Positions 1-64,000 of a stretch of 64,000 nucleotides of DNA are shown piece after piece. Under the pieces are notes generated by a model. It searched no databases. It was given only the letters and a program-made list of their open reading frames with translations, and had not been told where the DNA came from. Position numbers and translations under genes: made by a program. How positions within the stretch are numbered: the stretch's first letter is position 1; each line of letters begins with the position of its first letter. Source of the stretch: Parvibaculum sp. (lineage in GTDB: Bacteria > Pseudomonadota > Alphaproteobacteria > Parvibaculales > Parvibaculaceae); contig NZ_JAHBYN010000001.1 of NCBI RefSeq assembly GCF_019635935.1, positions 1,302,001 to 1,366,000 of the forward strand, written 5' to 3'.

Positions 1-764
1 TCGGACGTCGTCACGGCATTGACGCCGGGCGCACCGGGCGCCAGCGCAAAGCCCGCGCCGAACGGTCCGTCGCCGGTGCCGGGAATGAGCAGGAACGTGC
101 CCGGCCCCGGATCGAAACCGCCGCGCGGTCCCGAGACATCGACCTCGTTGCGCGCGATATTGAGGTTGAAGCGCAGCCGCTGGCCGCCGAATGTGCCGAT
201 GCCGAAGCTGCCGCCGACGCCGCCGCCGATGCTGCTCTCGTCGTCCTGCAGACGGTAGCCATTGTCGAGATTGATGGTGCCGCCAAACTCGGTGCCGAGA
301 TATTTGTATTTTGGCAGGCCGATCCGCGCCGCGGCGAGATAAGCATGGGCGCTGGCGTCGTTGGGGGGTTCATATGCGCCGCGCTGCGCCCAGCGTTGCG
401 CGAGCCTTCTCTCATAGGCGCTTGCCGGAGTTTCTTGACCCGTCGCCTTGTCCGGATAGTCCGTACGCGGAGCAACTTCGCTGGGCGGCGTGGCCGGCAG
501 GTCGCCCAGCGCATCCTCGATCACATTTCCCTCTTCATCGAAAGTGGGCGCATTGACCGAAGCCATGCCGCCACCCTCTTGTACGGCCTGGTTGTTGTCC
601 GAGATCGACGTCCCGGTCCAGTTGCCCGAACCACCCGTTATGACCGTCTTCTTGTAATTATCGTCGAAGATCGAACAACCCGGCAGGGCCAGCAGCACGA
701 CCGCGAGAATCGGCAGAAAAGACAGCCGCAACAGGCTGTTACGCGGCAATTCGGTCCCGTTCAT
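1..764 (-). CDS. Putative outer-membrane lipoprotein, 3' end cut by window edge
   Basis: The reading frame starts at ATG 764, behind a GGAGGGG ribosome site, and stays open to base 1, so the C-terminus is missing. About 254 codons are visible. A hydrophobic N-terminus ends in a lipobox (LPGC, Cys30), which predicts export and lipidation. A polar linker of about 90 residues follows. The rest is rich in Gly with alternating polar and hydrophobic residues (for example FGGTINLDNGYRLQDD), as in outer-membrane beta-strands. I do not recognise the family. The lipobox and start are read directly; the barrel idea is an inference. The next gene, at 940, points away, so 765-939 should hold divergent promoters. 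Confidence 0.72.
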   Translation of the reverse strand, partial: MNGTELPRNSLLRLSFLPILAVVLLALPGCSIFDDNYKKTVITGGSGNWTGTSISDNNQAVQEGGGMASVNAPTFDEEGNVIEDALGDLPATPPSEVAPRTDYPDKATGQETPASAYERRLAQRWAQRGAYEPPNDASAHAYLAAARIGLPKYKYLGTEFGGTINLDNGYRLQDDESSIGGGVGGSFGIGTFGGQRLRFNLNIARNEVDVSGPRGGFDPGPGTFLLIPGTGDGPFGAGFALAPGAPGVNAVTTS

Positions 765-939
765 TTCACCCCTCCATCGTCGCGCGCCCGGCCCGCCGGG
801 CATCGTTCAGCCAAGGTTTGGCGAATGCCGGATTCCAAAAATCATCAAAACTGGTGATGCCGGGGCCGTTTTCCCGGCATACTGAGGACGAGGCCGCCGA
901 ACAGGCGTTTGACGATCCACTGGCTGGGGGTTCGCGCAA

Positions 940-1968
940 ATGACGACACGGGTTCTCGATTCCGATGCTTCATTGGCCGCACCGCGGCGCATCGTGCCCG
1001 GCCTGAGCTGGCGCGGGCGGATATTCAATCTTCTTTTCGGTCTGGCCGGGCGCATCTTCGCGCCGTCGCAACCGCGAACCGTTGCCGATTTCGATTTTGA
1101 AACGGCGCGGCAGCGCCTGCACCGCACCGAAAACCTGATGACCTCGGCTCCGGCCGGCATGCAGGTGGAGCCTGTATCGGGCGCGCCTGTCGCCGCCGAC
1201 TGGGTCGTCATGCCGGAATCGCAGGCCGACAGGATCCTCGTCTTCGTTCACAGCGGCTCCTTCATCTTCGGCCAGTCGCGTCTCTTTCAGTCGCTGGCCG
1301 CGCGCATCTGCAAGCAGGCGCATGCAAAGGCGCTGTCGGTCGACTACCGTCTGGCGCCGGAAAATCCCTTTCCGGCCGCGATATCCGATGTTGCCGCCGC
1401 TTATGAATGGCTGCTGGCCGAAGGCGCCGATCCCGCGCAGATCCAGTTCGTCGGCGATAGCGCCGGCGGCGGCATCGCGCTGGGCGCGCTTCTGCTGCTG
1501 CGCGAGCGCGGCGTTCCCATGCCGGCGGGCCTGGTGCTGCTGGCGCCCTGGGCCGACATGACGCTGTCCGGCCGCTCGGTGCTCACCAATGCGCGCAAGG
1601 CGACGCTCGCCAACAACATCGAGATCATGATGGTCTGCCGCGAACTCTATTTGCAGGGCCACGCGCCGGGCGTTCCGCTGGCCTCGCCCGTTTTCGCCGA
1701 CCTCGAAGGTCTGCCGCCGGCGCTGATCCAGGCCAGCACCGTCGACATCCTGCTCGACGACGCCACGCGCATCGACGAGGCGCTGCGCCGCGCGGGCGTC
1801 GACAGCGAGTTGAGCCTCTATCCGCCGATGCCGCATGGCTGGCAGCGCCTCGGCACGCTGTTGCCGGAATCGCGCCGCGCCATCGAAGAGGTCGGCGACT
1901 TCATCGCCCGCCGCTTCGGCGACGATGCCAGGCCCGGCGCGCGGCGCGCGGAAGCCCTCCATGTCTGA
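940..1968 (+). CDS. Alpha/beta hydrolase, hormone-sensitive-lipase (family IV) esterase
   Basis: This is a 342-residue esterase/lipase of the hormone-sensitive-lipase family, expected to hydrolyse acyl esters in the cytoplasm. The oxyanion-hole motif appears as HSGSFIFG (residues 104-111), a variant of the usual HGGG. The nucleophile elbow is GDSAGGG with Ser174. The acid is probably Asp269 in STVDILLDD, and His299 lies in PHGW. The length is normal for the family plus a short N-terminal cap. The ribosome site before ATG 940 is weak. The stop overlaps the start of the next gene by 8 bases, so the two are probably translationally coupled. The substrate cannot be told from sequence. Confidence 0.88.
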   Translation: MTTRVLDSDASLAAPRRIVPGLSWRGRIFNLLFGLAGRIFAPSQPRTVADFDFETARQRLHRTENLMTSAPAGMQVEPVSGAPVAADWVVMPESQADRILVFVHSGSFIFGQSRLFQSLAARICKQAHAKALSVDYRLAPENPFPAAISDVAAAYEWLLAEGADPAQIQFVGDSAGGGIALGALLLLRERGVPMPAGLVLLAPWADMTLSGRSVLTNARKATLANNIEIMMVCRELYLQGHAPGVPLASPVFADLEGLPPALIQASTVDILLDDATRIDEALRRAGVDSELSLYPPMPHGWQRLGTLLPESRRAIEEVGDFIARRFGDDARPGARRAEALHV

Positions 1969-2356
1969 CCGGGAAGAACGCCGCAACCTCTATGCGGGCA
2001 CGCTCGGCCATGACAGCGCCGCCGTGCGGCGGCGCATCGCCGAGATCAGGAAATGGGGCGCGCGCAACGACCGGCCTTTCGTCGAGGACCTGCTGAACGC
2101 CAATCCGCGCCTCGAATGGGCGATCCCCGAAGTCGGCCGCGACCCGATACCGGAAGATTTCGAGCTCGCATTCGGCCTGACGCGCGTCGAGGCCGAGATC
2201 GCCGCCGCCTTCGCCTCCGGCCACAAGCTGACGGCAATTGCGGCGGCGCGCGGTTGCAGCATCAACACGGTGCGCACGCATTTCACCCACATCAAGGACA
2301 AACTCGGCAAGACCAAGCAGACCGATGTGCTGCGCGAGTTGATGAAGATCGTCTGA
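1961..2356 (+). CDS. Small LuxR-type helix-turn-helix protein
   Basis: This 131-residue protein ends in a LuxR/GerE-type DNA-binding helix-turn-helix at about residues 72-128. It includes FGLTRVEAEIAAAFASG and the recognition-helix region SINTVRTHFTHIKDKLG. The N-terminal 70 residues match no receiver or autoinducer domain I can recognise. ATG 1961 lies inside the end of the esterase gene (8-base overlap). I chose it over the upstream in-frame ATG at 1835, which would overlap the esterase by 134 bases. It may regulate the esterase operon or sense a related metabolite; that is inferred from position only. Confidence 0.75.
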   Translation: MSDREERRNLYAGTLGHDSAAVRRRIAEIRKWGARNDRPFVEDLLNANPRLEWAIPEVGRDPIPEDFELAFGLTRVEAEIAAAFASGHKLTAIAAARGCSINTVRTHFTHIKDKLGKTKQTDVLRELMKIV

Positions 2357-2359
2357 CGC

Positions 2360-4144
2360 CTATCCGTGCAAGGCCCGCCACGCGCGCGGACTGAGACGGA
2401 CACACGCCCAATAGGCGCCCCCGAGCACCAACAACGCGAGGATCGTCAATCCGGGCCAGTTTGCCCGCACCTGGTCGTGCACGCGGTTGATCGTGAGCTG
2501 CGCCGTCTGGTCGTAGCCCTCCGGCACTTCCAGCACGCCGACACGCGCCGCATAGGCGTCGTATTCCGCCATCATCTCGGCGAAGCGTTCGGGCTCGGCG
2601 GCGGCGAGATCCCGCGTCTCGCCGGGATCGCGCGCGAGGTTGTAGAGATACCACTGCATGTCGCCATAGGGCGGCGCGTTGCGCGTAAGTTTGTAGTCGC
2701 CGCGGAAAAGCGCCGCATTGCCCGCCGCCTCGATGCCGACCGCATCCGTTTCGTCGCGCACCCGCGTTGCGCCGCCGCCGAGCAACGGCATCAGCGAACG
2801 TCCGGTCATCGGCTGCACGGCCACGCCCGCGAACTCGTCCGTCGCCGCGACGCCCGCCATGTCGAGAATGGTCGGTACGATGTCGGTGATGTAGCTGAAA
2901 GCGTCCGTCGTCCGCGCGCGCGCGACGCCGCGCCCGGCGAAAATCAGCGGCACGCGCAAGCCGCCCTCGCCCGCCTGCATCTTGAAGAAAGCGCCGGGCG
3001 ACGCCGCCGCACTCGCGAATTCCGGTCCGATAAACGCATAGGAACCCTTTTCGCCCAGCGTCTCCAGGTCGCGGCGATAATTGTTCCACCACAGCCATTG
3101 CCGGAAACCCGGCGTCGCCAGCGGATCGCCGGCCTCGGGCCCGTTATCCGACAGCACGATGAAGACGGTGTTGTCGTATTGCCCGGTCTCTTTCAGATAA
3201 TCGATCAACCGGCCGACATGAAAATCCATCGCTTCGAGCATCGCCGCGTTGACGGCCATGCTTTTCGCGAGCATCCGCTTCTCGTCGTCGCTGCGCGCCG
3301 CCCAGTCGCGCAGGCCCGCCGGCATCGGCCCAAGTTCCATATCGGCCGGCAGCAGCCCGCGCTCGATGACGGCGCGAAAGCGCGCCTCACGCAGCGCATC
3401 CCAGCCTTCGTCGTAGACGCCTTCATATTTCTCGATGAATTCGCGCGGCGCCTGCACCGGAATGTGAACGGCCATGAAGGCCACATAGGAAAAGAACGGA
3501 CGTCCTTCGTCCCGGCTCTCTTCCAGATATTCGATCGTCTTGTCGACGATGAATTCCGAAGAATAGAAATCTTCCGGCAGGTCGGCCGGCTTGCCGTCCT
3601 CATACCACGGCGCATCGTCGTAAATCGGCAGATAGGATTTCTTTTCCCAGTTGTCGGCGCCCGAGGCTTCAAGCGCAAAGGAACGGTCGAAGCCGCGCGC
3701 GCCCGGATGCGCCCCCTCGCCATGCCCGAGATGCCATTTGCCGGCCATCGTCGTCCGGTAGCCGGCGGCGCCGAGGCGGCTCGCGACGGTGACGACATCG
3801 TCGGCGAGTTGTCCGATATAGCCGGGCTGTCCGCGATGTTCGAGCGGCGCCGATTCCGGCAGATTGCCGATCCCCGCCAGATGGCTGTCGACGCCGGTCA
3901 TCAGCATGGCGCGCGACGGCGCGCAGATCGGCGAGGCGTGGAAATTGGAAAAGAGCGTGCCCTTCGCCGCCAGCGCGTCGATATGGGGCGTCGCAATCTC
4001 GCTGCCATAGGCGCCGAAATCGCTGAAGCCGGCATCGTCGGCGAGGATGACGACGATATTCGGCCGCGCCTCCTGCGCCTGCACGGGCAGCAGCGCGGCG
4101 AGCCACAGCACCAGCGCCGTCTTGATGATCCGAAACGCGCTCAT
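2360..4144 (-). CDS. Exported arylsulfatase-type sulfatase with C-terminal membrane segment
   Basis: This 594-residue sulfatase should hydrolyse sulfate esters in the periplasm. A signal peptide ends near AQA (residue 24). NIVVILADD supplies two metal-binding aspartates (Asp36, Asp37). CAPSR (Cys74) is the site that must be converted to formylglycine for activity. Downstream, AGKWHLGH and VLSDNGPEAG are typical sulfatase blocks. The last 35 residues hold a hydrophobic stretch (LTILALLVLGGAYWACV), so the enzyme is probably anchored by its C-terminus. No formylglycine-generating enzyme lies in this window. The A/T-rich stretch at 4165-4190 probably carries divergent promoters for this gene and the nitroreductase. 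Confidence 0.92.
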   Translation of the reverse strand: MSAFRIIKTALVLWLAALLPVQAQEARPNIVVILADDAGFSDFGAYGSEIATPHIDALAAKGTLFSNFHASPICAPSRAMLMTGVDSHLAGIGNLPESAPLEHRGQPGYIGQLADDVVTVASRLGAAGYRTTMAGKWHLGHGEGAHPGARGFDRSFALEASGADNWEKKSYLPIYDDAPWYEDGKPADLPEDFYSSEFIVDKTIEYLEESRDEGRPFFSYVAFMAVHIPVQAPREFIEKYEGVYDEGWDALREARFRAVIERGLLPADMELGPMPAGLRDWAARSDDEKRMLAKSMAVNAAMLEAMDFHVGRLIDYLKETGQYDNTVFIVLSDNGPEAGDPLATPGFRQWLWWNNYRRDLETLGEKGSYAFIGPEFASAAASPGAFFKMQAGEGGLRVPLIFAGRGVARARTTDAFSYITDIVPTILDMAGVAATDEFAGVAVQPMTGRSLMPLLGGGATRVRDETDAVGIEAAGNAALFRGDYKLTRNAPPYGDMQWYLYNLARDPGETRDLAAAEPERFAEMMAEYDAYAARVGVLEVPEGYDQTAQLTINRVHDQVRANWPGLTILALLVLGGAYWACVRLSPRAWRALHG

Positions 4145-4265
4145 TCGAACAGCCCCGCCGCCTTATTATGACATTATATATGCCAATATACCGGCCCCGT
4201 CGCGCCCGGCAACCCCTTGTGCTACCACTCCGCCCATCGAAATCACCCTTCCCGGAGCGACCTTC

Positions 4266-4937
4266 ATGCAAGTCGACGAAGCGATCAAGGCGCGCAAATC
4301 CGTGCGCGCCTTCAAAGCCGATCCCGTGCCGCTCTCGCTGGTGACCGAAATCCTCGAACTGGCGCGGTTTTCGCCGTCCGGCACCAATATCCAGCCCTGG
4401 AAAGTTCATGTGGTGGCGGGCGAAACGCGCCGCCGCCTCGAAGCCGAAGTGCTGGCCCACCGCGACACGGACCCCGCCGACAAGGGCGCCGAATTCCCCC
4501 GCACCTCGAAGCGCAAGGAGCCCTACACGACGCGCATGCGCACGCTCGGCAAGGAAATGTACGGCCTGATCGGCATTCCGAAAGGCGACCAGGCGGCCAA
4601 CTGGGCCCAATGGGGCCGCAACTACCGCTTCTTCGATGCGCCGGTGGGGCTGATCTTCACCATCGACAAGGATCTCGATGCGATGAGCTTCCTCGACATC
4701 GGCATCTTCATGCAGTCGATCATGCTGGCCGCGAAAGCCCGCGGCCTCGACACCTGCTCGCAAGGCGCCTGGAACAATTTCTGGAGCGTCACGCGCCGCG
4801 TGCTGAACGTCCCCGACGACGAATACATCGTCTGCGGCATGTCGCTCGGCTATGCCGACCAAACGCAGCCCGTCAACACGCTGGTCTCCGAGCGCGAACC
4901 GCTGACAAGCTTCGCGACCTTTCACGGCTTCGAGTGA
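4266..4937 (+). CDS. Nitroreductase family FMN-dependent oxidoreductase
   Basis: This 223-residue protein has the nitroreductase fold, which uses FMN and NAD(P)H to reduce nitro compounds, quinones or similar acceptors. The N-terminus MQVDEAIKARKSVRAF carries the Arg-Ser FMN-phosphate motif. SPSGTNIQPWKVHVV is the second conserved block, and the C-terminal region CGMSLGYAD is also typical. The start at 4266 is set by a CCCGGAG ribosome site; the open frame extends upstream without support. It ends 2 bases before the convergent stop of the next gene. The physiological substrate is unknown. Confidence 0.9.
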   Translation: MQVDEAIKARKSVRAFKADPVPLSLVTEILELARFSPSGTNIQPWKVHVVAGETRRRLEAEVLAHRDTDPADKGAEFPRTSKRKEPYTTRMRTLGKEMYGLIGIPKGDQAANWAQWGRNYRFFDAPVGLIFTIDKDLDAMSFLDIGIFMQSIMLAAKARGLDTCSQGAWNNFWSVTRRVLNVPDDEYIVCGMSLGYADQTQPVNTLVSEREPLTSFATFHGFE

Positions 4938-4939
4938 AA

Positions 4940-5248
4940 TCAGAAACGCGGCTGCGGGCGGAACGGGCGCACACTCTCGCCGGTGACGGCGCGCTGACCG
5001 GCCGGCATCGCATGTCCGGGCGCAAAGCCCGCCGATGCCGGAATGAAGATGAAGCGCCGCTCGACGCCGCCCGAAAAACCGAAGGTCTGCACCTGACCGG
5101 TAATGTCGATCCGCCCGTCCGCCGCTTCGCCGCCGGCCAGTTCATCGCCGGCCCAGGGATCGATCCACTGGATGCGTTCGCCCGCCATCGCCGGGCCGGC
5201 AAGACCCGCGATCAGCGCCGCGAACAACATCCCCAAAATCTGTTTCAT
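4940..5248 (-). CDS. Small exported protein of unknown function
   Basis: This is a 102-residue protein with a clear signal peptide: KQ at the start, a hydrophobic core (ILGMLFAALIAGLAG), then PAMAG, with cleavage expected after AMA (about residue 22). The mature part has about 80 residues, rich in Gly, Phe and Arg, with no cysteines and no motif I recognise. It converges on the nitroreductase gene with a 2-base gap. The clean signal peptide and normal codon use argue that it is real. It lies next to the DUF35-thiolase operon but is transcribed away from it. Confidence 0.6.
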   Translation of the reverse strand: MKQILGMLFAALIAGLAGPAMAGERIQWIDPWAGDELAGGEAADGRIDITGQVQTFGFSGGVERRFIFIPASAGFAPGHAMPAGQRAVTGESVRPFRPQPRF

Positions 5249-5309
5249 AATGAAACATATAGGCCCTGACGTCGCGGAATCAACAAGGAAAAGCCAAGGA
5301 ATTCCGCCG

Positions 5310-5338
5310 CTTTGCCAAAACCCGGCGCGCCGCTATCC
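5310..5338 (+). promoter_or_regulatory. Possible sigma-70 promoter for the DUF35-thiolase-VOC operon
   Basis: CTTTGC at 5310-5315 and CTATCC at 5333-5338 are separated by 17 bases, matching the alphaproteobacterial CTTGnn-N17-CTATnn pattern only moderately. It is correctly placed about 45 bases before the first start codon. Confidence 0.35.
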
Positions 5339-5382
5339 TCGCCGCCACCGAAATCGAATCCACGCACAAGAGGGAGAGTTTC

Positions 5383-5796
5383 ATGGCGGACTACAATCGC
5401 CCGCTGCCCCTGCCGACGCCCGAAACGCGGCATTTCTGGGAGGGCACACAAAACGGCGAACTGCGGCTGCAGCGCTGCACGGCCTGCAAGGAAAGCTACT
5501 TCCCGCCCCGCCCCTTCTGCCCCGCCTGCGGTTCGCGCGCCGTGGAAGTCTACAAGGCCAGCGGCAAGGCGACGCTCTACTCCTACATCATCAATCATCG
5601 TCCGCGCCCCGACTTCGGCACCGAGCCGCATTCGATCGCCGTCGTCACGCTGGCCGAGGGCCCGCGCATGATGACCAACATCGTCGATTGTCCGCAGACG
5701 CCGGAAGCGCTCGCCCTCGACATGCCCCTCGAAGTGACCTTCGAAAAGGCGAGCGACGAAATCAGCCTGCCGAAATTCCGTCCTGCGAAAGGCTAA
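5383..5796 (+). CDS. DUF35 OB-fold protein with zinc ribbon, thiolase partner
   Basis: This 137-residue protein belongs to the DUF35 (ChsH2/acyl-CoA-associated) family. A rubredoxin-like zinc ribbon (CTAC near residue 30 and CPAC near residue 47) is followed by an OB-fold (GKATLYSYIINHRP onward). In known cases these proteins bind and activate SCP2-type thiolases or acyl-CoA hydratases. Here a thiolase follows after 4 bases, so the two are very likely a complex. All four zinc cysteines are present. Confidence 0.88.
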   Translation: MADYNRPLPLPTPETRHFWEGTQNGELRLQRCTACKESYFPPRPFCPACGSRAVEVYKASGKATLYSYIINHRPRPDFGTEPHSIAVVTLAEGPRMMTNIVDCPQTPEALALDMPLEVTFEKASDEISLPKFRPAKG

Positions 5797-5800
5797 GACG

Positions 5801-6943
5801 ATGAAACAGAAAACAATCGCCGTCGTCGGCGCCGCCGAAACGACCGAAATGGGAAAAATCCCCGACACCTCGCAACTGATGCTGCATGCCGACGCGGCGC
5901 TGAACGCGATGAAGGATGCGGGCCTTACCGCAAAGGACATCGACGGCATCGCCACCGCCGGCGACAGCCCGGTCGAGGTCGCGCATTACCTCGGCATCAC
6001 GCCGACATGGGTGGACGGCACCAGCGTCGGCGGCTGTTCCTTCATGCTGCATGTCCGCCACGCGGCGGCCGCGATCAACGAAGGCCTCTGCAACACGGTG
6101 TTGATCACGCATGCCGAGTCCGGCCGCTCCCGCGTCGGCGCGCGGCGCTTCTCCCGCGACCCGGCAAGCCAGTCCGGCCAGTTCGAAGTGCCCTTCGGCA
6201 TCACCAGCCCGCCGACCATGTTCACGATCCCGGCGCTGCGCTATATGAAGCAATACGGCGTGACCGAGGAAGACCTCGCCCATGTCGCGGTCGTCCAGCG
6301 CGAATGGGCCGCGATGAACCCGCGCGCCTCCTTCCGCGACCCGATCACCGTCGACGACGTGCTGAACTCGAAGATGATCGCCTGGCCCTTCCGCATGCTG
6401 ATGTGCTGCCTTGTCACCGATGGCGGCGGCGCGCTCATTCTCACCAGCGCCGAACGCGCGAAGGACTTCCCGCAAAAGCCGGTCTACATCCTCGGCACCG
6501 GCGAAAGCTGCGAAACGCCGATGATCAGCCAGATGGAAGACTTCACGAGTTCAAAGGCCTTCCGCGTCTCCGGCAAGAAGGCCTTCGACGAAGCCGGCAT
6601 CAAGCACGCCGATGTCGACCACCTGATGATCTACGATGCCTTCGCGCATCTCCCCGTCTACGGCCTCGAGGATCTCGGCTTCTGCGAAAAAGGCGAAGGC
6701 GCCGCCTTCATCCGCGACGGCCACACGCGGCCCGGCGGCCGGCTGCCCTTGAACACCAATGGCGGCGGCCTTTCCTACATGCATTCGGGCATGTATGGCA
6801 TGTATGCGCTGCAGGAAAGCGTGCGCCAGATGCGGGGCATCGCGCCGGCCCAGGTGCCGAACGCGAAAATCTCGATCGCCCACGGCGTCGGCGGCATGTT
6901 CGCGGCGTCGGGCACCATCGTCTTCTCCAACGAAGCGCCCTGA
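5801..6943 (+). CDS. SCP2-type thiolase / lipid-transfer family acetyl-CoA acyltransferase
   Basis: This 380-residue thiolase-fold protein is of the non-condensing, SCP-x-like type that goes with DUF35 proteins. The N-terminus is IAVVGAAETTEMG. The region around GTSVGGCSFMLHV carries the position of the thiolase nucleophilic cysteine. The C-terminal region has NGGGLSYMHSG and IAHGVGGMF. The likely role is thiolytic or retro-aldol cleavage of acyl-CoA during breakdown of branched or ring-containing lipids. It is preceded by its DUF35 partner (4-base gap) and followed by a VOC protein (16-base gap). The exact substrate is unknown. Confidence 0.87.
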   Translation: MKQKTIAVVGAAETTEMGKIPDTSQLMLHADAALNAMKDAGLTAKDIDGIATAGDSPVEVAHYLGITPTWVDGTSVGGCSFMLHVRHAAAAINEGLCNTVLITHAESGRSRVGARRFSRDPASQSGQFEVPFGITSPPTMFTIPALRYMKQYGVTEEDLAHVAVVQREWAAMNPRASFRDPITVDDVLNSKMIAWPFRMLMCCLVTDGGGALILTSAERAKDFPQKPVYILGTGESCETPMISQMEDFTSSKAFRVSGKKAFDEAGIKHADVDHLMIYDAFAHLPVYGLEDLGFCEKGEGAAFIRDGHTRPGGRLPLNTNGGGLSYMHSGMYGMYALQESVRQMRGIAPAQVPNAKISIAHGVGGMFAASGTIVFSNEAP

Positions 6944-6959
6944 CGAAAAGGAGAGGCCG

Positions 6960-7646
6960 ATGGACCTCGCGAAACCACGCATCGACATCGGCCTCTTCAC
7001 GACAAATCTCGAGCCGATGCTGGATTTCTGGCAGAACGAGGTAGGTCTTCCCTTCGACCATCTTCTGCCGCTCGGCGGCGGCATGCAGCAGCACCGCCAC
7101 GAACTTCTGGGCTCGGTCCTGAAGATCAATCACGCGCGAAATGCGCTGCCGGCCGTGGCACCCTCGGGCTATCGCGAATTGCTGATCGCGCGCGACGGCC
7201 TGCTCGGGCCGAAGCGCCTGACCGATCCCGACGGAAACCGCGTGACGCTGGTGCCGCCAGGCGCCCACGGCATCGAGCGCATCGGCATCCGCCTCGCCGT
7301 GCGCAACGCGGCCGCGCACCGGCGCTTCTTCGCGGGCGCGCTCGGCCTGCCCGACGTTCCCGAACGCGGCGGCGACAGTTTTTTCTGCGGCGACAGCGTC
7401 ATCCTGTTCGACGAAGCGCCGGACGCACATGACGGCGCTTCGCTCGAAGGCAAGGGCTTCCGCTACATCACCATCCAGATCCGCAATGTCGACGCGGAAC
7501 ACGCCGCCATCCTCGCCCGCGGCGGCACGGAAGGCCGTGCCCCGCAAACGCTCGGCAAGGTGGCGCGCATTTCCTTCCTGCGCGATCCCGACGGCAACTG
7601 GATCGAGATGTCCCAGCGCGCCTCACTTGTCGGCGCGCTGGAATAA
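6960..7646 (+). CDS. VOC (glyoxalase/dioxygenase fold) family protein
   Basis: This 228-residue protein has two vicinal-oxygen-chelate modules. The first is at about residues 6-100 (IDIGLFTTNLEPMLDFW, then FDHLLPLGGGMQQHRH). The second is at about 105-225 (IGIRLAVRNAAAHRRFF, with a closing LRDPDGNWIEM). Such proteins are metal-dependent isomerases, epimerases or dioxygenases. The start at 6960 follows AAAGGAGAGG, a strong ribosome site; longer in-frame versions run through the thiolase gene. It is the third gene of the DUF35-thiolase operon and may act on the same acyl-CoA pathway. The specific reaction is not readable. Confidence 0.82.
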   Translation: MDLAKPRIDIGLFTTNLEPMLDFWQNEVGLPFDHLLPLGGGMQQHRHELLGSVLKINHARNALPAVAPSGYRELLIARDGLLGPKRLTDPDGNRVTLVPPGAHGIERIGIRLAVRNAAAHRRFFAGALGLPDVPERGGDSFFCGDSVILFDEAPDAHDGASLEGKGFRYITIQIRNVDAEHAAILARGGTEGRAPQTLGKVARISFLRDPDGNWIEMSQRASLVGALE

Positions 7647-7656
7647 TTTCAAAGGT

Positions 7657-7679
7657 GCGCGCCTCCCTGACAGGCGCGC
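7657..7679. terminator. GC-rich hairpin between convergent genes
   Basis: Arms GCGCGCCT (7657-7664) and AGGCGCGC (7672-7679) form an 8-bp stem with a 7-base loop between the VOC gene and the convergent DUF1329 gene. There is no U-tract, so it is at best a weak or factor-assisted terminator. Confidence 0.35.
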
Positions 7680-7693
7680 TGGACTGAGCCCGC

Positions 7694-9076
7694 TTACCGC
7701 CTGACGATACGGCGGCGCATTTCTTCCGGCAGGAAAGTGTTTTCGCTGATGTCGGAAGCGTTGAAGTCGATCCCGTCTTCCTCGTTCTTGAGGTTCTGGA
7801 CCACATAGCGCCCTTCGGCCAGATCGTAGACGACATCCGACGCATTGAAGCAGGTCGGGACGTCGTAATACTGGATCAGATGCGCCTCCTGCACGCGCCA
7901 CAAGCCGCCGCGCGCGTCGTAGAGTTCGCCGGCCGCCATGTTGTAGCCGTCCTCGTCGAAATAGGCGACGCGGCGCTGATAGATATGCCGCTGGTTGGCT
8001 TTCAGCTTCGCTTCCACGGCCCATACGCGATGCTTCTCGTAGCGCACCAGCTCCTGGTCGAGATGGCCGGGCTTGATGATCTCGCCATAGGTGAGCGACG
8101 GCGAGCTCAGCTTGTAGGAATTATAGGCGATGTAGCGCTCCTCGCGGCCGCGCACGGTCCAGTCGAAGCGGTCGAGCGGCCCGCTGAACACATCGAAACT
8201 GTCGGCCGTCGACATCGCGTCGGAATATATCTGCGGCGTGTCATAGGCAATCGCGCTGGTGCGCTGCACGCGCGGCGTCGAATTGCTGAGACCGACCGTG
8301 TATTGCCAGGAGCGCCGGCCGCCCTTGGACGGATCGACGACTTCATGCACCAGCAGAAGCTGGCCTGCGCGGCGCGCCGGCGCGATCGTTTCCTGCAGAT
8401 AGCGGAACGAGGTGTTGTTGAGCTGATCGAAGGAAGAAACCTGCGGCGAGGAATAGTCGAACACCAGTTCGTCGCGCACCTTGACCGGCGTGAAATTGCC
8501 CTCGCGCGTCGGCGCCGCCGACACGAAGGTCCGGCGCACCTTGTAGCCGCGATAGCGCAGATTGTGGTTCCAGACGATCTCATAGGCATTCGACGGCACG
8601 GCGAACGGAATGCCTTTCAACACGCCCGAAAGGCTGTCGCCCTCGCCGGCCAGCCGGCCCGACACGGCGTTTGCCCGCGTCGCCGCATAGATGTCTTCAG
8701 GCTGCGCGCAGCTCCGCCGCGACGGATAGATGTTGAGCTTGTAGCCCGGATAGGTTTCGAGCATCGCCCGCTGGCCGGCCGTCAGCGCCGCCTCATGCGC
8801 GCCCATGTTCGATTTGTCGATGGTGAGCAGCGCGGCGTCGCCCGCAAAGGGGTCGGGATAATGGCCGCCCGTATAGCCGATGCCGGCCGGAACCTTGGCG
8901 ATCCCGCCATCCCATGCCGGGATCGATCCGTCGGCATTGCCGGCCCTTTCGCCGCCAAGCGGCGTCAGGTCGCGCCCCAGGCGTTCGGCCTGCGCCTCCG
9001 GCACACCGGCCAAGGCCGGGCCCGCCAGCACGGTACAAATGGCGGCGGCAGCCCAGATTGACTTTGACAAACGCAT
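7694..9076 (-). CDS. DUF1329 outer-membrane lipoprotein-like periplasmic protein
   Basis: This 460-residue DUF1329 protein has a signal peptide ending near ALA (residue 23). The mature protein starts with the typical AERLGRDLTPLGGERAGNADG region and contains the conserved YPGYKLNIYPSRRSCA and RRVAYFDEDGYNMAAG blocks. The fold resembles LolA/LolB-like lipid carriers. The family is nearly always paired with MMPL-type transporters in bacteria that use sterols, hydrocarbons or other hydrophobic compounds. Here the MMPL gene starts 158 bases away in the opposite direction. The start at 9076 follows a GGGGGGG ribosome site and matches the signal peptide; the open frame runs 64 codons further upstream without support. 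Confidence 0.88.
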   Translation of the reverse strand: MRLSKSIWAAAAICTVLAGPALAGVPEAQAERLGRDLTPLGGERAGNADGSIPAWDGGIAKVPAGIGYTGGHYPDPFAGDAALLTIDKSNMGAHEAALTAGQRAMLETYPGYKLNIYPSRRSCAQPEDIYAATRANAVSGRLAGEGDSLSGVLKGIPFAVPSNAYEIVWNHNLRYRGYKVRRTFVSAAPTREGNFTPVKVRDELVFDYSSPQVSSFDQLNNTSFRYLQETIAPARRAGQLLLVHEVVDPSKGGRRSWQYTVGLSNSTPRVQRTSAIAYDTPQIYSDAMSTADSFDVFSGPLDRFDWTVRGREERYIAYNSYKLSSPSLTYGEIIKPGHLDQELVRYEKHRVWAVEAKLKANQRHIYQRRVAYFDEDGYNMAAGELYDARGGLWRVQEAHLIQYYDVPTCFNASDVVYDLAEGRYVVQNLKNEEDGIDFNASDISENTFLPEEMRRRIVRR

Positions 9077-9234
9077 CGAAATTCCCCCCCAATGGTAATA
9101 TCGTTTTACTAATCCTGACCCAAAAGGCGGGCAGAGGCCACCTTTTTTGGCGACAGGCAACGTAAGGTGATGGGGCAGGACGGCTGGAGGAGAATGACGC
9201 TGCGCGATAAAGCGCAGCGCGGGGGGAGTTCGGC

Positions 9235-11574
9235 GTGAAATTCGTTGAGTACATTGTGTTCGCGGCAAGGGCGCCGATCCTGCTTCTACTGGCCGCCTTT
9301 ACCGTACTTACCGGCTATTATGCGTTCCAGCTCCGCATGGAGGCCGGATTCCTGAAGCAGGTGCCGACCGAGCACGAATACGTCCAGACCTTCCTCGAAT
9401 ATGAAAACGAAGTGCCCGGCGCCAATCTGGTGCTGGTCGCCGTCAAGTCGCGCGACGGCACGATCTGGAATGCCGCCTTCCTGAGGCGGCTGCATGAGGT
9501 CGCCGAGGAAGTCACCTTCCTGCCCGGCGTCCGCCGCTCCACCGTCCGCTCGCTCTGGTCGACGACGACCCGCGTGACCGAAAACACCGAGGATGGCATC
9601 AACGCCTATCCGGTGATCCCCGGCGGCGTCACCGCCGGCAACATCGCCGACGCCGACATCGAGACGATCCGCGACCGCGCACTCAACGGCAAGCACAAGG
9701 GCTTCCTGATTTCCAACGACCACCGCGCCGCGCTGGTCATCGCAGAACTACAGGAAGTCGATCCACTGACGCGCGAGAAGCTCGACTATCTCGATCTCGC
9801 CGAACGTCTCGAAACCCAGGTCCGCGACCGCTACGAAGACGCCGATGTCGAAATACAGATCGTCGGCTTCGCCAAATTCGTCGGCGACATCGCCGACGGC
9901 GCCAGCGACGTCATCGTCTTCTTCATCCTCGCCTTCGTGCTTACCACGCTCGCCGTCTTCGTCTATTCGCGCTCGGCGCAACTGACCTTCCTCGCGGTCT
10001 TCTGCTCGCTGGTTTCGGTGGTCTGGCAGTTCGGGTTGCTGCACATGATGGACCGCGGCCTCGATCCGCTGGCGGTGCTGGTGCCGTTCCTGGTCTATGC
10101 AATCGGCGTCAGCCATGGCGTCCAGCAGATCAACCTGATCGCCTCCGAGCTCAGCGACGGCAAATCCGCCGACGAGGCGGCACGCACCACCTTCCGCCGC
10201 CTGCTGGTGCCGGGTTCGCTGGCGCTCGTCACCGATCTCGTCGGCTTCGGCACGCTCTACCTGATCCCCATTGAAGTGATCCAGGACCTCGCGGTCATGG
10301 CGGCGCTCGGCGTCGCGCTGAAAATTGTCACCAACCTCATCATGCTGCCGCTGCTGGCCACCTACATGCCGGTCCGCCCCGGCTTCGCCGAAACCTACAC
10401 GCGCCTGCGCGCCTCGCGCGAACGCGTCATGGGCATGGTCGGCGCCATCGCCCGGCCCGTGCCCGCCACCCTTGCGCTGCTGGTCTTTGCGGTGCTTCTC
10501 ACCGCCGCCGTCTCGGAAACGCGCAACCGCCATATCGGCGACCTGACGGAAGGCTTCTCCGAACTCTGGCCCTCCTCGCGCTACAACCGCGACATCGCCG
10601 ACATCGTCGAGCGCTTCTCGATTTCGGCCGACGCGCTGATCGTCGTCGTCGAAACGCCGGCGGATGCCTGCATCCATTATCCGACCATGCGCCTTCTCGA
10701 CCGCTTCGCCTGGGTGATGCGCAATGTCGAGGGCGTCAATTCGGTGCAGTCGCTGGCGGGCTCGGCGCGCGAAACAGCGGCAATCTGGCGCGAGGGCAAC
10801 CTCAAATGGATCGCGCTTCCCCGCGCCGAACGCGACCTGATCCAGACGACCTCGCTCTACGAGCCCTCAAGCGGCCTCCTGAACGAAGCCTGCACAATCC
10901 TGCCGGTCATCGTCTATCTCGACGACCACAAGGCCGACACCATCGAGCGCGTGATCGGCGCCGTCGTCGAATTCCGCTCGACCGACCCGGACGCGCTGGC
11001 GCGCACGGATATCAATTTCCGCCTCGGCATGGGCGGCATCGGCGTCATGGCCGCGACCAACGACGTGATCGAAGCCAACGAAATGCCGATGCTGGCCTGG
11101 GTCTATGCGGTCATTGTGGCGCTGGTTTATTTCGCCTATCGCGACTGGCGCGCCATCATCTGCTGCTGCATGCCGCTCCTGATGGCGACCTTCCTCGGCT
11201 ACTGGCTGATGACCGCGCTCGGCATCGGCCTCAAGGTCTCGACGCTTCCCGTACTGGTGCTCGCCACCGGCATCGGCGTCGACTACGCCTTCTACATCTA
11301 CAGCCGGCTGCAACTCTTTCTCGACGAAGGCATGCCCATCGGCGAGGCCTATCCGCTGGCCATGAAGCAGATCGGCGTCGCCGTCATCTTCACCGGCCTC
11401 ACGCTGTCGGTCGGCGTCTCGACCTGGGCCTTTTCGGGCCTCAAGCTTCAGGCCGACATGGGCATCCTCCTGTCCTTCATGTTCCTCGCCAACATGATCG
11501 CCGCCATCGTCTTCCTCCCCGCCTTCGCCACAACGCTGGAACGCCTCTTCCCCCGCCTCCGCGGCCCGCGCTGA
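9235..11574 (+). CDS. MMPL/RND-superfamily hydrophobe exporter
   Basis: This 779-residue membrane protein has two sterol-sensing/MMPL halves. An N-terminal transmembrane helix (PILLLLAAFTVLTGYYAF) is followed by a periplasmic domain of about 200 residues, then a five-helix bundle starting VIVFFILAFVLTTLAVF. A second periplasmic domain follows, then a second bundle (MLAWVYAVIVALVYFAY onward). The start is GTG 9235, behind GGGGGAG. Paired with DUF1329, it probably moves a lipid or sterol-like molecule across the envelope using the proton gradient. The substrate is unknown. The 158-base divergent gap with DUF1329 probably co-regulates both. Confidence 0.88.
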   Translation: MKFVEYIVFAARAPILLLLAAFTVLTGYYAFQLRMEAGFLKQVPTEHEYVQTFLEYENEVPGANLVLVAVKSRDGTIWNAAFLRRLHEVAEEVTFLPGVRRSTVRSLWSTTTRVTENTEDGINAYPVIPGGVTAGNIADADIETIRDRALNGKHKGFLISNDHRAALVIAELQEVDPLTREKLDYLDLAERLETQVRDRYEDADVEIQIVGFAKFVGDIADGASDVIVFFILAFVLTTLAVFVYSRSAQLTFLAVFCSLVSVVWQFGLLHMMDRGLDPLAVLVPFLVYAIGVSHGVQQINLIASELSDGKSADEAARTTFRRLLVPGSLALVTDLVGFGTLYLIPIEVIQDLAVMAALGVALKIVTNLIMLPLLATYMPVRPGFAETYTRLRASRERVMGMVGAIARPVPATLALLVFAVLLTAAVSETRNRHIGDLTEGFSELWPSSRYNRDIADIVERFSISADALIVVVETPADACIHYPTMRLLDRFAWVMRNVEGVNSVQSLAGSARETAAIWREGNLKWIALPRAERDLIQTTSLYEPSSGLLNEACTILPVIVYLDDHKADTIERVIGAVVEFRSTDPDALARTDINFRLGMGGIGVMAATNDVIEANEMPMLAWVYAVIVALVYFAYRDWRAIICCCMPLLMATFLGYWLMTALGIGLKVSTLPVLVLATGIGVDYAFYIYSRLQLFLDEGMPIGEAYPLAMKQIGVAVIFTGLTLSVGVSTWAFSGLKLQADMGILLSFMFLANMIAAIVFLPAFATTLERLFPRLRGPR

Positions 11575-11673
11575 GGCCGCGCCCGCAAGGGATTTTGCGC
11601 CCGCCGCCCCTTTCGCTAGACTGCCGCCAAGGCAATTCAAACGGCGCCACCAGAAGCGCCATCGGGAGACGTC

Positions 11674-12282
11674 ATGCTGAAAATCTATCACGCGAAAAAT
11701 ACGCGCTCGGTGCGCGTCGTCTGGCTCTGCGAGGAGCTCGGCATTCCCTACGAAACCAAGGTGCTGAAATTCGCACCGGATGTGCTGCAATCGCAGGAAT
11801 ACCTGGCCGTGCATCCGCTCGGCAAGGTGCCGGCCATCGACGATGACGGCCTGGTGCTGAACGAGTCCGGCGCCATTCTTCAGTACCTCATGGAAAAGCA
11901 CGGCGCGGGCGGCCTCGAACCGAAGCCCGGCAGCGCCGGCCGCGGCCGCTATCTCCACTGGTTCCATTTCGCCGAGGCGACCATGATGGGGCCGATCGGC
12001 AACATCGCGCAGCATTCCTTCATCCGCCCCGAAGACAAGCGCATCCCGCAGGTCGCGGCCGAGGCCGTCGAGAGCGCGCAAAGGATGCTTGGGATTCTCG
12101 AAAAGGAACTGGCCGGCAAGGATTACATCTGCGGATCGGAATTCACCGCCGCCGACATCATGCTCGGCTACGACCTGCTGCTCTGCAAGCTCTTCGGGCT
12201 GCTGAGCGACGACTTGAAGAACGTAAACGCCTATTTCGCGCGGCTTTCCGCACGGCCCGGTTTCCAGAAGGCAACCGCCTGA
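11674..12282 (+). CDS. Glutathione S-transferase family protein
   Basis: This 202-residue cytosolic GST has an N-terminal thioredoxin-like domain (MLKIYHAKNTRSVRVVW, with HPLGKVPAI and the glutathione-binding ESGAILQYL) and an all-helical C-terminal domain from about residue 90. The conserved FTAADIMLGYDL hydrophobic N-capping motif is present. Ser12 in the NTRS segment is the probable activating residue. It lies 22 bases upstream of the dioxygenase gene, so the two form an operon. The substrate is unknown. Confidence 0.9.
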   Translation: MLKIYHAKNTRSVRVVWLCEELGIPYETKVLKFAPDVLQSQEYLAVHPLGKVPAIDDDGLVLNESGAILQYLMEKHGAGGLEPKPGSAGRGRYLHWFHFAEATMMGPIGNIAQHSFIRPEDKRIPQVAAEAVESAQRMLGILEKELAGKDYICGSEFTAADIMLGYDLLLCKLFGLLSDDLKNVNAYFARLSARPGFQKATA

Positions 12283-12304
12283 TCGCGAACGGGAGGATCA
12301 TCGC

Positions 12305-13150
12305 ATGGCCTACAAGACAATCGGCGTGAAACCGATCTCCGGCGCGCTGGGCGCCGAGATCGAGGGTGTCGATCTCTCGAAGGACCTCTCCAACGAGACC
12401 TTCGACGACATCCATCAGGCCTTTCTCGATCATGTGGTGATCTTCTTCCGCGACCAGCACATCACGCATGAACAGCACAAGGCCTTCGGCCGCCGCTTCG
12501 GCACGCTGAACATCCATCCCTACGTGAAAGGCATGGACGGTCATCCGGAAATCATGCAGATCGTCAAGGAGCCGGAGGACCGCATCAATTTCGGCGGCGG
12601 CTGGCATTCCGACATGTCGTTTCTGGAAGAACCGGCCCTCGGCTCGATCCTTTATGCGCGCGAAGTCCCGCCTTATGGCGGCGACACGCTCTGGGCGAAC
12701 CAGTATCTCGCCTATGAAACCCTGTCGGACGGCATGAAGAAAATGCTGGACGGCCTGAAAGCCGTCAACACGGCGAAAGGCGAATACAGCGAACGGGGCC
12801 ACTCGGCGCAGAAGCGCAAGGGCATGGAAGTATCGACCGCCGGCGACGACACGCCGTCCTACGAACATCCCGTCGTCCGCACCCATCCCGAAACCGGCCG
12901 CAAGGCGCTCTATGTCAATCCGGCCTTCACCGAGAAATTCGTCGGCATGACCCGCCGCGAAAGCCGCCCGCTGCTGAACTTCCTTTTCGAACACTGCACG
13001 CAGGAACCCTTCACCTGCCGCTTCCGCTGGACGAAAGACGCCATCGCCTTCTGGGACAACCGCGCCGCCCAGCATTTCGCGCTCAACGACTATCACGGCC
13101 ACCGCCGCCACATGGAGCGCGTGACGGTCGACGGCGACCGCCCGTTCTAG
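12305..13150 (+). CDS. TauD/TfdA-family 2-oxoglutarate-dependent dioxygenase
   Basis: This 281-residue non-heme iron dioxygenase couples 2-oxoglutarate decarboxylation to substrate hydroxylation. The iron triad is visible as HSD (His101, Asp103) and a distal His at about 257 in WDNRAAQHFA. The 2-oxoglutarate arginine is Arg272 in HMERVTV. Length and motifs match taurine and alkylsulfate dioxygenases. Its specificity is open: no taurine or sulfonate transporter adjoins it, although a sulfatase lies 8 kb away. It is probably co-transcribed with the upstream GST. Confidence 0.88.
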   Translation: MAYKTIGVKPISGALGAEIEGVDLSKDLSNETFDDIHQAFLDHVVIFFRDQHITHEQHKAFGRRFGTLNIHPYVKGMDGHPEIMQIVKEPEDRINFGGGWHSDMSFLEEPALGSILYAREVPPYGGDTLWANQYLAYETLSDGMKKMLDGLKAVNTAKGEYSERGHSAQKRKGMEVSTAGDDTPSYEHPVVRTHPETGRKALYVNPAFTEKFVGMTRRESRPLLNFLFEHCTQEPFTCRFRWTKDAIAFWDNRAAQHFALNDYHGHRRHMERVTVDGDRPF

Positions 13151-13241
13151 AGCGGTTCGATCCCTCGCGCGCTTGTGATGCGCCGTCATCGGCAGCCCGG
13201 GCTATGCTCGCCCGCGTCGAACAGGAGCCGCGCGAGCTGTC

Positions 13242-14321
13242 ATGGAATCCGTCTATTACGTCCTCACCTATGCCTGCCACCGCAAATGCCGGCATTGCTA
13301 CGACACCCGCTTCCGCCCCTATGTGCGCGACGGGTTGAAAGCGGTCGTCGGCGAAGGTGTCGACAATTACCGCCGCATCGTTGCCAACCTGCCCGACAGC
13401 ATGATCTATCGCGATCCCGCAAAGCCCGGCGCCGACGGTTCGCCGTCCGAACGCATCGGCCGCCTCATCCTGGCCGGCGGCGAACTGCTGATCGACCCCG
13501 TGCGCGAAACGCTGCTCTATCCGGCGCTCGACGCCATCCGCGAAAAATACGGGCCGCGCGGCGTCCGCATCAGCATGCAGACGACCGGCGACATCGTCAC
13601 CCCGCGCATGCTCGATGAGTTGCGCGAGCGCGGCGTCTGGATGATCGCCGTCGCCAGCATGGACGATTATCACGTCGGCATGGAAGGCGAGAAGCGCCTG
13701 CCCTTCATGGAAAATCTGAAAACGATGTTCGAGGCGGCGGGCTTCGGCCCGGTGCCCGATCCCGCGACCGGCCGCGACCATCTGCTGGAAGATGGTCCCT
13801 TCTACCTCTTCTTCGGCGCCCAGCCGGGGCAATGGATCGCCGAACTGTGGCCGCGCGGCCGCGCCTGGGAAAACGGTTTGTCGAAGGCGACGATGGAAAC
13901 CAATTTCTGTTCGCGCTGGTCGGGTGCGAAAAACTTTCTGAATCATGGGTACGCCGGTGCCGAAGTCGCCATCGAGCCGAACGGCGACGTCTTTCCCTGC
14001 TGTCTCAAGACAAAACTGCCGATCGGCAATCTGACCGAGGAACGCCTCGTCGACATTCTCGACAGCCTGAAAGGTCATCCGGTCTTCGAAGCACTGAATG
14101 CCGGCGACCCGCTTCACATGGGCGAGAGCCTCGGATGGAGCGCCGACGATTTTTTCACCGCCTCGCACACGACGACGCCGCAAGGTGCGCCTTACGCAAA
14201 TCTCTGCATCGGCTGCGACCGCTTCCATGAGGAGAAACTCGGACCGGTCATTCGCGACCTGCGCGAGCGGCGGTTGAGGGCCCTGAAAAATTCACCGGCA
14301 ACCGCAAACATGCGGGGATAA
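13242..14321 (+). CDS. Radical SAM protein with SPASM-like C-terminal cysteines
   Basis: This 359-residue protein has the radical-SAM cluster motif CHRKCRHC (Cys12, Cys16, Cys19) right after strand VYYVLTYA. This binds a [4Fe-4S] cluster and S-adenosylmethionine. The C-terminal part has a CC pair in GDVFPCCLKT and a further pair in LCIGCDRF, resembling the auxiliary-cluster (SPASM) domains of peptide- and quinone-modifying enzymes. No small precursor peptide gene lies beside it. It follows the dioxygenase after 91 bases. The last codons include the GGGGATAAGT sequence discussed under findings. The modification chemistry is unknown. Confidence 0.85.
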   Translation: MESVYYVLTYACHRKCRHCYDTRFRPYVRDGLKAVVGEGVDNYRRIVANLPDSMIYRDPAKPGADGSPSERIGRLILAGGELLIDPVRETLLYPALDAIREKYGPRGVRISMQTTGDIVTPRMLDELRERGVWMIAVASMDDYHVGMEGEKRLPFMENLKTMFEAAGFGPVPDPATGRDHLLEDGPFYLFFGAQPGQWIAELWPRGRAWENGLSKATMETNFCSRWSGAKNFLNHGYAGAEVAIEPNGDVFPCCLKTKLPIGNLTEERLVDILDSLKGHPVFEALNAGDPLHMGESLGWSADDFFTASHTTTPQGAPYANLCIGCDRFHEEKLGPVIRDLRERRLRALKNSPATANMRG

Positions 14322-14471
14322 GTTTTTTTGCTTCGTCGCGCCGCAACAGTCCCCTCATGTACTTGCGAACAAAAAGCAGAATGTTTTTTGAGCACTTTTG
14401 AAAGCACGCTGGAGAGCACGAAATTCGGCGCCGATTGCGGGATAAGTTGCGGGAGAAGTCGCCCCGAAAGC

Positions 14472-14518
14472 TGTTCGTGACAGTTTTTTGACAGATCGAT
14501 GACAGAAGGGGCGTTTTC
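14472..14518 (-). repeat. 47-bp repeat copy A with three-unit Pho-type array
   Basis: Read on the minus strand, three 11-bp units each begin CTGTCA (first bases 14505, 14494, 14483). This is the direct-repeat layout of a PhoB box. With flanks, 45 of 47 bases are identical to 62481-62527. It lies between the ends of two convergent genes (radical SAM, RND permease) and points toward the radical SAM 3' end. The rest of the 247-base gap holds a GGGATAAGT copy (14439-14447) and three AGCAC repeats at 12-base steps (14391, 14403, 14415). I see no gene there. Confidence 0.7.
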
Positions 14519-14568
14519 AGCCTCCTTTTTGTCCATCCGATCTGTACACGGATAAAAATTCCGGGGCC

Positions 14569-17500
14569 TTATTCCGCCGGTGCGTGGATGTCCCGTCCGG
14601 CCTTCGCCGCGACCCTCCGCTCCTGCCAGCCGGCGAGGATCAAATAGACCGTCGGCACGACGAACAGCGTCAGAACCGTGCCGAAACTGATGCCGCCCAC
14701 AATCACCAGACCGATCGACCGCCGGCTCTCCGCGCCCGCGCCGCTCGCCAGCGCCAGCGGCATCGCACCCAGCACCATCGCCCCCGTCGTCATCAGGATC
14801 GGACGCAGCCGCAGGCCCGACGCTTCCACCACCGCTTCGTATACGGAACTGCCGCGTTCGCGAAGCTGGTTGGAGAATTCGACGATCAGAATCCCGTGCT
14901 TGCTGATCAGGCCGACAAGCGTAATCAATCCGACCTGACTGTAGATGTTGAGCGTCGTGCCCGTCAGGAACAACAGCAGCAACGCACCGGCAATCGACAG
15001 CGGCACGCTGATCAGAATGACCAGCGGATCGAGAAAACTTTCAAACTGCGCCGCAAGCACGAGATAGATGAAGATCAGCGCCAGGAAGAAAGTGATGAGA
15101 ATGGTGTTCGACGACTTGACGAATTCGCGAAGCTGCCCGTCGACATCGGTCTGCGCCGTCGCGGGCAACACCCGGAGCGCCAGCTCGTCGAGAAAATCCA
15201 ACGCCTCGCCCATCGAATATCCGGGCGCGAGGTTTGCCGAGATCGTCGCGGCGCGAAGCTGGTTGAAACGATTGAGCGCGTTGGGCGCAACCGTTTCGGT
15301 CACCGATATCAGATTGGAGAGCTGGACCATTTCGCCCTGCCCGCCGCGCACATAGATATTGCTGATATCGTTCGGCGTCCGCCGCTCGTCGTCGGCAACC
15401 TGCACGATCACATCGTATTGCTTGCCGCCTTGTTCGTAGCGCGTGACCTTTCGTCCGCCGAGCAGCGTTTCGAGCGTCCGCCCGACCGTCGACACGTCGA
15501 TGCCCGCATCGACAACCTTGTCGCGATTGACCGCGATGTCGAGTTGCGGCTTCTGCAGCTTGAGGTTGGTGTCCGGATTGACGAAGCCGGGGTTCCGGCG
15601 GATCTCGTTCATCATCAGGTTCACATACCGGTCCAGGTCTTCATACGTGCCCGATGCCTGCACCACATACTCAACCGGCAGCGAACGCCCGCTCTGTCCG
15701 AGCGACGGCGGATTGATTGCGAAAGCGAGGATGCCGGGAATGCGGCTGAGCTTCGGCTGCATTTCGTTGACGATCTCCCGCTGCGAGCGGCTGCGTTCGC
15801 TCCAGTGAATAAGGCGCGAGAACGACACGAGATCGGTGATCTGCGGAAAACCCGAAACGACGAGATAGCCGGCGACTTCGGGAATATCGATATAGACCTG
15901 CTGAATCTGCTTTGCATAGCGCGCCGAAAACTCAAGCGTCGCGCCTTGCGGCGCCTGCCCGACGACCAGCAACGTGCCGCGATCTTCAAGCGGCGCCAGC
16001 TCACGCTGCAGCAGCAGCATGAAACCGGCGCACGACACCGCGACGATCGCGGCAACCGCCACCACGGCGCGTTGCCGCGCGAGCGCCCGCCGCAGCACTT
16101 TCTTGTAGCCGGCATCGAGTTCGTCGAGCTTGTCGCCGAGCCAGCGCTGTATTCGGCCCTGGTTCGTCTCATGCCGCAAGAGCTTCGAACAGAGCATCGG
16201 CGTCAGCGTCAGCGCCACGAACCCGGACACGAAAACGGCGCCTGCCAGCGTCAGCGCGAACTCCAGAAAGAGTTTGCCCGTGCGCCCTTCCGCGAAACTG
16301 ACAGGCGCATAGACGGCAACAAGCGTCAGCGTCATGGCGATGACGGCGAAGGTGATCTCGCGCGACCCGTCGATGGCCGCCTGGAAGGGCGTCTTTCCCA
16401 TCTCGATATGACGATAGATGTTTTCGAGCATCACGATGGCGTCGTCGACGACGAGGCCGATCGCCAGCACCATCGCCAGCAGCGTCAGCGTGTTGATGCT
16501 GAAACCGAACAGCAGCATGATCGCAAAACTGGTGATCAGCGCGATCGGAATGGTGACGACGGGAATGAAGGACGCACGCACCGTTCGCAAAAAGACGAAG
16601 ATCACCAGTACGACAAGCACGATGGCTTCGAGAATTGTCTCATAGACCGAACGAATGGATTCGGCGATGAACACCGAGGTGTCGTAGCCGACAAACGAAC
16701 CCATGCCTTCCGGCAGCGTCGGCGCCAGATCGTCGAGCGTCTGGCGCACCGCCGCGGCAACCTCCAGCGGATTGGCCGTCGCCTGCTTGACGACGCCGAG
16801 CGAGATCGACGTCTCGCCGTTATAGGTCGCCGACCGCCGGACGTCGGCGGCGGCAACTTCCACCCGCGCCACCTGCGCGAGCCGGACCTGAAAACCGTCC
16901 GTCTCCTTGACGACGATGTTTTCAAACTCTTCCGGCGTTTGCAGCGCCGTCTTGGCCAGCACCGTGAATTCGCGGTCGAAACTCTCGATGCGGCCGGACG
17001 GAATTTCGGCGTTCTGTGCACGGACGGCATTCTCGACGTCCTGCACCGTGAGGTTGTAGGCGGCGAGCCGCGCCCGGTCGACCCAGATTCGCATCGAATA
17101 TTCGCGGCCACCGAAAATACTGACCTGCGCGACGCCGGGCTGGTTCTGCAATCTGTCGCTGACGATCCGATCCAGATAATCGGTGATCTCGAGCGAGTCC
17201 ATGCGATCGCTCTTGAAGGCGATATACATGATCGGCTGTGCGTCGGCCTCGACCTTGGCGATGATCGGTTCATTCACATCGTCCGGCAGCAACCCGCGCG
17301 CGCGGCCGACACGGTCGCGCACATCGCTCGCCGCGACATCCGGGTCGGTCGTCAGCGTGAAGCGCGCCGTCACCTGGCTCTCTTCCGGACGGCTCGCCGA
17401 CGACAGCACCTCGATGCCTTCGATGCCGGCCATCGAATCCTCGAGCGCCTGCGTAACTTCGCGCTCGACAACCGCCGCGCTGGCGCCGCGATAAACCGTG

Positions 17501-17643
17501 GTCACGGTGACGACCGGTTCGTCGATTTCCGGATATTCGCGCACCGACAACCGGTCGTAGGAAACGATGCCGAGCAGCATCAGGATCAGACTGACGACGG
17601 TTGCGAAAACCGGGCGGCGAATGAACAGTTCGGAAATATGCAT
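14569..17643 (-). CDS. RND efflux transporter permease (AcrB/MexF-like)
   Basis: This 1024-residue inner-membrane proton-driven efflux pump has 12 predicted helices and two large periplasmic loops. The N-terminus FIRRPVFATVVSLILMLLG is the family signature. The proton-relay aspartates lie in GLVVDDAIVMLENIYRH, and the C-terminal half repeats the pattern (GLISKHGILIVEFSNQL). It forms a tripartite pump with the adaptor gene directly upstream (11-base gap) and an outer-membrane channel that is not in this window. Substrates may be drugs, solvents or lipophilic metabolites. The second half lacks the paired Asp, as is usual. Confidence 0.95.
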   Translation of the reverse strand: MHISELFIRRPVFATVVSLILMLLGIVSYDRLSVREYPEIDEPVVTVTTVYRGASAAVVEREVTQALEDSMAGIEGIEVLSSASRPEESQVTARFTLTTDPDVAASDVRDRVGRARGLLPDDVNEPIIAKVEADAQPIMYIAFKSDRMDSLEITDYLDRIVSDRLQNQPGVAQVSIFGGREYSMRIWVDRARLAAYNLTVQDVENAVRAQNAEIPSGRIESFDREFTVLAKTALQTPEEFENIVVKETDGFQVRLAQVARVEVAAADVRRSATYNGETSISLGVVKQATANPLEVAAAVRQTLDDLAPTLPEGMGSFVGYDTSVFIAESIRSVYETILEAIVLVVLVIFVFLRTVRASFIPVVTIPIALITSFAIMLLFGFSINTLTLLAMVLAIGLVVDDAIVMLENIYRHIEMGKTPFQAAIDGSREITFAVIAMTLTLVAVYAPVSFAEGRTGKLFLEFALTLAGAVFVSGFVALTLTPMLCSKLLRHETNQGRIQRWLGDKLDELDAGYKKVLRRALARQRAVVAVAAIVAVSCAGFMLLLQRELAPLEDRGTLLVVGQAPQGATLEFSARYAKQIQQVYIDIPEVAGYLVVSGFPQITDLVSFSRLIHWSERSRSQREIVNEMQPKLSRIPGILAFAINPPSLGQSGRSLPVEYVVQASGTYEDLDRYVNLMMNEIRRNPGFVNPDTNLKLQKPQLDIAVNRDKVVDAGIDVSTVGRTLETLLGGRKVTRYEQGGKQYDVIVQVADDERRTPNDISNIYVRGGQGEMVQLSNLISVTETVAPNALNRFNQLRAATISANLAPGYSMGEALDFLDELALRVLPATAQTDVDGQLREFVKSSNTILITFFLALIFIYLVLAAQFESFLDPLVILISVPLSIAGALLLLFLTGTTLNIYSQVGLITLVGLISKHGILIVEFSNQLRERGSSVYEAVVEASGLRLRPILMTTGAMVLGAMPLALASGAGAESRRSIGLVIVGGISFGTVLTLFVVPTVYLILAGWQERRVAAKAGRDIHAPAE

Positions 17644-17654
17644 CGACGGCCCCG

Positions 17655-18776
17655 CTAACCGGCCGGATCGGCAACAGGCCGGTCTTCGTGCGTCAACAAC
17701 GGTTCGACAGGTGCGCCGTCCTGGATTTTTAGCTGGCCCGCAATGATCACCGCCTCGCCCGGTTCGATGCCCGACACAAGCTCGACCTGTCCCGGTTGCC
17801 GGTCGCCCGTTTCCACGCGGCGGATGGCGGCGTGTCCGTCGACGACGACGAAGACGGCCTTGTTTCCGGTCTGGTCGGTGACGATGGCGGACTCAGGCAC
17901 GAGAATGGAATCCCGTGTTTCGGTCACGATGTTGACGCGTCCGAAAAGTCCGGGCCGCAATTCGCCGCCCTCGTTCGCCAGCAATGCGCGAACGCTGAGC
18001 GCGCGGCCCTCGATGCTGACCACCGGATCGACGGCGCTGATGACGCCTTCAAATGTCTGGCCGGGCAGCGCATCGAAGGCGATGTCGACCTTCTGCCCCT
18101 TTCGAATGCGCGTCAGGAAAACTTCGGAAACGCGGAAGTCGATCCGCAGATTGTCGACATCGGCAAGCGTCGCAATCGGCTCTCCGGCCGTGAGATATTG
18201 CCCGAGGCTGACCTGGCGCAAACCGACGATGCCTGCAAACGGCGCCTTGATCGTCGCCTTGTCGAGCGCCGTCTGCGCGGCCGCGAGTTCGGCTTCCGCC
18301 GACTTGAAGTCGTTGAGCGCTTCGTCGCGCGCCCGCGCCGTTCCCGAACCCTGGCGGACAAGTTGTTCCGCACGCTGATAATTGGCGCGGGTCAGCGTCA
18401 GCCGCGCCTCGGCCTGCGCCAGCCGCGCCTTCAGATCGTCGTCGTTGAGCCGGAGCACAACCTCGCCTTCCTCGATCCGCTGCCCGTCGGTGAAGTCGAT
18501 GCTGGTGACGATGCCGGCGATCTCGGGCGTCACCACGATCGACTGGTCGGCCTGCAACGTTCCGAGCGCAGACACGCGAATCTCGACAGGCGCGTGGCGC
18601 GCCTCGACGACCTCGACGACCGCCGGCGGAAACCCGCCCTGCTGCTGCCCCGCAAAACGGTCATAGAGACGGTAGAGGAACAGCAGCGCCAGCAAAACGC
18701 CCAGCACGGCCAGAACGCCGATGACGATGGTGCGGGGCGAATGCTGTTTCAGGGAAAGCTGTTTCGGTAACTGCAT
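17655..18776 (-). CDS. RND efflux periplasmic adaptor (HlyD/MFP family)
   Basis: This 373-residue membrane-fusion protein has an N-terminal hydrophobic anchor (TIVIGVLAVLGVLLALLFLY). Then come a lipoyl-like half (VSALGTLQADQSIVVTPEI), an alpha-helical hairpin at about residues 115-180 (LAQAEARLTLTRANYQRAE onward), the second lipoyl half (ATIKAPFAGIVGLRQVS) and beta-barrel domains. It links the permease to an outer-membrane channel. It is first in the two-gene operon. The 185 bases upstream hold no other gene, but I cannot place its promoter. Confidence 0.93.
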   Translation of the reverse strand: MQLPKQLSLKQHSPRTIVIGVLAVLGVLLALLFLYRLYDRFAGQQQGGFPPAVVEVVEARHAPVEIRVSALGTLQADQSIVVTPEIAGIVTSIDFTDGQRIEEGEVVLRLNDDDLKARLAQAEARLTLTRANYQRAEQLVRQGSGTARARDEALNDFKSAEAELAAAQTALDKATIKAPFAGIVGLRQVSLGQYLTAGEPIATLADVDNLRIDFRVSEVFLTRIRKGQKVDIAFDALPGQTFEGVISAVDPVVSIEGRALSVRALLANEGGELRPGLFGRVNIVTETRDSILVPESAIVTDQTGNKAVFVVVDGHAAIRRVETGDRQPGQVELVSGIEPGEAVIIAGQLKIQDGAPVEPLLTHEDRPVADPAG

Positions 18777-18961
18777 GAACTATCGCTTGTTGAAATCGTA
18801 CCGCAGACCGCGACCGTGTCGGCAGGCGCGGAAGACGCCGGCCGCGCCTGTCGACACGCCCGCTCGGGGCATTCTGGAATAGGTCATTTGGACGGGCAGG
18901 AAAATGGCAATTTGCCAGCATCGCCCACAATATAGGCGCGGTCGGCGGGCGGTAGCGGCAA

Positions 18962-19036
18962 TGGTGGGCGTGACAGGGATTGAACCTGTGACCCCTTCGA
19001 TGTCAACGAAGTGCTCTCCCGCTGAGCTACACGCCC
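18962..19036 (-). tRNA. tRNA-Val (anticodon GAC)
   Basis: Read on the minus strand, the gene starts GGGCGTG at 19036 and ends with the complementary CACGCCC, discriminator A and an encoded CCA (18962-18964). The anticodon arm CTTCG-TTGACAT-CGAAG gives anticodon GAC, and the T arm contains GGTTCAATCC. All four arms pair. It lies upstream of the efflux operon and downstream of cpdR. Confidence 0.97.
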
Positions 19037-19103
19037 ATTGCCATTTCCAGTCGCCGGCAGCGGGTGCCGGCGGGCCGGCGCCGAACGGCGCCGAAGGCCG
19101 TTC

Positions 19104-19132
19104 CTATAACGAGGATACCCTTTAAAGACAAG
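19104..19132 (-). promoter_or_regulatory. Sigma-70 promoter for tRNA-Val
   Basis: On the minus strand, CTTGTC (19127-19132) and TTATAG (19104-19109) are 17 bases apart, a near-consensus alphaproteobacterial promoter. It lies about 60 bases before the tRNA. Confidence 0.65.
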
Positions 19133-19168
19133 CCGGAAACGCGGGCGCGGCAGCCAGCGCCGGACCGC

Positions 19169-19531
19169 TCAGGCGGCGACCATCAGCCGTTCGACTTCGG
19201 CCACGAGGTCGCGCAGGTGGAAGGGCTTGGAAAGCACCTTGGCGTCTTTGGGTGCCGCCACTTCGGGATTGAGCGCGACGGCTGCAAAGCCGGTGATGAA
19301 CATGATCTTGAGTGTCGGGTCGAGTTCCGCGGCCAGCCGGGCAAGCTCGATGCCGTCCATTTCGGGCATCACGATGTCGGTCAGCAGAATGTCGAAAACA
19401 TCGTTCTTGAGGCGCCGATGGGCCTCGTCGCCCTGTCCATAGGACACGACTTCATGGCCGGCATTTTCCAGCGCCTTGGCCAGAAACCGGCGCATGGATT
19501 CGTCGTCTTCAGCGAGGAGAATGCGTGCCAT
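19169..19531 (-). CDS. cpdR: CpdR, single-domain response regulator
   Basis: This 120-residue stand-alone receiver is highly characteristic of alphaproteobacterial CpdR. It starts MARILLAEDDESMRRFLAKA, has phospho-acceptor Asp52 in LLTDIVMP, the block MFITGFAAVALNPE and Lys102 in LSKPFHLRDL, and ends in Ala-Ala. In Caulobacter, unphosphorylated CpdR primes the ClpXP protease to destroy cell-cycle regulators; CckA-ChpT phosphorylation turns it off. The start at 19531 fits the family; an in-frame extension of 12 residues is unlikely. It is divergent from the N-formylglutamate amidohydrolase gene. Confidence 0.93.
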   Translation of the reverse strand: MARILLAEDDESMRRFLAKALENAGHEVVSYGQGDEAHRRLKNDVFDILLTDIVMPEMDGIELARLAAELDPTLKIMFITGFAAVALNPEVAAPKDAKVLSKPFHLRDLVAEVERLMVAA

Positions 19532-19800
19532 GGCCCCGTGCCCGATCCGTCCCTTGATACCCTTCATGGCGAAAGCGGACGCACAGCCTGCGGCCAGCCC
19601 CTCACCCCACGGGTGCCACTTTAGGATTCCAATAGTAAACAGGATGTGAACTCCAGCCCCTCATATTCGCCGCCTGGCACAATTTGCCCGCCCGGCCCCG
19701 CGGGTCGCTCTCGGCGGGAGGGTCATGCTATGCTTGCCCGGCGGCGCCTCCGGCACCCGCCATCCGCAACGGTAAAACAGGCATTTCGGCTTTTCTGCAA

Positions 19801-20751
19801 ATGGACCTGGCCCCCGCAAACACGATCGCCACGCCGGCCGCACAAGGGCCGGACACGACGGAGGCTGGACTGTTTGCGCAGCCGGTCATCGTCGAAAGCC
19901 CGTCACGTCAGCGGATCCCCTTTGTGTTCAGTTCCCCCCATAGCGGGCGGCACTATCCGGCGTCCTTTGTCGCCGCCTCCAATCTCGATGCGCTGACGCT
20001 CCGCCGCAGCGAAGACAGTTTTGTCGAGGCGCTCTTTGCCGGCGCCGTCGGCCTCGGCGCACCGTTGCTGCATGCCTTGTTCCCGCGGGCCTATCTCGAT
20101 GCGAATCGCGAACCCTACGAACTCGACCCCTCGATGTTCGCTGAGCCCCTGCCGCCGCATGTGAACACGCGCTCGCTGCGTGTCGCCGGCGGCCTCGGCA
20201 CCATTGCCCGCGTGGTCTCGGATGCGACCGAGATTTACCGGGAGCCGCTCTCCTATGCGGAAGCGGAAGAACGCATTCGCCGCCTCTACATGCCCTTCCA
20301 CGATGCGCTGAAGGGATTGCTCGAAGACACGTTGAAAAGCTTCGGCTGCGCGATCCTGATCGATTGCCATTCGATGCCGTCCGTCGGCGGCCCGACCGAC
20401 GACGACAACGGCGCCGACCGCCCCGACATCGTGCTGGGCGACCGCTACGGCACCTCCTGCGCCGGCGCCATCACGGCCGAGGCGGAGCGGATATTGCGGC
20501 AACTCGGCTACAGCGTCGTGCGCAACAACCCCTATGCCGGCGGCTTCAACACCGAGCATTACGGGCGCCCGCGACGGGGTCTTCATGCCTTGCAGATCGA
20601 GGTCAACCGCGCCCTCTACATGGACGAGGCGCGCCTGGAGCCGACGCCGGGCCTGGAAAAAATGCAGGCCGACATGACCGCCTTCATCGACGAACTGGCG
20701 GCCTGGGACTGGTCGGCCCTGACGCCCGGCGCGCGCGGCGCCGCCTTCTGA
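19801..20751 (+). CDS. N-formylglutamate amidohydrolase family protein
   Basis: This 316-residue zinc-dependent hydrolase is of the N-formylglutamate amidohydrolase (HutG/FGase) family, which releases glutamate from N-formylglutamate. Metal-site motifs include FSSPHSGRHYP near residue 40, ILIDCHSMPS near residue 180 and PYAGGFNTEHYGRP near residue 245, followed by ALQIEVNRALYMDE. I take ATG 19801 as the start; the open frame begins at 19684 with a poorly conserved-looking leader. No other histidine-breakdown gene is nearby, so its role may be general rather than in Hut. Confidence 0.88.
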   Translation: MDLAPANTIATPAAQGPDTTEAGLFAQPVIVESPSRQRIPFVFSSPHSGRHYPASFVAASNLDALTLRRSEDSFVEALFAGAVGLGAPLLHALFPRAYLDANREPYELDPSMFAEPLPPHVNTRSLRVAGGLGTIARVVSDATEIYREPLSYAEAEERIRRLYMPFHDALKGLLEDTLKSFGCAILIDCHSMPSVGGPTDDDNGADRPDIVLGDRYGTSCAGAITAEAERILRQLGYSVVRNNPYAGGFNTEHYGRPRRGLHALQIEVNRALYMDEARLEPTPGLEKMQADMTAFIDELAAWDWSALTPGARGAAF

Positions 20752-20789
20752 GACGGTTCGCGACGACCGCCGCCCGCAGCCTCCCGGAC

Positions 20790-20819
20790 AAAAAAAGGGG
20801 CCCTGGCGAACCAGGGCCC
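20790..20819 (-). terminator. Rho-independent terminator of the small RNA
   Basis: Read on the minus strand, GGGCCCTGG pairs with CCAGGGCCC (20798-20819) around a 4-base loop. A short C and then seven Ts (20790-20796) follow. This is a textbook terminator for leftward transcription; the plus strand lacks a T-run. Confidence 0.85.
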
Positions 20820-20884
20820 AAGTTTAGGGAGGAAACGCCCAGGAAGGGCTGCGACAGCGGGAGAAACCTCAACCGATGCCGCAA
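20790..20884 (-). ncRNA. Small RNA of the alpha-r8 (suhB/MmgR) type
   Basis: On the minus strand the 407-base gap contains a compact sRNA-like unit. A CTTGAT-N17-TCATCT promoter at 20891-20919 is followed by about 95 bases. These hold a GGTTTCTCCC segment, the sequence GTTTCCTCCCTAAACTT and a perfect terminator. The UUUCCUCCCU box just before the terminator is the hallmark I recall for the alphaproteobacterial alpha-r8 family (suhB/MmgR), trans-acting RNAs that bind Hfq. MmgR of Sinorhizobium limits polyhydroxybutyrate storage. The 5' end is estimated from the promoter. No coding frame explains the conserved parts. Confidence 0.68.
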
Positions 20885-20890
20885 TGCACA

Positions 20891-20919
20891 AGATGACATT
20901 GCAGCGCACACAAATCAAG
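20891..20919 (-). promoter_or_regulatory. Predicted promoter of the small RNA
   Basis: On the minus strand, CTTGAT (20914-20919) and TCATCT (20891-20896) are spaced 17 bases apart. Transcription would start near 20884. Confidence 0.5.
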
Positions 20920-21158
20920 GGCCAAAGCAAAAAATCTTCGCCCAAAAATGCGCCGAAATCTGCCAAAAATAATGGCACTTCGCGTCTTTTCTAGCCGTCG
21001 GCCGGAATGGGTGCAGCGCAGCGAGATTGGCCCGAACCTGGCGCTCACATGCGCCGCGCGGCATCGCAAACGTTCCTTAACGCCCCTTGTCCCATGATGA
21101 CCGGTGAAACGCCGCCGGACCTGCCGGTCTTGCGGCCCTATGGCAAGGGGTGGGACGG

Positions 21159-22094
21159 ATGGCCGCTATGGCGCGCCTTTTCAATTTCGGGCTCTTCGGC
21201 ATCGCTGGCGCGGTGGCGCTTTCGATTTCGTTTCAGCCGGCGAGCGCCGCAAAGGCGAACGGCGACTATGCCGCGTCCGATCCGGCCGCGCTCTGCGAGC
21301 AGGCAACGCGTTACCACGAAATCGAGAGCGGAATGCCGCGCGCGCTGCTGGCCGCGGTCTCGCTTGCCGAATCGGGCCGTGCCGATCCGGCGACGCGGCA
21401 GTCGCGTCCCTGGCCGTGGACCATCAATGCCGAAGGCCGCGGCTATTATTTCAAGACCAAGGAAGAAGCCGTGCGTACGACGCAGCGTCTTCTCGACGGC
21501 GGCATGCGCTCCATCGACATCGGCTGCATGCAGGTCAACCTGCGCTATCACCCCGATGCCTTCGCAAGCCTCGAAGACGGCTTCGATCCGATGACCAACG
21601 TCGCCTATGGCGCCGACTTCCTGAAGCGTCTTCACGCGCAAACCGGAAATTGGCCCAAGGCCGTCGCGTTCTACCACTCGCAAACCAGAGCGCATGGCGG
21701 CCGCTACTTCGCCCGCGTGATCCGCATCTGGGAGAACGAACGCAACCGCATCGCCAATGCAGCCTACGTCACACCCCTTCGGCCCGAACCGCGGATCGAC
21801 ATATCGGGCGAACTGAAACCGGCGATCGGTCCCTCACGCGAAATCGAAGCCCGCATGGCCGAGCCAATCGCCACGGCAAGCATTGTGCGCCCGGCGCCGA
21901 AAGTGCTCGACGCGGGCACGGGCCGGAACGTGCGCGAAGCGGCGGTCGCCGCCGTCGGACTGCGTCTTTCGATTGCCGACGGAGATTTCGAAGTCGCGAG
22001 CGACACGACGCAGCGCGAACTGCCGCGCGTGCTCGATCCCGTGATGGCCGACATACCGACACGCGTCGCAGAGGCGGACATACCCGGCGCCTGA
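21159..22094 (+). CDS. Exported lytic transglycosylase-like (SLT domain) protein
   Basis: This 311-residue protein has a signal peptide (core FGIAGAVALSISF, cleavage near ASA). An SLT-type lysozyme-like domain spans about residues 45-185: catalytic Glu in AVSLAESGR, then PWPWTINAEGRGYYF, the block IDIGCMQVNLRYH and AFYHSQT. It should cut peptidoglycan glycan strands in the periplasm. The C-terminal 110 residues are low in known motifs. The start at 21159 is preceded by AAGGGG; ATG 21168 or GTG 21150 are possible. The next gene starts 40 bases on. Confidence 0.85.
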   Translation: MAAMARLFNFGLFGIAGAVALSISFQPASAAKANGDYAASDPAALCEQATRYHEIESGMPRALLAAVSLAESGRADPATRQSRPWPWTINAEGRGYYFKTKEEAVRTTQRLLDGGMRSIDIGCMQVNLRYHPDAFASLEDGFDPMTNVAYGADFLKRLHAQTGNWPKAVAFYHSQTRAHGGRYFARVIRIWENERNRIANAAYVTPLRPEPRIDISGELKPAIGPSREIEARMAEPIATASIVRPAPKVLDAGTGRNVREAAVAAVGLRLSIADGDFEVASDTTQRELPRVLDPVMADIPTRVAEADIPGA

Positions 22095-22134
22095 TATCGG
22101 GCGGGGGCAATCGGACATTCGGGGGCAAGGGGCG

Positions 22135-23724
22135 ATGGGCGCGTTCGGCGATGCGATGAAGAGTCTGGCGGACCTTCTGAACGATTCCGTCATCTGGCAG
22201 ATCGTCGACATCATGTCGGCGCTTTTCATCGTCGGCATCGGCTGCGGCGTCATTGCCATCGCCGTCCTCTTCATCATCGACAGCACCCAGACAAAGCACG
22301 CGGTGCGCCGCAACTATCCGGTGATCGGCCGCTTCCGCTATCTCTTCGAAACGCTCGGCGAATATTTCCGGCAGTATTTCTTTGCGATGGATCGCGAAGA
22401 GCTGCCCTTCAACCGCGCCCAGCGTGCCTGGGTCTATCGCGCGGCAAAGGGCGTCGACACGACGGTCGCCTTCGGCTCGACGCGCGACCTCCGCCCCGCC
22501 GGCACCGTCACTTTCGCCAACTGCCCTTTCCCGACGCTCGACCGCAATGCCGCCGACACCGCGTTGATCGAAGTCGGGCCCTATGCGCGCAAGCCCTTCC
22601 GTACCTCTTCGATCTACAACATTTCCGGCATGAGCTACGGCGCGATTTCAAAACCCGCCGTGCTGGCGCTGTCGAAAGGCGCGCGCATGGCCGGCATCTG
22701 GCTCAACACCGGCGAAGGCGGCCTATCGCCCTTCCATCTCGAAGGCGGCGCCGACATCGTCTTCCAGATCGGCACCGCGAAATACGGTTGTCGCGACGAC
22801 GATGGTGGCTTGTCGGACGAGAAACTTGCGGCGCTCGCCGCACACGAACAGATCCGCATGTTCGAAATCAAGCTGAGCCAGGGCGCCAAGCCCGGCAAGG
22901 GCGGCATCCTGCCCGGCTCGAAGGTGACGCCGGAAATCGCCGCCATTCGCGGCATTCCCGCCGGTCACGATTCGATCAGCCCCAATCGCCACCCCGAAAT
23001 CGACAGCATCGGCGAGCTGCTCGACTTCGTTTCTCACGTGCGTGAGGTGACGGGCAAGCCGACCGGATTCAAGCTGGTGCTCGGCGCCTATGACTGGCTC
23101 GACGACCTCTGCGCCGAGATCAACCGCCGCGGCATCGAGAACGCACCCGACTTCATTTCGCTCGACAGCGCCGACGGCGGCACGGGCGCGGCGCCGATGC
23201 CGCTGATCGATTATGTCGGCCTGCCGATCTGGGAAAGCCTGCCGGTACTTTGCGACACGCTGGAGCGCCACAAGCTGAAATCGCGCATCCGCGTGACGGC
23301 GAGCGGCAAGCTGATCACACCGGCCGAAGTCGCATGGGCGCTCTGCGTCGGCGCCGATTTCGTCTGCTCGGCGCGCGGCTTCATGTTCTCGCTCGGTTGT
23401 ATCCAGGCGCTCCAGTGCAACAAGAACACCTGCCCGACCGGCATCACGACGCACAACAAACGCCTGCAGCGCGGTCTCGACGTCACCGACAAGGGCGAAC
23501 GCGTGCGCCGCTATGCGGAGCGCGTGACGCAGGAAGTCTGCGTGATTGCGCATTCCTGCGGCGTCACCGAACCGCGCCGCCTCAACCGCGAACATGCACG
23601 CATCATGGGACCGGACGGCGTGTCGGTATCGCTCAAGGACTATTATGGCCGCTGGGCCGACACGGCCGCCCTCCCCTCGCGCAACGGCATCGGCCGCCCG
23701 CGCTTCGGCGCCGACGCCGCCTAG
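22135..23724 (+). CDS. Membrane-anchored glutamate synthase-like FMN enzyme
   Basis: This 529-residue protein consists of the central/FMN domain of glutamate synthase without the amidotransferase half. An N-terminal membrane helix (IMSALFIVGIGCGVIAIAVL) is followed by RTSSIYNISGMSYGAIS and GGLSPFHLEGGADIVFQIG. Next come KPGKGGILPGSKV and DSADGGTGAAPMPLIDYVG (FMN site), and a cysteine cluster CIQALQCNKNTCPTG (probable [3Fe-4S]). Family members are widespread and mostly uncharacterised; an FMN/Fe-S oxidoreductase role is likely. It converges on the lipid kinase gene with a 4-base overlap. Confidence 0.86.
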   Translation: MGAFGDAMKSLADLLNDSVIWQIVDIMSALFIVGIGCGVIAIAVLFIIDSTQTKHAVRRNYPVIGRFRYLFETLGEYFRQYFFAMDREELPFNRAQRAWVYRAAKGVDTTVAFGSTRDLRPAGTVTFANCPFPTLDRNAADTALIEVGPYARKPFRTSSIYNISGMSYGAISKPAVLALSKGARMAGIWLNTGEGGLSPFHLEGGADIVFQIGTAKYGCRDDDGGLSDEKLAALAAHEQIRMFEIKLSQGAKPGKGGILPGSKVTPEIAAIRGIPAGHDSISPNRHPEIDSIGELLDFVSHVREVTGKPTGFKLVLGAYDWLDDLCAEINRRGIENAPDFISLDSADGGTGAAPMPLIDYVGLPIWESLPVLCDTLERHKLKSRIRVTASGKLITPAEVAWALCVGADFVCSARGFMFSLGCIQALQCNKNTCPTGITTHNKRLQRGLDVTDKGERVRRYAERVTQEVCVIAHSCGVTEPRRLNREHARIMGPDGVSVSLKDYYGRWADTAALPSRNGIGRPRFGADAA

Positions 23725-24602
23725 GCCGGAACCACCAGCCGCAAAAACTGCGTGCCCTGCTCGATCGATTGCGGCAGGTGGCCGCGCGCGTCGCCGTCGA
23801 CTTCAACCTCAAGGCCCGCCGGGTTCGTCACATCGACACGCCGAACCGGCAACACTTCGACGCTGCGCAGCTTCCCGACACGGCCAAGCGCCAGCGCGAC
23901 GAGAAAGCGGACAAAGCCGAAGCGGCTTGCGTCATGCAGCAGAAAAAGCGTCAGGCCCGGCTGCGTGATGTTCTGGTCGGGTGCGAGAATGAACGGACCC
24001 GCATAGTTGCGCGCATTGGTGACGATCGCCCAGGCGGCGCGTTTCTCGCGCCCGTCGGCGACGAGCCGGATGTCGCGGCCGGGGCCCGCCGCCCATGCCT
24101 TGAGGCCGGACCAGACGAAGGCGCCCTTGCCCCACAGGCGTTTCAGGCGCGGGTCGATGCCGTGAACCACGACGCCATCGAAACCGATACCCGCCATCAG
24201 CAGGAAAATCTCGCCATCGACCAGCCCCGTGCCGATGAGCTCCGCCGGACCGCCAAGCAGCATCGATGAAATCTCCTCCGCGCGCGGACGAAGGCCGATC
24301 TCGACGGCCAGCACATTCGCCGTGCCGAGCGGCAGAATGCCGAGCGGCACGCCCTGCCCCAGAAGACCGCGCGCCACCTCGTTGATGGTGCCGTCGCCGC
24401 CGGCCGCGACGATCACATCCGCTTCGCCGCGCCGCGCCGCCGCGCGCGCAAGCGCCGTCGCATGCCCGGCCGCTTGCGTCAGCTCCACCGTGACGTCCGA
24501 ACCGCTGGCGCGAAGCCGCTCAACAACGCGATCGAGCAAGGTGCGATTGCGACGTCCGGCGGCCGGATTGACGATAATGTGGAAGTTGCGGCGGAGGGCC
24601 AA
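23721..24602 (-). CDS. Diacylglycerol kinase family lipid kinase
   Basis: This 293-residue kinase has the DAGK catalytic domain: an N-terminal NPAAGRRNR motif, the nucleotide-binding GGDGTINEVARGLLG near residue 65, and PLGTANVLAVEIGL. It phosphorylates diacylglycerol or a related lipid to phosphatidate. The start is TTG 24602: an in-frame stop lies seven codons upstream and no ATG fits. It is divergent from the plcP-like gene, with a Pho-type array between them. In that setting it could recycle diacylglycerol released by the phospholipase; this is an inference. Confidence 0.87.
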   Translation of the reverse strand: MALRRNFHIIVNPAAGRRNRTLLDRVVERLRASGSDVTVELTQAAGHATALARAAARRGEADVIVAAGGDGTINEVARGLLGQGVPLGILPLGTANVLAVEIGLRPRAEEISSMLLGGPAELIGTGLVDGEIFLLMAGIGFDGVVVHGIDPRLKRLWGKGAFVWSGLKAWAAGPGRDIRLVADGREKRAAWAIVTNARNYAGPFILAPDQNITQPGLTLFLLHDASRFGFVRFLVALALGRVGKLRSVEVLPVRRVDVTNPAGLEVEVDGDARGHLPQSIEQGTQFLRLVVPA

Positions 24603-24623
24603 ATCGCGGTTCCCGGGGGGTCA

Positions 24624-24656
24624 CTGTCACAAAACTGTCAAAAAACTGTCACAAAT
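24624..24656 (+). promoter_or_regulatory. Pho box (PhoB operator), three 11-bp units
   Basis: Three adjacent 11-bp units begin at 24624, 24635 and 24646, each with CTGTCA followed by an A-rich tail. This is the layout of PhoB-binding sites (CTGTCAT plus four bases, directly repeated). It reads rightward, 145 bases ahead of the plcP-like gene, which in relatives is switched on by phosphate starvation. CATATT at 24674-24679 is a possible -10, though its spacing from the box is longer than in Escherichia coli. PhoB control is inferred from the motif. Confidence 0.72.
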
Positions 24657-24801
24657 CCTTGTTGCGGCGCACCCATATTCGCGGCGAACGGAACCGGACG
24701 ATTCGCTTATAGCCAGATTGATCGGCTCAAGCGAGACGGCCAGCCGGGGATAAGTAAAACGACCGACGCGAGATGAGTACAACAAGGCGATCGACGCGAA
24801 T

Positions 24802-25767
24802 ATGACAGTGATCGAAACGGGCTTGCCGAGACGGATGGACGAAGCGGCGACCGCGCCGCCCCCGGTCTCGTCAAAAAAATCCCGCAAGGAAGCGGCCCGC
24901 GCGAAAGCAAGGCGAAACGGGCTCGACGAAAGATTGCTGGGGCCGCGCCCCAAACACCGCAAACAGCACCGCACGCTTTTCCTTTCCGACATTCATCTGG
25001 GTACGCCGGGTTGCAAGGCCGAGCTGCTGCTCGACTTCCTGCGCCACAACGACGCCGAGACTTTCTATCTGGTCGGCGACATCGTCGATGGCTGGCGCAT
25101 CAAACGCTCCTGGTACTGGAACGCCGCACACAATGCGGTGGTGCAGGAATTCCTGCGCAAGGCGCGCAAGGGCGCGACGATCATCTATGTGCCCGGCAAT
25201 CACGACGAGGCGCTGCGCGACTATACCGGCCTCAATTTCGGCGGCATCGACGTGATCGGCGAAGCGATCCACGAAACGGCCGACGGACGCCGCTTCTTGG
25301 TAATCCATGGCGACCAGTTCGACAGCGTGGTCAAATATGCGAAATGGCTGGCCCATCTCGGCGACCGCGCCTATGGGCTGGCGCTGACGCTGAACAACTG
25401 GCTGCACGAGGTGCGGCGCTTCTTCGGCTTCTCCTACTGGTCGCTCTCGTCCTACCTGAAGAACCGGGTCAAGAACGCGGTCGAATATATTTCGAGCTAC
25501 GAACAGGCGGTCGCCCGCGAAGCGCGCGAACGCGGCGTCGACGGCGTGATCTGCGGTCACATTCACCATGCCGAAATGCGCGACATGGACGGCGTGCTCT
25601 ACTGCAACGACGGCGACTGGGTCGAAAGCTGCACGGCGCTGTCGGAAGACGAGCACGGCGCGATGTCGTTGATTGTCTGGCAGAAATTCTCCTGGGAAAC
25701 CGAGCTCGCCAACGGCGAGACGGAACCCCATGACGAAGACGCCGAACCCGTGTTGAGCGCCGCCTGA
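24802..25767 (+). CDS. plcP: PlcP-like metallophosphoesterase (phospholipase C), UDP-diacylglucosamine hydrolase family
   Basis: This 321-residue calcineurin-type phosphoesterase has all metal-binding motifs: FLSDIHLG (Asp63, His65), GDIVDGW (Asp93), GNHDE (Asn133, His134), HGDQFD (His169) and GHIHH (His253, His255). A basic N-terminal tail of about 55 residues precedes the domain. Such proteins are often annotated as UDP-2,3-diacylglucosamine hydrolase (LpxH). In Sinorhizobium and marine alphaproteobacteria the version paired with a glycosyltransferase is PlcP, which cuts phosphatidylcholine or phosphatidylethanolamine to diacylglycerol under phosphate limitation. The Pho box upstream and the overlapping glycosyltransferase gene favour PlcP here. 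Activity is inferred. Confidence 0.82.
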   Translation: MTVIETGLPRRMDEAATAPPPVSSKKSRKEAARAKARRNGLDERLLGPRPKHRKQHRTLFLSDIHLGTPGCKAELLLDFLRHNDAETFYLVGDIVDGWRIKRSWYWNAAHNAVVQEFLRKARKGATIIYVPGNHDEALRDYTGLNFGGIDVIGEAIHETADGRRFLVIHGDQFDSVVKYAKWLAHLGDRAYGLALTLNNWLHEVRRFFGFSYWSLSSYLKNRVKNAVEYISSYEQAVAREARERGVDGVICGHIHHAEMRDMDGVLYCNDGDWVESCTALSEDEHGAMSLIVWQKFSWETELANGETEPHDEDAEPVLSAA

Positions 25768-26972
25768 TGCCCCACAGCACAACGCTCGCATCCCTCGCCC
25801 CGCTCGCGCCGCGAAGGAAGCATCGCATCGCGAGGCTTCTGAGCCGCTTTCGCGGCGGCCCGCTGCCGAAGGATGTCGGCCGCTTTTCGGAACCCCTGCG
25901 CATCGTCATCGTTTCGGATGCCGCGCCGCCGCAGGTGAACGGCGTCGTGCGCACGCTGCAGCAACTGACGCAGCATCTCGAAGGCATGGGCCATGAGGTG
26001 ACTTTCGTCACGCCCGACATGTTCGCCACCGTGCCGCTGCCGACCTACAAGGAGATCCGCCTCGCGCTCTTTCCGATGCGCAAGATCGCGCGGATCATCC
26101 GTCAGGCGAACCCGAACGCCATCCATATCGCGACCGAAGGCCCGCTCGGCCTTGCGGCGCGGCGCTTCTGCTTGCGCAAGGGGATCCCCTTCTCGACCTC
26201 GTTCCACACGCGCTTCGCCGAATATCTGAACGCGCGCACCGGCATTCCGCTTTCATGGGGTTACGCGTTCCTCCGCCGCTTCCATGCGAAATCGGCGAGC
26301 CTGATGGTGGCGACGCCGTCGCTGCAGGCGGAACTGAAGGAACGCGGCTTCGGCACGCCGTCGATCTGGTCGCGCGGGGTCGATGTCGAACGCTACCGGC
26401 CCAAGCCCGACATGCAGGACGCACACCCGATGGGCCTTGCGCGGCCGGTCTGGCTGAATGTCGGCCGCATCGCGGTCGAAAAGAACCTCGAGGCCTTTCT
26501 CGATCTCGACCTGCCGGGCACCAAGATGGTGGTCGGCGAAGGCCCGCGCCTCGAACATTTGAAGAAGCGCTATCCGGATGCGCATTTCACCGGCCCGCTT
26601 TTCGGCGAGGAACTGGCCGACGCCTATGCAGCAGCCGATGTGTTCGTCTTCCCGAGCAGGACCGACACGTTCGGCCTGGTGCTGATCGAGGCGATGGCGG
26701 CCGGAACGCCTGTTGCCGGCTACCCGGTGCAGGGCCCGGCCGATGTGCTGGCCTTCACACCCGACGGCGCCAAGGCCGGCATTGTCGACGCGGACCTGAA
26801 AACCGCCTGCATGAAGGCGCTGCGCCTCAACCGCGACGACGCGCGCGCCTATGCGATGAACTTCTCCTGGGACGCCTGCGCCAAGCAGTTCATCTCGAAC
26901 CTCGCGCTGGAGGAGATGCCGGGCGCGGAAGAAACGGTCGAGATGCGCGCCGCGATGGAAGTGGTGGGCTGA
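25767..26972 (+). CDS. agt: GT4 glycosyltransferase, Agt-like (diacylglycerol glycosyltransferase)
   Basis: This 401-residue glycosyltransferase has the GT-B fold. The N-terminal acceptor domain has SDAAPPQVNGVVRTLQ and the motif HIATEGPLGLAARRF. The donor-binding domain has NVGRIAVEKNLEAF and the GT4 signature FPSRTDTFGLVLIEAMAAG near residue 295. Its ATG overlaps the plcP stop by one base, so the two are coupled. In related bacteria this partner adds glucose, galactose or glucuronate to diacylglycerol, replacing phospholipids. The sugar cannot be read from sequence. Confidence 0.82.
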   Translation: MPHSTTLASLAPLAPRRKHRIARLLSRFRGGPLPKDVGRFSEPLRIVIVSDAAPPQVNGVVRTLQQLTQHLEGMGHEVTFVTPDMFATVPLPTYKEIRLALFPMRKIARIIRQANPNAIHIATEGPLGLAARRFCLRKGIPFSTSFHTRFAEYLNARTGIPLSWGYAFLRRFHAKSASLMVATPSLQAELKERGFGTPSIWSRGVDVERYRPKPDMQDAHPMGLARPVWLNVGRIAVEKNLEAFLDLDLPGTKMVVGEGPRLEHLKKRYPDAHFTGPLFGEELADAYAAADVFVFPSRTDTFGLVLIEAMAAGTPVAGYPVQGPADVLAFTPDGAKAGIVDADLKTACMKALRLNRDDARAYAMNFSWDACAKQFISNLALEEMPGAEETVEMRAAMEVVG

Positions 26973-27041
26973 ACGCCTGTTCGGCCATTGCGGCGAGCAA
27001 GGCGACGATTCCGGAATCCTCAGATTTTCCACGCCCACAAG

Positions 27042-27124
27042 TGTCATCCCGGCGAAAGCCGGGAACCATGGGCGGTTGCGCCCGAACGTGAGGCACATGG
27101 ACCCCGGCTTTCGCCGGGGTGACA
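27042..27124. repeat. Palindromic intergenic repeat (REP-like)
   Basis: Arms at 27042-27063 (TGTCATCCCGGCGAAAGC and following bases) and 27102-27124 are almost perfect inverted complements around a 38-base centre. The type, TGTCATCCCGGCGAAAGC..., is a common dispersed intergenic palindrome of alphaproteobacteria. A run of seven Ts follows the right arm, so it may end transcription of the glycosyltransferase gene. The rest of the gap (26973-27235) holds nothing else I recognise. Confidence 0.75.
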
Positions 27125-27235
27125 TTTTTTTGTTTATGTCAGCCACCCAGCGACGCCCGCCGCACCCGAAAAGATATCCCCAATTGTCAGCGCAACGCTC
27201 GATCCCCATATAGGGACCATCTCCAGAGATGCGCC

Positions 27236-27784
27236 CTACTCCACCCCCGTCGGCAACCCGTCGATGCTGACGCGGTTCTTTTCCTGCCAGTAATCGGCGA
27301 TGCCCTCCGCGCCCTTCGCTTCGGCCCAGCGGATGAGCGAGGGGCGCTCTTCCTTGTAACCGTAGAGCGGCACGCCGAAACCGCAGCTTGTCTGCACCAG
27401 TTCGACATCCATGACGACGATCTGCCGCGCGCCGGCGGGCTCGCGGTTTTCGAAGAAGCTTTCGAGATAGCGCGCATAGTCGCCCGTGCCCTTACGCGCG
27501 ACGCGGCCGCGCCCGTAAAGCCGCAAGATCATCGGCGGACCGTCGAAGGCGCAGAACATGATGGTGAGGCGGCCATCGGCCTTCAGATGCGCCGCCGCCT
27601 CGTTGCCACTGCCGGTGTGATCGAGATAGCAGACCTCGTTGTCGCCGGTGACGCGAAAACCGTCGAGCCCCTTGGGCGAGAGATTGATGCGGCTGTCCCC
27701 CGTAGCCGAGGCGGTGAAGAAAACATGCTGGCGCTCGATGAAGCCGCGATGCTCGGGCGAGATGCTCGGGAACTGTTTGGCCAT
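27236..27784 (-). CDS. Pyridoxamine 5'-phosphate oxidase-family flavin-binding protein
   Basis: This 182-residue split-barrel protein of the PPOX family probably binds FMN or F420-like flavin. It has FFTASATGDSRINLSPKG near residue 22, CYLDHTGSGNEAAAHLKADG and IMFCAFDGPPMILRLYGRG, the usual core of the pyridoxamine-oxidase-like (heme- or flavin-utilising) subfamily. The substrate is unknown. It lies 13 bases after the MFS transporter gene and is therefore probably its operon partner. Confidence 0.82.
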   Translation of the reverse strand: MAKQFPSISPEHRGFIERQHVFFTASATGDSRINLSPKGLDGFRVTGDNEVCYLDHTGSGNEAAAHLKADGRLTIMFCAFDGPPMILRLYGRGRVARKGTGDYARYLESFFENREPAGARQIVVMDVELVQTSCGFGVPLYGYKEERPSLIRWAEAKGAEGIADYWQEKNRVSIDGLPTGVE

Positions 27785-27797
27785 GTCTCTTTCCTTT

Positions 27798-29054
27798 TCA
27801 ATCGCCGTCGATCAGCGCGCGTGAATTCGTGTCGGGGATCGTCGAATAGTAGGCCGCCGCCGCAACCAGCACGAAGGCGAGAAAGCCGAAGGCGGCGCGG
27901 TAGGTGATGTCGAAGCCGAAATCCATGCGCAGCAACTGGCCGATCAGCACGCCCGACAACGCGCTGAGCACGAAGACACCGGCCATGTTGCCGAAATTGA
28001 GGATGGTAATGCCGCGCCCGGCGAGACGGTCGGGGAAGATCAGCCGCCCATGCGCCAGCAGAAGCGGCGTGTAGCCGGCATTGAGGCCGAAAATCACGAA
28101 GAGCGCCGTGACCAGCCAGAGCGGCGGCGTGTCGAGCGCGGCGAGAAGGGCGAGGATCGCCGCCGACAAGGCGGCGCCCGCCATGATCGGCTTCTTGATG
28201 CTGCCGAAGACGCGCTCGGCATAGCCCCAGACGAGGAGGCCGACGACCTGGCCGGCCGTCAGCAGCAGCAGCACATTGCCGCGCGCGGTGAGGTCGAGGC
28301 CATGGACATCGGCGAGATAAGGCGAGGCCCAGAGCGTCTGCACGGCGGCGAAAACCGCATAGCCGGTCGAGATCATCACGAAAAGCGGCGGCACGGCCGG
28401 ATGGCGCACGACCTCGCCAAGCCCGCGAAGGCTCTGGCCGAGCGTTTCGCGCGGCGCGGCGGACGCCGGATGCCCCGCCGGCGCATCGCGCACGATGAAG
28501 CCCATGGCGACTGCGAGAACACCGGTGACGATGGCGGCGAGAACGAAGCTGGCCCGCCAGCCGATCGCCTCAGCGGCGAAAGCGAGCGGCGCGGTCGCCA
28601 TCAGCGCGCCGAGCGTGCCGATCGAAATCTGCATCCCCGTCAGCGCCGCGAAACGGTCGGCCGGGAACCAGCGGCGATAGATCATCAACGGTCCCATCAG
28701 CATCACCGAGCAGCCGATGCCCATGAGGATGCGGGCGACGGTGAGCCCGGTGCGGCCCTCGGCCATGGCGAAGACGAGGCAGCCGAGCACGGCGATGCCG
28801 ACCGAGCCGATCATGGTGAGGCGCGCGCCATAGCGGTCGAGCAGGATGCCGACCGGAATTTGCATCAGCGCGAAGGAAAGGAAGAAGGCGCCGGAAAGGA
28901 TGCCAAGTTCTTCGGGGTGCAGGCCGAGATCGGCGGTCAGGTTGGGCGCGATGACGCCGGTGGACGAGCGCAGGAACTGGCTGACCGTGTAGACGAGACA
29001 AAGGATGGTGACGAGCGCCACGACATAGAGGCGGGAGGCGCGCGGGGCGGACAT
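27798..29054 (-). CDS. Major facilitator superfamily transporter
   Basis: This 418-residue inner-membrane transporter has about 12 helices. The MFS motif between helices 2 and 3 is present as LLDRYGARLTMIGS. The N-terminus RLYVVALVTILCLVYTVSQFL leads into helix 1. The start at 29054 follows GGAGGAG; the open frame runs 48 codons further upstream through unlikely sequence. The substrate is not predictable; the family (nitrate/anion-like or drug-like) is uncertain. The flavin-binding protein gene is downstream. Confidence 0.87.
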   Translation of the reverse strand: MSAPRASRLYVVALVTILCLVYTVSQFLRSSTGVIAPNLTADLGLHPEELGILSGAFFLSFALMQIPVGILLDRYGARLTMIGSVGIAVLGCLVFAMAEGRTGLTVARILMGIGCSVMLMGPLMIYRRWFPADRFAALTGMQISIGTLGALMATAPLAFAAEAIGWRASFVLAAIVTGVLAVAMGFIVRDAPAGHPASAAPRETLGQSLRGLGEVVRHPAVPPLFVMISTGYAVFAAVQTLWASPYLADVHGLDLTARGNVLLLLTAGQVVGLLVWGYAERVFGSIKKPIMAGAALSAAILALLAALDTPPLWLVTALFVIFGLNAGYTPLLLAHGRLIFPDRLAGRGITILNFGNMAGVFVLSALSGVLIGQLLRMDFGFDITYRAAFGFLAFVLVAAAAYYSTIPDTNSRALIDGD

Positions 29055-29211
29055 CGGGAGGGCTCCTCCGGGCAGGCTTTTGCCGGGGATATGCACAGAA
29101 AGCAGGCCCCAAGGCCAGAGCCAATTCGCGCAAGGGCCGTCGCGGATTTGCCGGGCGCGCCTGAGGCCGTTAACGCCGTTTCCGCCCCTTTGCCGCACCT
29201 GCGAAGCAATC

Positions 29212-29240
29212 CTTGTGGGCCCCCGCCCAAGCGGCTATAA
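29212..29240 (+). promoter_or_regulatory. Sigma-70 promoter for typA
   Basis: CTTGTG (29212-29217) and CTATAA (29235-29240) are separated by 17 bases. The start would lie about 140 bases before the typA start codon, giving a long leader. The remainder of the 333-base gap 29055-29387 holds the MFS ribosome site and nothing else I recognise. Confidence 0.6.
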
Positions 29241-29387
29241 CCCGGCCAAATTTCCGGCCGCCCCGCGCCTGGCTCGTTCCGCGCGGCTGGGCGGCCAGTT
29301 TTTATGGATCGCGTTTTCGGACGGAAAGCCCCCCCTTTTCACATGGGGCGACACCTTTCCTGAAAACGCTCTTGCCCCGGCGGTCAT

Positions 29388-31244
29388 ATGTCTATTCGGA
29401 ATATCGCGATCATCGCCCATGTCGACCATGGGAAGACGACGCTGGTCGATCAGTTGCTTCGCCAGTCCGGCACCTTCCGCGACAACCAGCAGGTTGCCGA
29501 GCGGGTGATGGATTCGAACGACCTCGAGCGCGAGCGCGGCATCACCATTCTGGCGAAATGCACCAGCGTCGACTGGGAGCAGGACGGCACCCACACGCGC
29601 ATCAACATCATCGACACGCCGGGCCATGCCGATTTCGGCGGCGAGGTGGAGCGCATCCTGTCGATGGTGGACGGCGTGGTGCTGCTGGTGGACGCGGCCG
29701 AGGGCCCGCTGCCGCAGACCAAGTTCGTGACCTCCAAGGCGCTGGCGCTGGGCCTGCGCCCCATCGTGCTGATCAACAAGGTCGACCGCCCCGACGCGCG
29801 CGCCGACGAAGTGCATATCGAGGCTTTCGATCTCTTCGCCGCGCTCGGCGCGACCGACGAGCAGCTCGACTTCCCGACCATCTTCGCCTCCGCCAAGGAA
29901 GGCTGGGCGACCGAAGACCTGAACGCCCCCGACGCGAAGGAACACGGCATGACGCCGCTCTTCGCAAAAATCCTGACGCATTTCCATGCGCCGGCCGCGC
30001 TGACCGACGGTTCGCAGCAGGAACCTTTTGCGATGCTGGTGACGACCATCGAGAGCGACCCTTATCTCGGCCGCATCCTGACGGGCCGCATCGAGAAGGG
30101 CGTCGTGAAGCCGAACCTGCCGGTGCAGGTGTTGCGCAAGCCCAAGGGCGGCGAGGCGACGACGGTCGAAAAGGGCCGCATCACCCGCGTGATGGCCTTT
30201 CGCGGCATCCAGCGCATTCCGGTCGACGAGGCGAAAGCCGGCGACATCGTGGCGATTGCCGGCCTTGAGGAAGGCACCGTCGCCGACACGATCTGCGATC
30301 CGGTCGTGACCGACGCCATCGACGCGTTGCCGATCGACCCGCCGACGCTGTCGATCACGGTGTCGATCAACGACAGCCCGCTGGCGGGGCGCGAAGGCAC
30401 CAAGGTGCAGTCGCGCGTCATCCGCGAAAGGCTGATGAAGGAAGCGGAATCGAACGTCGCCATCAAGGTGTCGGACAGCGAAAGCCGCGACGCCTTCGAA
30501 GTGGCGGGCCGCGGCGAATTGCAGCTCGGCGTACTGATCGAGAACATGCGCCGCGAGGGCTTCGAGGTTTCGATCTCGCGGCCGCGCGTGCTCTACCGCG
30601 AGGACGACAAGGGCAACCGCCTGGAGCCGATCGAGGAAGCGACCGTGGATGTCGACGACGAATATACGGGCGTCGTCATCGAGAAGATTTCGAACCGCCG
30701 CGGCGAAATGATCGACATGCGGCCGACGGGTGCCGGCAAGACGCGCATCGTCTTCCATTGCCCCTCGCGCGGGCTGATCGGCTATCACGGCGAATTCCTG
30801 ACCGATACGCGCGGTACGGGCGTGATGAACCGCATCTTCCACGCCTATGAGCCACATCGCGGCGAAATCGAGGGCCGGCGCAACGGCGTGCTGATCTCGA
30901 ACGGCGCCGGCGACGCGGTGCCTTACGCGCTCTGGTATATCGAGGAGCGCGGCGTGCTCTTCATCCAGCCGGGCGTGAAGGTCTATGAGGGCATGATCAT
31001 CGGCGAGAATGCGCGCCCCGACGACCTGATCGTCAATCCGCTGAAAGCAAAGCAGCTGACCAACATCCGCACCACCTCGAAGGACGAAGCCGTGCGCCTG
31101 ACGCCGCCGCGCCCGCTGACGCTCGAACAGGCGATTGCCTATATCGAGCAGGACGAACTGGTGGAAGTGACGCCGAAATCGATCCGCTTGCGCAAGCGCT
31201 ATCTCGATCCCAACGAGCGCAAGAAGTTCGCCCGGGCGGGCTGA
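29388..31244 (+). CDS. typA: Ribosome-associated GTPase TypA/BipA
   Basis: This 618-residue translational GTPase of the BipA family has P-loop [10 protein letters not shown] (residues 9-18), switch [12 protein letters not shown] and the guanine-specificity motif NKVD. It continues with the elongation-factor-like domains II, III and V and the BipA-specific C-terminus ([32 protein letters not shown]). It binds 70S ribosomes and helps 50S assembly, stress adaptation and growth at low temperature. Length and motifs are complete. Confidence 0.97.
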
Positions 31245-31312
31245 CGCCGTCCGATTTGCCTCATCCGCCCGCCGGTGCCACTCTTCCCCGAAAGAAATGA
31301 CGGGAGGCGCGG

Positions 31313-32317
31313 ATGGCGGGCAATGCGGAATGGCTGGCGCAAGTGAAGGAAGCGGCGCTCGAGCCCGCGCTTCCGATCATCGACCCGCATCATCACCTCT
31401 GGGACCATCCGGGCTCACGCTACGAGCTTGACGAGCTGCTGGCCGACACCGGCCAGGGCCACAACATCCGCGCCACCGTCTTCGTCGAATGCAAGGCGAT
31501 GTACCGCGCCGGCGGACCGGAAAACCTGAAGCCCGTCGGCGAGACCGAATATGTGAACGGCATCGCCGCGAAATCGGCGAGCGGGCAATTTGGCGAGATG
31601 CGCGCCTGCGCCGGCATTGTCGGCTTTGCCGATCTGCGGCTGGGGCACAAGGTGGACGCGGTGCTGGAAGCGCATCTGGCCCGCGCGCCGGAGCGCTTTC
31701 GCGGCATCCGCCACGCCTCCGCCTTCGATCCGAGCCCGGATGTGCGCGCCTCGCACACGCTACCGCCCAAGGGGCTGCTCGGCCTCGATACATTCCGCGA
31801 GGGCTTCGCGCGGCTGGCGAAATTCGGGCTCAGCTTCGACGCCTGGCTCTATCACCACCAGATCCCGGAATTGACGTCGCTGGCCCGCGCGAACCCCGGG
31901 ACGACGCTTGTATTCGATCATTTCGGCGGACCCATCGGCATCGGGCCTTACGAGGGCAAGCGCGCCGAGATTTTCGCGCAGTGGAAAAAGGATGTGGCGG
32001 AACTCGCGAGCTGCCCGAATGTCGTCGCCAAGATCGGCGGCATCAACATGGCGGTCAACGGCTTCGGCTGGCACAAGCGCGCCAAACCGCCGACCTCGGA
32101 CGAACTGGTGGCCGCGACACGCGACTGGTATCTGCATTCGATCGATGTCTTCGGCCCCGAGCGTTGCATGTTCGAAAGCAACTTCCCGGTCGACAAGCTC
32201 TCCTGCTCCTACGGCGTCTTGTGGAACGCCTTCAAGAAGATTGCGCAGGGCATGAGCGCCGCCGAGAAAGCATGGCTCTTCCACGACACAGCCCAACGGG
32301 TTTACAGGCTGGACTAG
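31313..32317 (+). CDS. Amidohydrolase family protein (amidohydrolase_2, COG3618-type)
   Basis: This 334-residue TIM-barrel metal-dependent hydrolase has the first metal motif IIDPHHHLWDHP near residue 22, RGIRHASAFDPSP in the middle and MFESNFPVDKLSC near residue 285, as in lactonases and 2-pyrone-4,6-dicarboxylate hydrolase relatives. It probably hydrolyses a lactone or amide of a catabolic pathway. It follows typA after 68 bases, and hisN starts 49 bases downstream. The substrate is unknown. Confidence 0.85.
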   Translation: MAGNAEWLAQVKEAALEPALPIIDPHHHLWDHPGSRYELDELLADTGQGHNIRATVFVECKAMYRAGGPENLKPVGETEYVNGIAAKSASGQFGEMRACAGIVGFADLRLGHKVDAVLEAHLARAPERFRGIRHASAFDPSPDVRASHTLPPKGLLGLDTFREGFARLAKFGLSFDAWLYHHQIPELTSLARANPGTTLVFDHFGGPIGIGPYEGKRAEIFAQWKKDVAELASCPNVVAKIGGINMAVNGFGWHKRAKPPTSDELVAATRDWYLHSIDVFGPERCMFESNFPVDKLSCSYGVLWNAFKKIAQGMSAAEKAWLFHDTAQRVYRLD

Positions 32318-32366
32318 CCGCCCGCCCCGCCCCATGATGCGCGCGGCCTCAAGACCGGGACTTCCG

Positions 32367-33176
32367 ATGCTTTCTCCACAGGATATCGACGAACTCGCGC
32401 ATTTCGCACTCGAACTCGGCGAGGCGGCGGCGGCCGTGACGCTGCCGCATTTCCGCTCCGGCCTCAGCGTCGACAACAAGCGCGGGCGTTTCGCCTTCGA
32501 TCCGGTGACGGCGGCCGACCGCGACGCCGAAGCGGCGATCCGCAAGCTGATCGGCGAACGCTATCCCGACCACGGCGTCCTCGGCGAGGAACATGGAAAC
32601 CACGACGGCACGAGCGGCCTGACATGGGTGATCGACCCGATCGACGGGACGCGCTCCTTCATTTCCGGCGTGCCTTTGTGGGGAACGCTGATCGCGCTCA
32701 ATGACGGTGCGCGGCCGGTGATCGGGCTGATGGAACAGCCCTATATCGGCGAGAAGTTTCTCGGCCGTCCGGGCGGCAGCGAGTTGATCGGGCCGAAGGG
32801 CACGACGCCGCTGAAGACAAGCGCCTGCACGAAGCTTGAAGACGCGCTGCTCGGCAACACCGATCCCGGCATGTTCCGGGTCGACGCCGAAAAAGCCGCC
32901 TTCCGTGAACTGACATCGAAGGTGAAGCTGCGGCGCTTCGGCGGCGACTGCTATTTCTATTGCCTGCTGGCGGCGGGCACGCTCGACCTCGTGGTCGAGA
33001 GTTCGCTCGAGCCCTACGACATCCAGGCGCTGATCCCGATTATCGAAAACGCCGGCGGCGTCGTCACAAGCTGGTCGGGCGGCGACGCGCAGCGGGGCGG
33101 ACAGGTGGTGGCGGCGGCAAATACCGAACTGCATGCGGCGGCGCTGAAAATCCTGTCGCCGGCCGCCAACGGCTAG
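32367..33176 (+). CDS. hisN: Histidinol-phosphatase, inositol-monophosphatase family
   Basis: This 269-residue Mg-dependent phosphatase has GEEHG (residues 73-77), WVIDPIDGTRSF (metal-binding Asp90 and Asp93) and RRFGGDCYFYCLLAAG near the C-terminus. The set matches HisN, which removes phosphate from histidinol phosphate in histidine synthesis and replaces the HisB-type phosphatase in actinobacteria and many alphaproteobacteria. I use ATG 32367; ATG 32334 is possible but has no ribosome site. It overlaps the convergent hydrolase gene by 4 bases. Confidence 0.86.
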   Translation: MLSPQDIDELAHFALELGEAAAAVTLPHFRSGLSVDNKRGRFAFDPVTAADRDAEAAIRKLIGERYPDHGVLGEEHGNHDGTSGLTWVIDPIDGTRSFISGVPLWGTLIALNDGARPVIGLMEQPYIGEKFLGRPGGSELIGPKGTTPLKTSACTKLEDALLGNTDPGMFRVDAEKAAFRELTSKVKLRRFGGDCYFYCLLAAGTLDLVVESSLEPYDIQALIPIIENAGGVVTSWSGGDAQRGGQVVAAANTELHAAALKILSPAANG

Positions 33177-34120
33177 CGCTTTTCAAGATCGCCGATAAAG
33201 CGGTCGAAGGCCGACCAGAATCGCGCCCGGATGTCGTCGGTCTCGATCAGGATTTCGTGGCGCGCGCCGCGCATGATCGCAAGTTCGCCAGCCGGCATGC
33301 CGATGGCGGCGCGATGCAGCGCCGCACCGTCGATCAACACGTCCTGCGTCGCCTCGCAGATCAGCACCGGCGGTTGAACCTCGGCGAGCCAGCACCTGTC
33401 GGAAACGAGGTCGATCGAGCGCATGGCGGCGTCGAGCCAGCCGACCGTCGCCGAACCGAGACCGAGCTCCGGCTCGGCGCGCAGCAACGCCTGCAGCAGC
33501 GCATAGCGCTTTTCGTCATGCGTCAGGATGTTGTCAGCGAAGTCGGTCTCGTCGGCGGCTTTCGCATTGCCGCCCGGCGCATACCGCCCGGCCTGACCGA
33601 GCCGGGAGAGCCCCGAAACGGTCGCCCGCGCCGCAAGCGCCGCACCGCGATTTGGAAAGCGCAGACCCAGCATCGGCGCCGACAGAACGACGCCCGAAAA
33701 CCATTCGGGGTGGTCATGCAGGCCGCGCAGCAGGATGTTGCCGCCCATCGAATGCGCGAGCGCATACCAGGGTTTCGGCAGGCCGGACGACGCTTCCGCC
33801 ATCACATGCGCGAGATCGCGGTCGAAGGTCGAGAAATCGTCGATATGTCCCTTGCGGCGGTCGGGCAGCATGCGCGTCGACAAGCCCTGCCCGCGCCAGT
33901 CGAGCGAAACGACGGCGAAGCCGCGCGCCCGCAGCTCGCCGACGATCTCGAAATATTTTTCGACGAACTCGGTGCGTCCGTTGAACAGGAAGACCGTGCC
34001 GCGCGTGCCGCCGCCCCATGTGAAAACGCGCAGCCGCGCGCCGTCGGCCATGTCGAGCCAGCGCGCATCGCCGCCTTCGGGCATCGGATTTTCAGGAATG
34101 AGGACGACGGGCGCGTTCAA
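33173..34120 (-). CDS. Alpha/beta hydrolase, lysophospholipase (PldB/monoacylglycerol-lipase-like)
   Basis: This serine hydrolase of about 315 residues has VVSLDWRGQGLSTRM (core strand), the nucleophile elbow AHSMGGN (Ser), the acid region ICEATQDVLIDG and His in GARHEIL. It should cleave monoacylglycerol or lysophospholipid esters. The start is doubtful: TTG 34120 gives a family-like N-terminus (APVVLIPENPMPEGG) and overlaps the SCP2 stop by 4 bases; ATG 34084 would shorten it by 12 residues. The open frame runs to 34282 through the SCP2 gene, which is unlikely. Confidence 0.82.
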   Translation of the reverse strand: MNAPVVLIPENPMPEGGDARWLDMADGARLRVFTWGGGTRGTVFLFNGRTEFVEKYFEIVGELRARGFAVVSLDWRGQGLSTRMLPDRRKGHIDDFSTFDRDLAHVMAEASSGLPKPWYALAHSMGGNILLRGLHDHPEWFSGVVLSAPMLGLRFPNRGAALAARATVSGLSRLGQAGRYAPGGNAKAADETDFADNILTHDEKRYALLQALLRAEPELGLGSATVGWLDAAMRSIDLVSDRCWLAEVQPPVLICEATQDVLIDGAALHRAAIGMPAGELAIMRGARHEILIETDDIRARFWSAFDRFIGDLEKR

Positions 34121-34491
34121 TCGGACACCGTGCCCGCATGCCGCGCCATGATCGGCCGCAGGCGCGCCACGATGGTGGGATCGCCGACAATCCGGATATG
34201 ACCCTGCCGGAACGCGACATTCTGGTCGATATGGCGTTGGAAGATGTTGAGATTGAGCACCGGGTCGATATGGATCGTGCAATCGGTCGGCACGTCGCGG
34301 CGATGCACTTCATTGGGGGTTTTCGTGCCGTCGATCACCAGCATGTCGGCGCCGGGATGCACGAATTTGAGCGTCGCGCCAAGCGACACATCTCCTGTCA
34401 GCGCCGCCTTGAGCAGCGCCTCGATTTCGTCGACCGCCTGGGCGGCGGCTTGCGCCATCCGACCGGCGGGGGCTTTTTCCGTCTGGGCCAT
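34117..34491 (-). CDS. SCP2 sterol-carrier-domain protein
   Basis: This protein of about 124 residues consists of a single SCP2-like lipid-binding domain. It starts AAQAVDEIEALLKAALTG and has FVHPGADMLVIDG, the block DCTIHIDPVLNLNIFQ and the C-terminal GHIRIVGDPTIVARL. Such proteins bind fatty acids, acyl-CoA or sterols. The start at 34491 follows GGGACGGGA; an ATG at 34509 or 34518 would add up to nine residues. The lysophospholipase-like gene downstream overlaps it, so the two form a lipid-handling operon. Confidence 0.78.
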   Translation of the reverse strand: MAQTEKAPAGRMAQAAAQAVDEIEALLKAALTGDVSLGATLKFVHPGADMLVIDGTKTPNEVHRRDVPTDCTIHIDPVLNLNIFQRHIDQNVAFRQGHIRIVGDPTIVARLRPIMARHAGTVSD

Positions 34492-34623
34492 CGCAATCCC
34501 GTCCCGCATTCTTTCCATGCATCCTATCATCGTCTCAGGGCCTCTGCCCAACGGTGCTTTGGCGGCTCCGCCGATTTCCTTTAGGGTTTGCGGGCTTCGC
34601 GAAACGGGAGGGCCGCCGCGCCG

Positions 34624-36180
34624 ATGAGCTGGGAAAAGGAAACGGACGAGATCAGGCGCCGCCGGACGCTGGCCAAGCGCCAAGGCGGCGAGGAAGCCGT
34701 GGCGCGCCAGCACGAGAAGGGGCGGCTGACGCTGCGCGAGCGCATTGCGGGCCTTGCCGACAAGGAAAGCTTTCGCGAACTCGGCGAGGGCGCAGGCGTG
34801 CCGCATTTCGATGCCGACGGGAACCTCGTCGATTTCGAGCCGGCGAATTATGTGCTCGGCTTTGCGACGATGGGCGGCCGGCGCGTCGTCATCGGCGGCG
34901 AGGATTTCACGCTGAAGGGCGGCTCGCCCAATCCGGCGGGCCTGCGCAAGAGCGTCTATGCCGAGGAACTGGCGCTCACCTACAAAGTGCCGCTGATCCG
35001 CCTGCATGAAGGCGGCGGCGGCAGCGTGGCCGGTTCGGCCGGCAAGGGCAATGCACGGCCGCTCGGCGAGCCTGTTTTTGCCAATCCGCGCTTCCGCTCG
35101 ATCGCGCAGGTGCTGGGCGAAGTGCCGGTGGCAAGCGCGGCGCTCGGTCCCGTGGCCGGCATGCCGGCGGCGCGCCTCGTCGCCTCGCATTTTTCGGTGA
35201 TGGTCGAAAACGCGCAGGTGCTGATCGCCGGACCGAAAGTGGTCGCCCGCGCCCTCAACGAGAATCTGACCAAGGAGGAACTCGGCGGTCCGGACGTGCA
35301 TGCGCGTTCGGGCGTGATCGACAATGTGGCGAAAACGGAAGAGGCGGCGCTTGCCGACATTGCGCGCTTCCTTTCCTACCTGCCGGACAATGTGTGGCAG
35401 TTACCGCCGCGAGCCGAATGCGCCGATCCGCGCGACCGGGCCGACGAAAGCCTTCTCTCCATCGTGCCGAAGGACCGCCGCAAGCCCTTCAACATGCGCA
35501 AGATCGTCAAGGTGGTGATGGACGAAGGCAGCTTTTTCGAGATGACGAAACGCTACGGCCCCTCGCTGATCACGGGGCTCGCGCGGCTCAACGGCGTGAG
35601 CGTCGGCGTCATCGCCAATGATTGCAGTTTTTACGCCGGCGCCATGACGGCGGCGGCGGCACAGAAGCTCCGCCGCTTCGCCGATATGTGCAACACGTTT
35701 CACCTGCCGATCGTCTCCTTCGTCGACGAGCCGGGCTTCATGATCGGGTCTGCGTCGGAAAAGGCGGCGACCATCCGCCACGGCACGGCGGCGATTGCCG
35801 CCGTGATGCAAAGTCGCGTGCCCTGGGCGAGCATCATCGTGCACAAGGTTTTCGGCGTCGCGGGCGCGGCGCATTTCGGCCCCGACGGTTTCGTGCTTTC
35901 ATGGCCGAGCGCGGCGACAGGCGCGCTGCCGGTGGAAGGCGGTGTGGCGGTTGCCTTTGCCCGCCAGATCGCCGAGGCCGCGGACCCCGAAGCCTTGCGT
36001 GCCGAACTCGAAGAAAAACTCGCCGCCGGACAATCGCCCTTCCCGCGCGCCGAGGGATTTTCGGTGCATGAACTAATCGACCCGCGCGAAACGAGGGTCA
36101 GGCTTTGCGACTGGCTCGACTGGGTGGAACCGCGCCGCGGCATCGCGCTCGGACCCTACCTGACGACGATGCGACCCTGA
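34624..36180 (+). CDS. Acyl-CoA carboxylase carboxyltransferase subunit (PCC-beta-like)
   Basis: This 518-residue carboxyltransferase transfers CO2 from biotin to an acyl-CoA. Two crotonase-fold halves are present. The first has RLTLRERIAGLAD, then GGRRVVIGGEDFTLKGGS and the oxyanion-hole region LHEGGGGSVAGSAGKG. The second has NGVSVGVIANDCSFYAGA, SFVDEPGFMIGSASEKAA and IIVHKVFGVAGAAHFGP. Propionyl- or methylcrotonyl-type substrates are likely. No biotin carboxylase or biotin carrier gene is adjacent, so the partner must be elsewhere. The start at 34624 is behind GGGAGGG. Confidence 0.88.
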   Translation: MSWEKETDEIRRRRTLAKRQGGEEAVARQHEKGRLTLRERIAGLADKESFRELGEGAGVPHFDADGNLVDFEPANYVLGFATMGGRRVVIGGEDFTLKGGSPNPAGLRKSVYAEELALTYKVPLIRLHEGGGGSVAGSAGKGNARPLGEPVFANPRFRSIAQVLGEVPVASAALGPVAGMPAARLVASHFSVMVENAQVLIAGPKVVARALNENLTKEELGGPDVHARSGVIDNVAKTEEAALADIARFLSYLPDNVWQLPPRAECADPRDRADESLLSIVPKDRRKPFNMRKIVKVVMDEGSFFEMTKRYGPSLITGLARLNGVSVGVIANDCSFYAGAMTAAAAQKLRRFADMCNTFHLPIVSFVDEPGFMIGSASEKAATIRHGTAAIAAVMQSRVPWASIIVHKVFGVAGAAHFGPDGFVLSWPSAATGALPVEGGVAVAFARQIAEAADPEALRAELEEKLAAGQSPFPRAEGFSVHELIDPRETRVRLCDWLDWVEPRRGIALGPYLTTMRP

Positions 36181-36193
36181 CGGGCATGAAAAA

Positions 36194-36218
36194 GGCCCTG
36201 CAGTGCAGGGCCTTTTCC
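36194..36218. terminator. Bidirectional rho-independent terminator
   Basis: GGCCCTGCA and TGCAGGGCC form a 9-bp stem, flanked by AAAAA on the left and TTTT on the right. It can stop the carboxyltransferase transcript on the plus strand and the His-rich protein transcript on the minus strand. Confidence 0.8.
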
Positions 36219-36232
36219 GCCTCGTTTTCCTG

Positions 36233-36658
36233 TCAGTAGTGCGAGAAGAGGATCGCGCCGGTGATGGCGCTGACGCCGATCCACAACATCATGTTCTGCC
36301 GGTCGCGCGCGCTGACATAGTAGTAGTCGCCGTAATGCGGATGCGCATGATAGTAGACCGGCGTTCCGAACGAGCGGTAGCGATGGTGCTTGACCACGCG
36401 CGGTTGCCAATGCGACCACGGCCGGTAGTTGCGGTGATAGACGACCTTCGGCGGATTGCGGTGATGATAGTGCGCGTGACCGCGATGATGACTGCGCCCG
36501 TGATAATTGTGGTGATGCTTCTTGTGGCCGACAAGCTGCAATGTCGCGTCGCCCTGAACGGCGACGGAGGCCGGCAATGTGATCGCCGCTTGCGCCACGG
36601 CCGGTGCGCCAAGACCGAGTGCGACGGCAAGACCGGCAAGGGCGAGAATTTTTCTCAT
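36233..36658 (-). CDS. Exported histidine/tyrosine-rich protein
   Basis: This 141-residue protein has a signal peptide (KILALAGLAVALGLGAPAVA, cleavage near AQA). A central stretch at about residues 45-110 is very rich in His, Tyr and Arg (for example HKKHHHNYHGRSHHRGH). A C-terminal hydrophobic segment (MMLWIGVSAITGAILF) may insert in a membrane. The His clusters suggest binding of Ni, Zn or Cu, but no known metal motif is seen. The ribosome site GGAAGGAGAGGGAG before ATG 36658 is very strong. I do not recognise a named family. Confidence 0.78.
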   Translation of the reverse strand: MRKILALAGLAVALGLGAPAVAQAAITLPASVAVQGDATLQLVGHKKHHHNYHGRSHHRGHAHYHHRNPPKVVYHRNYRPWSHWQPRVVKHHRYRSFGTPVYYHAHPHYGDYYYVSARDRQNMMLWIGVSAITGAILFSHY

Positions 36659-36782
36659 CTCCCTCTCCTTCCATAATCCGCTCGTACCCCGTATGCGCAC
36701 AAGGATGAACGCGCTTTCCTGAACGGCAGATGAACGGACGCGCCTGAGGCGTTCCGCAGAAAATTCCGCAGTGTGAGAGACC

Positions 36783-37642
<860 letters not shown>

Positions 37643-37643
<1 letters not shown>

Positions 37644-38386
37644 CACGCCACCCCGAGATAAGCGTCGAGCACACGGGCATCGTCGCGGATTTCGTCCGGC
37701 GTGCCTTCGGCCAGCACTTCCCCATGCGCCAGACAGGTGATGCGGTGCGCGAGGTTCATGATGACGCGCATATTGTGTTCGATGACGAGCAGCGTGACGC
37801 CAAGCTCAGCATTGGCGCGGCGCAAGCGGTCGATCAGCCCGTTGATCAGCGTCGGGTTGATGCCGGCGGTCGGCTCGTCGAGCAGCAGAAGTTTCGGTTC
37901 GTTCATCAGCGCCATCGCGAATTCGAGCAGCTTCTGCTGGCCGAAGCTCAGGCGTCCGCCGCGCTCGTCGTGCTTTTCATACAGGCCAACAAAGGCGAGA
38001 AGATCGTTGGCGCGGGTTTTCGTCGCCGCCGGCACCGGCTTCAGCAGAGATATGAGGCCGCCATGCGCTTCGCGGGCGCTGATCGCCATGTTCTCGGCGC
38101 AGGTCATCTCGCCATAAATGCGCGTCTGCTGCCAGGTGCGCAACAGCCCGAGCCGCGCGATGGGGCCTGCGCGGAGATGCGATATCGGCTGGCCTTCGAA
38201 ATAAACCTCGCCGCCATCGACCGGCAATGTGCCGGTGATGCAGCCGAACAGCGTCGTCTTGCCCGAGCCGTTGGGACCGATCAGCCCGGCGATCTCGCCC
38301 TGTTTCACTGTCAACGAAATACGATCATTGGCGACAACGCCGCCGAAGCGTTTGGTGACATCGCGCACTTCGAGCATCGCGCTCAT
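37643..38386 (-). CDS. livG: Branched-chain amino-acid ABC transporter ATPase LivG
   Basis: This 247-residue ABC ATPase of the LivG type has Walker A GPNGSGKTT, signature LSFGQQKLLEFAMAL, Walker B LLLDEPTAGINP and the H-loop VIEHNMRVIM. It works with LivF on the cytoplasmic side. It overlaps livM by 4 bases. Confidence 0.93.
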
Positions 38387-39339
38387 GGAGCCGCTCCCTG
38401 GCGCGCCGCGCGGCGTTCGGCGATCCAGCCCATGATGCCTTGCGGGAAGAAGACGACGATGACGACGATCAGAAGGCCAAGCGCGACGCGCTGCCAGCCG
38501 AGAAGATATGTCCAGAAAAGTTCCTGCGTGATGTGGAAGACTATGGCGCCAAGCACCGGCCCCCAAAGCGTTCCCTTGCCGCCGAGTATCGCCATCAGCA
38601 CCATCCAGACGCCGAAGGTGGCGCCGGCGAAGGCAACGTCGCGCGGATCGATGAAGCCGATCATGTTGGCCGCAAGCCCGCCCGAAATCGAAAGGAAGAA
38701 GGCTGCAATGCACCAGGCGAAGACCTTGATCGGGGTCGTGCGCAGGCCCATCGCATCGGCCTTGTCCTGATCGTCGCGAATGGCGTTGAGCGCGAGGCCG
38801 AACCGCGTGCCGTAGAGCCAGCGCAGAAACAGGAAACAGACGATGGCGACCGCAAACAACGAGAAGCAAAAAAAGAACTCGCGTTGCCCAAGCGCGCCGG
38901 GATAGAGCGGCAGCGCCATGCCGGAGCCGGCGCCGACATAATCCCACCCGGCCGCAACCTCGGCCGCCGTGATGCCGAGGCCAAGCGTGCCGATGGCGAA
39001 GTAGTGGCCGCGAATGCCGAGCAGCGCCGCGCCGAACAGAAGCGCCGCAGCGACGGCAAGCGCCGCGCCGAGCACAAGGCCGAGCGCCAGCGCTTCGAAG
39101 TAGGGCAGCCCCGCATCGCGCTGCACGACGGCGGCGGCATAGCAGCCGATGCCGAAGAAGACGATGTTGCCGAAGGAATTGTAGCCCATGCGCCCGCCCA
39201 GCATGTCCCAGGTCAGGGCGAAAATGACCATCAACCAGAGAAAGGAAAGCTGCGTGATGAGGCTCGGCGCAAGAAACGGCAAGCCGAGGCCGGCAATGGC
39301 GAGCACGCCCATGATGTGCCAGTCGGAGAGCTTCGTCAT
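38383..39339 (-). CDS. livM: Branched-chain amino-acid ABC transporter permease LivM
   Basis: This 318-residue inner-membrane permease of the LivM type has 8 to 10 hydrophobic segments. It includes the N-terminal LPFLAPSLITQLSFLWLMVI, the permease-typical GRMGYNSFGNIVFFGIG and the cytoplasmic loop AIRDDQDKADAMGL, which contacts the ATPases. It overlaps livH and livG by 4 bases each, so translation is coupled. Confidence 0.93.
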   Translation of the reverse strand: MTKLSDWHIMGVLAIAGLGLPFLAPSLITQLSFLWLMVIFALTWDMLGGRMGYNSFGNIVFFGIGCYAAAVVQRDAGLPYFEALALGLVLGAALAVAAALLFGAALLGIRGHYFAIGTLGLGITAAEVAAGWDYVGAGSGMALPLYPGALGQREFFFCFSLFAVAIVCFLFLRWLYGTRFGLALNAIRDDQDKADAMGLRTTPIKVFAWCIAAFFLSISGGLAANMIGFIDPRDVAFAGATFGVWMVLMAILGGKGTLWGPVLGAIVFHITQELFWTYLLGWQRVALGLLIVVIVVFFPQGIMGWIAERRAARQGAAP

Positions 39340-40238
39340 TTGAGATGCTCCCGGCGGCGCGCAGCGCGCAAATGGCGCCAGACAAGGATCGTCACCATCA
39401 GCGCGAAAACGAAGGCGATCTGGAATTCGGTGCCGAGGACGAAGCCGGCGACATTTTCAAGCGCCCCAAGACCGAGCCCGGCGGCCACAACCGCGCCGAC
39501 ATTGCCGACCCCGGCAACGACCACCACCATGAAAGAACGCACCGTGTAGGGCAGGCCCATATAGGGATGGATGGTCCAGGCCATGACGGCGAGGCTGCCC
39601 GCTGCGCCGCACAGCGCCGCGTTGAGCGCATAGGTCGCCGCATAGACGCGGCCCGTGTCGATGCCGAGAATGCGCGCCGCACGCGGGTTCTGTGCCGTTG
39701 CGCGGATCGCCTGCCCGAGCCGCGCATGGCGCAGGAAGAACCAGAGCGACGCGCCCGCCACAAGCGCCAACGCAAAGGCAATCAGCTTGACCCAGGCGAC
39801 CGTCACCATGCCGTCGAGGAAATGCAGCGAGCCGAGCCCGGCATCGACCGAGCGCACATCGGCGCCGAAGGACAGATTGGCAAGCTGCTGGATCAGGATG
39901 GCAAGGCCGAAGGTCGCGAGGATCGAAATGAAGATGTCCTTGTCGACGACGCGAAAGACGATCGCGCGATAGAGCACCCAGCCGACACCGAACATCACGA
40001 GCGCCGACACCGGCACGCCGATGAGCGGCGGCATGCCCCATTGCACCAGCAGGAAGGTCACATAGCCGCCGAGCACCACAAGCTCGCCCTGCACGACATT
40101 GACGATGTTGAGCACGCCCCAGACCAGTGCCATGCCATAGGCGGCAAGCGCGAAGATCGCACCGATCAGCAGCCCGTTGACGACGACATCGACGGCGAGC
40201 GGCGGGAACTGAACGAAAAGAAGTAGGTTGTCGAGCAC
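39336..40238 (-). CDS. livH: Branched-chain amino-acid ABC transporter permease LivH
   Basis: This 300-residue LivH-type permease has an N-terminal NGLLIGAIFALAAYGMALVW. It has the conserved VLNIVNVVQGELVVLGGYV and the cytoplasmic loop AIRATAQNPRAARILGID. Eight or so helices are predicted. It follows livK after 18 bases and forms the transmembrane pore with LivM. Confidence 0.93.
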   Translation of the reverse strand: MLDNLLLFVQFPPLAVDVVVNGLLIGAIFALAAYGMALVWGVLNIVNVVQGELVVLGGYVTFLLVQWGMPPLIGVPVSALVMFGVGWVLYRAIVFRVVDKDIFISILATFGLAILIQQLANLSFGADVRSVDAGLGSLHFLDGMVTVAWVKLIAFALALVAGASLWFFLRHARLGQAIRATAQNPRAARILGIDTGRVYAATYALNAALCGAAGSLAVMAWTIHPYMGLPYTVRSFMVVVVAGVGNVGAVVAAGLGLGALENVAGFVLGTEFQIAFVFALMVTILVWRHLRAARRREHLK

Positions 40239-40256
40239 GAAACTGCTTTCTTTCGC

Positions 40257-41468
40257 TCAGCGCTCGCCCCAGGGCGGCGTCGGCCAACGGATTTTCGCCT
40301 CGGCGAATTCTTCGGGATAGACGACGACATATTTGCCGTCCTGCACCTGGAAGAGAACCATCGGCTTGGCGACATTCTTGCCCGTCTCGTCGAACTCGAT
40401 CCTGCCGTAGAAGGTCATCATCGCCGTTTCGGTCAATGCCTGGCGGACGTCTTCGGGATCGAGCGATTTGGCGCGCGCAAAGGCATCGGCATAGACCTGC
40501 ACCGCGGCGCTCGATTCCGCCGCCTGATAGGGCGCGACCTCGCCATAGGTTTCCTCGTAGAGGCGCGCATAGTCCGACGCGCTGCCGAAAAGATCGTCTT
40601 CATAGGTCAGCGTCGATGCCCATTGCGCGGCGCAGAGCGCATATTCGGCGGCCGGTCCGAAATTTTCGGCGATGCGCGCCGAATCGCAATGCGTCAGCGC
40701 CAGCATCGGCACATTGACGCGCTGGTCCGCCATCTGGCGGATCGCGAGCGAGGCGCCCTTGTCGTGGCCGGAAATCAGCAGAAGGTCGGGCCGGAGCGCC
40801 TTGACCTTCGACAAGGTTGCCGACATGTCGTTGAGCTCCGGCGGCAGCTTGTCGTCGACCACCACCTTCATGCCGTGCCGCTTCATGTCAGCAAGAACGC
40901 CGTCGCGCACATCCTGCGAGAAGGGATCGTTCTCGAAGGCCATCGCAACGCGCAGCTTCGACGGGTCGCCGGACAGCCGTGCCGCGATGTCGATGGCGCC
41001 GCGCAGATATTCGTCGGTGGTCGACAGCACGGCGAAGAGATAGCGGTAGTTCTTGCGGAAGAGCGAGATCGCCGCGCCGTTGGCCTCGACCATCGGCACG
41101 CCGTATTTCTCGGTGACGGGCGCGATGGCTTCGGTGAGGCCCGACGAATAGGGCCCGAGCACAAATTGCACCTTGTCCTGCTGGATCAGCCGCTCGACAA
41201 GCTGCGCGCCGCGCGCCGGCGTGGACTCGTCGTCGTAGTAGATGATTTGCAGGAGATAGGGCTTGCCGGCGACCGTGACGCCGCCCGCCGCGTTGATCTT
41301 CTCGACGGCGAGGTCGTAGCCCTTGCGCGTGAAGGCGCCGTTGGAGGAATATTTACCCGTAAGCGAGACCGCGGCCCCGAGGCGAATGATGCCGGGATCG
41401 TCGGCCGCCGCCGGGCCGGCGAGCAGCGCCAGCCCCAGAAAAATCCCGGAAAACAGCCCTTTCCGCAT
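40257..41468 (-). CDS. livK: Periplasmic substrate-binding protein of Liv-type ABC importer
   Basis: This 403-residue type-I periplasmic binding protein has a signal peptide ending near ADD (residue 24). Ligand-binding features include RLGAAVSLTGKYSSNG and LGPYSSGLTEAIAPVTEK. Proteins of this family bind branched-chain amino acids, amides, urea or aromatic acids, so the gene symbol shows the family only. It is the first gene of the operon. A possible promoter lies at 41505-41533. Confidence 0.9.
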   Translation of the reverse strand: MRKGLFSGIFLGLALLAGPAAADDPGIIRLGAAVSLTGKYSSNGAFTRKGYDLAVEKINAAGGVTVAGKPYLLQIIYYDDESTPARGAQLVERLIQQDKVQFVLGPYSSGLTEAIAPVTEKYGVPMVEANGAAISLFRKNYRYLFAVLSTTDEYLRGAIDIAARLSGDPSKLRVAMAFENDPFSQDVRDGVLADMKRHGMKVVVDDKLPPELNDMSATLSKVKALRPDLLLISGHDKGASLAIRQMADQRVNVPMLALTHCDSARIAENFGPAAEYALCAAQWASTLTYEDDLFGSASDYARLYEETYGEVAPYQAAESSAAVQVYADAFARAKSLDPEDVRQALTETAMMTFYGRIEFDETGKNVAKPMVLFQVQDGKYVVVYPEEFAEAKIRWPTPPWGER

Positions 41469-41504
41469 CGCCTTCTCCCCCGCGCGCCAATCGAACCCGG
41501 ACCC

Positions 41505-41533
41505 TTATACCCGTCTTGACGCCCGCATGTGAA
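41505..41533 (-). promoter_or_regulatory. Possible promoter of the livKHMGF operon
   Basis: On the minus strand, TTCACA (41528-41533) and GTATAA (41505-41510) are spaced 17 bases apart, ending 36 bases before the livK start codon. The plus-strand CTTGAC for hsp20 overlaps it, so the two divergent promoters may interfere. Confidence 0.4.
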
Positions 41534-41545
41534 ATTCCCAGATAC
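41515..41545 (+). promoter_or_regulatory. Possible heat-shock promoter of hsp20
   Basis: CTTGAC (41515-41520) is followed after 16 bases by CCCAGATA (41537-41544), a loose match to RpoH-type promoters (CTTGAA ... CCCCATTT). The position about 120 bases upstream of hsp20 leaves room for the thermosensor leader. The match is weak. Confidence 0.3.
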
Positions 41546-41589
41546 ACAATGCCGGATGCCGCAGATCGCGGGTCCGGCGGGGAGGGCGG

Positions 41590-41660
41590 CCACCGGCCAT
41601 GACGGCGGCGGCAGAGCGTTCTCCCCCGTCGACAACATCGCTTGAATGAGGATGTTACCA
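41590..41660 (+). promoter_or_regulatory. ROSE-type RNA thermometer in hsp20 leader
   Basis: The leader can fold a GACGG/CCGTC hairpin (about 41601-41630) and then a perfect final hairpin. In it, AACATC (41634-41639) and CT (41641-41642) pair with AG (41649-41650) and GATGTT (41651-41656), leaving G41640 bulged. The ribosome site AGGA (41649-41652) is thus covered by TCGCT, the U(U/C)GCU hallmark of ROSE elements, which melt on heating to free translation of small heat-shock genes. The overall boundaries are approximate. Confidence 0.72.
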
Positions 41661-42128
41661 ATGCGCAGCTTCGACTTTTCGCCGCTCTATCGCTCGACCG
41701 TCGGCTTCGACCAGCTCCAATCGCTGCTCGATTCGGTGACCCGCGACGCCGGCCAGCCGAGCTATCCCCCCTACAACATCGAACGCACCGGCGAACACGA
41801 ATACCGCATCTCGATGGCGGTGGCCGGCTTTGCCGAGAGCGACCTTTCGCTTGAGGTGAAACAGAACGTGCTGACCATCGCCGGCAAGCGCGCCGAGCCG
41901 GAAGGGGCGAACTACCTCTATCAGGGCATCGCCGGCCGCAGCTTCGAGCGCCGTTTCCAGCTCGCCGATCATGTCGAGGTGAAAGGCGCCCATCTCGAGA
42001 ATGGCTTGCTGCATGTCGACCTCGTGCGCCGCGTGCCCGAGGAACTAAAGCCCCGCAAGATCGAGATTTCGGCAGCGCCCACAGGCCGCAAGACGATCGA
42101 GGGCAATCTGGCGACGGCCGCCGACTAA
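41661..42128 (+). CDS. Small heat-shock protein, Hsp20/IbpA family
   Basis: This 155-residue alpha-crystallin-domain chaperone starts MRSFDFSPLYRSTVGFDQL and has the crystallin domain at about residues 35-125 (YPPYNIERTGEHEYRIS onward). NVLTIAGKRAEP is typical of IbpA-like proteins. The C-terminal anchoring I-x-I-like motif is KIEIS. It holds unfolded proteins during stress. The start at 41661 is fixed by AGGA at 41649-41652; the ATGs at 41646 and 41652 lie within the thermometer hairpin. Confidence 0.93.
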   Translation: MRSFDFSPLYRSTVGFDQLQSLLDSVTRDAGQPSYPPYNIERTGEHEYRISMAVAGFAESDLSLEVKQNVLTIAGKRAEPEGANYLYQGIAGRSFERRFQLADHVEVKGAHLENGLLHVDLVRRVPEELKPRKIEISAAPTGRKTIEGNLATAAD

Positions 42129-42153
42129 GGCCCGCGCCGACAGGCAAATGCAA

Positions 42154-42182
42154 GGGACGCCCCGAAAGGGCGTCCCTTTTTT
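42154..42182 (+). terminator. Rho-independent terminator of hsp20
   Basis: GGGACGCCC and GGGCGTCCC make a 9-bp stem with loop CGAAA (42154-42176), followed by six Ts (42177-42182). Confidence 0.9.
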
Positions 42183-42188
42183 GCGCGC

Positions 42189-44873
42189 TCAACCGGCCAG
42201 CGACAACCTTGTCTCGACAAGGCTCGGGTCGCCCTCGATGCTGTGTCGCGTGAAACCGAGATCGTCGCACATGTCGAGCATGCCGCGGTTCTCGCGCAAT
42301 ACATGGCCGAATATCTCGCCGATGCCGCGCTGGCGCGCATAGTCGATGAGCTTCAGCATCAACGCATAGCCAAGCCCGTGGCCCTGCATGTCGCTGCGCA
42401 CCAGGACCGCGTATTCGGCACGCTCCCTGTTGGGATCTTCGGAAAGACGTCCCACTGCCGCGAGATGCGCGCGCGTTTCGTCGGTGAAGACGACGAAGGC
42501 CATTTCGCGATCGTAGTCGATCTGCGTCAGGCGGGCCGCGAGCTGGCGCGGCAGCCGCTTCAGCGGCGACAGAAAGCGCAACCGCAAATCTTCCGGGTCC
42601 GTATGCGCAAGGAGTTCGTCGATCAACGGCGCATCTTCGGGGCGCACCGGGCGCAGCGGAAACGCCCCGCCCTCGCGGCCGGCAAGCGCGCCTTCGAGCG
42701 CCGAAGGATAGGGCCGGATCGCAAAACGCGACGTCCCCCGGCTTTTCGGCGGCTGAAGACGAACCCGCGCATCGAGCGCGACGATACCGTCGTGATCGGC
42801 CCAGAGCGGGTTGATGTCGAGCTCGACAACTTCGGGATGATCGGCGGCAAGATCGCCGAGCGCCATCAACGCAGCGGAAATCGCCTCGCGATCCGCCGCC
42901 GGGCGGCCGCGATAGCCGTCGAGCAGGCGCGAAACGCGGGTGCGCGAAATGAGATCGTCCGCCAGCACCCGGTTGAGCGGCGGCAACGCCATCGCCTTGT
43001 CGCGCACCACCTCGACCGACGTGCCGCCCTGTCCGAACAGGATCACCGGCCCGAACGTCGCATCGTCGACAAGGCCGAGAATGAGTTCGAAGGCATCGCG
43101 CTTTGCCGCCATGCGCTGCACGGTGAAACCGTCGATCGAAGCGCCCGGACAGGCATGCGACACGCGGGCGAGCATCCGCGACGCCGCTTCTTCCACCGCC
43201 GCCGCATCCTCGAGCGCCAGCGCGACGCCGCCGACGTCGGACTTGTGGGTGATGTCGTGCGAGAGAATTTTCAATGCCGCCGGATAGCCAAGCTCATCGG
43301 CGATGCGCGCCGCCTCGGACGCCGAGCGGGCAATCCGTGTCTCGACCACCGGAATGCCATAAGCCGCAAGCAACGCTTTCGCTTCCACCTCGCTCAACCA
43401 TTCGCGACCGGCGGCAAGCGCCGCCGCGACAAGCTTGCGCGCGGTGTCGAGATCGCGTTGCGGCATCGCCGGGCCCGCCGGCGGAATTTCCATCAGCAGG
43501 CGCTGGTTGCGGTTGTGCCGGACATGCAGCATGAAGGCGCGCACAGCACCCGTCGGCGTGTCGTAGGTCGGTATCTTGTGGGCGATGAAGGCTTCGCGCG
43601 CCGCCTGCGCGCCCTTGTCGCCGAGCCAGTTGGTGAAGACCGGCTTGCTGCTCGCATCCGCCGCCTCAATGACGGCTTCGGCGGCGGCGAGATTGTTGAC
43701 GACCGCGGTCGGGCAATTCATCACCAGCAGCGCATCGGTGCCGGGATCTTCGAGCAGCGCTTCCATCGCCTGTGCATAGCGCTCGGCGCCGGCATCGCCG
43801 ATGATGTCGACCGGATTAGCGCGACTCCAGGTGCGCGGCAACACCTTGTCGAGAGCCGCAACCGTCTCATCCGAAATTTGTGCGAGCCGTCCGCCCTGAT
43901 CGATGACGAAATCGGTGGCGAGCACGCCGACGCCGCCGCCATTGGTCAGGATGCCAAGACGGTCGCCAAGGATCGGGCGGCGCTCGGAGCGCGTCGAAAG
44001 CGTTTCGACAGCCTCGAAAAGATCTTCGATACCAAGCTCGCGCAACATGCCGGCACGCCGAAAGGCCGCGTGATAGACCGCATCCGAACCCGCCAGCGCA
44101 CCGGTGTGGGACGCCGCGGCGCGCGCCCCCGCCGCGTGCCGCCCGGACTTGATGACGATGACGGGCTTCAGGCGCGATGCCTGCCGTCCGGCCGACATGA
44201 ACTTGCGCGCATCGGTGATCGACTCGATGTAGAGCAGGATGCTTTTCGTCTGAGGATCGGCGGCGAGAAAGTCGAGCATGTCGCCGAAATCGACATCCGA
44301 CATGCCGCCAAGCGAGGCGATCGACGAAAAGCCGATGCCGCGGCTCGTTGCCCAGTCGAGCACGGCGGTGACGACGGCGCCCGATTGCGAGACAAAGGCG
44401 ACATTGCCCTTCAGCGGTTGCACATGGCCGAACGAAGCGTTGAGTCCGTTGCCGGGCGCCATCAGGCCGAGACAATTGGGGCCCGCGATGCGCAACAGAT
44501 GCGGCCGCGCCGCATCCAGCATCTTCTGTTGCAGCGCCCGCCCCTCCGCGCCCAGCTCGCCGAAGCCGGCCGTGATCACGACCGCCGCTTTCGTGCCGCG
44601 CGCGCCGAGCGCGGCGATCAGACCGGGCACCGTTTGGGGCGGCGTCGCGACGACCGCGAGGTCGGGCGCATCGGGCAGGCTCTCGACATCCGGCAGAAAC
44701 TCGACCTCGCCGGCGCGGCCACCATTTGGATTGACGGCCCAGACAGGGCCGTCAAGCCCGGCGCCGGAGAGATTGTTCAGGAGAACGTTGCCGACCGAGC
44801 CTGCACGCGCGCTGGCGCCAATCAGGGCGACGGAGCGCGGGGCGAACATGCGGTCGAGATTGCGGATCGACAT
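42189..44873 (-). CDS. ADP-forming acyl-CoA ligase fused to GNAT acetyltransferase
   Basis: This 894-residue fusion begins with a CoA-binding domain (MFAPRSVALIGASARAGS, residues 1-130). A ligase domain follows with the probable phospho-histidine in ASHTGALAGSD (about residue 255). An ATP-grasp domain (about 480-700, HDITHKSDVGGVAL) precedes a C-terminal GNAT domain (about 720-894, acetyl-CoA motif QGHGLGYAL). ADP-forming ligases interconvert acyl-CoA and ADP with acid and ATP. GNAT fusions of this type (Pat-like) can acetylate lysines of metabolic enzymes. The start at 44873 follows AAGG. Confidence 0.92.
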   Translation of the reverse strand: MSIRNLDRMFAPRSVALIGASARAGSVGNVLLNNLSGAGLDGPVWAVNPNGGRAGEVEFLPDVESLPDAPDLAVVATPPQTVPGLIAALGARGTKAAVVITAGFGELGAEGRALQQKMLDAARPHLLRIAGPNCLGLMAPGNGLNASFGHVQPLKGNVAFVSQSGAVVTAVLDWATSRGIGFSSIASLGGMSDVDFGDMLDFLAADPQTKSILLYIESITDARKFMSAGRQASRLKPVIVIKSGRHAAGARAAASHTGALAGSDAVYHAAFRRAGMLRELGIEDLFEAVETLSTRSERRPILGDRLGILTNGGGVGVLATDFVIDQGGRLAQISDETVAALDKVLPRTWSRANPVDIIGDAGAERYAQAMEALLEDPGTDALLVMNCPTAVVNNLAAAEAVIEAADASSKPVFTNWLGDKGAQAAREAFIAHKIPTYDTPTGAVRAFMLHVRHNRNQRLLMEIPPAGPAMPQRDLDTARKLVAAALAAGREWLSEVEAKALLAAYGIPVVETRIARSASEAARIADELGYPAALKILSHDITHKSDVGGVALALEDAAAVEEAASRMLARVSHACPGASIDGFTVQRMAAKRDAFELILGLVDDATFGPVILFGQGGTSVEVVRDKAMALPPLNRVLADDLISRTRVSRLLDGYRGRPAADREAISAALMALGDLAADHPEVVELDINPLWADHDGIVALDARVRLQPPKSRGTSRFAIRPYPSALEGALAGREGGAFPLRPVRPEDAPLIDELLAHTDPEDLRLRFLSPLKRLPRQLAARLTQIDYDREMAFVVFTDETRAHLAAVGRLSEDPNRERAEYAVLVRSDMQGHGLGYALMLKLIDYARQRGIGEIFGHVLRENRGMLDMCDDLGFTRHSIEGDPSLVETRLSLAG

Positions 44874-45004
44874 GGGCACTGCCTTGCGGAAAAGGGGGAG
44901 CGGCTGGCGGCGGACCGACGATGGACATAGAGTATGACGAAATTGCAACGGCGGCGCAGGATCGCCTTTCGCCGCATCGGCAGCTTTGAGGGAGATGAAG
45001 AGCC

Positions 45005-45934
45005 ATGGCCAGTATTCAGGCGCGCCTGACCGACCGGATGCTGCGGCTGCTGGTCAAGAGCCGCTTCAATCCCCAGGCCGATCCACGCGCAATCCGCGCC
45101 CGCACGACGAAGCTTGCACAGCGCTTCGGCGGCGTGCCGCGAGGTGTCCGGGTGGAGAGGGCGGCGGTTGCCGGAATTCCGGCCGAATGGATCCACCCGC
45201 AAGTCGCGGACAACGGCAATACGCTGCTCTATCTGCATGGCGGCGGTTATTCGATCTGCGGGCCGGATACGCATCGCGGCCTCGTGGCGCGGCTCGCAAG
45301 CGCCGCCAAAATGCGTGCACTACTACTCGACTATCGGCTGGCGTCGGAACATCCGTTCCCCGCCGCGGTCGAAGATGCCTATGCCGCATACAAATCATTG
45401 CTGGCGGAAGGGACCGATCCGTCGCGATTGACGGTCGCGGGCGATTCGGCCGGTGGCGGCCTGACGCTGGCGCTCTTGATGAAACTGCGCGATGCGCACG
45501 AGCCGTTGCCCGCCGGCGCGGCGTTGCTGTCGCCTTGGACCGACCTAGCGATGTCCGGCTGGTCGCACATTACGCATGGCAAACTCGATCCGATGCTGAG
45601 CGTCGATGCGGCGCTGACAGCCGCCCGGCACTATCTGCAAGGCGCGTCGCCGGCAGAACCGCTGGCCTCGCCGCTCTACGGAAATTTCGAGCGCCTGCCG
45701 CCGCTGCTGATCCATGTCGGTGCGAACGAAATACTTCTCGACGACAGCCGCCGCGTTGCGGAGAAGGCGCAGGCCGCCGGGGTCGAGGTGACGCTGCGCG
45801 TCTGGCCGGGCGTGCCGCATGTGTTTCAGGCCTTCCCCCAGCTCCCGGAGGCGCGCGCCTCGGTGGCCGAAATCGGGGCCTATCTCCATGCCAGGGCGAT
45901 TACCGGCGGTCCCAGCCGGCGGGCCGCCGACTGA
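45005..45934 (+). CDS. Alpha/beta hydrolase, hormone-sensitive-lipase family
   Basis: This 309-residue family IV esterase has YLHGGGYSICG (oxyanion hole) near residue 75, GDSAGGGLT (nucleophile Ser) near residue 150, a catalytic acid that appears to be Glu in ANEILLDDS, and His in GVPHVFQ. It is related to the esterase at 940, but that one has HSGS and Asp. It lies alone between the ligase gene (divergent) and the sensor kinase. The substrate is unknown. Confidence 0.88.
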   Translation: MASIQARLTDRMLRLLVKSRFNPQADPRAIRARTTKLAQRFGGVPRGVRVERAAVAGIPAEWIHPQVADNGNTLLYLHGGGYSICGPDTHRGLVARLASAAKMRALLLDYRLASEHPFPAAVEDAYAAYKSLLAEGTDPSRLTVAGDSAGGGLTLALLMKLRDAHEPLPAGAALLSPWTDLAMSGWSHITHGKLDPMLSVDAALTAARHYLQGASPAEPLASPLYGNFERLPPLLIHVGANEILLDDSRRVAEKAQAAGVEVTLRVWPGVPHVFQAFPQLPEARASVAEIGAYLHARAITGGPSRRAAD

Positions 45935-46126
45935 CCTCTCAAGCCACTGAAAATAAACATAAAAATTGACCAGTTCCGATGCTGGATCACACGCCGTTTT
46001 AGGGCTGTCTTAACTCACCTCCTGTTATGACTGTTTCACCGTATCCGGCGGATGCGGAGAGGAGGCCCGGCTGGGCCGTGGACGAGGGACCGGGCATTTC
46101 CGACTTTGGGAAATACCGGTGGGGAC

Positions 46127-48676
46127 ATGGGCAACCGCATCTATTCCGGCGTCGGAGACAGCACCTTTCGCTCGTTGATCGGGCCGACGGCGCGCGGCCT
46201 CGCCTTGAAGATGTTCGTGCTGCTGGTTCTGATCTCCGCCGTCCAGTCATATGTCGATTACCGCCATCTCCGTGAAATGACGTTCAACCATGTGGCGCAG
46301 CGCGCGGCATCGGTGAGCGATCATCTGGCGATGCGCTCGATCCTCGACGACGATTTCGGCATCGCCGAAGCGAGCCAGGCCGTCGCGCGCGAAACGCGCT
46401 GGCACGCCGACCTGCTGGCGGTCTATCTCGTCGACGCGTCCGGCCGGCCGCTCGCCGGACACGGCGCCGCGCGCATCGAAGACACGAATTCCTTTCTCGC
46501 CGATCCGCTCATCGGCGACATGATCCGCCGGAGCTTTGCCGAGGGCATTGCAGCCGGCTTTGAGACGAGCGCCAACGGCATCGACAGCTGGGCGCATGTC
46601 GCGGCCCTTCCCGACGAAGGCCTCGCGACCGTCACCGTGGTCGATCTGCGGCCGGCACGCGCCGAACTCTCGGCCTCCCTCGTCTCCGCCGTTCTGCGGC
46701 GCATCGTCACCGCCGCCGCCGTTTCCGTCGCCCTCTTCGTGCTGCTGCATCGCGCCGTCATCGGCCCGATAGCGCGGCTCGCCGGCGCCGTGCGCGCCAG
46801 CAGCGCGACCGGCCGCTTCGACGTTCCCCCCGGGATGCCGAAAGGCGAACTCGGCGATCTTGCGGAACTCTTTGCCCGCGTGTTCAAACGCCTGCAATCG
46901 AGCCGCGGCGAGAACGAACAACTGGCGCTGGTCGCCAACGGCACCGATGCCGGCGTGCTGATCGCCGACCGGGATGGCCGCATCGTCTGGACAAATGCCG
47001 GCTACACGGCCATGACGGGCTTCTCGCATCAGGAACTCGAGGACCGTACGCCGCACGAAATTCTGACCGAACATGCCGGCGCCGGGGCGCCGGCGGTCCT
47101 TGCCGAAAGCATCGGCGACGGTGAGGCACGCAACGTCGAAACCATCGGATTGACGCGCGACGGCAAGCAATACTGGGCGACCGTCGAGGTGCGTCCGATC
47201 CGCGATATTCAGGGCGAAATCCGCAACTTCATCGTCATCGAGAACGACATCACCGAGATGAAGGAAACCGAGATCGCGCTGAAACGCAGCCGCCAGGAAT
47301 TGCAGGATCGCGTCCAGGACCTGCAGGTGACCTATGAACAGCTCGAACAGGAGCGCGCCAATCTCGCCCGAACCGCGCAGGACCTGTCGAACGCCAAGGA
47401 AGCGGCCGAAAACGCCAATCGCGCCAAGTCGGCTTTCCTCGCCACGATGAGCCATGAACTGAGAACGCCGATGAACGGCGTCATCGGCATTGCCGATCTT
47501 CTGTTGTCCAGCGAAATGCCGCCGGTGCAGCGCGAGCGCGTCGAGATGATCCGCGAATCCGGCGAATGCCTGCTTACAATCCTCAACGACATTCTCGATC
47601 TCTCGAAGCTTGAGGCCGGCCGGATGATGCTAGAGTGCGCCCCCGTGGCGCCTCGGGAAGTCGTCGAAACGGTCGTCGAGGTGATGCGGCCGAACGCCGA
47701 AGAGAAGTCGTTGTCGTTGCACGTCGAGATAAGCGACAACGTGCCCGAGAGCATCGTCGGCGACGCCACGCGGCTGCGCCAGATCCTGTTCAATCTGATC
47801 GGCAACGCGATCAAGTTCACACCCGAAGGCCACATCGATGTGACCGTCGATGCGATACCGGACCGCGAAGCCGACGCGATGGAGATTCTTTTCACGGTCC
47901 GCGACACCGGCATCGGTATCCCAGAGGCTATGCTGCCGAGTCTCTTCACGCGTTTCCAGCAGGCCGACTCCTCGATCTCCCGCACCTATGGCGGCACCGG
48001 TCTCGGCCTCGCTATCGCGCGCGAACTGACGACGCTGATGAACGGAGCGATATCGGTTGAGAGCCGCGACGGCGAAGGCAGCACCTTCCGCGTTCGTCTG
48101 CCCGTTCAGGTCGTGGCGGACGCAACCGCCGCGCCGGAAACGCAGCCGCAACCGCAGGAACCCGCGGCCGCGGCCGCCGACGAACCGCACCAACTGCGCG
48201 TGCTCCTGGCGGAAGACCAGCCGGTCAACCAGAAGCTGATGATGGCGGTGATGGAACGCCTCGGCCACGACCTGACCATTGCGGAGAACGGCGTCGAGGT
48301 TATTCGCAAGCTGCGCGAAGGCAGCTTCGACCTGATCCTGATGGACATCCAGATGCCGCTGATGGACGGCATTCAGGCGACGAAGGTCATTCGCAGCTTC
48401 GACGAACCCTGGCACGATATTCCGATTGTCGCCGTTACCGCGCATGCGATGGACGGACATCGCGAGGCCTACATGGAGGCCGGCATGAACGGCTTCGTCT
48501 CGAAGCCGTTCAAGATCGATCTGCTGGTGGCCGAAATGGAGCGTACGACGCAGCATCGCCGTCCGGCAGCAGCCGGAATTGGCGGGACGGCGACGGCAGC
48601 CGCCGCCGACGCAGCGCCCGATGCCGCGGACCCGCTGGCCGATATGCTGAGCGAACTGGAACGGATGGCCGGTTAG
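46127..48676 (+). CDS. Hybrid sensor histidine kinase with PAS and receiver domains
   Basis: This 849-residue membrane kinase starts with a transmembrane helix (LKMFVLLVLISAVQSYV) and a periplasmic sensor region to about residue 195. A second helix (FVLLHRAVIGPIARLAG nearby) leads into HAMP. A PAS domain follows (ANGTDAGVLIADRDGRIVW onward), then a short coiled coil. HisKA has phospho-His443 in MSHELRTPMNG, and the ATPase domain has GTGLGLAIARELT. The receiver domain has Asp740 in LILMDIQMPLMDG. The start at 46127 follows GGTGGGG. The 192-base upstream gap holds no other gene. An Hpt gene converges on it. Confidence 0.93.
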   Translation: MGNRIYSGVGDSTFRSLIGPTARGLALKMFVLLVLISAVQSYVDYRHLREMTFNHVAQRAASVSDHLAMRSILDDDFGIAEASQAVARETRWHADLLAVYLVDASGRPLAGHGAARIEDTNSFLADPLIGDMIRRSFAEGIAAGFETSANGIDSWAHVAALPDEGLATVTVVDLRPARAELSASLVSAVLRRIVTAAAVSVALFVLLHRAVIGPIARLAGAVRASSATGRFDVPPGMPKGELGDLAELFARVFKRLQSSRGENEQLALVANGTDAGVLIADRDGRIVWTNAGYTAMTGFSHQELEDRTPHEILTEHAGAGAPAVLAESIGDGEARNVETIGLTRDGKQYWATVEVRPIRDIQGEIRNFIVIENDITEMKETEIALKRSRQELQDRVQDLQVTYEQLEQERANLARTAQDLSNAKEAAENANRAKSAFLATMSHELRTPMNGVIGIADLLLSSEMPPVQRERVEMIRESGECLLTILNDILDLSKLEAGRMMLECAPVAPREVVETVVEVMRPNAEEKSLSLHVEISDNVPESIVGDATRLRQILFNLIGNAIKFTPEGHIDVTVDAIPDREADAMEILFTVRDTGIGIPEAMLPSLFTRFQQADSSISRTYGGTGLGLAIARELTTLMNGAISVESRDGEGSTFRVRLPVQVVADATAAPETQPQPQEPAAAAADEPHQLRVLLAEDQPVNQKLMMAVMERLGHDLTIAENGVEVIRKLREGSFDLILMDIQMPLMDGIQATKVIRSFDEPWHDIPIVAVTAHAMDGHREAYMEAGMNGFVSKPFKIDLLVAEMERTTQHRRPAAAGIGGTATAAAADAAPDAADPLADMLSELERMAG

Positions 48677-49107
48677 CCGGCGCTGCGGCCCGTCAAGACG
48701 TCGAGCTTCTCGGCAATACGGCGGCCCGTCTCGCCGCCATCTCCCGAAATGTTGTTCTCGGAAACCGTCTTCAGCATGCGGATATGCATGTGGATGATAT
48801 TGCGTTCATCGGCGGATGAGCGTTTACCGCTGCGCAGATAGTCGCAGAAAGAGGCGCCGATTTCGGTGACGAGGTCGTAGCCGAACGAACCGCCCTGCCC
48901 TTTGATGTTGTGGGCGATGCCATGAAGCTCGGCAAGCGTTGCCTCGGCCGGTGCGCCGCCTTCGAGACGGGCCCAGACTTCTTCGAGCGCCGCAACATCG
49001 TTGGCAAGCTGTTCGCGATAGGTGTCGCGCAAGGCTTCGACCGCAGCCTCGGCTTGCGCAATCAGGCTGTCGTAGTCGCCCGTCGCCTCGTCTTTGGGAA
49101 ATCCCAT
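48673..49107 (-). CDS. Hpt (histidine phosphotransfer) domain protein
   Basis: This 144-residue helical protein has the Hpt motif AHNIKGQGGSFGY, with phospho-accepting His66. It probably takes phosphate from the receiver of the convergent hybrid kinase (4-base overlap of gene ends) and passes it to a response regulator elsewhere. ATG 49107 is used; GTG 49119 would add four residues. No response regulator with an output domain lies nearby. Confidence 0.83.
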   Translation of the reverse strand: MGFPKDEATGDYDSLIAQAEAAVEALRDTYREQLANDVAALEEVWARLEGGAPAEATLAELHGIAHNIKGQGGSFGYDLVTEIGASFCDYLRSGKRSSADERNIIHMHIRMLKTVSENNISGDGGETGRRIAEKLDVLTGRSAG

Positions 49108-49193
49108 GGCTCCACCCACGCTTGCCGGACCGACCGGCTGCCTTGACCTGACGGTAGCGGGGGAGCGTTAAGGAAATCTTGAAAGGACCGGTT

Positions 49194-50231
49194 TCAACCG
49201 GCCGCCAGGGCCAGAAACGCGTCGATTTCGGACGGTTGCGACTGAAAAGACGTCACGAGGCGGACGGTCCGAGCCTGCGCGTCGTCGCCCGGCATCGGCC
49301 AGGGATGGAAGCGCGCGCCGCCTTTTCTGAGCCGGGCGATGGTGCTCGTCTGCAGTCTGACGAATATTTCGTTCGCCTGCGGCTCGACGTGAAGCGTCGC
49401 GTCCGGCAGTGCGGCAAGGCCCGCGGCGAGACGGCCCGTCATGGCGTTCGCATGCGCCGCCAGCCGCAACCACAAACCGTTTTCCAGATAGGCTTCGAGC
49501 TGCGCCGAGACGAAGCGCATCTTCGACAGAAGGTGCCCGGCCCGCTTGCGCCGGAACGCAAGATCGCGCGCCAGCGCCGGATCGAAAACGATCACGGCCT
49601 CGGCCGCCAGCGCACCGTTCTTGGTGGCACCGAACGACATGATGTCGATGCCGGCCTTCCATGTCGCTTCGGCCGGCGAAAGCCCGAGCGTCGCCAGCGC
49701 ATTGGCAAATCGCGCACCGTCCATGTGAACGTGCAAGCCGCGCCCGCGCGCGATTTCGACAAGCGCGCGAATTTCATCCGGCGTATAGACCGCGCCAAGC
49801 TCGGTCGATTGCGTCAGCGTCAACGCCGCCGGCTGCACATGATGAACGATGCCGGCCGGAAGTGCCGCCAGCGCCGCCTCGAGTGCGGCCGGTTCGATCC
49901 TGGCGCCGGCGCCCGAAAGCGGCACCAGCTTTGCGCCGCCCGAAAACATCTCGGGCGCGCCGCATTCATCGACATGCACATGCGCAAGCTCATGGCACAT
50001 TACGGCGCCGTGTGGCGGCGTCAGCGCCGCCAGCGCCAGCGCATTGGCCGCCGTGCCGGTGACGACCGGGTAGACCGCCACCTCCCGTTCGAAAATCTCC
50101 GAAAACCGCCGGATGAGGCGCGCCGTCACCGCGTCGCTGCCGTAGGAAGCCTCGGTTCCGGCATTCACCCGGGCGAGCGCTGCCAGGATTTCCGGCGCCG
50201 CCCCGGCCGCGTTGTCGCTCGTGAAGTCCAT
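49194..50231 (-). CDS. Low-specificity L-threonine aldolase (PLP, beta-eliminating lyase fold)
   Basis: This 345-residue PLP enzyme starts MDFTSDNAAGAAPEI and has YGSDAVTARLIRRFSEIF. HMDGARFANAL contains the cofactor Asp and Arg, and SFGATKNGALAAEAV contains the Schiff-base Lys. It cleaves threonine or allo-threonine to glycine and acetaldehyde, or works in reverse. The start at 50231 has GGAG at the right spacing. Serine/threonine lyase relatives cannot be excluded. Confidence 0.9.
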   Translation of the reverse strand: MDFTSDNAAGAAPEILAALARVNAGTEASYGSDAVTARLIRRFSEIFEREVAVYPVVTGTAANALALAALTPPHGAVMCHELAHVHVDECGAPEMFSGGAKLVPLSGAGARIEPAALEAALAALPAGIVHHVQPAALTLTQSTELGAVYTPDEIRALVEIARGRGLHVHMDGARFANALATLGLSPAEATWKAGIDIMSFGATKNGALAAEAVIVFDPALARDLAFRRKRAGHLLSKMRFVSAQLEAYLENGLWLRLAAHANAMTGRLAAGLAALPDATLHVEPQANEIFVRLQTSTIARLRKGGARFHPWPMPGDDAQARTVRLVTSFQSQPSEIDAFLALAAG

Positions 50232-50765
50232 AATCGCTCCATCCGATGGGTGGCGGAACCCCGCCACCGGCCAATTCCGGCACTAACGCCTTGATTCCAC
50301 AAGACAAGTTATAGGTCAGTATTCCTGTCTTATTTGCTTGATTCAAGCCCCCCCGTCTGGCATGATCGCGCCACTGGAAGAGCATCGCTTTTCCGGGCCG
50401 ACCGGCTGACCGAAACGGGTGCGGCTCGCCTGTCAGTAAGCCCCCGCTCCGGGCAATAGGGAGCACCAAGCAGAAAGCTCCGTCAGCGATGGCGGCACTG
50501 CAAGGGTACGCGACAAGGAGTGTGTTGGCCTCGGGCCGAACTCCGGCGCGTGCCGGACATCGGATCGCGACGAGCGATCCGGCAACGATATGTCTCGCCG
50601 GATACGGCCGGGACTTTTGCGATAACGCGTGCGATCCGCTAGCGTCCCGCGCTCCGGCAAACGGAGCTTCGGCCTGAAACGCGCCGGGGACAGAAAAGCG
50701 CGCGGGCGAGGAACGGACGATGATCGAGGCAACCTGCCTCGGCGCCGGGTGAAGGATGGACGGGC
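50232..50765. other. 534-base intergenic region between threonine aldolase and gltB
   Basis: No convincing gene is present. A possible gltB promoter is TTGATT (50338-50343), 17 bases, CATGAT (50361-50366), which would leave a leader of about 390 bases. An AAGACA/TGTCTT inverted repeat spans 50302-50331. The leader includes GC-rich inverted pieces, but I cannot identify a named riboswitch or regulator site in it. Confidence 0.5.
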
Positions 50766-55460
<4,695 letters not shown>

Positions 55461-55465
55461 GAGTC

Positions 55466-56884
55466 GTGGGAAAGATTACCGGTTTCCTGGAAATCGACAG
55501 GCAGGACCGCAAGTACCTGCCTGCCGCCGACCGCATCAGGAACTACAACGAGTTCGTGATCCCGCTCGCCGAGGACGCCCTGCGCGACCAGGCGGCGCGC
55601 TGCATGGATTGCGGCATTCCCTATTGTCACAATGGCTGTCCGGTCAACAACCAGATTCCGGACTGGAACGACCTCGTCTATCGCGACGACTGGGAAGAAG
55701 CCTGCCGCAACCTCCACTCGACCAACAACTTCCCCGAATTCACCGGCCGCATCTGCCCCGCGCCCTGCGAGGCAAGCTGCACGTTGAACCTCACCGAAGC
55801 GCCGGTAACGATCAAGACGATCGAATGCGCCATTGTCGACCGCGGCTGGAAGGAAGGCTGGATTGCACCGCAGCGCCCGGCCGCGAAAACCGGCAAGAAG
55901 ATCGCCATTGTCGGCTCAGGCCCCGCAGGCCTTGCCGCCGCGCAACAGCTTTCGCGGCGCGGCCACGAGGTGCATGTGTTCGAACGGCAGGCCAAGGCCG
56001 GCGGATTGCTGCGCTACGGCATTCCCGACTTCAAGATGGAAAAGCATCACATCGACCGCCGCATCGCCCAGATGGAGAAGGAAGGCACGATCTTCCACTA
56101 CGGCGTCCATGTCGGCGTCAACAAGAGTGCGAAGGATCTCGACCGCGAGTTCGATGCCGTGCTGCTGACCGGCGGCGCCGAAAAGCCGCGCGATCTCGAA
56201 GTCGAAGGCCGCGAGCTTTCCGGCGTTCATTTCGCGATGGAGTTCCTGCCGCAGCAGAACCGGCGCGTCTCCGACGAACCCATCGGCCAGGTCGAACCGA
56301 TCCTTGCCGGCGGCAAGCATGTCGTCGTCATTGGCGGCGGCGACACCGGCTCCGACTGCATCGGCACATCGTTCCGTCAGGGTGCTGTTTCGGTGACGCA
56401 ACTCGAAATCATGCCGGCGCCGCCGGAAAAGGAAAACAAGCTGCTGACCTGGCCGGATTGGCCGCTGAAGATGCGCACATCCTCAAGCCAGGCCGAGGGC
56501 GCGGCGCGCGACTTTGCGGTGATGACGCGGCGTATCCTCGGCAAGGACGGGCATGTCCGTGCCATCGAATGCGTCCGGGTCGATGAGAAAATGCAAGCCA
56601 TCCCCGGCTCCGAATTCGAAATCAAGGCCGACCTCGTATTGCTCGCGATGGGATTTGTGCATCCTGTCCACGAGGGCATGCTGGCGGAACTTGGGCTGCA
56701 GCTCGACAAACGCGGCAATGTCGCCGCCGACACGGCGACCTACAAATCGTCGCTCGACAGGATTTTCGCCGCCGGCGACATGCGCCGCGGCCAATCGCTT
56801 GTCGTATGGGCCATTCGCGAGGGCCGGCAGGCTGCCCGCGAGGTAGACCTGTTCCTGATGGGGGAAACGACATTGCCGCGCTGA
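55466..56884 (+). CDS. gltD: Glutamate synthase (NADPH) small subunit
   Basis: This 472-residue beta subunit passes electrons from NADPH through FAD and 4Fe-4S clusters to GltB. Cysteines are in [16 protein letters not shown] and [10 protein letters not shown], the FAD motif in [15 protein letters not shown], and the NADPH motif in [12 protein letters not shown]. The start codon is GTG 55466, 5 bases after gltB, in keeping with one operon. The only other possible start would run into gltB. Confidence 0.96.
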
Positions 56885-56907
56885 CCGACAAGCGCCACGC
56901 AAAACGG

Positions 56908-56941
56908 AAAAGCCCCTGTGAGAACCCTCGCAGGGGCTTTT
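56908..56941 (+). terminator. Rho-independent terminator after gltBD
   Basis: A stem of AAAAGCCCCTG (56908-56918) with CAGGGGCTTTT (56931-56941) around a 12-base loop is followed by further Ts. The A/T flanks let it work for both directions. Confidence 0.8.
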
Positions 56942-56968
56942 CGATTTTTTGGAATGAACGGGCAAGAG

Positions 56969-57697
56969 ATGAGAAAGATGAAACCGGCAACTGGCGACTA
57001 TGTCGAGGGCGTCCGCGTCATGCTGCCGCTGCTCCCCGGCGCCGTTCCCTTCGGCATGATCGCGGGCGCGGTTGCGGCCGAGGCGAAATTCGGCGCCGCC
57101 GCCGGGATCGGCCAGTCGATCGTCATTTACGCAGGCGCGGCGCAGCTTGCCTCGACCCAATTGATCGCCGACGCCGCGCCGGCCCTGATCGTGGTGCTGA
57201 CAGGCCTTGTCATCAACCTGCGCTTTGCGATGTACAGCGCCTCGCTGGCGCCGCATTTCGCCGGCCTCTCGCTCCGCCGCCGCGCGATGCTCGCCTATCT
57301 GATGACCGACCAGTCCTATGCGCTCGGCATCACGCGCTATACCGCCGACAGCGAAATAACCGCGCGCGCAAAGGCCCGCTTCTATCTCGGCGGCGCGATC
57401 GCCATGTGGGTCGTCTGGCTGGCGGCGACGGCGGCGGGCTTCACGCTCGGCAGCCGTGTGCCGCCCAGCTGGTCGCTCGACTTCTTCGTGCCGTTGAGCT
57501 TTCTGGCGCTGCTGGTGCCGGGCATTCGCGACCGCGCCGCCGGCCTTGCCGCCGTGACCGGCGCGACGGTGGCCGTCGCCGCCTCGGGCCTTCCCTTCAA
57601 CCTCGGCCTGTTTCTCGCCGCCGCCTGCGGCATCGCGGCCGGATATTTCTGCGAAACGCGATGGACGCCGAAAAAGCCGCAGCAGGGAGAGAACTGA
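56969..57697 (+). CDS. azlC: AzlC family branched-chain amino-acid exporter subunit
   Basis: This 242-residue membrane protein of the AzlC family has [20 protein letters not shown] near the N-terminus, then [18 protein letters not shown] and [16 protein letters not shown], and five or more helices. With AzlD it exports branched-chain or related amino acids. The start is chosen at 56969; 56954 or 56978 are also possible. Its stop overlaps the azlD start by one base. Confidence 0.9.
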
Positions 57698-58023
57698 TGG
57701 ACACGACAACGCTCTGGCTGACCATCGCCGCCATCGGCATCGGCACGTTCGCGCTGCGCTTTTCCTTCATCGGTCTGTCGGGAATGCTCGCGCTGCCGGG
57801 GCCGCTGACGCGCGCCTTGCGTTTTGTGCCGGCGGCCGTGTTGAGCGCGATCATCCTGCCGGCGGCGCTGCGCATGCCCGAGGGCGGTCTCGATATCGCA
57901 ATCGACAATCCGCGCCTGATCGCCTGCGTCCTTGCCGCGGGCGTGGCGTGGGCGACGAAAAGCGTACTGGCAACCCTTGCCGTTGGCATGGGCGCGTTGT
58001 GGGCGCTCCAGGCGCTGATGTAA
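57697..58023 (+). CDS. azlD: AzlD family branched-chain amino-acid exporter subunit
   Basis: This 108-residue membrane protein has about four hydrophobic segments: TLWLTIAAIGIGTFALRFSF, FVPAAVLSAIILPAALRM, and LIACVLAAGVAWATKSVL with LAVGMGALWALQALM. Size, ATG overlap with azlC and pattern match AzlD. It is the partner in amino-acid export. Confidence 0.9.
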   Translation: MDTTTLWLTIAAIGIGTFALRFSFIGLSGMLALPGPLTRALRFVPAAVLSAIILPAALRMPEGGLDIAIDNPRLIACVLAAGVAWATKSVLATLAVGMGALWALQALM

Positions 58024-58030
58024 ACCGATC

Positions 58031-58444
58031 TTAGCCCGGACCGCCGCCAAGCCCGCCGCGCAGCAACCTTGCGCCTTCCCGCGCCCGGGCGCGCTCGCTG
58101 TCGACCCGCAACTCGAATTCGGCCCAGCTCGCGCCGCGCAGCTCATCGACCTTCCCGCGCGCCGCAAGCGACGGCTCGGTGAAGCCGCTCGCCAGCATGC
58201 GCTCGTTCCACGCGACCGAAAGCGCCACCACCGTGTCCTGAACCGGCCCGACGCCGAACCCGTTGACCCAGGTGACAAGGCGTTCGCTGTTGAAGACAAG
58301 CATGATCGCCAGTGTGATCCACAAGGCCCGCGCGAAGCGCGCGACGGCGCGTCGCGTATGCTCCGCCGTCTGCAACTCGACGCGCGAGGCGGCTTCCCAT
58401 CCGTCTTCGAGGTCCGTTTCGATTTCGCGAATGAGATCCAGCAT
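58031..58444 (-). CDS. Small membrane protein of unknown function in O-acyltransferase cluster
   Basis: This 137-residue protein starts MLDLIREIETDLEDGWEAA. It has one hydrophobic stretch (FARALWITLAIMLVFNSERL) with a second weak one after it. The C-terminal part (about 80-137) is charged and helical. The family is not recognised. It lies 9 bases after the MBOAT gene and is therefore probably the third partner of that system. The charged, Glu-rich C-terminus could face the cytoplasm. Confidence 0.7.
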   Translation of the reverse strand: MLDLIREIETDLEDGWEAASRVELQTAEHTRRAVARFARALWITLAIMLVFNSERLVTWVNGFGVGPVQDTVVALSVAWNERMLASGFTEPSLAARGKVDELRGASWAEFELRVDSERARAREGARLLRGGLGGGPG

Positions 58445-58453
58445 GGTTCGGCC

Positions 58454-59905
58454 TCAGAACTGGAAATAGATGAAAGGCGCGACGCCTTCGGGCGCAACCG
58501 CCCAGATCAGCCAGATGCCGCCGCCGAGAATGAGCCCGAGGATGGGCGACGGCAACCATTGCAGCCCCTGCGCCAGCCAGCGGCCGAGATCGCGCGGCGT
58601 GAACTGGAAAAGCATCGCAAGCGCAATCAGGCCAACCAGGAACGGCGTCGCATACTGGCTCGGATCCGACCAGCGCGCAAAACCCGCAAGATAGCTGCCG
58701 GCCGTCGAGAAGCTGTCGGCGCGGAAGAAAATCCACGCAAAGCAGACCAGATGAAAGGTCCAGAAAACGCCGACGATGTGCTGTGCGCCATGCCCGATCG
58801 CGCTGGCGATGCCGCCGGCCTCGCTGTTGGGGGGCGCGAATTCGTCGAGCCTGCGCCGCACATAGCGCTCGATGCCCAGCATCGCACCATGGAAAGTGCC
58901 CCAGAAAACGAACGTCCATGCCGCGCCGTGCCAGATGCCGCCGAGAAACATCGTCAGGAAGAGATTGCGATAGGTCCGCGCCTCGCCCTGTCTGTTGCCG
59001 CCAAGCGGCTTGTAGAGGTAGTCGCGCAGCCAGGTCGACAGCGAGATGTGCCAGCGTCGCCAGAAGTCCTGCAGGCTCGACGCGCGATAGGGCTGGTTGA
59101 AGTTTTCGAGAAAACGATAGCCAAGCAGCGCCGCAACGCCGATGGCGATGTCGCTATAGCCCGAAAAGTCGCAATAAATCTGGATCGCGTAGCCATAGAC
59201 GCCGATCAGCAGGTCGAGCGCGCTGACCGCCGTCGGGTCGAAAAACACCGGATCGACCAGCTCGGTCGCCAGATAGTTCGCGATCAGCATTTTCTTGGCG
59301 AGACCGGACAGGATCAGCACCGTGCCGACGCCGACATGGGCGCGTGTCAACGCCGGCGCGCGATGCAACTGCGGCAGGAAATCCGCCGCCCGCACGATCG
59401 GGCCGGCGACAAGCTGCGGAAAGAACGAGATGTAGAGCATCACATTGGCGAGCGACCGCTCCGCCCGCACATGACCGCGATAGACGTCGACGACATAGGA
59501 GATGCCCTGGAAGGTGAAGAACGAAATACCCACCGGCAGGATCACCTGCATGAAGGGCAGGTCGCGCTCGAGCCCCACCATCTCGAGAAGCGTCGAAAGC
59601 GAGGTGAGAAAGAAGCCGTAATATTTGAAGAAGCCGAGGATCGCGAGACCGCCCGTCACCGCGAATGTGACGATCAGTTTGCGCAGCACGGGATGCGCCG
59701 TGCGCGCAAGGCCGAGACCGGCCGTATAGTTGATGAGGGTCGAGACGAGGAGCAGGCCCATGAACCGCCAGTCCCACCAGCCATAGAAAAAATAGCTGGC
59801 GGCCAGCAGCACGAGCTTGCGCCAATGCGGCGTCCAGCGCGCAGCCCAACTGACCGTGAAAACGATCAGAAAGAAAATCCCGAACTCTATGGTCGGAAAA
59901 AGCAT
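58454..59905 (-). CDS. MBOAT O-acyltransferase (AlgI/DltB-like)
   Basis: This 483-residue membrane enzyme has the MBOAT signature. Conserved blocks include ILPVGISFFTFQGISYVVD and CDFSGYSDIAIGVAALLGYRF. His286 in FWRRWHISLSTWL and the catalytic His326 in GGIWHGAAWTF are both present. It moves acyl groups, most often acetyl, across the membrane for surface polysaccharide O-acetylation. SGNH genes lie upstream on the same strand (138 bases from the nearer), and a small membrane protein gene lies downstream. No alginate genes are in the window, so the polymer is unknown. Confidence 0.93.
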   Translation of the reverse strand: MLFPTIEFGIFFLIVFTVSWAARWTPHWRKLVLLAASYFFYGWWDWRFMGLLLVSTLINYTAGLGLARTAHPVLRKLIVTFAVTGGLAILGFFKYYGFFLTSLSTLLEMVGLERDLPFMQVILPVGISFFTFQGISYVVDVYRGHVRAERSLANVMLYISFFPQLVAGPIVRAADFLPQLHRAPALTRAHVGVGTVLILSGLAKKMLIANYLATELVDPVFFDPTAVSALDLLIGVYGYAIQIYCDFSGYSDIAIGVAALLGYRFLENFNQPYRASSLQDFWRRWHISLSTWLRDYLYKPLGGNRQGEARTYRNLFLTMFLGGIWHGAAWTFVFWGTFHGAMLGIERYVRRRLDEFAPPNSEAGGIASAIGHGAQHIVGVFWTFHLVCFAWIFFRADSFSTAGSYLAGFARWSDPSQYATPFLVGLIALAMLFQFTPRDLGRWLAQGLQWLPSPILGLILGGGIWLIWAVAPEGVAPFIYFQF

Positions 59906-60043
59906 GCCGCCCCGTCACCCGCACTCGAACAGAAGTCGCCCAGCCAACCATCAGGGGGGCATGACGGAACCAGACGCATCATCCTCGTCCGGGCCGAAAA
60001 GCTCAATAATTCCCTTAACTTATGGTTAACCACCCAAACCGGC

Positions 60044-61330
60044 TCACGGCCGGCAGATACCGCCTTTCGCCGTCTCGCGGGCGCCCATCAGCGCCGCCCA
60101 CAACGCCTCGCTGAGACGCGCCGCGCCGTCCGGCCGCAAATGCACCCGGTCGGTATAGGCAAGCGGCGGCGTTTCCATGGCCCAGCGATGCACGCTGCAG
60201 CGCCCGCCCATCGCGGCTTCGCCGTCCCAGTAGAACGCGCCATCCTCGGCGGCGAGCGCGCGCATCGTCTCGCGCAGCGGGCCAAGCTTCGGCGGTGTCG
60301 CCCATCCGTCGCCGCAAGCCTCGCCCGTGCCCTGTCGCGCGCCGTCGAAGGGACCGAGCAGCGCGAGCGACGCGCCGGGTGCGGCGGCCCGGATGCGATC
60401 GATCAGGCCACCCAGCAGCGCCTTGTGCGCGTCGAGATCAAGACCGTTGTCGAAACCCTCATTGGTCCCATAGCCGAGAATGACGAGATCGGGTGTCAGT
60501 GCGGCAAGCTGTGCATCGACAATTTCCTTGTCCCAGCGCTCGGTGATGGTGGCCGTCGCCGCGACGATGCCATGACTGTCGTAGCGAATGCCCGCGTGGC
60601 CATCAGGGGCGGCATGCGCAATCGACCAGCCGAGAAGGTGGACGGGACCGTTGCCCGCCGGCCAGAGCGCGGCGCGATTTGCGGCGGCTGGAAGCGTCAG
60701 GCGCACAAGGCCCGGCGCGGCGCGGCGTGTCGACAGGCGAAAGGGCGCCGCGTCCCCGAGCTTCAACATGACCGCCCCGGTGTCCGGCCCGCCGGCGACT
60801 TCCAGCGTCAGCGCCGAAAAGGGCGCATCGGCGGTCATTGTCATCACCGCATCGTGACCGTCGGCGCTGGCGCGAAATCCCTGAATGCCGAAGGGGCCTT
60901 CGGTCGTACGCAACAAACTCGAAACGACCACCCAGGGCCCGCGCATCGAAAGCGCAAAGCCGTCGGGCGCATAATACCGGAAGGGAACGCCCGGCATCAG
61001 CCCGCGCCCGGCATCGCCGAAACGCGCCTGCCAGCGCGCGCGCATTGGGCGCGTCAGATGATCGAGCGAGATATGGCTGTCGCCGAGATGCAGCACCGTG
61101 ATCGGATAGCTGCGCGTTCCCGCGTCAACCGCGTCGATTGCCGCATGAAAGGACTGAAGACCCGGAGGCGGCGGCGGGCAGTCGCCGGCATGAGCGGGCG
61201 CAATGCAGAGAGCAAGTAGGATCGCCGCCGCGAAACGCGCGGCGCGGGCGCGGGCGCGGGAAGTATCAGTTGACCGGGCCGGTCCAGCGCCAGTCATCGG
61301 ATCTGCCGGGGCGTCTGCCGGATGTGTCAT
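60044..61330 (-). CDS. SGNH/GDSL hydrolase-like protein, periplasmic O-acetylation partner
   Basis: This protein of about 428 residues has a hydrophobic export signal (AARFAAAILLALCIAPAHA). An SGNH domain follows: block I HLGDSHISLDH (Ser85), then LVILGYGTNEGFDNG (block III) and the Asp-His pair in YTDRVHLRPDG (Asp394, His397). Such partners transfer or remove acetyl groups next to MBOAT enzymes. ATG 61330 overlaps the upstream gene by 65 bases; ATG 61297 would also work. The MBOAT gene is downstream, 138 bases away. Confidence 0.82.
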   Translation of the reverse strand: MTHPADAPADPMTGAGPARSTDTSRARARAARFAAAILLALCIAPAHAGDCPPPPPGLQSFHAAIDAVDAGTRSYPITVLHLGDSHISLDHLTRPMRARWQARFGDAGRGLMPGVPFRYYAPDGFALSMRGPWVVVSSLLRTTEGPFGIQGFRASADGHDAVMTMTADAPFSALTLEVAGGPDTGAVMLKLGDAAPFRLSTRRAAPGLVRLTLPAAANRAALWPAGNGPVHLLGWSIAHAAPDGHAGIRYDSHGIVAATATITERWDKEIVDAQLAALTPDLVILGYGTNEGFDNGLDLDAHKALLGGLIDRIRAAAPGASLALLGPFDGARQGTGEACGDGWATPPKLGPLRETMRALAAEDGAFYWDGEAAMGGRCSVHRWAMETPPLAYTDRVHLRPDGAARLSEALWAALMGARETAKGGICRP

Positions 61331-62273
61331 AGACAAACGGCTCCTGCGCAACGGGTTGCTCTGCCGCAGGCACTTCCGGCGCAGAAATCTCGGCCCGCAA
61401 TTGCGGCGGCGCTTCGGCAACGCGAACGGGCCCCCCGCCGGTTTCGACATCGGCGAGCATCGCCTGCGCCACGCGCTCGCCCAGCAACTCGTATCCCGGC
61501 ATCGTGAAGTGAATGCCGTCCTCGGCGCGCAACAACCGCGTGCGGCCGAAACGGTCGGCGCCGTAGGCCGTGTAGCCGCCTGTTTCGTCCGTGGCCAGAC
61601 CATCGGTCCTGACGAAGGAAACGCCGTTGATGCGTGCCCGCTCCTCGAAAATTTCGTTGAACTGCGCCATGTCGCCGCCGAAACGCGGGCTGCGCATCAC
61701 CGGCAGTTCGAGCCAGTAGATGCGGGCGCCGGTCGCTTGCAGCGTCGCCGTGAACGCGTCGACGCGGCGTTCGTAGATTTCGCGCCAACCCGGCTCGAAA
61801 AGCGCATGGCGCTGGCCTTTTTCGACGATCGGCTGGCGGTCGTTGGTGCCCATGACGACGACCGCGATGTCGATGCGCGTTTCCGCCGCGATGTCGCGCA
61901 CCGCTTCGTTCCAGTCGTAGTAATCGGCACGCGAAAAGCCGGTGGCGACGCGCGATTTCTTGATGACGGTGAAACGCTTGTCCTGACGGAGCACATGGTA
62001 GAGCCCCGCCCAAGTGCCGTCGCCGAGCGAGTCGCCCATGACGACGACATTGTAACGTCTTGATTCCGAAGGTTTTTCGGCGGCGCGCGGCGGCGCCTCG
62101 TCTTCGACCAGCGCGGCGCTTTCGACATGCACCGGCGTCAATTGCATCGGCTGCGCGGCAACGGCGGTCCACCAGAACAGCGCCAGCGGCAGCACGAGCG
62201 CCATCAGCAGCGCGAGACGCGACCGTTGATTTTCCTGCACTTTTGCTTGTGTTTTCGCGACGCCCCGATGCAT
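61266..62273 (-). CDS. SGNH hydrolase, DUF459-type
   Basis: This 335-residue protein has an N-terminal membrane anchor or signal (LALLMALVLPLALFWWTAVAA) and a DUF459/SGNH domain. Block I is VVMGDSLGDGTW (Ser82), block III VVVMGTNDRQP, and the C-terminal His is in EDGIHFTMPGYE. The Asp-His pair is present, so it is probably active as an acetyl-transferring or deacetylating enzyme in the periplasm. The other SGNH gene overlaps its end by 65 bases, forming one operon with MBOAT. A Pro/Glu-rich tail of about 50 residues follows the domain. Confidence 0.85.
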   Translation of the reverse strand: MHRGVAKTQAKVQENQRSRLALLMALVLPLALFWWTAVAAQPMQLTPVHVESAALVEDEAPPRAAEKPSESRRYNVVVMGDSLGDGTWAGLYHVLRQDKRFTVIKKSRVATGFSRADYYDWNEAVRDIAAETRIDIAVVVMGTNDRQPIVEKGQRHALFEPGWREIYERRVDAFTATLQATGARIYWLELPVMRSPRFGGDMAQFNEIFEERARINGVSFVRTDGLATDETGGYTAYGADRFGRTRLLRAEDGIHFTMPGYELLGERVAQAMLADVETGGGPVRVAEAPPQLRAEISAPEVPAAEQPVAQEPFVYDTSGRRPGRSDDWRWTGPVN

Positions 62274-62480
62274 CGAATACCCCGAATACTCCCAAATACG
62301 TCCCGCAACGGGACGTTTTCAGCCGCTGAATGGCCGCAACCCGCCCCTTGTCCTGCAGAGCCCGTGCCCCGACCCGCGCCTCAAAACGAGACAAAGTCTA
62401 GTCGGCACATAAAGGATTGCCTAGACAGGGCCATGATACGCCCACTGGATTGGCCGGGGATAAGTGCGGCGACCGCTCAG

Positions 62481-62527
62481 GAAAACGGGCCTTCTGTCAT
62501 CGATCTGTCAAAAAACTGTCACGAACA
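62481..62527 (+). repeat. 47-bp repeat copy B with three-unit Pho-type array
   Basis: Three 11-bp units with CTGTCA start at 62494, 62505 and 62516. With the flanks, 45 of 47 bases match copy A on the other strand at 14472-14518. It reads rightward, into the 3' end of the leftward VWA gene, so no gene lies correctly downstream. The 338-base gap 62274-62611 otherwise holds GGGGATAAGT (62456-62465) and an ACGTCCCG hairpin (62298-62316) in the SGNH leader. Near its right end is a GCGGGGA/TCCCCGC inverted repeat (about 62571-62595). Confidence 0.7.
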
Positions 62528-62611
62528 CGCTCGCGCCACCTGTGCGCGGCAAAAGACCCCGGGGATAAATCGCGGGGAAAAATAATCTATCCCCGCTTTC
62601 GGGAGCGACGC

Positions 62612-64000
62612 TCAAACAGCGCTCCGCAAAAGCTCCGAGACGACGCGCTCAAGGTCCTTCAGCGAGGCGCAGGTGACGGCCTTGTCGCAATAGGGCTGGA
62701 GCTTTCGCATCTCGCTGTCGCCCGAATTCCACATCGTGCGCGGTTCCGGGTTGAGCCAGACGACGCGGCGTGCCCGCGCATGGATCTTTTTTAATATGTC
62801 GCCACGCGGATCGCCATAATTCGAGCGCGCATCGCCGAGAATGAGAACCGTGGTACGATGATCGATGTCGTCGAGCGCGATTTCCTCGAAATCCATGAAG
62901 GACTGGCCGTAGTCGGTCGAGCCGCCGCCATGCTCGCGCAAGACCTCGACCAGCGCCTCTTCGAGTTTCTCGCGCTCGAAGAGCGATGTCGTTTCGCCGA
63001 GCCGGCCGGAAAAGGCAAAGCTGCGGACACCCGGCAGCACTTCCTGCAACGAGTAAAGGAACATCAGCAGGAAACGCGCGACCTGCGCCACCGACCCGGA
63101 AACGTCGCAAACCGCCATCACCTTGGGGCGGTCGATTTTCGTCCGCTTCCAGACGGTGTGAAACATCAGCCCGTCAAATTCGATATTGGCGCGGATGGTG
63201 CGGCGCACGTCGAGCACGCCGCGTCGCGACACTTTCTTGCGGCGCGAATGCAGCGCGATCAGGCGCTTGGCCATCTTGCGCACCAGTTCGCGCATGATCC
63301 GCATGTCGGAACGGTCGATATTGGAAAGCCGTACCTGCGCCAGAACTTCCTCGCGCAACTGGCGGCCCGAATTGGCGGTGAAGATTTCGAGCTGCTTCTC
63401 GACATAGTCGCGCACCTGGCCGCGCAAGCCCTCGCGCGCTTCCGCAAGCCGCTCGGCGCCCGCCACATTGCCGTCGCGCTCGCGCCGTTCGATTTCCTCG
63501 TTGAGCCCGTCGAGCCCCATCAACTCCATGATGCGGCGCGTGAACATGCCGCGCTGCGTGAAGAGACGGATGCGGTTGAGCTGCGCCTGACGCGCGCCCT
63601 CGGCCAGCGCCATCTGAAGCTCGGCCTGGTCGCCGCGTTCGAGCAGCGCGGCGAGATCGGCGGCAGGCGAAGGTTCGCCACCCTCCCCCGGCTCGCCGCC
63701 CATGCCGCCCGACCCCGGCGCCGACGGACTGCCCGATTGCTGCGGCGACCCGTCCTCGCCCTCGCCGCCTTCGGCTTCCGCTGTTTCGGCGGCATCCGCG
63801 CGGTCGTCATTGGCGGCGGGCGGACGGCTCTTGAACTGGTCGAAAGCAAAGAAGGCGTCGAAGGTTTCTTCGAAGGCGGCTTTCTCGTCTTCGCTTTTCG
63901 CCAGCACTTGCGCCAGCGCATCGCGGAGCGTCATGCGGTCGTCGAGCCCGACCAGCCCGACGACGCGGCCGGCATCGATCGATTCCGAGGTCGAAACGCG
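62612..64000 (-). CDS. CoxE-like VWA domain protein, 5' end cut by window edge
   Basis: The frame stays open from its stop at 62612 to base 64000, so the N-terminus is missing; the first Met inside the window (63934) is not the start. Residues before it (SESIDAGRVVGLVGLDDR) match the usual start region of CoxE/VWA proteins. An acidic, Gly/Ser-rich linker follows. The VWA domain starts with the MIDAS motif DVSGSVAQ and has GGGSTDYGQSF and ILGDARSNYGD. Such proteins work with MoxR-type ATPases to remodel protein complexes; the ATPase would lie outside the window. Confidence 0.88.
   Translation of the reverse strand, partial: RVSTSESIDAGRVVGLVGLDDRMTLRDALAQVLAKSEDEKAAFEETFDAFFAFDQFKSRPPAANDDRADAAETAEAEGGEGEDGSPQQSGSPSAPGSGGMGGEPGEGGEPSPAADLAALLERGDQAELQMALAEGARQAQLNRIRLFTQRGMFTRRIMELMGLDGLNEEIERRERDGNVAGAERLAEAREGLRGQVRDYVEKQLEIFTANSGRQLREEVLAQVRLSNIDRSDMRIMRELVRKMAKRLIALHSRRKKVSRRGVLDVRRTIRANIEFDGLMFHTVWKRTKIDRPKVMAVCDVSGSVAQVARFLLMFLYSLQEVLPGVRSFAFSGRLGETTSLFEREKLEEALVEVLREHGGGSTDYGQSFMDFEEIALDDIDHRTTVLILGDARSNYGDPRGDILKKIHARARRVVWLNPEPRTMWNSGDSEMRKLQPYCDKAVTCASLKDLERVVSELLRSAV

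Follow-up and report, generated by a model that had tools for sequence, protein, structure and literature searches.

The stretch of DNA that was analysed (the window; 64,000 nucleotides, G000:C1:1302001-1366000, of the 3.72 Mb Parvibaculum genome G000) carries plcP and agt behind an array of 11-bp repeats, and a lipid kinase gene diverging from the same gap. With a probability of roughly 0.8, these genes form a PlcP-Agt lipid-remodelling module under PhoB control, in which the divergent kinase would recycle diacylglycerol and PhoB would hinder the kinase. This explanation rests on sequence membership, promoter conservation and gene pairing, from which we infer the activities, the regulation and the direction of kinase control. 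The plcP-agt pair itself belongs to the known PlcP-Agt pathway and is unremarkable; the partnership of the kinase with plcP is the new part, and this link is stronger than an earlier note on this DNA had it.

The kinase gene (23721..24602, reverse strand) is of the YegS/DgkB type and starts with TTG, 21 bp from the array. The array consists of three predicted PhoB half-site units of 11 bp (24624..24656, forward strand; CTGTCACAAAA, CTGTCAAAAAA and CTGTCACAAAT), with exact CTGTCA copies at 24624, 24635 and 24646. It is followed by a degenerate fourth unit, CCTTGTTGCGG (24657..24667, forward strand), and, 6 bp further on, by the putative -10 element CATATT (24674..24679, forward strand). The plcP gene (24802..25767, forward strand), encoding a calcineurin-like, putative intracellular phospholipase C, ends in TGATG and shares one base (25767) with the ATG of agt (25767..26972, forward strand), which encodes a putative GT4 diacylglycerol glycosyltransferase. 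The array, the overlap and the divergent orientation of the kinase had all been described in the earlier note and were found as stated there. Pfam searches identified DAGK_cat (8.9e-27) and YegS_C in the kinase, Metallophos (2e-13) in the plcP product and Glyco_transf_4 (6e-24) in the agt product. Elsewhere in the window, Rfam matched a suhB/mmgR small RNA at 20783-20856 on the reverse strand (78.5 bits).

The earlier note had read the phosphoesterase as PlcP-like and stated that a gene tree placing it within true LpxH would speak against its reading. In a tree of 27 rows (19 PlcP-type and 8 LpxH proteins), the window protein was placed in the PlcP clade, outside LpxH, with 100/100 support; the PlcP rows were gathered by similarity and include relatives of characterised types (Methylocystis) in place of the characterised proteins. 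The window protein contains the metallophosphoesterase motifs with GNHD, here as GNHDE. Since the LpxH frames of the Betaproteobacteria were located by GNRDF, this motif tests membership independently only in the case of E. coli LpxH. In the Betaproteobacteria, LpxH scored 209-243 bits against the NCBIfam LpxH model and a second gene, taken to be of the PlcP type, scored 30-53 bits. The window protein reached 40 bits with this model. A homolog of LpxI was identified in the same genome (E 3e-40) and no match to LpxH was obtained there at E 1e-3; lipid A synthesis should therefore be independent of the window phosphoesterase gene. An LpxH-type lipid A enzyme, for which the weak HMM score would speak, has next to no likelihood left, as this score is far under the cut-off of 190 bits, the motif is GNHDE and not GNRDF, the clade is separate from LpxH among the sampled sequences, and LpxI is found in the genome. 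LpxH membership was ruled out on the tree, the motif and LpxI, and the assignment to PlcP, a predicted phospholipase C acting on phospholipids under phosphate limitation, is supported.

The Agt clade of GT4 is described by GRVAXEKN, FPSXTDTFG and a His-Asp dyad (PMC8231724). The window glycosyltransferase, called Agt-like in the earlier note, matches these signatures, with GRIAVEKN (V to I), FPSRTDTFG, in which Asp replaces the usual Glu, and the catalytic His in FHT. The gene that follows plcP in Labrenzia, Methylocystis, Azospirillum and Mf 1.05b.01 encodes a protein 50-60% identical to it, and in 70 of 80 named loci plcP is followed by agt. Both PlcP and Agt of the window were aligned with relatives of characterised proteins rather than with the named characterised proteins. 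These similarities support a putative glucosyl- or glucuronosyl-diacylglycerol-forming enzyme of the Agt clade. The PlcP-Agt pathway and its Pho boxes are already known (PMC4796936, PMC8528852, PMC9239053). In Methylosinus trichosporium OB3b and other type II methanotrophs (PMC9239053), plcP is located directly upstream of agt, as in the window. The Methylocystis relatives are 62% (PlcP) and 51% (Agt) identical to the window proteins; however, the Methylocystis loci L175 and L183 showed no divergent kinase next to plcP. The PlcP-Agt1 pair of Pseudomonas aeruginosa (PA3219-PA3218; PMC8528852) likewise forms an operon behind a Pho box, but the accessible part of that report does not mention a kinase neighbour. 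In the type 2 PlcP clusters of SAR11 and Roseobacter (PMC4796936), agt adjoins plcP and putative Pho boxes are present, as in the window, whereas the word kinase is absent from the main text. A kinase neighbour of plcP is not discussed in those openly accessible papers on plcP that were searched.

Of 80 sampled plcP-containing alphaproteobacterial genomes from many families, 38 have the kinase as the divergent neighbour of plcP. The gaps have a median of 242 bp; 37 of them measure 136-618 bp and one measures 2,035 bp. Among the 80 named loci, 25 have the kinase beside plcP in divergent orientation, including those of Azospirillum brasilense, Novispirillum itersonii and Pacificispira. Counting against the proposed module, in genus g2 (G027, G031) plcP is retained but no kinase was found at E 1e-30, and the kinase is missing from the Methylocystis loci. 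Of the kinase-box-plcP order that the earlier note proposed to look for in relatives, the divergent gene pair is widely kept, but the orientation of the box varies in distant relatives.

The kinase contains the DAGK_cat and YegS_C domains with GGDGT at residue 68, and its best solved relatives are S. aureus DgkB 2qv7 and 4wer (E 2e-18). The superfamily also includes sphingosine kinases and other lipid kinases. Since the protein scores under the curated cut-offs of all named NCBIfam models (DgkB, YegS, MamU and others), we infer its substrate from relatedness and neighbourhood. Most likely it phosphorylates diacylglycerol to phosphatidate and would thereby return a surplus to phospholipid synthesis. 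An unlikely but serious alternative is that it acts on another lipid (a sphingoid base, ceramide, undecaprenol or phosphatidylglycerol) and that its pairing with plcP serves another membrane-remodelling step. The missed cut-offs are consistent with this, as is a weak match to sphingosine kinase. On the other hand, the best solved relatives are DgkB-type diacylglycerol kinases, the neighbouring gene product is predicted to make diacylglycerol, and in relatives so would an adjoining EptA-type phosphoethanolamine transferase (by eye).

This transferase belongs to a cassette in other genus members. In about 12 of them, the coordinates place the kinase ∼4.9-5 kb from plcP. By-eye reading of seven members (L130-L136) identified a two-component system (response regulator and histidine kinase) and a large membrane protein in between, and a PAP2-like gene was called in L130, L131, L133 and L136. 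The large membrane protein appears by eye to be an EptA-type phosphoethanolamine transferase. EptA enzymes release diacylglycerol from phosphatidylethanolamine, and therefore a diacylglycerol kinase beside an EptA-like gene and plcP would make sense. Linkages of mcr with pap2 or dgkA have been described (PMC7559476). As in the mcr/eptA-pap2 and mcr-dgkA linkages, genes for a phosphoethanolamine transferase, a PAP2 phosphatase and a lipid kinase adjoin in the cassette of the relatives; unlike those linkages, this cassette is chromosomal and separates the kinase from plcP; the window genome lacks it. In L130 and L131, a Pho-like array is present both beside the kinase and beside plcP. G013 has no cassette and two arrays in the gap (one from the caller, one by eye), and the cassette is also missing from G000 and the closely related G022, which have a single array. 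A deletion in which the two arrays recombined with each other could account for this pattern.

The Pho control of plcP-agt claimed in the earlier note has to be judged on more than the motif, which on its own is weak given ∼80 similar arrays genome-wide; the promoter geometry, in contrast, is conserved and common with pstS. Eight genus members keep the exact spacing from the three half-sites through a fourth unit of the CCTTG type (GCTTG in G025) and a 6-bp interval to the -10 element, which is CATATT in G000, G022, G012, G017, G010, G024 and G025 and CATAGT in G013. In the window genome, the layout of the pstS promoter matches that of the plcP promoter, with four units and, 6 bp after them, the -10-like TAGCGT. 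A pst-phoU-phoB cluster, in which PstC was identified by HMM and the remaining genes by eye from sequence, begins 138 bp downstream of this site. A two-unit array also lies in promoter direction at most 135 bp ahead of a porin-like gene of this genome. A sigma-70 scan of the kinase-plcP gap found nothing. The tandem 11-bp half-sites, their fixed distance to the -10 element, their conservation and the parallel with pstS fit a PhoB-controlled promoter. Because of this geometry, the pstS parallel and the lack of such a -10 element at the dispersed arrays, the plcP site is likely a real Pho promoter. It is very improbable that the plcP array is one more dispersed CTGTCA copy without a regulatory role for plcP. 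The genome contains 138 exact two-unit matches, most of them away from promoters, and units 2-3 of the plcP array fit the dispersed consensus. However, the first unit and the downstream sequence differ from that consensus, the fixed -10 element does not occur beyond control level at the dispersed copies, and the site is kept in position in G016 and G025, which have no exact dispersed arrays.

The dispersed arrays were apparent in the window itself, where the three-unit pattern (at most 3 mismatches) has three matches compared to 0.03 expected from shuffles. The two others, at 14478-14505 (reverse strand) and 62494-62521 (forward strand), are perfect three-unit arrays that both contain CTTCTGTCATCGATCTGTCAAAAAACTGTCACGAACA; one is located between convergent genes and the other behind the 3' end of a gene, and neither is ahead of a Pho-type gene. 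About 80 separate arrays of this lineage-specific dispersed family are present in the genome (counted among the matches listed and extrapolated to the rest), and relatives have 0 to 153 exact two-unit matches. Among 40 AAAAA-type arrays examined, 38 are intergenic; 14 have convergent neighbouring genes and no more than 5 have divergent ones. At the dispersed arrays, -10 elements at the offset of the plcP site were not above those at control positions. The reading of all CTGTCA arrays as Pho promoters was rejected, since most follow stop codons or lie between convergent genes, without a -10 element. Between the genes 13242-14321 and 14569-17643, an array-bearing stretch of ∼210 bp is present in G000, G012, G017 and G022; in G008, the two genes are ∼42 bp apart, and in G014 and G019 the matched genes abut or overlap. 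From this presence and absence it follows that the array there arrived as part of an insertion.

TTRTCCC words are phased at ∼11.25 bp with the arrays and are 61-fold enriched within 200 bp (40 arrays, L061-L100). Both TTRTCCC and GGGGATAA words occur downstream of the arrays at 11-bp-phased distances, with a Rayleigh z of ∼34 for TTRTCCC. The arrays point to the presumed origin in 38 of 50 cases (binomial p 3e-4), this origin being placed only by parAB-like genes read by eye (C1:1999772-2001847). A link to known RNAs or viral contigs was dropped: Rfam identified no known RNA at the window arrays, and viral contigs gave 0 matches to the dispersed arrays. Among individual copies, a three-unit array is found inside a predicted 537-aa frame, by eye a MobA-type nucleotidyltransferase (L127:2280-2307; G000:C1:268779-268806), and a perfect five-unit array on the reverse strand (G000:C1:345614-345663, L111) lies between co-oriented era-like and rnc-like genes, judged by eye from their N-termini. 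It is a speculative and rather improbable idea that a lineage within Parvibaculum spread an inserted intergenic element with perfect PhoB-type arrays to ∼80 places, mostly towards the presumed origin, with possible titration or genome-wide use of PhoB; in that case many copies would be decoys and few Pho boxes, the plcP promoter among them, would be functional. With so many scattered look-alikes, a Pho regulon predicted from motif scans would be strongly inflated in this lineage.

In the proposed PlcP-Agt module, scarce phosphate would lead to binding of PhoB to the 11-bp half-sites, which would drive plcP-agt from the -10 element at 24674. PlcP would cut phospholipids to diacylglycerol and a phospho-headgroup, and Agt would glycosylate the diacylglycerol to a phosphate-free glycolipid. 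The kinase would convert the surplus of diacylglycerol to phosphatidate, and the reversible switch that the earlier note suggested is plausible. As the array is so close to the kinase TTG, points away from it and covers its upstream region, PhoB bound to the shared array in G000 should hinder the kinase and not activate it. In G010, G012 and G013, TTGACC-N17-GCTAA(T/G) was observed on the kinase strand, and the kinase-proximal array lies between this possible promoter and the start codon (by eye). In the distant loci L159, L177 and L219, the best Pho-like box is oriented towards the kinase, so that control of the kinase is not uniform. The prediction that phosphate limitation represses the kinase is therefore restricted to the window lineage, and the differing orientation led us to discard the simple rule by which the Pho box would serve plcP in every case and never the kinase. 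The PhoB array common to the kinase and plcP makes control of the kinase directly testable, and the finding that roughly one in two sampled plcP-carrying alphaproteobacteria keep the kinase divergently next to plcP suggests that diacylglycerol handling is a standing part of PlcP-Agt remodelling.
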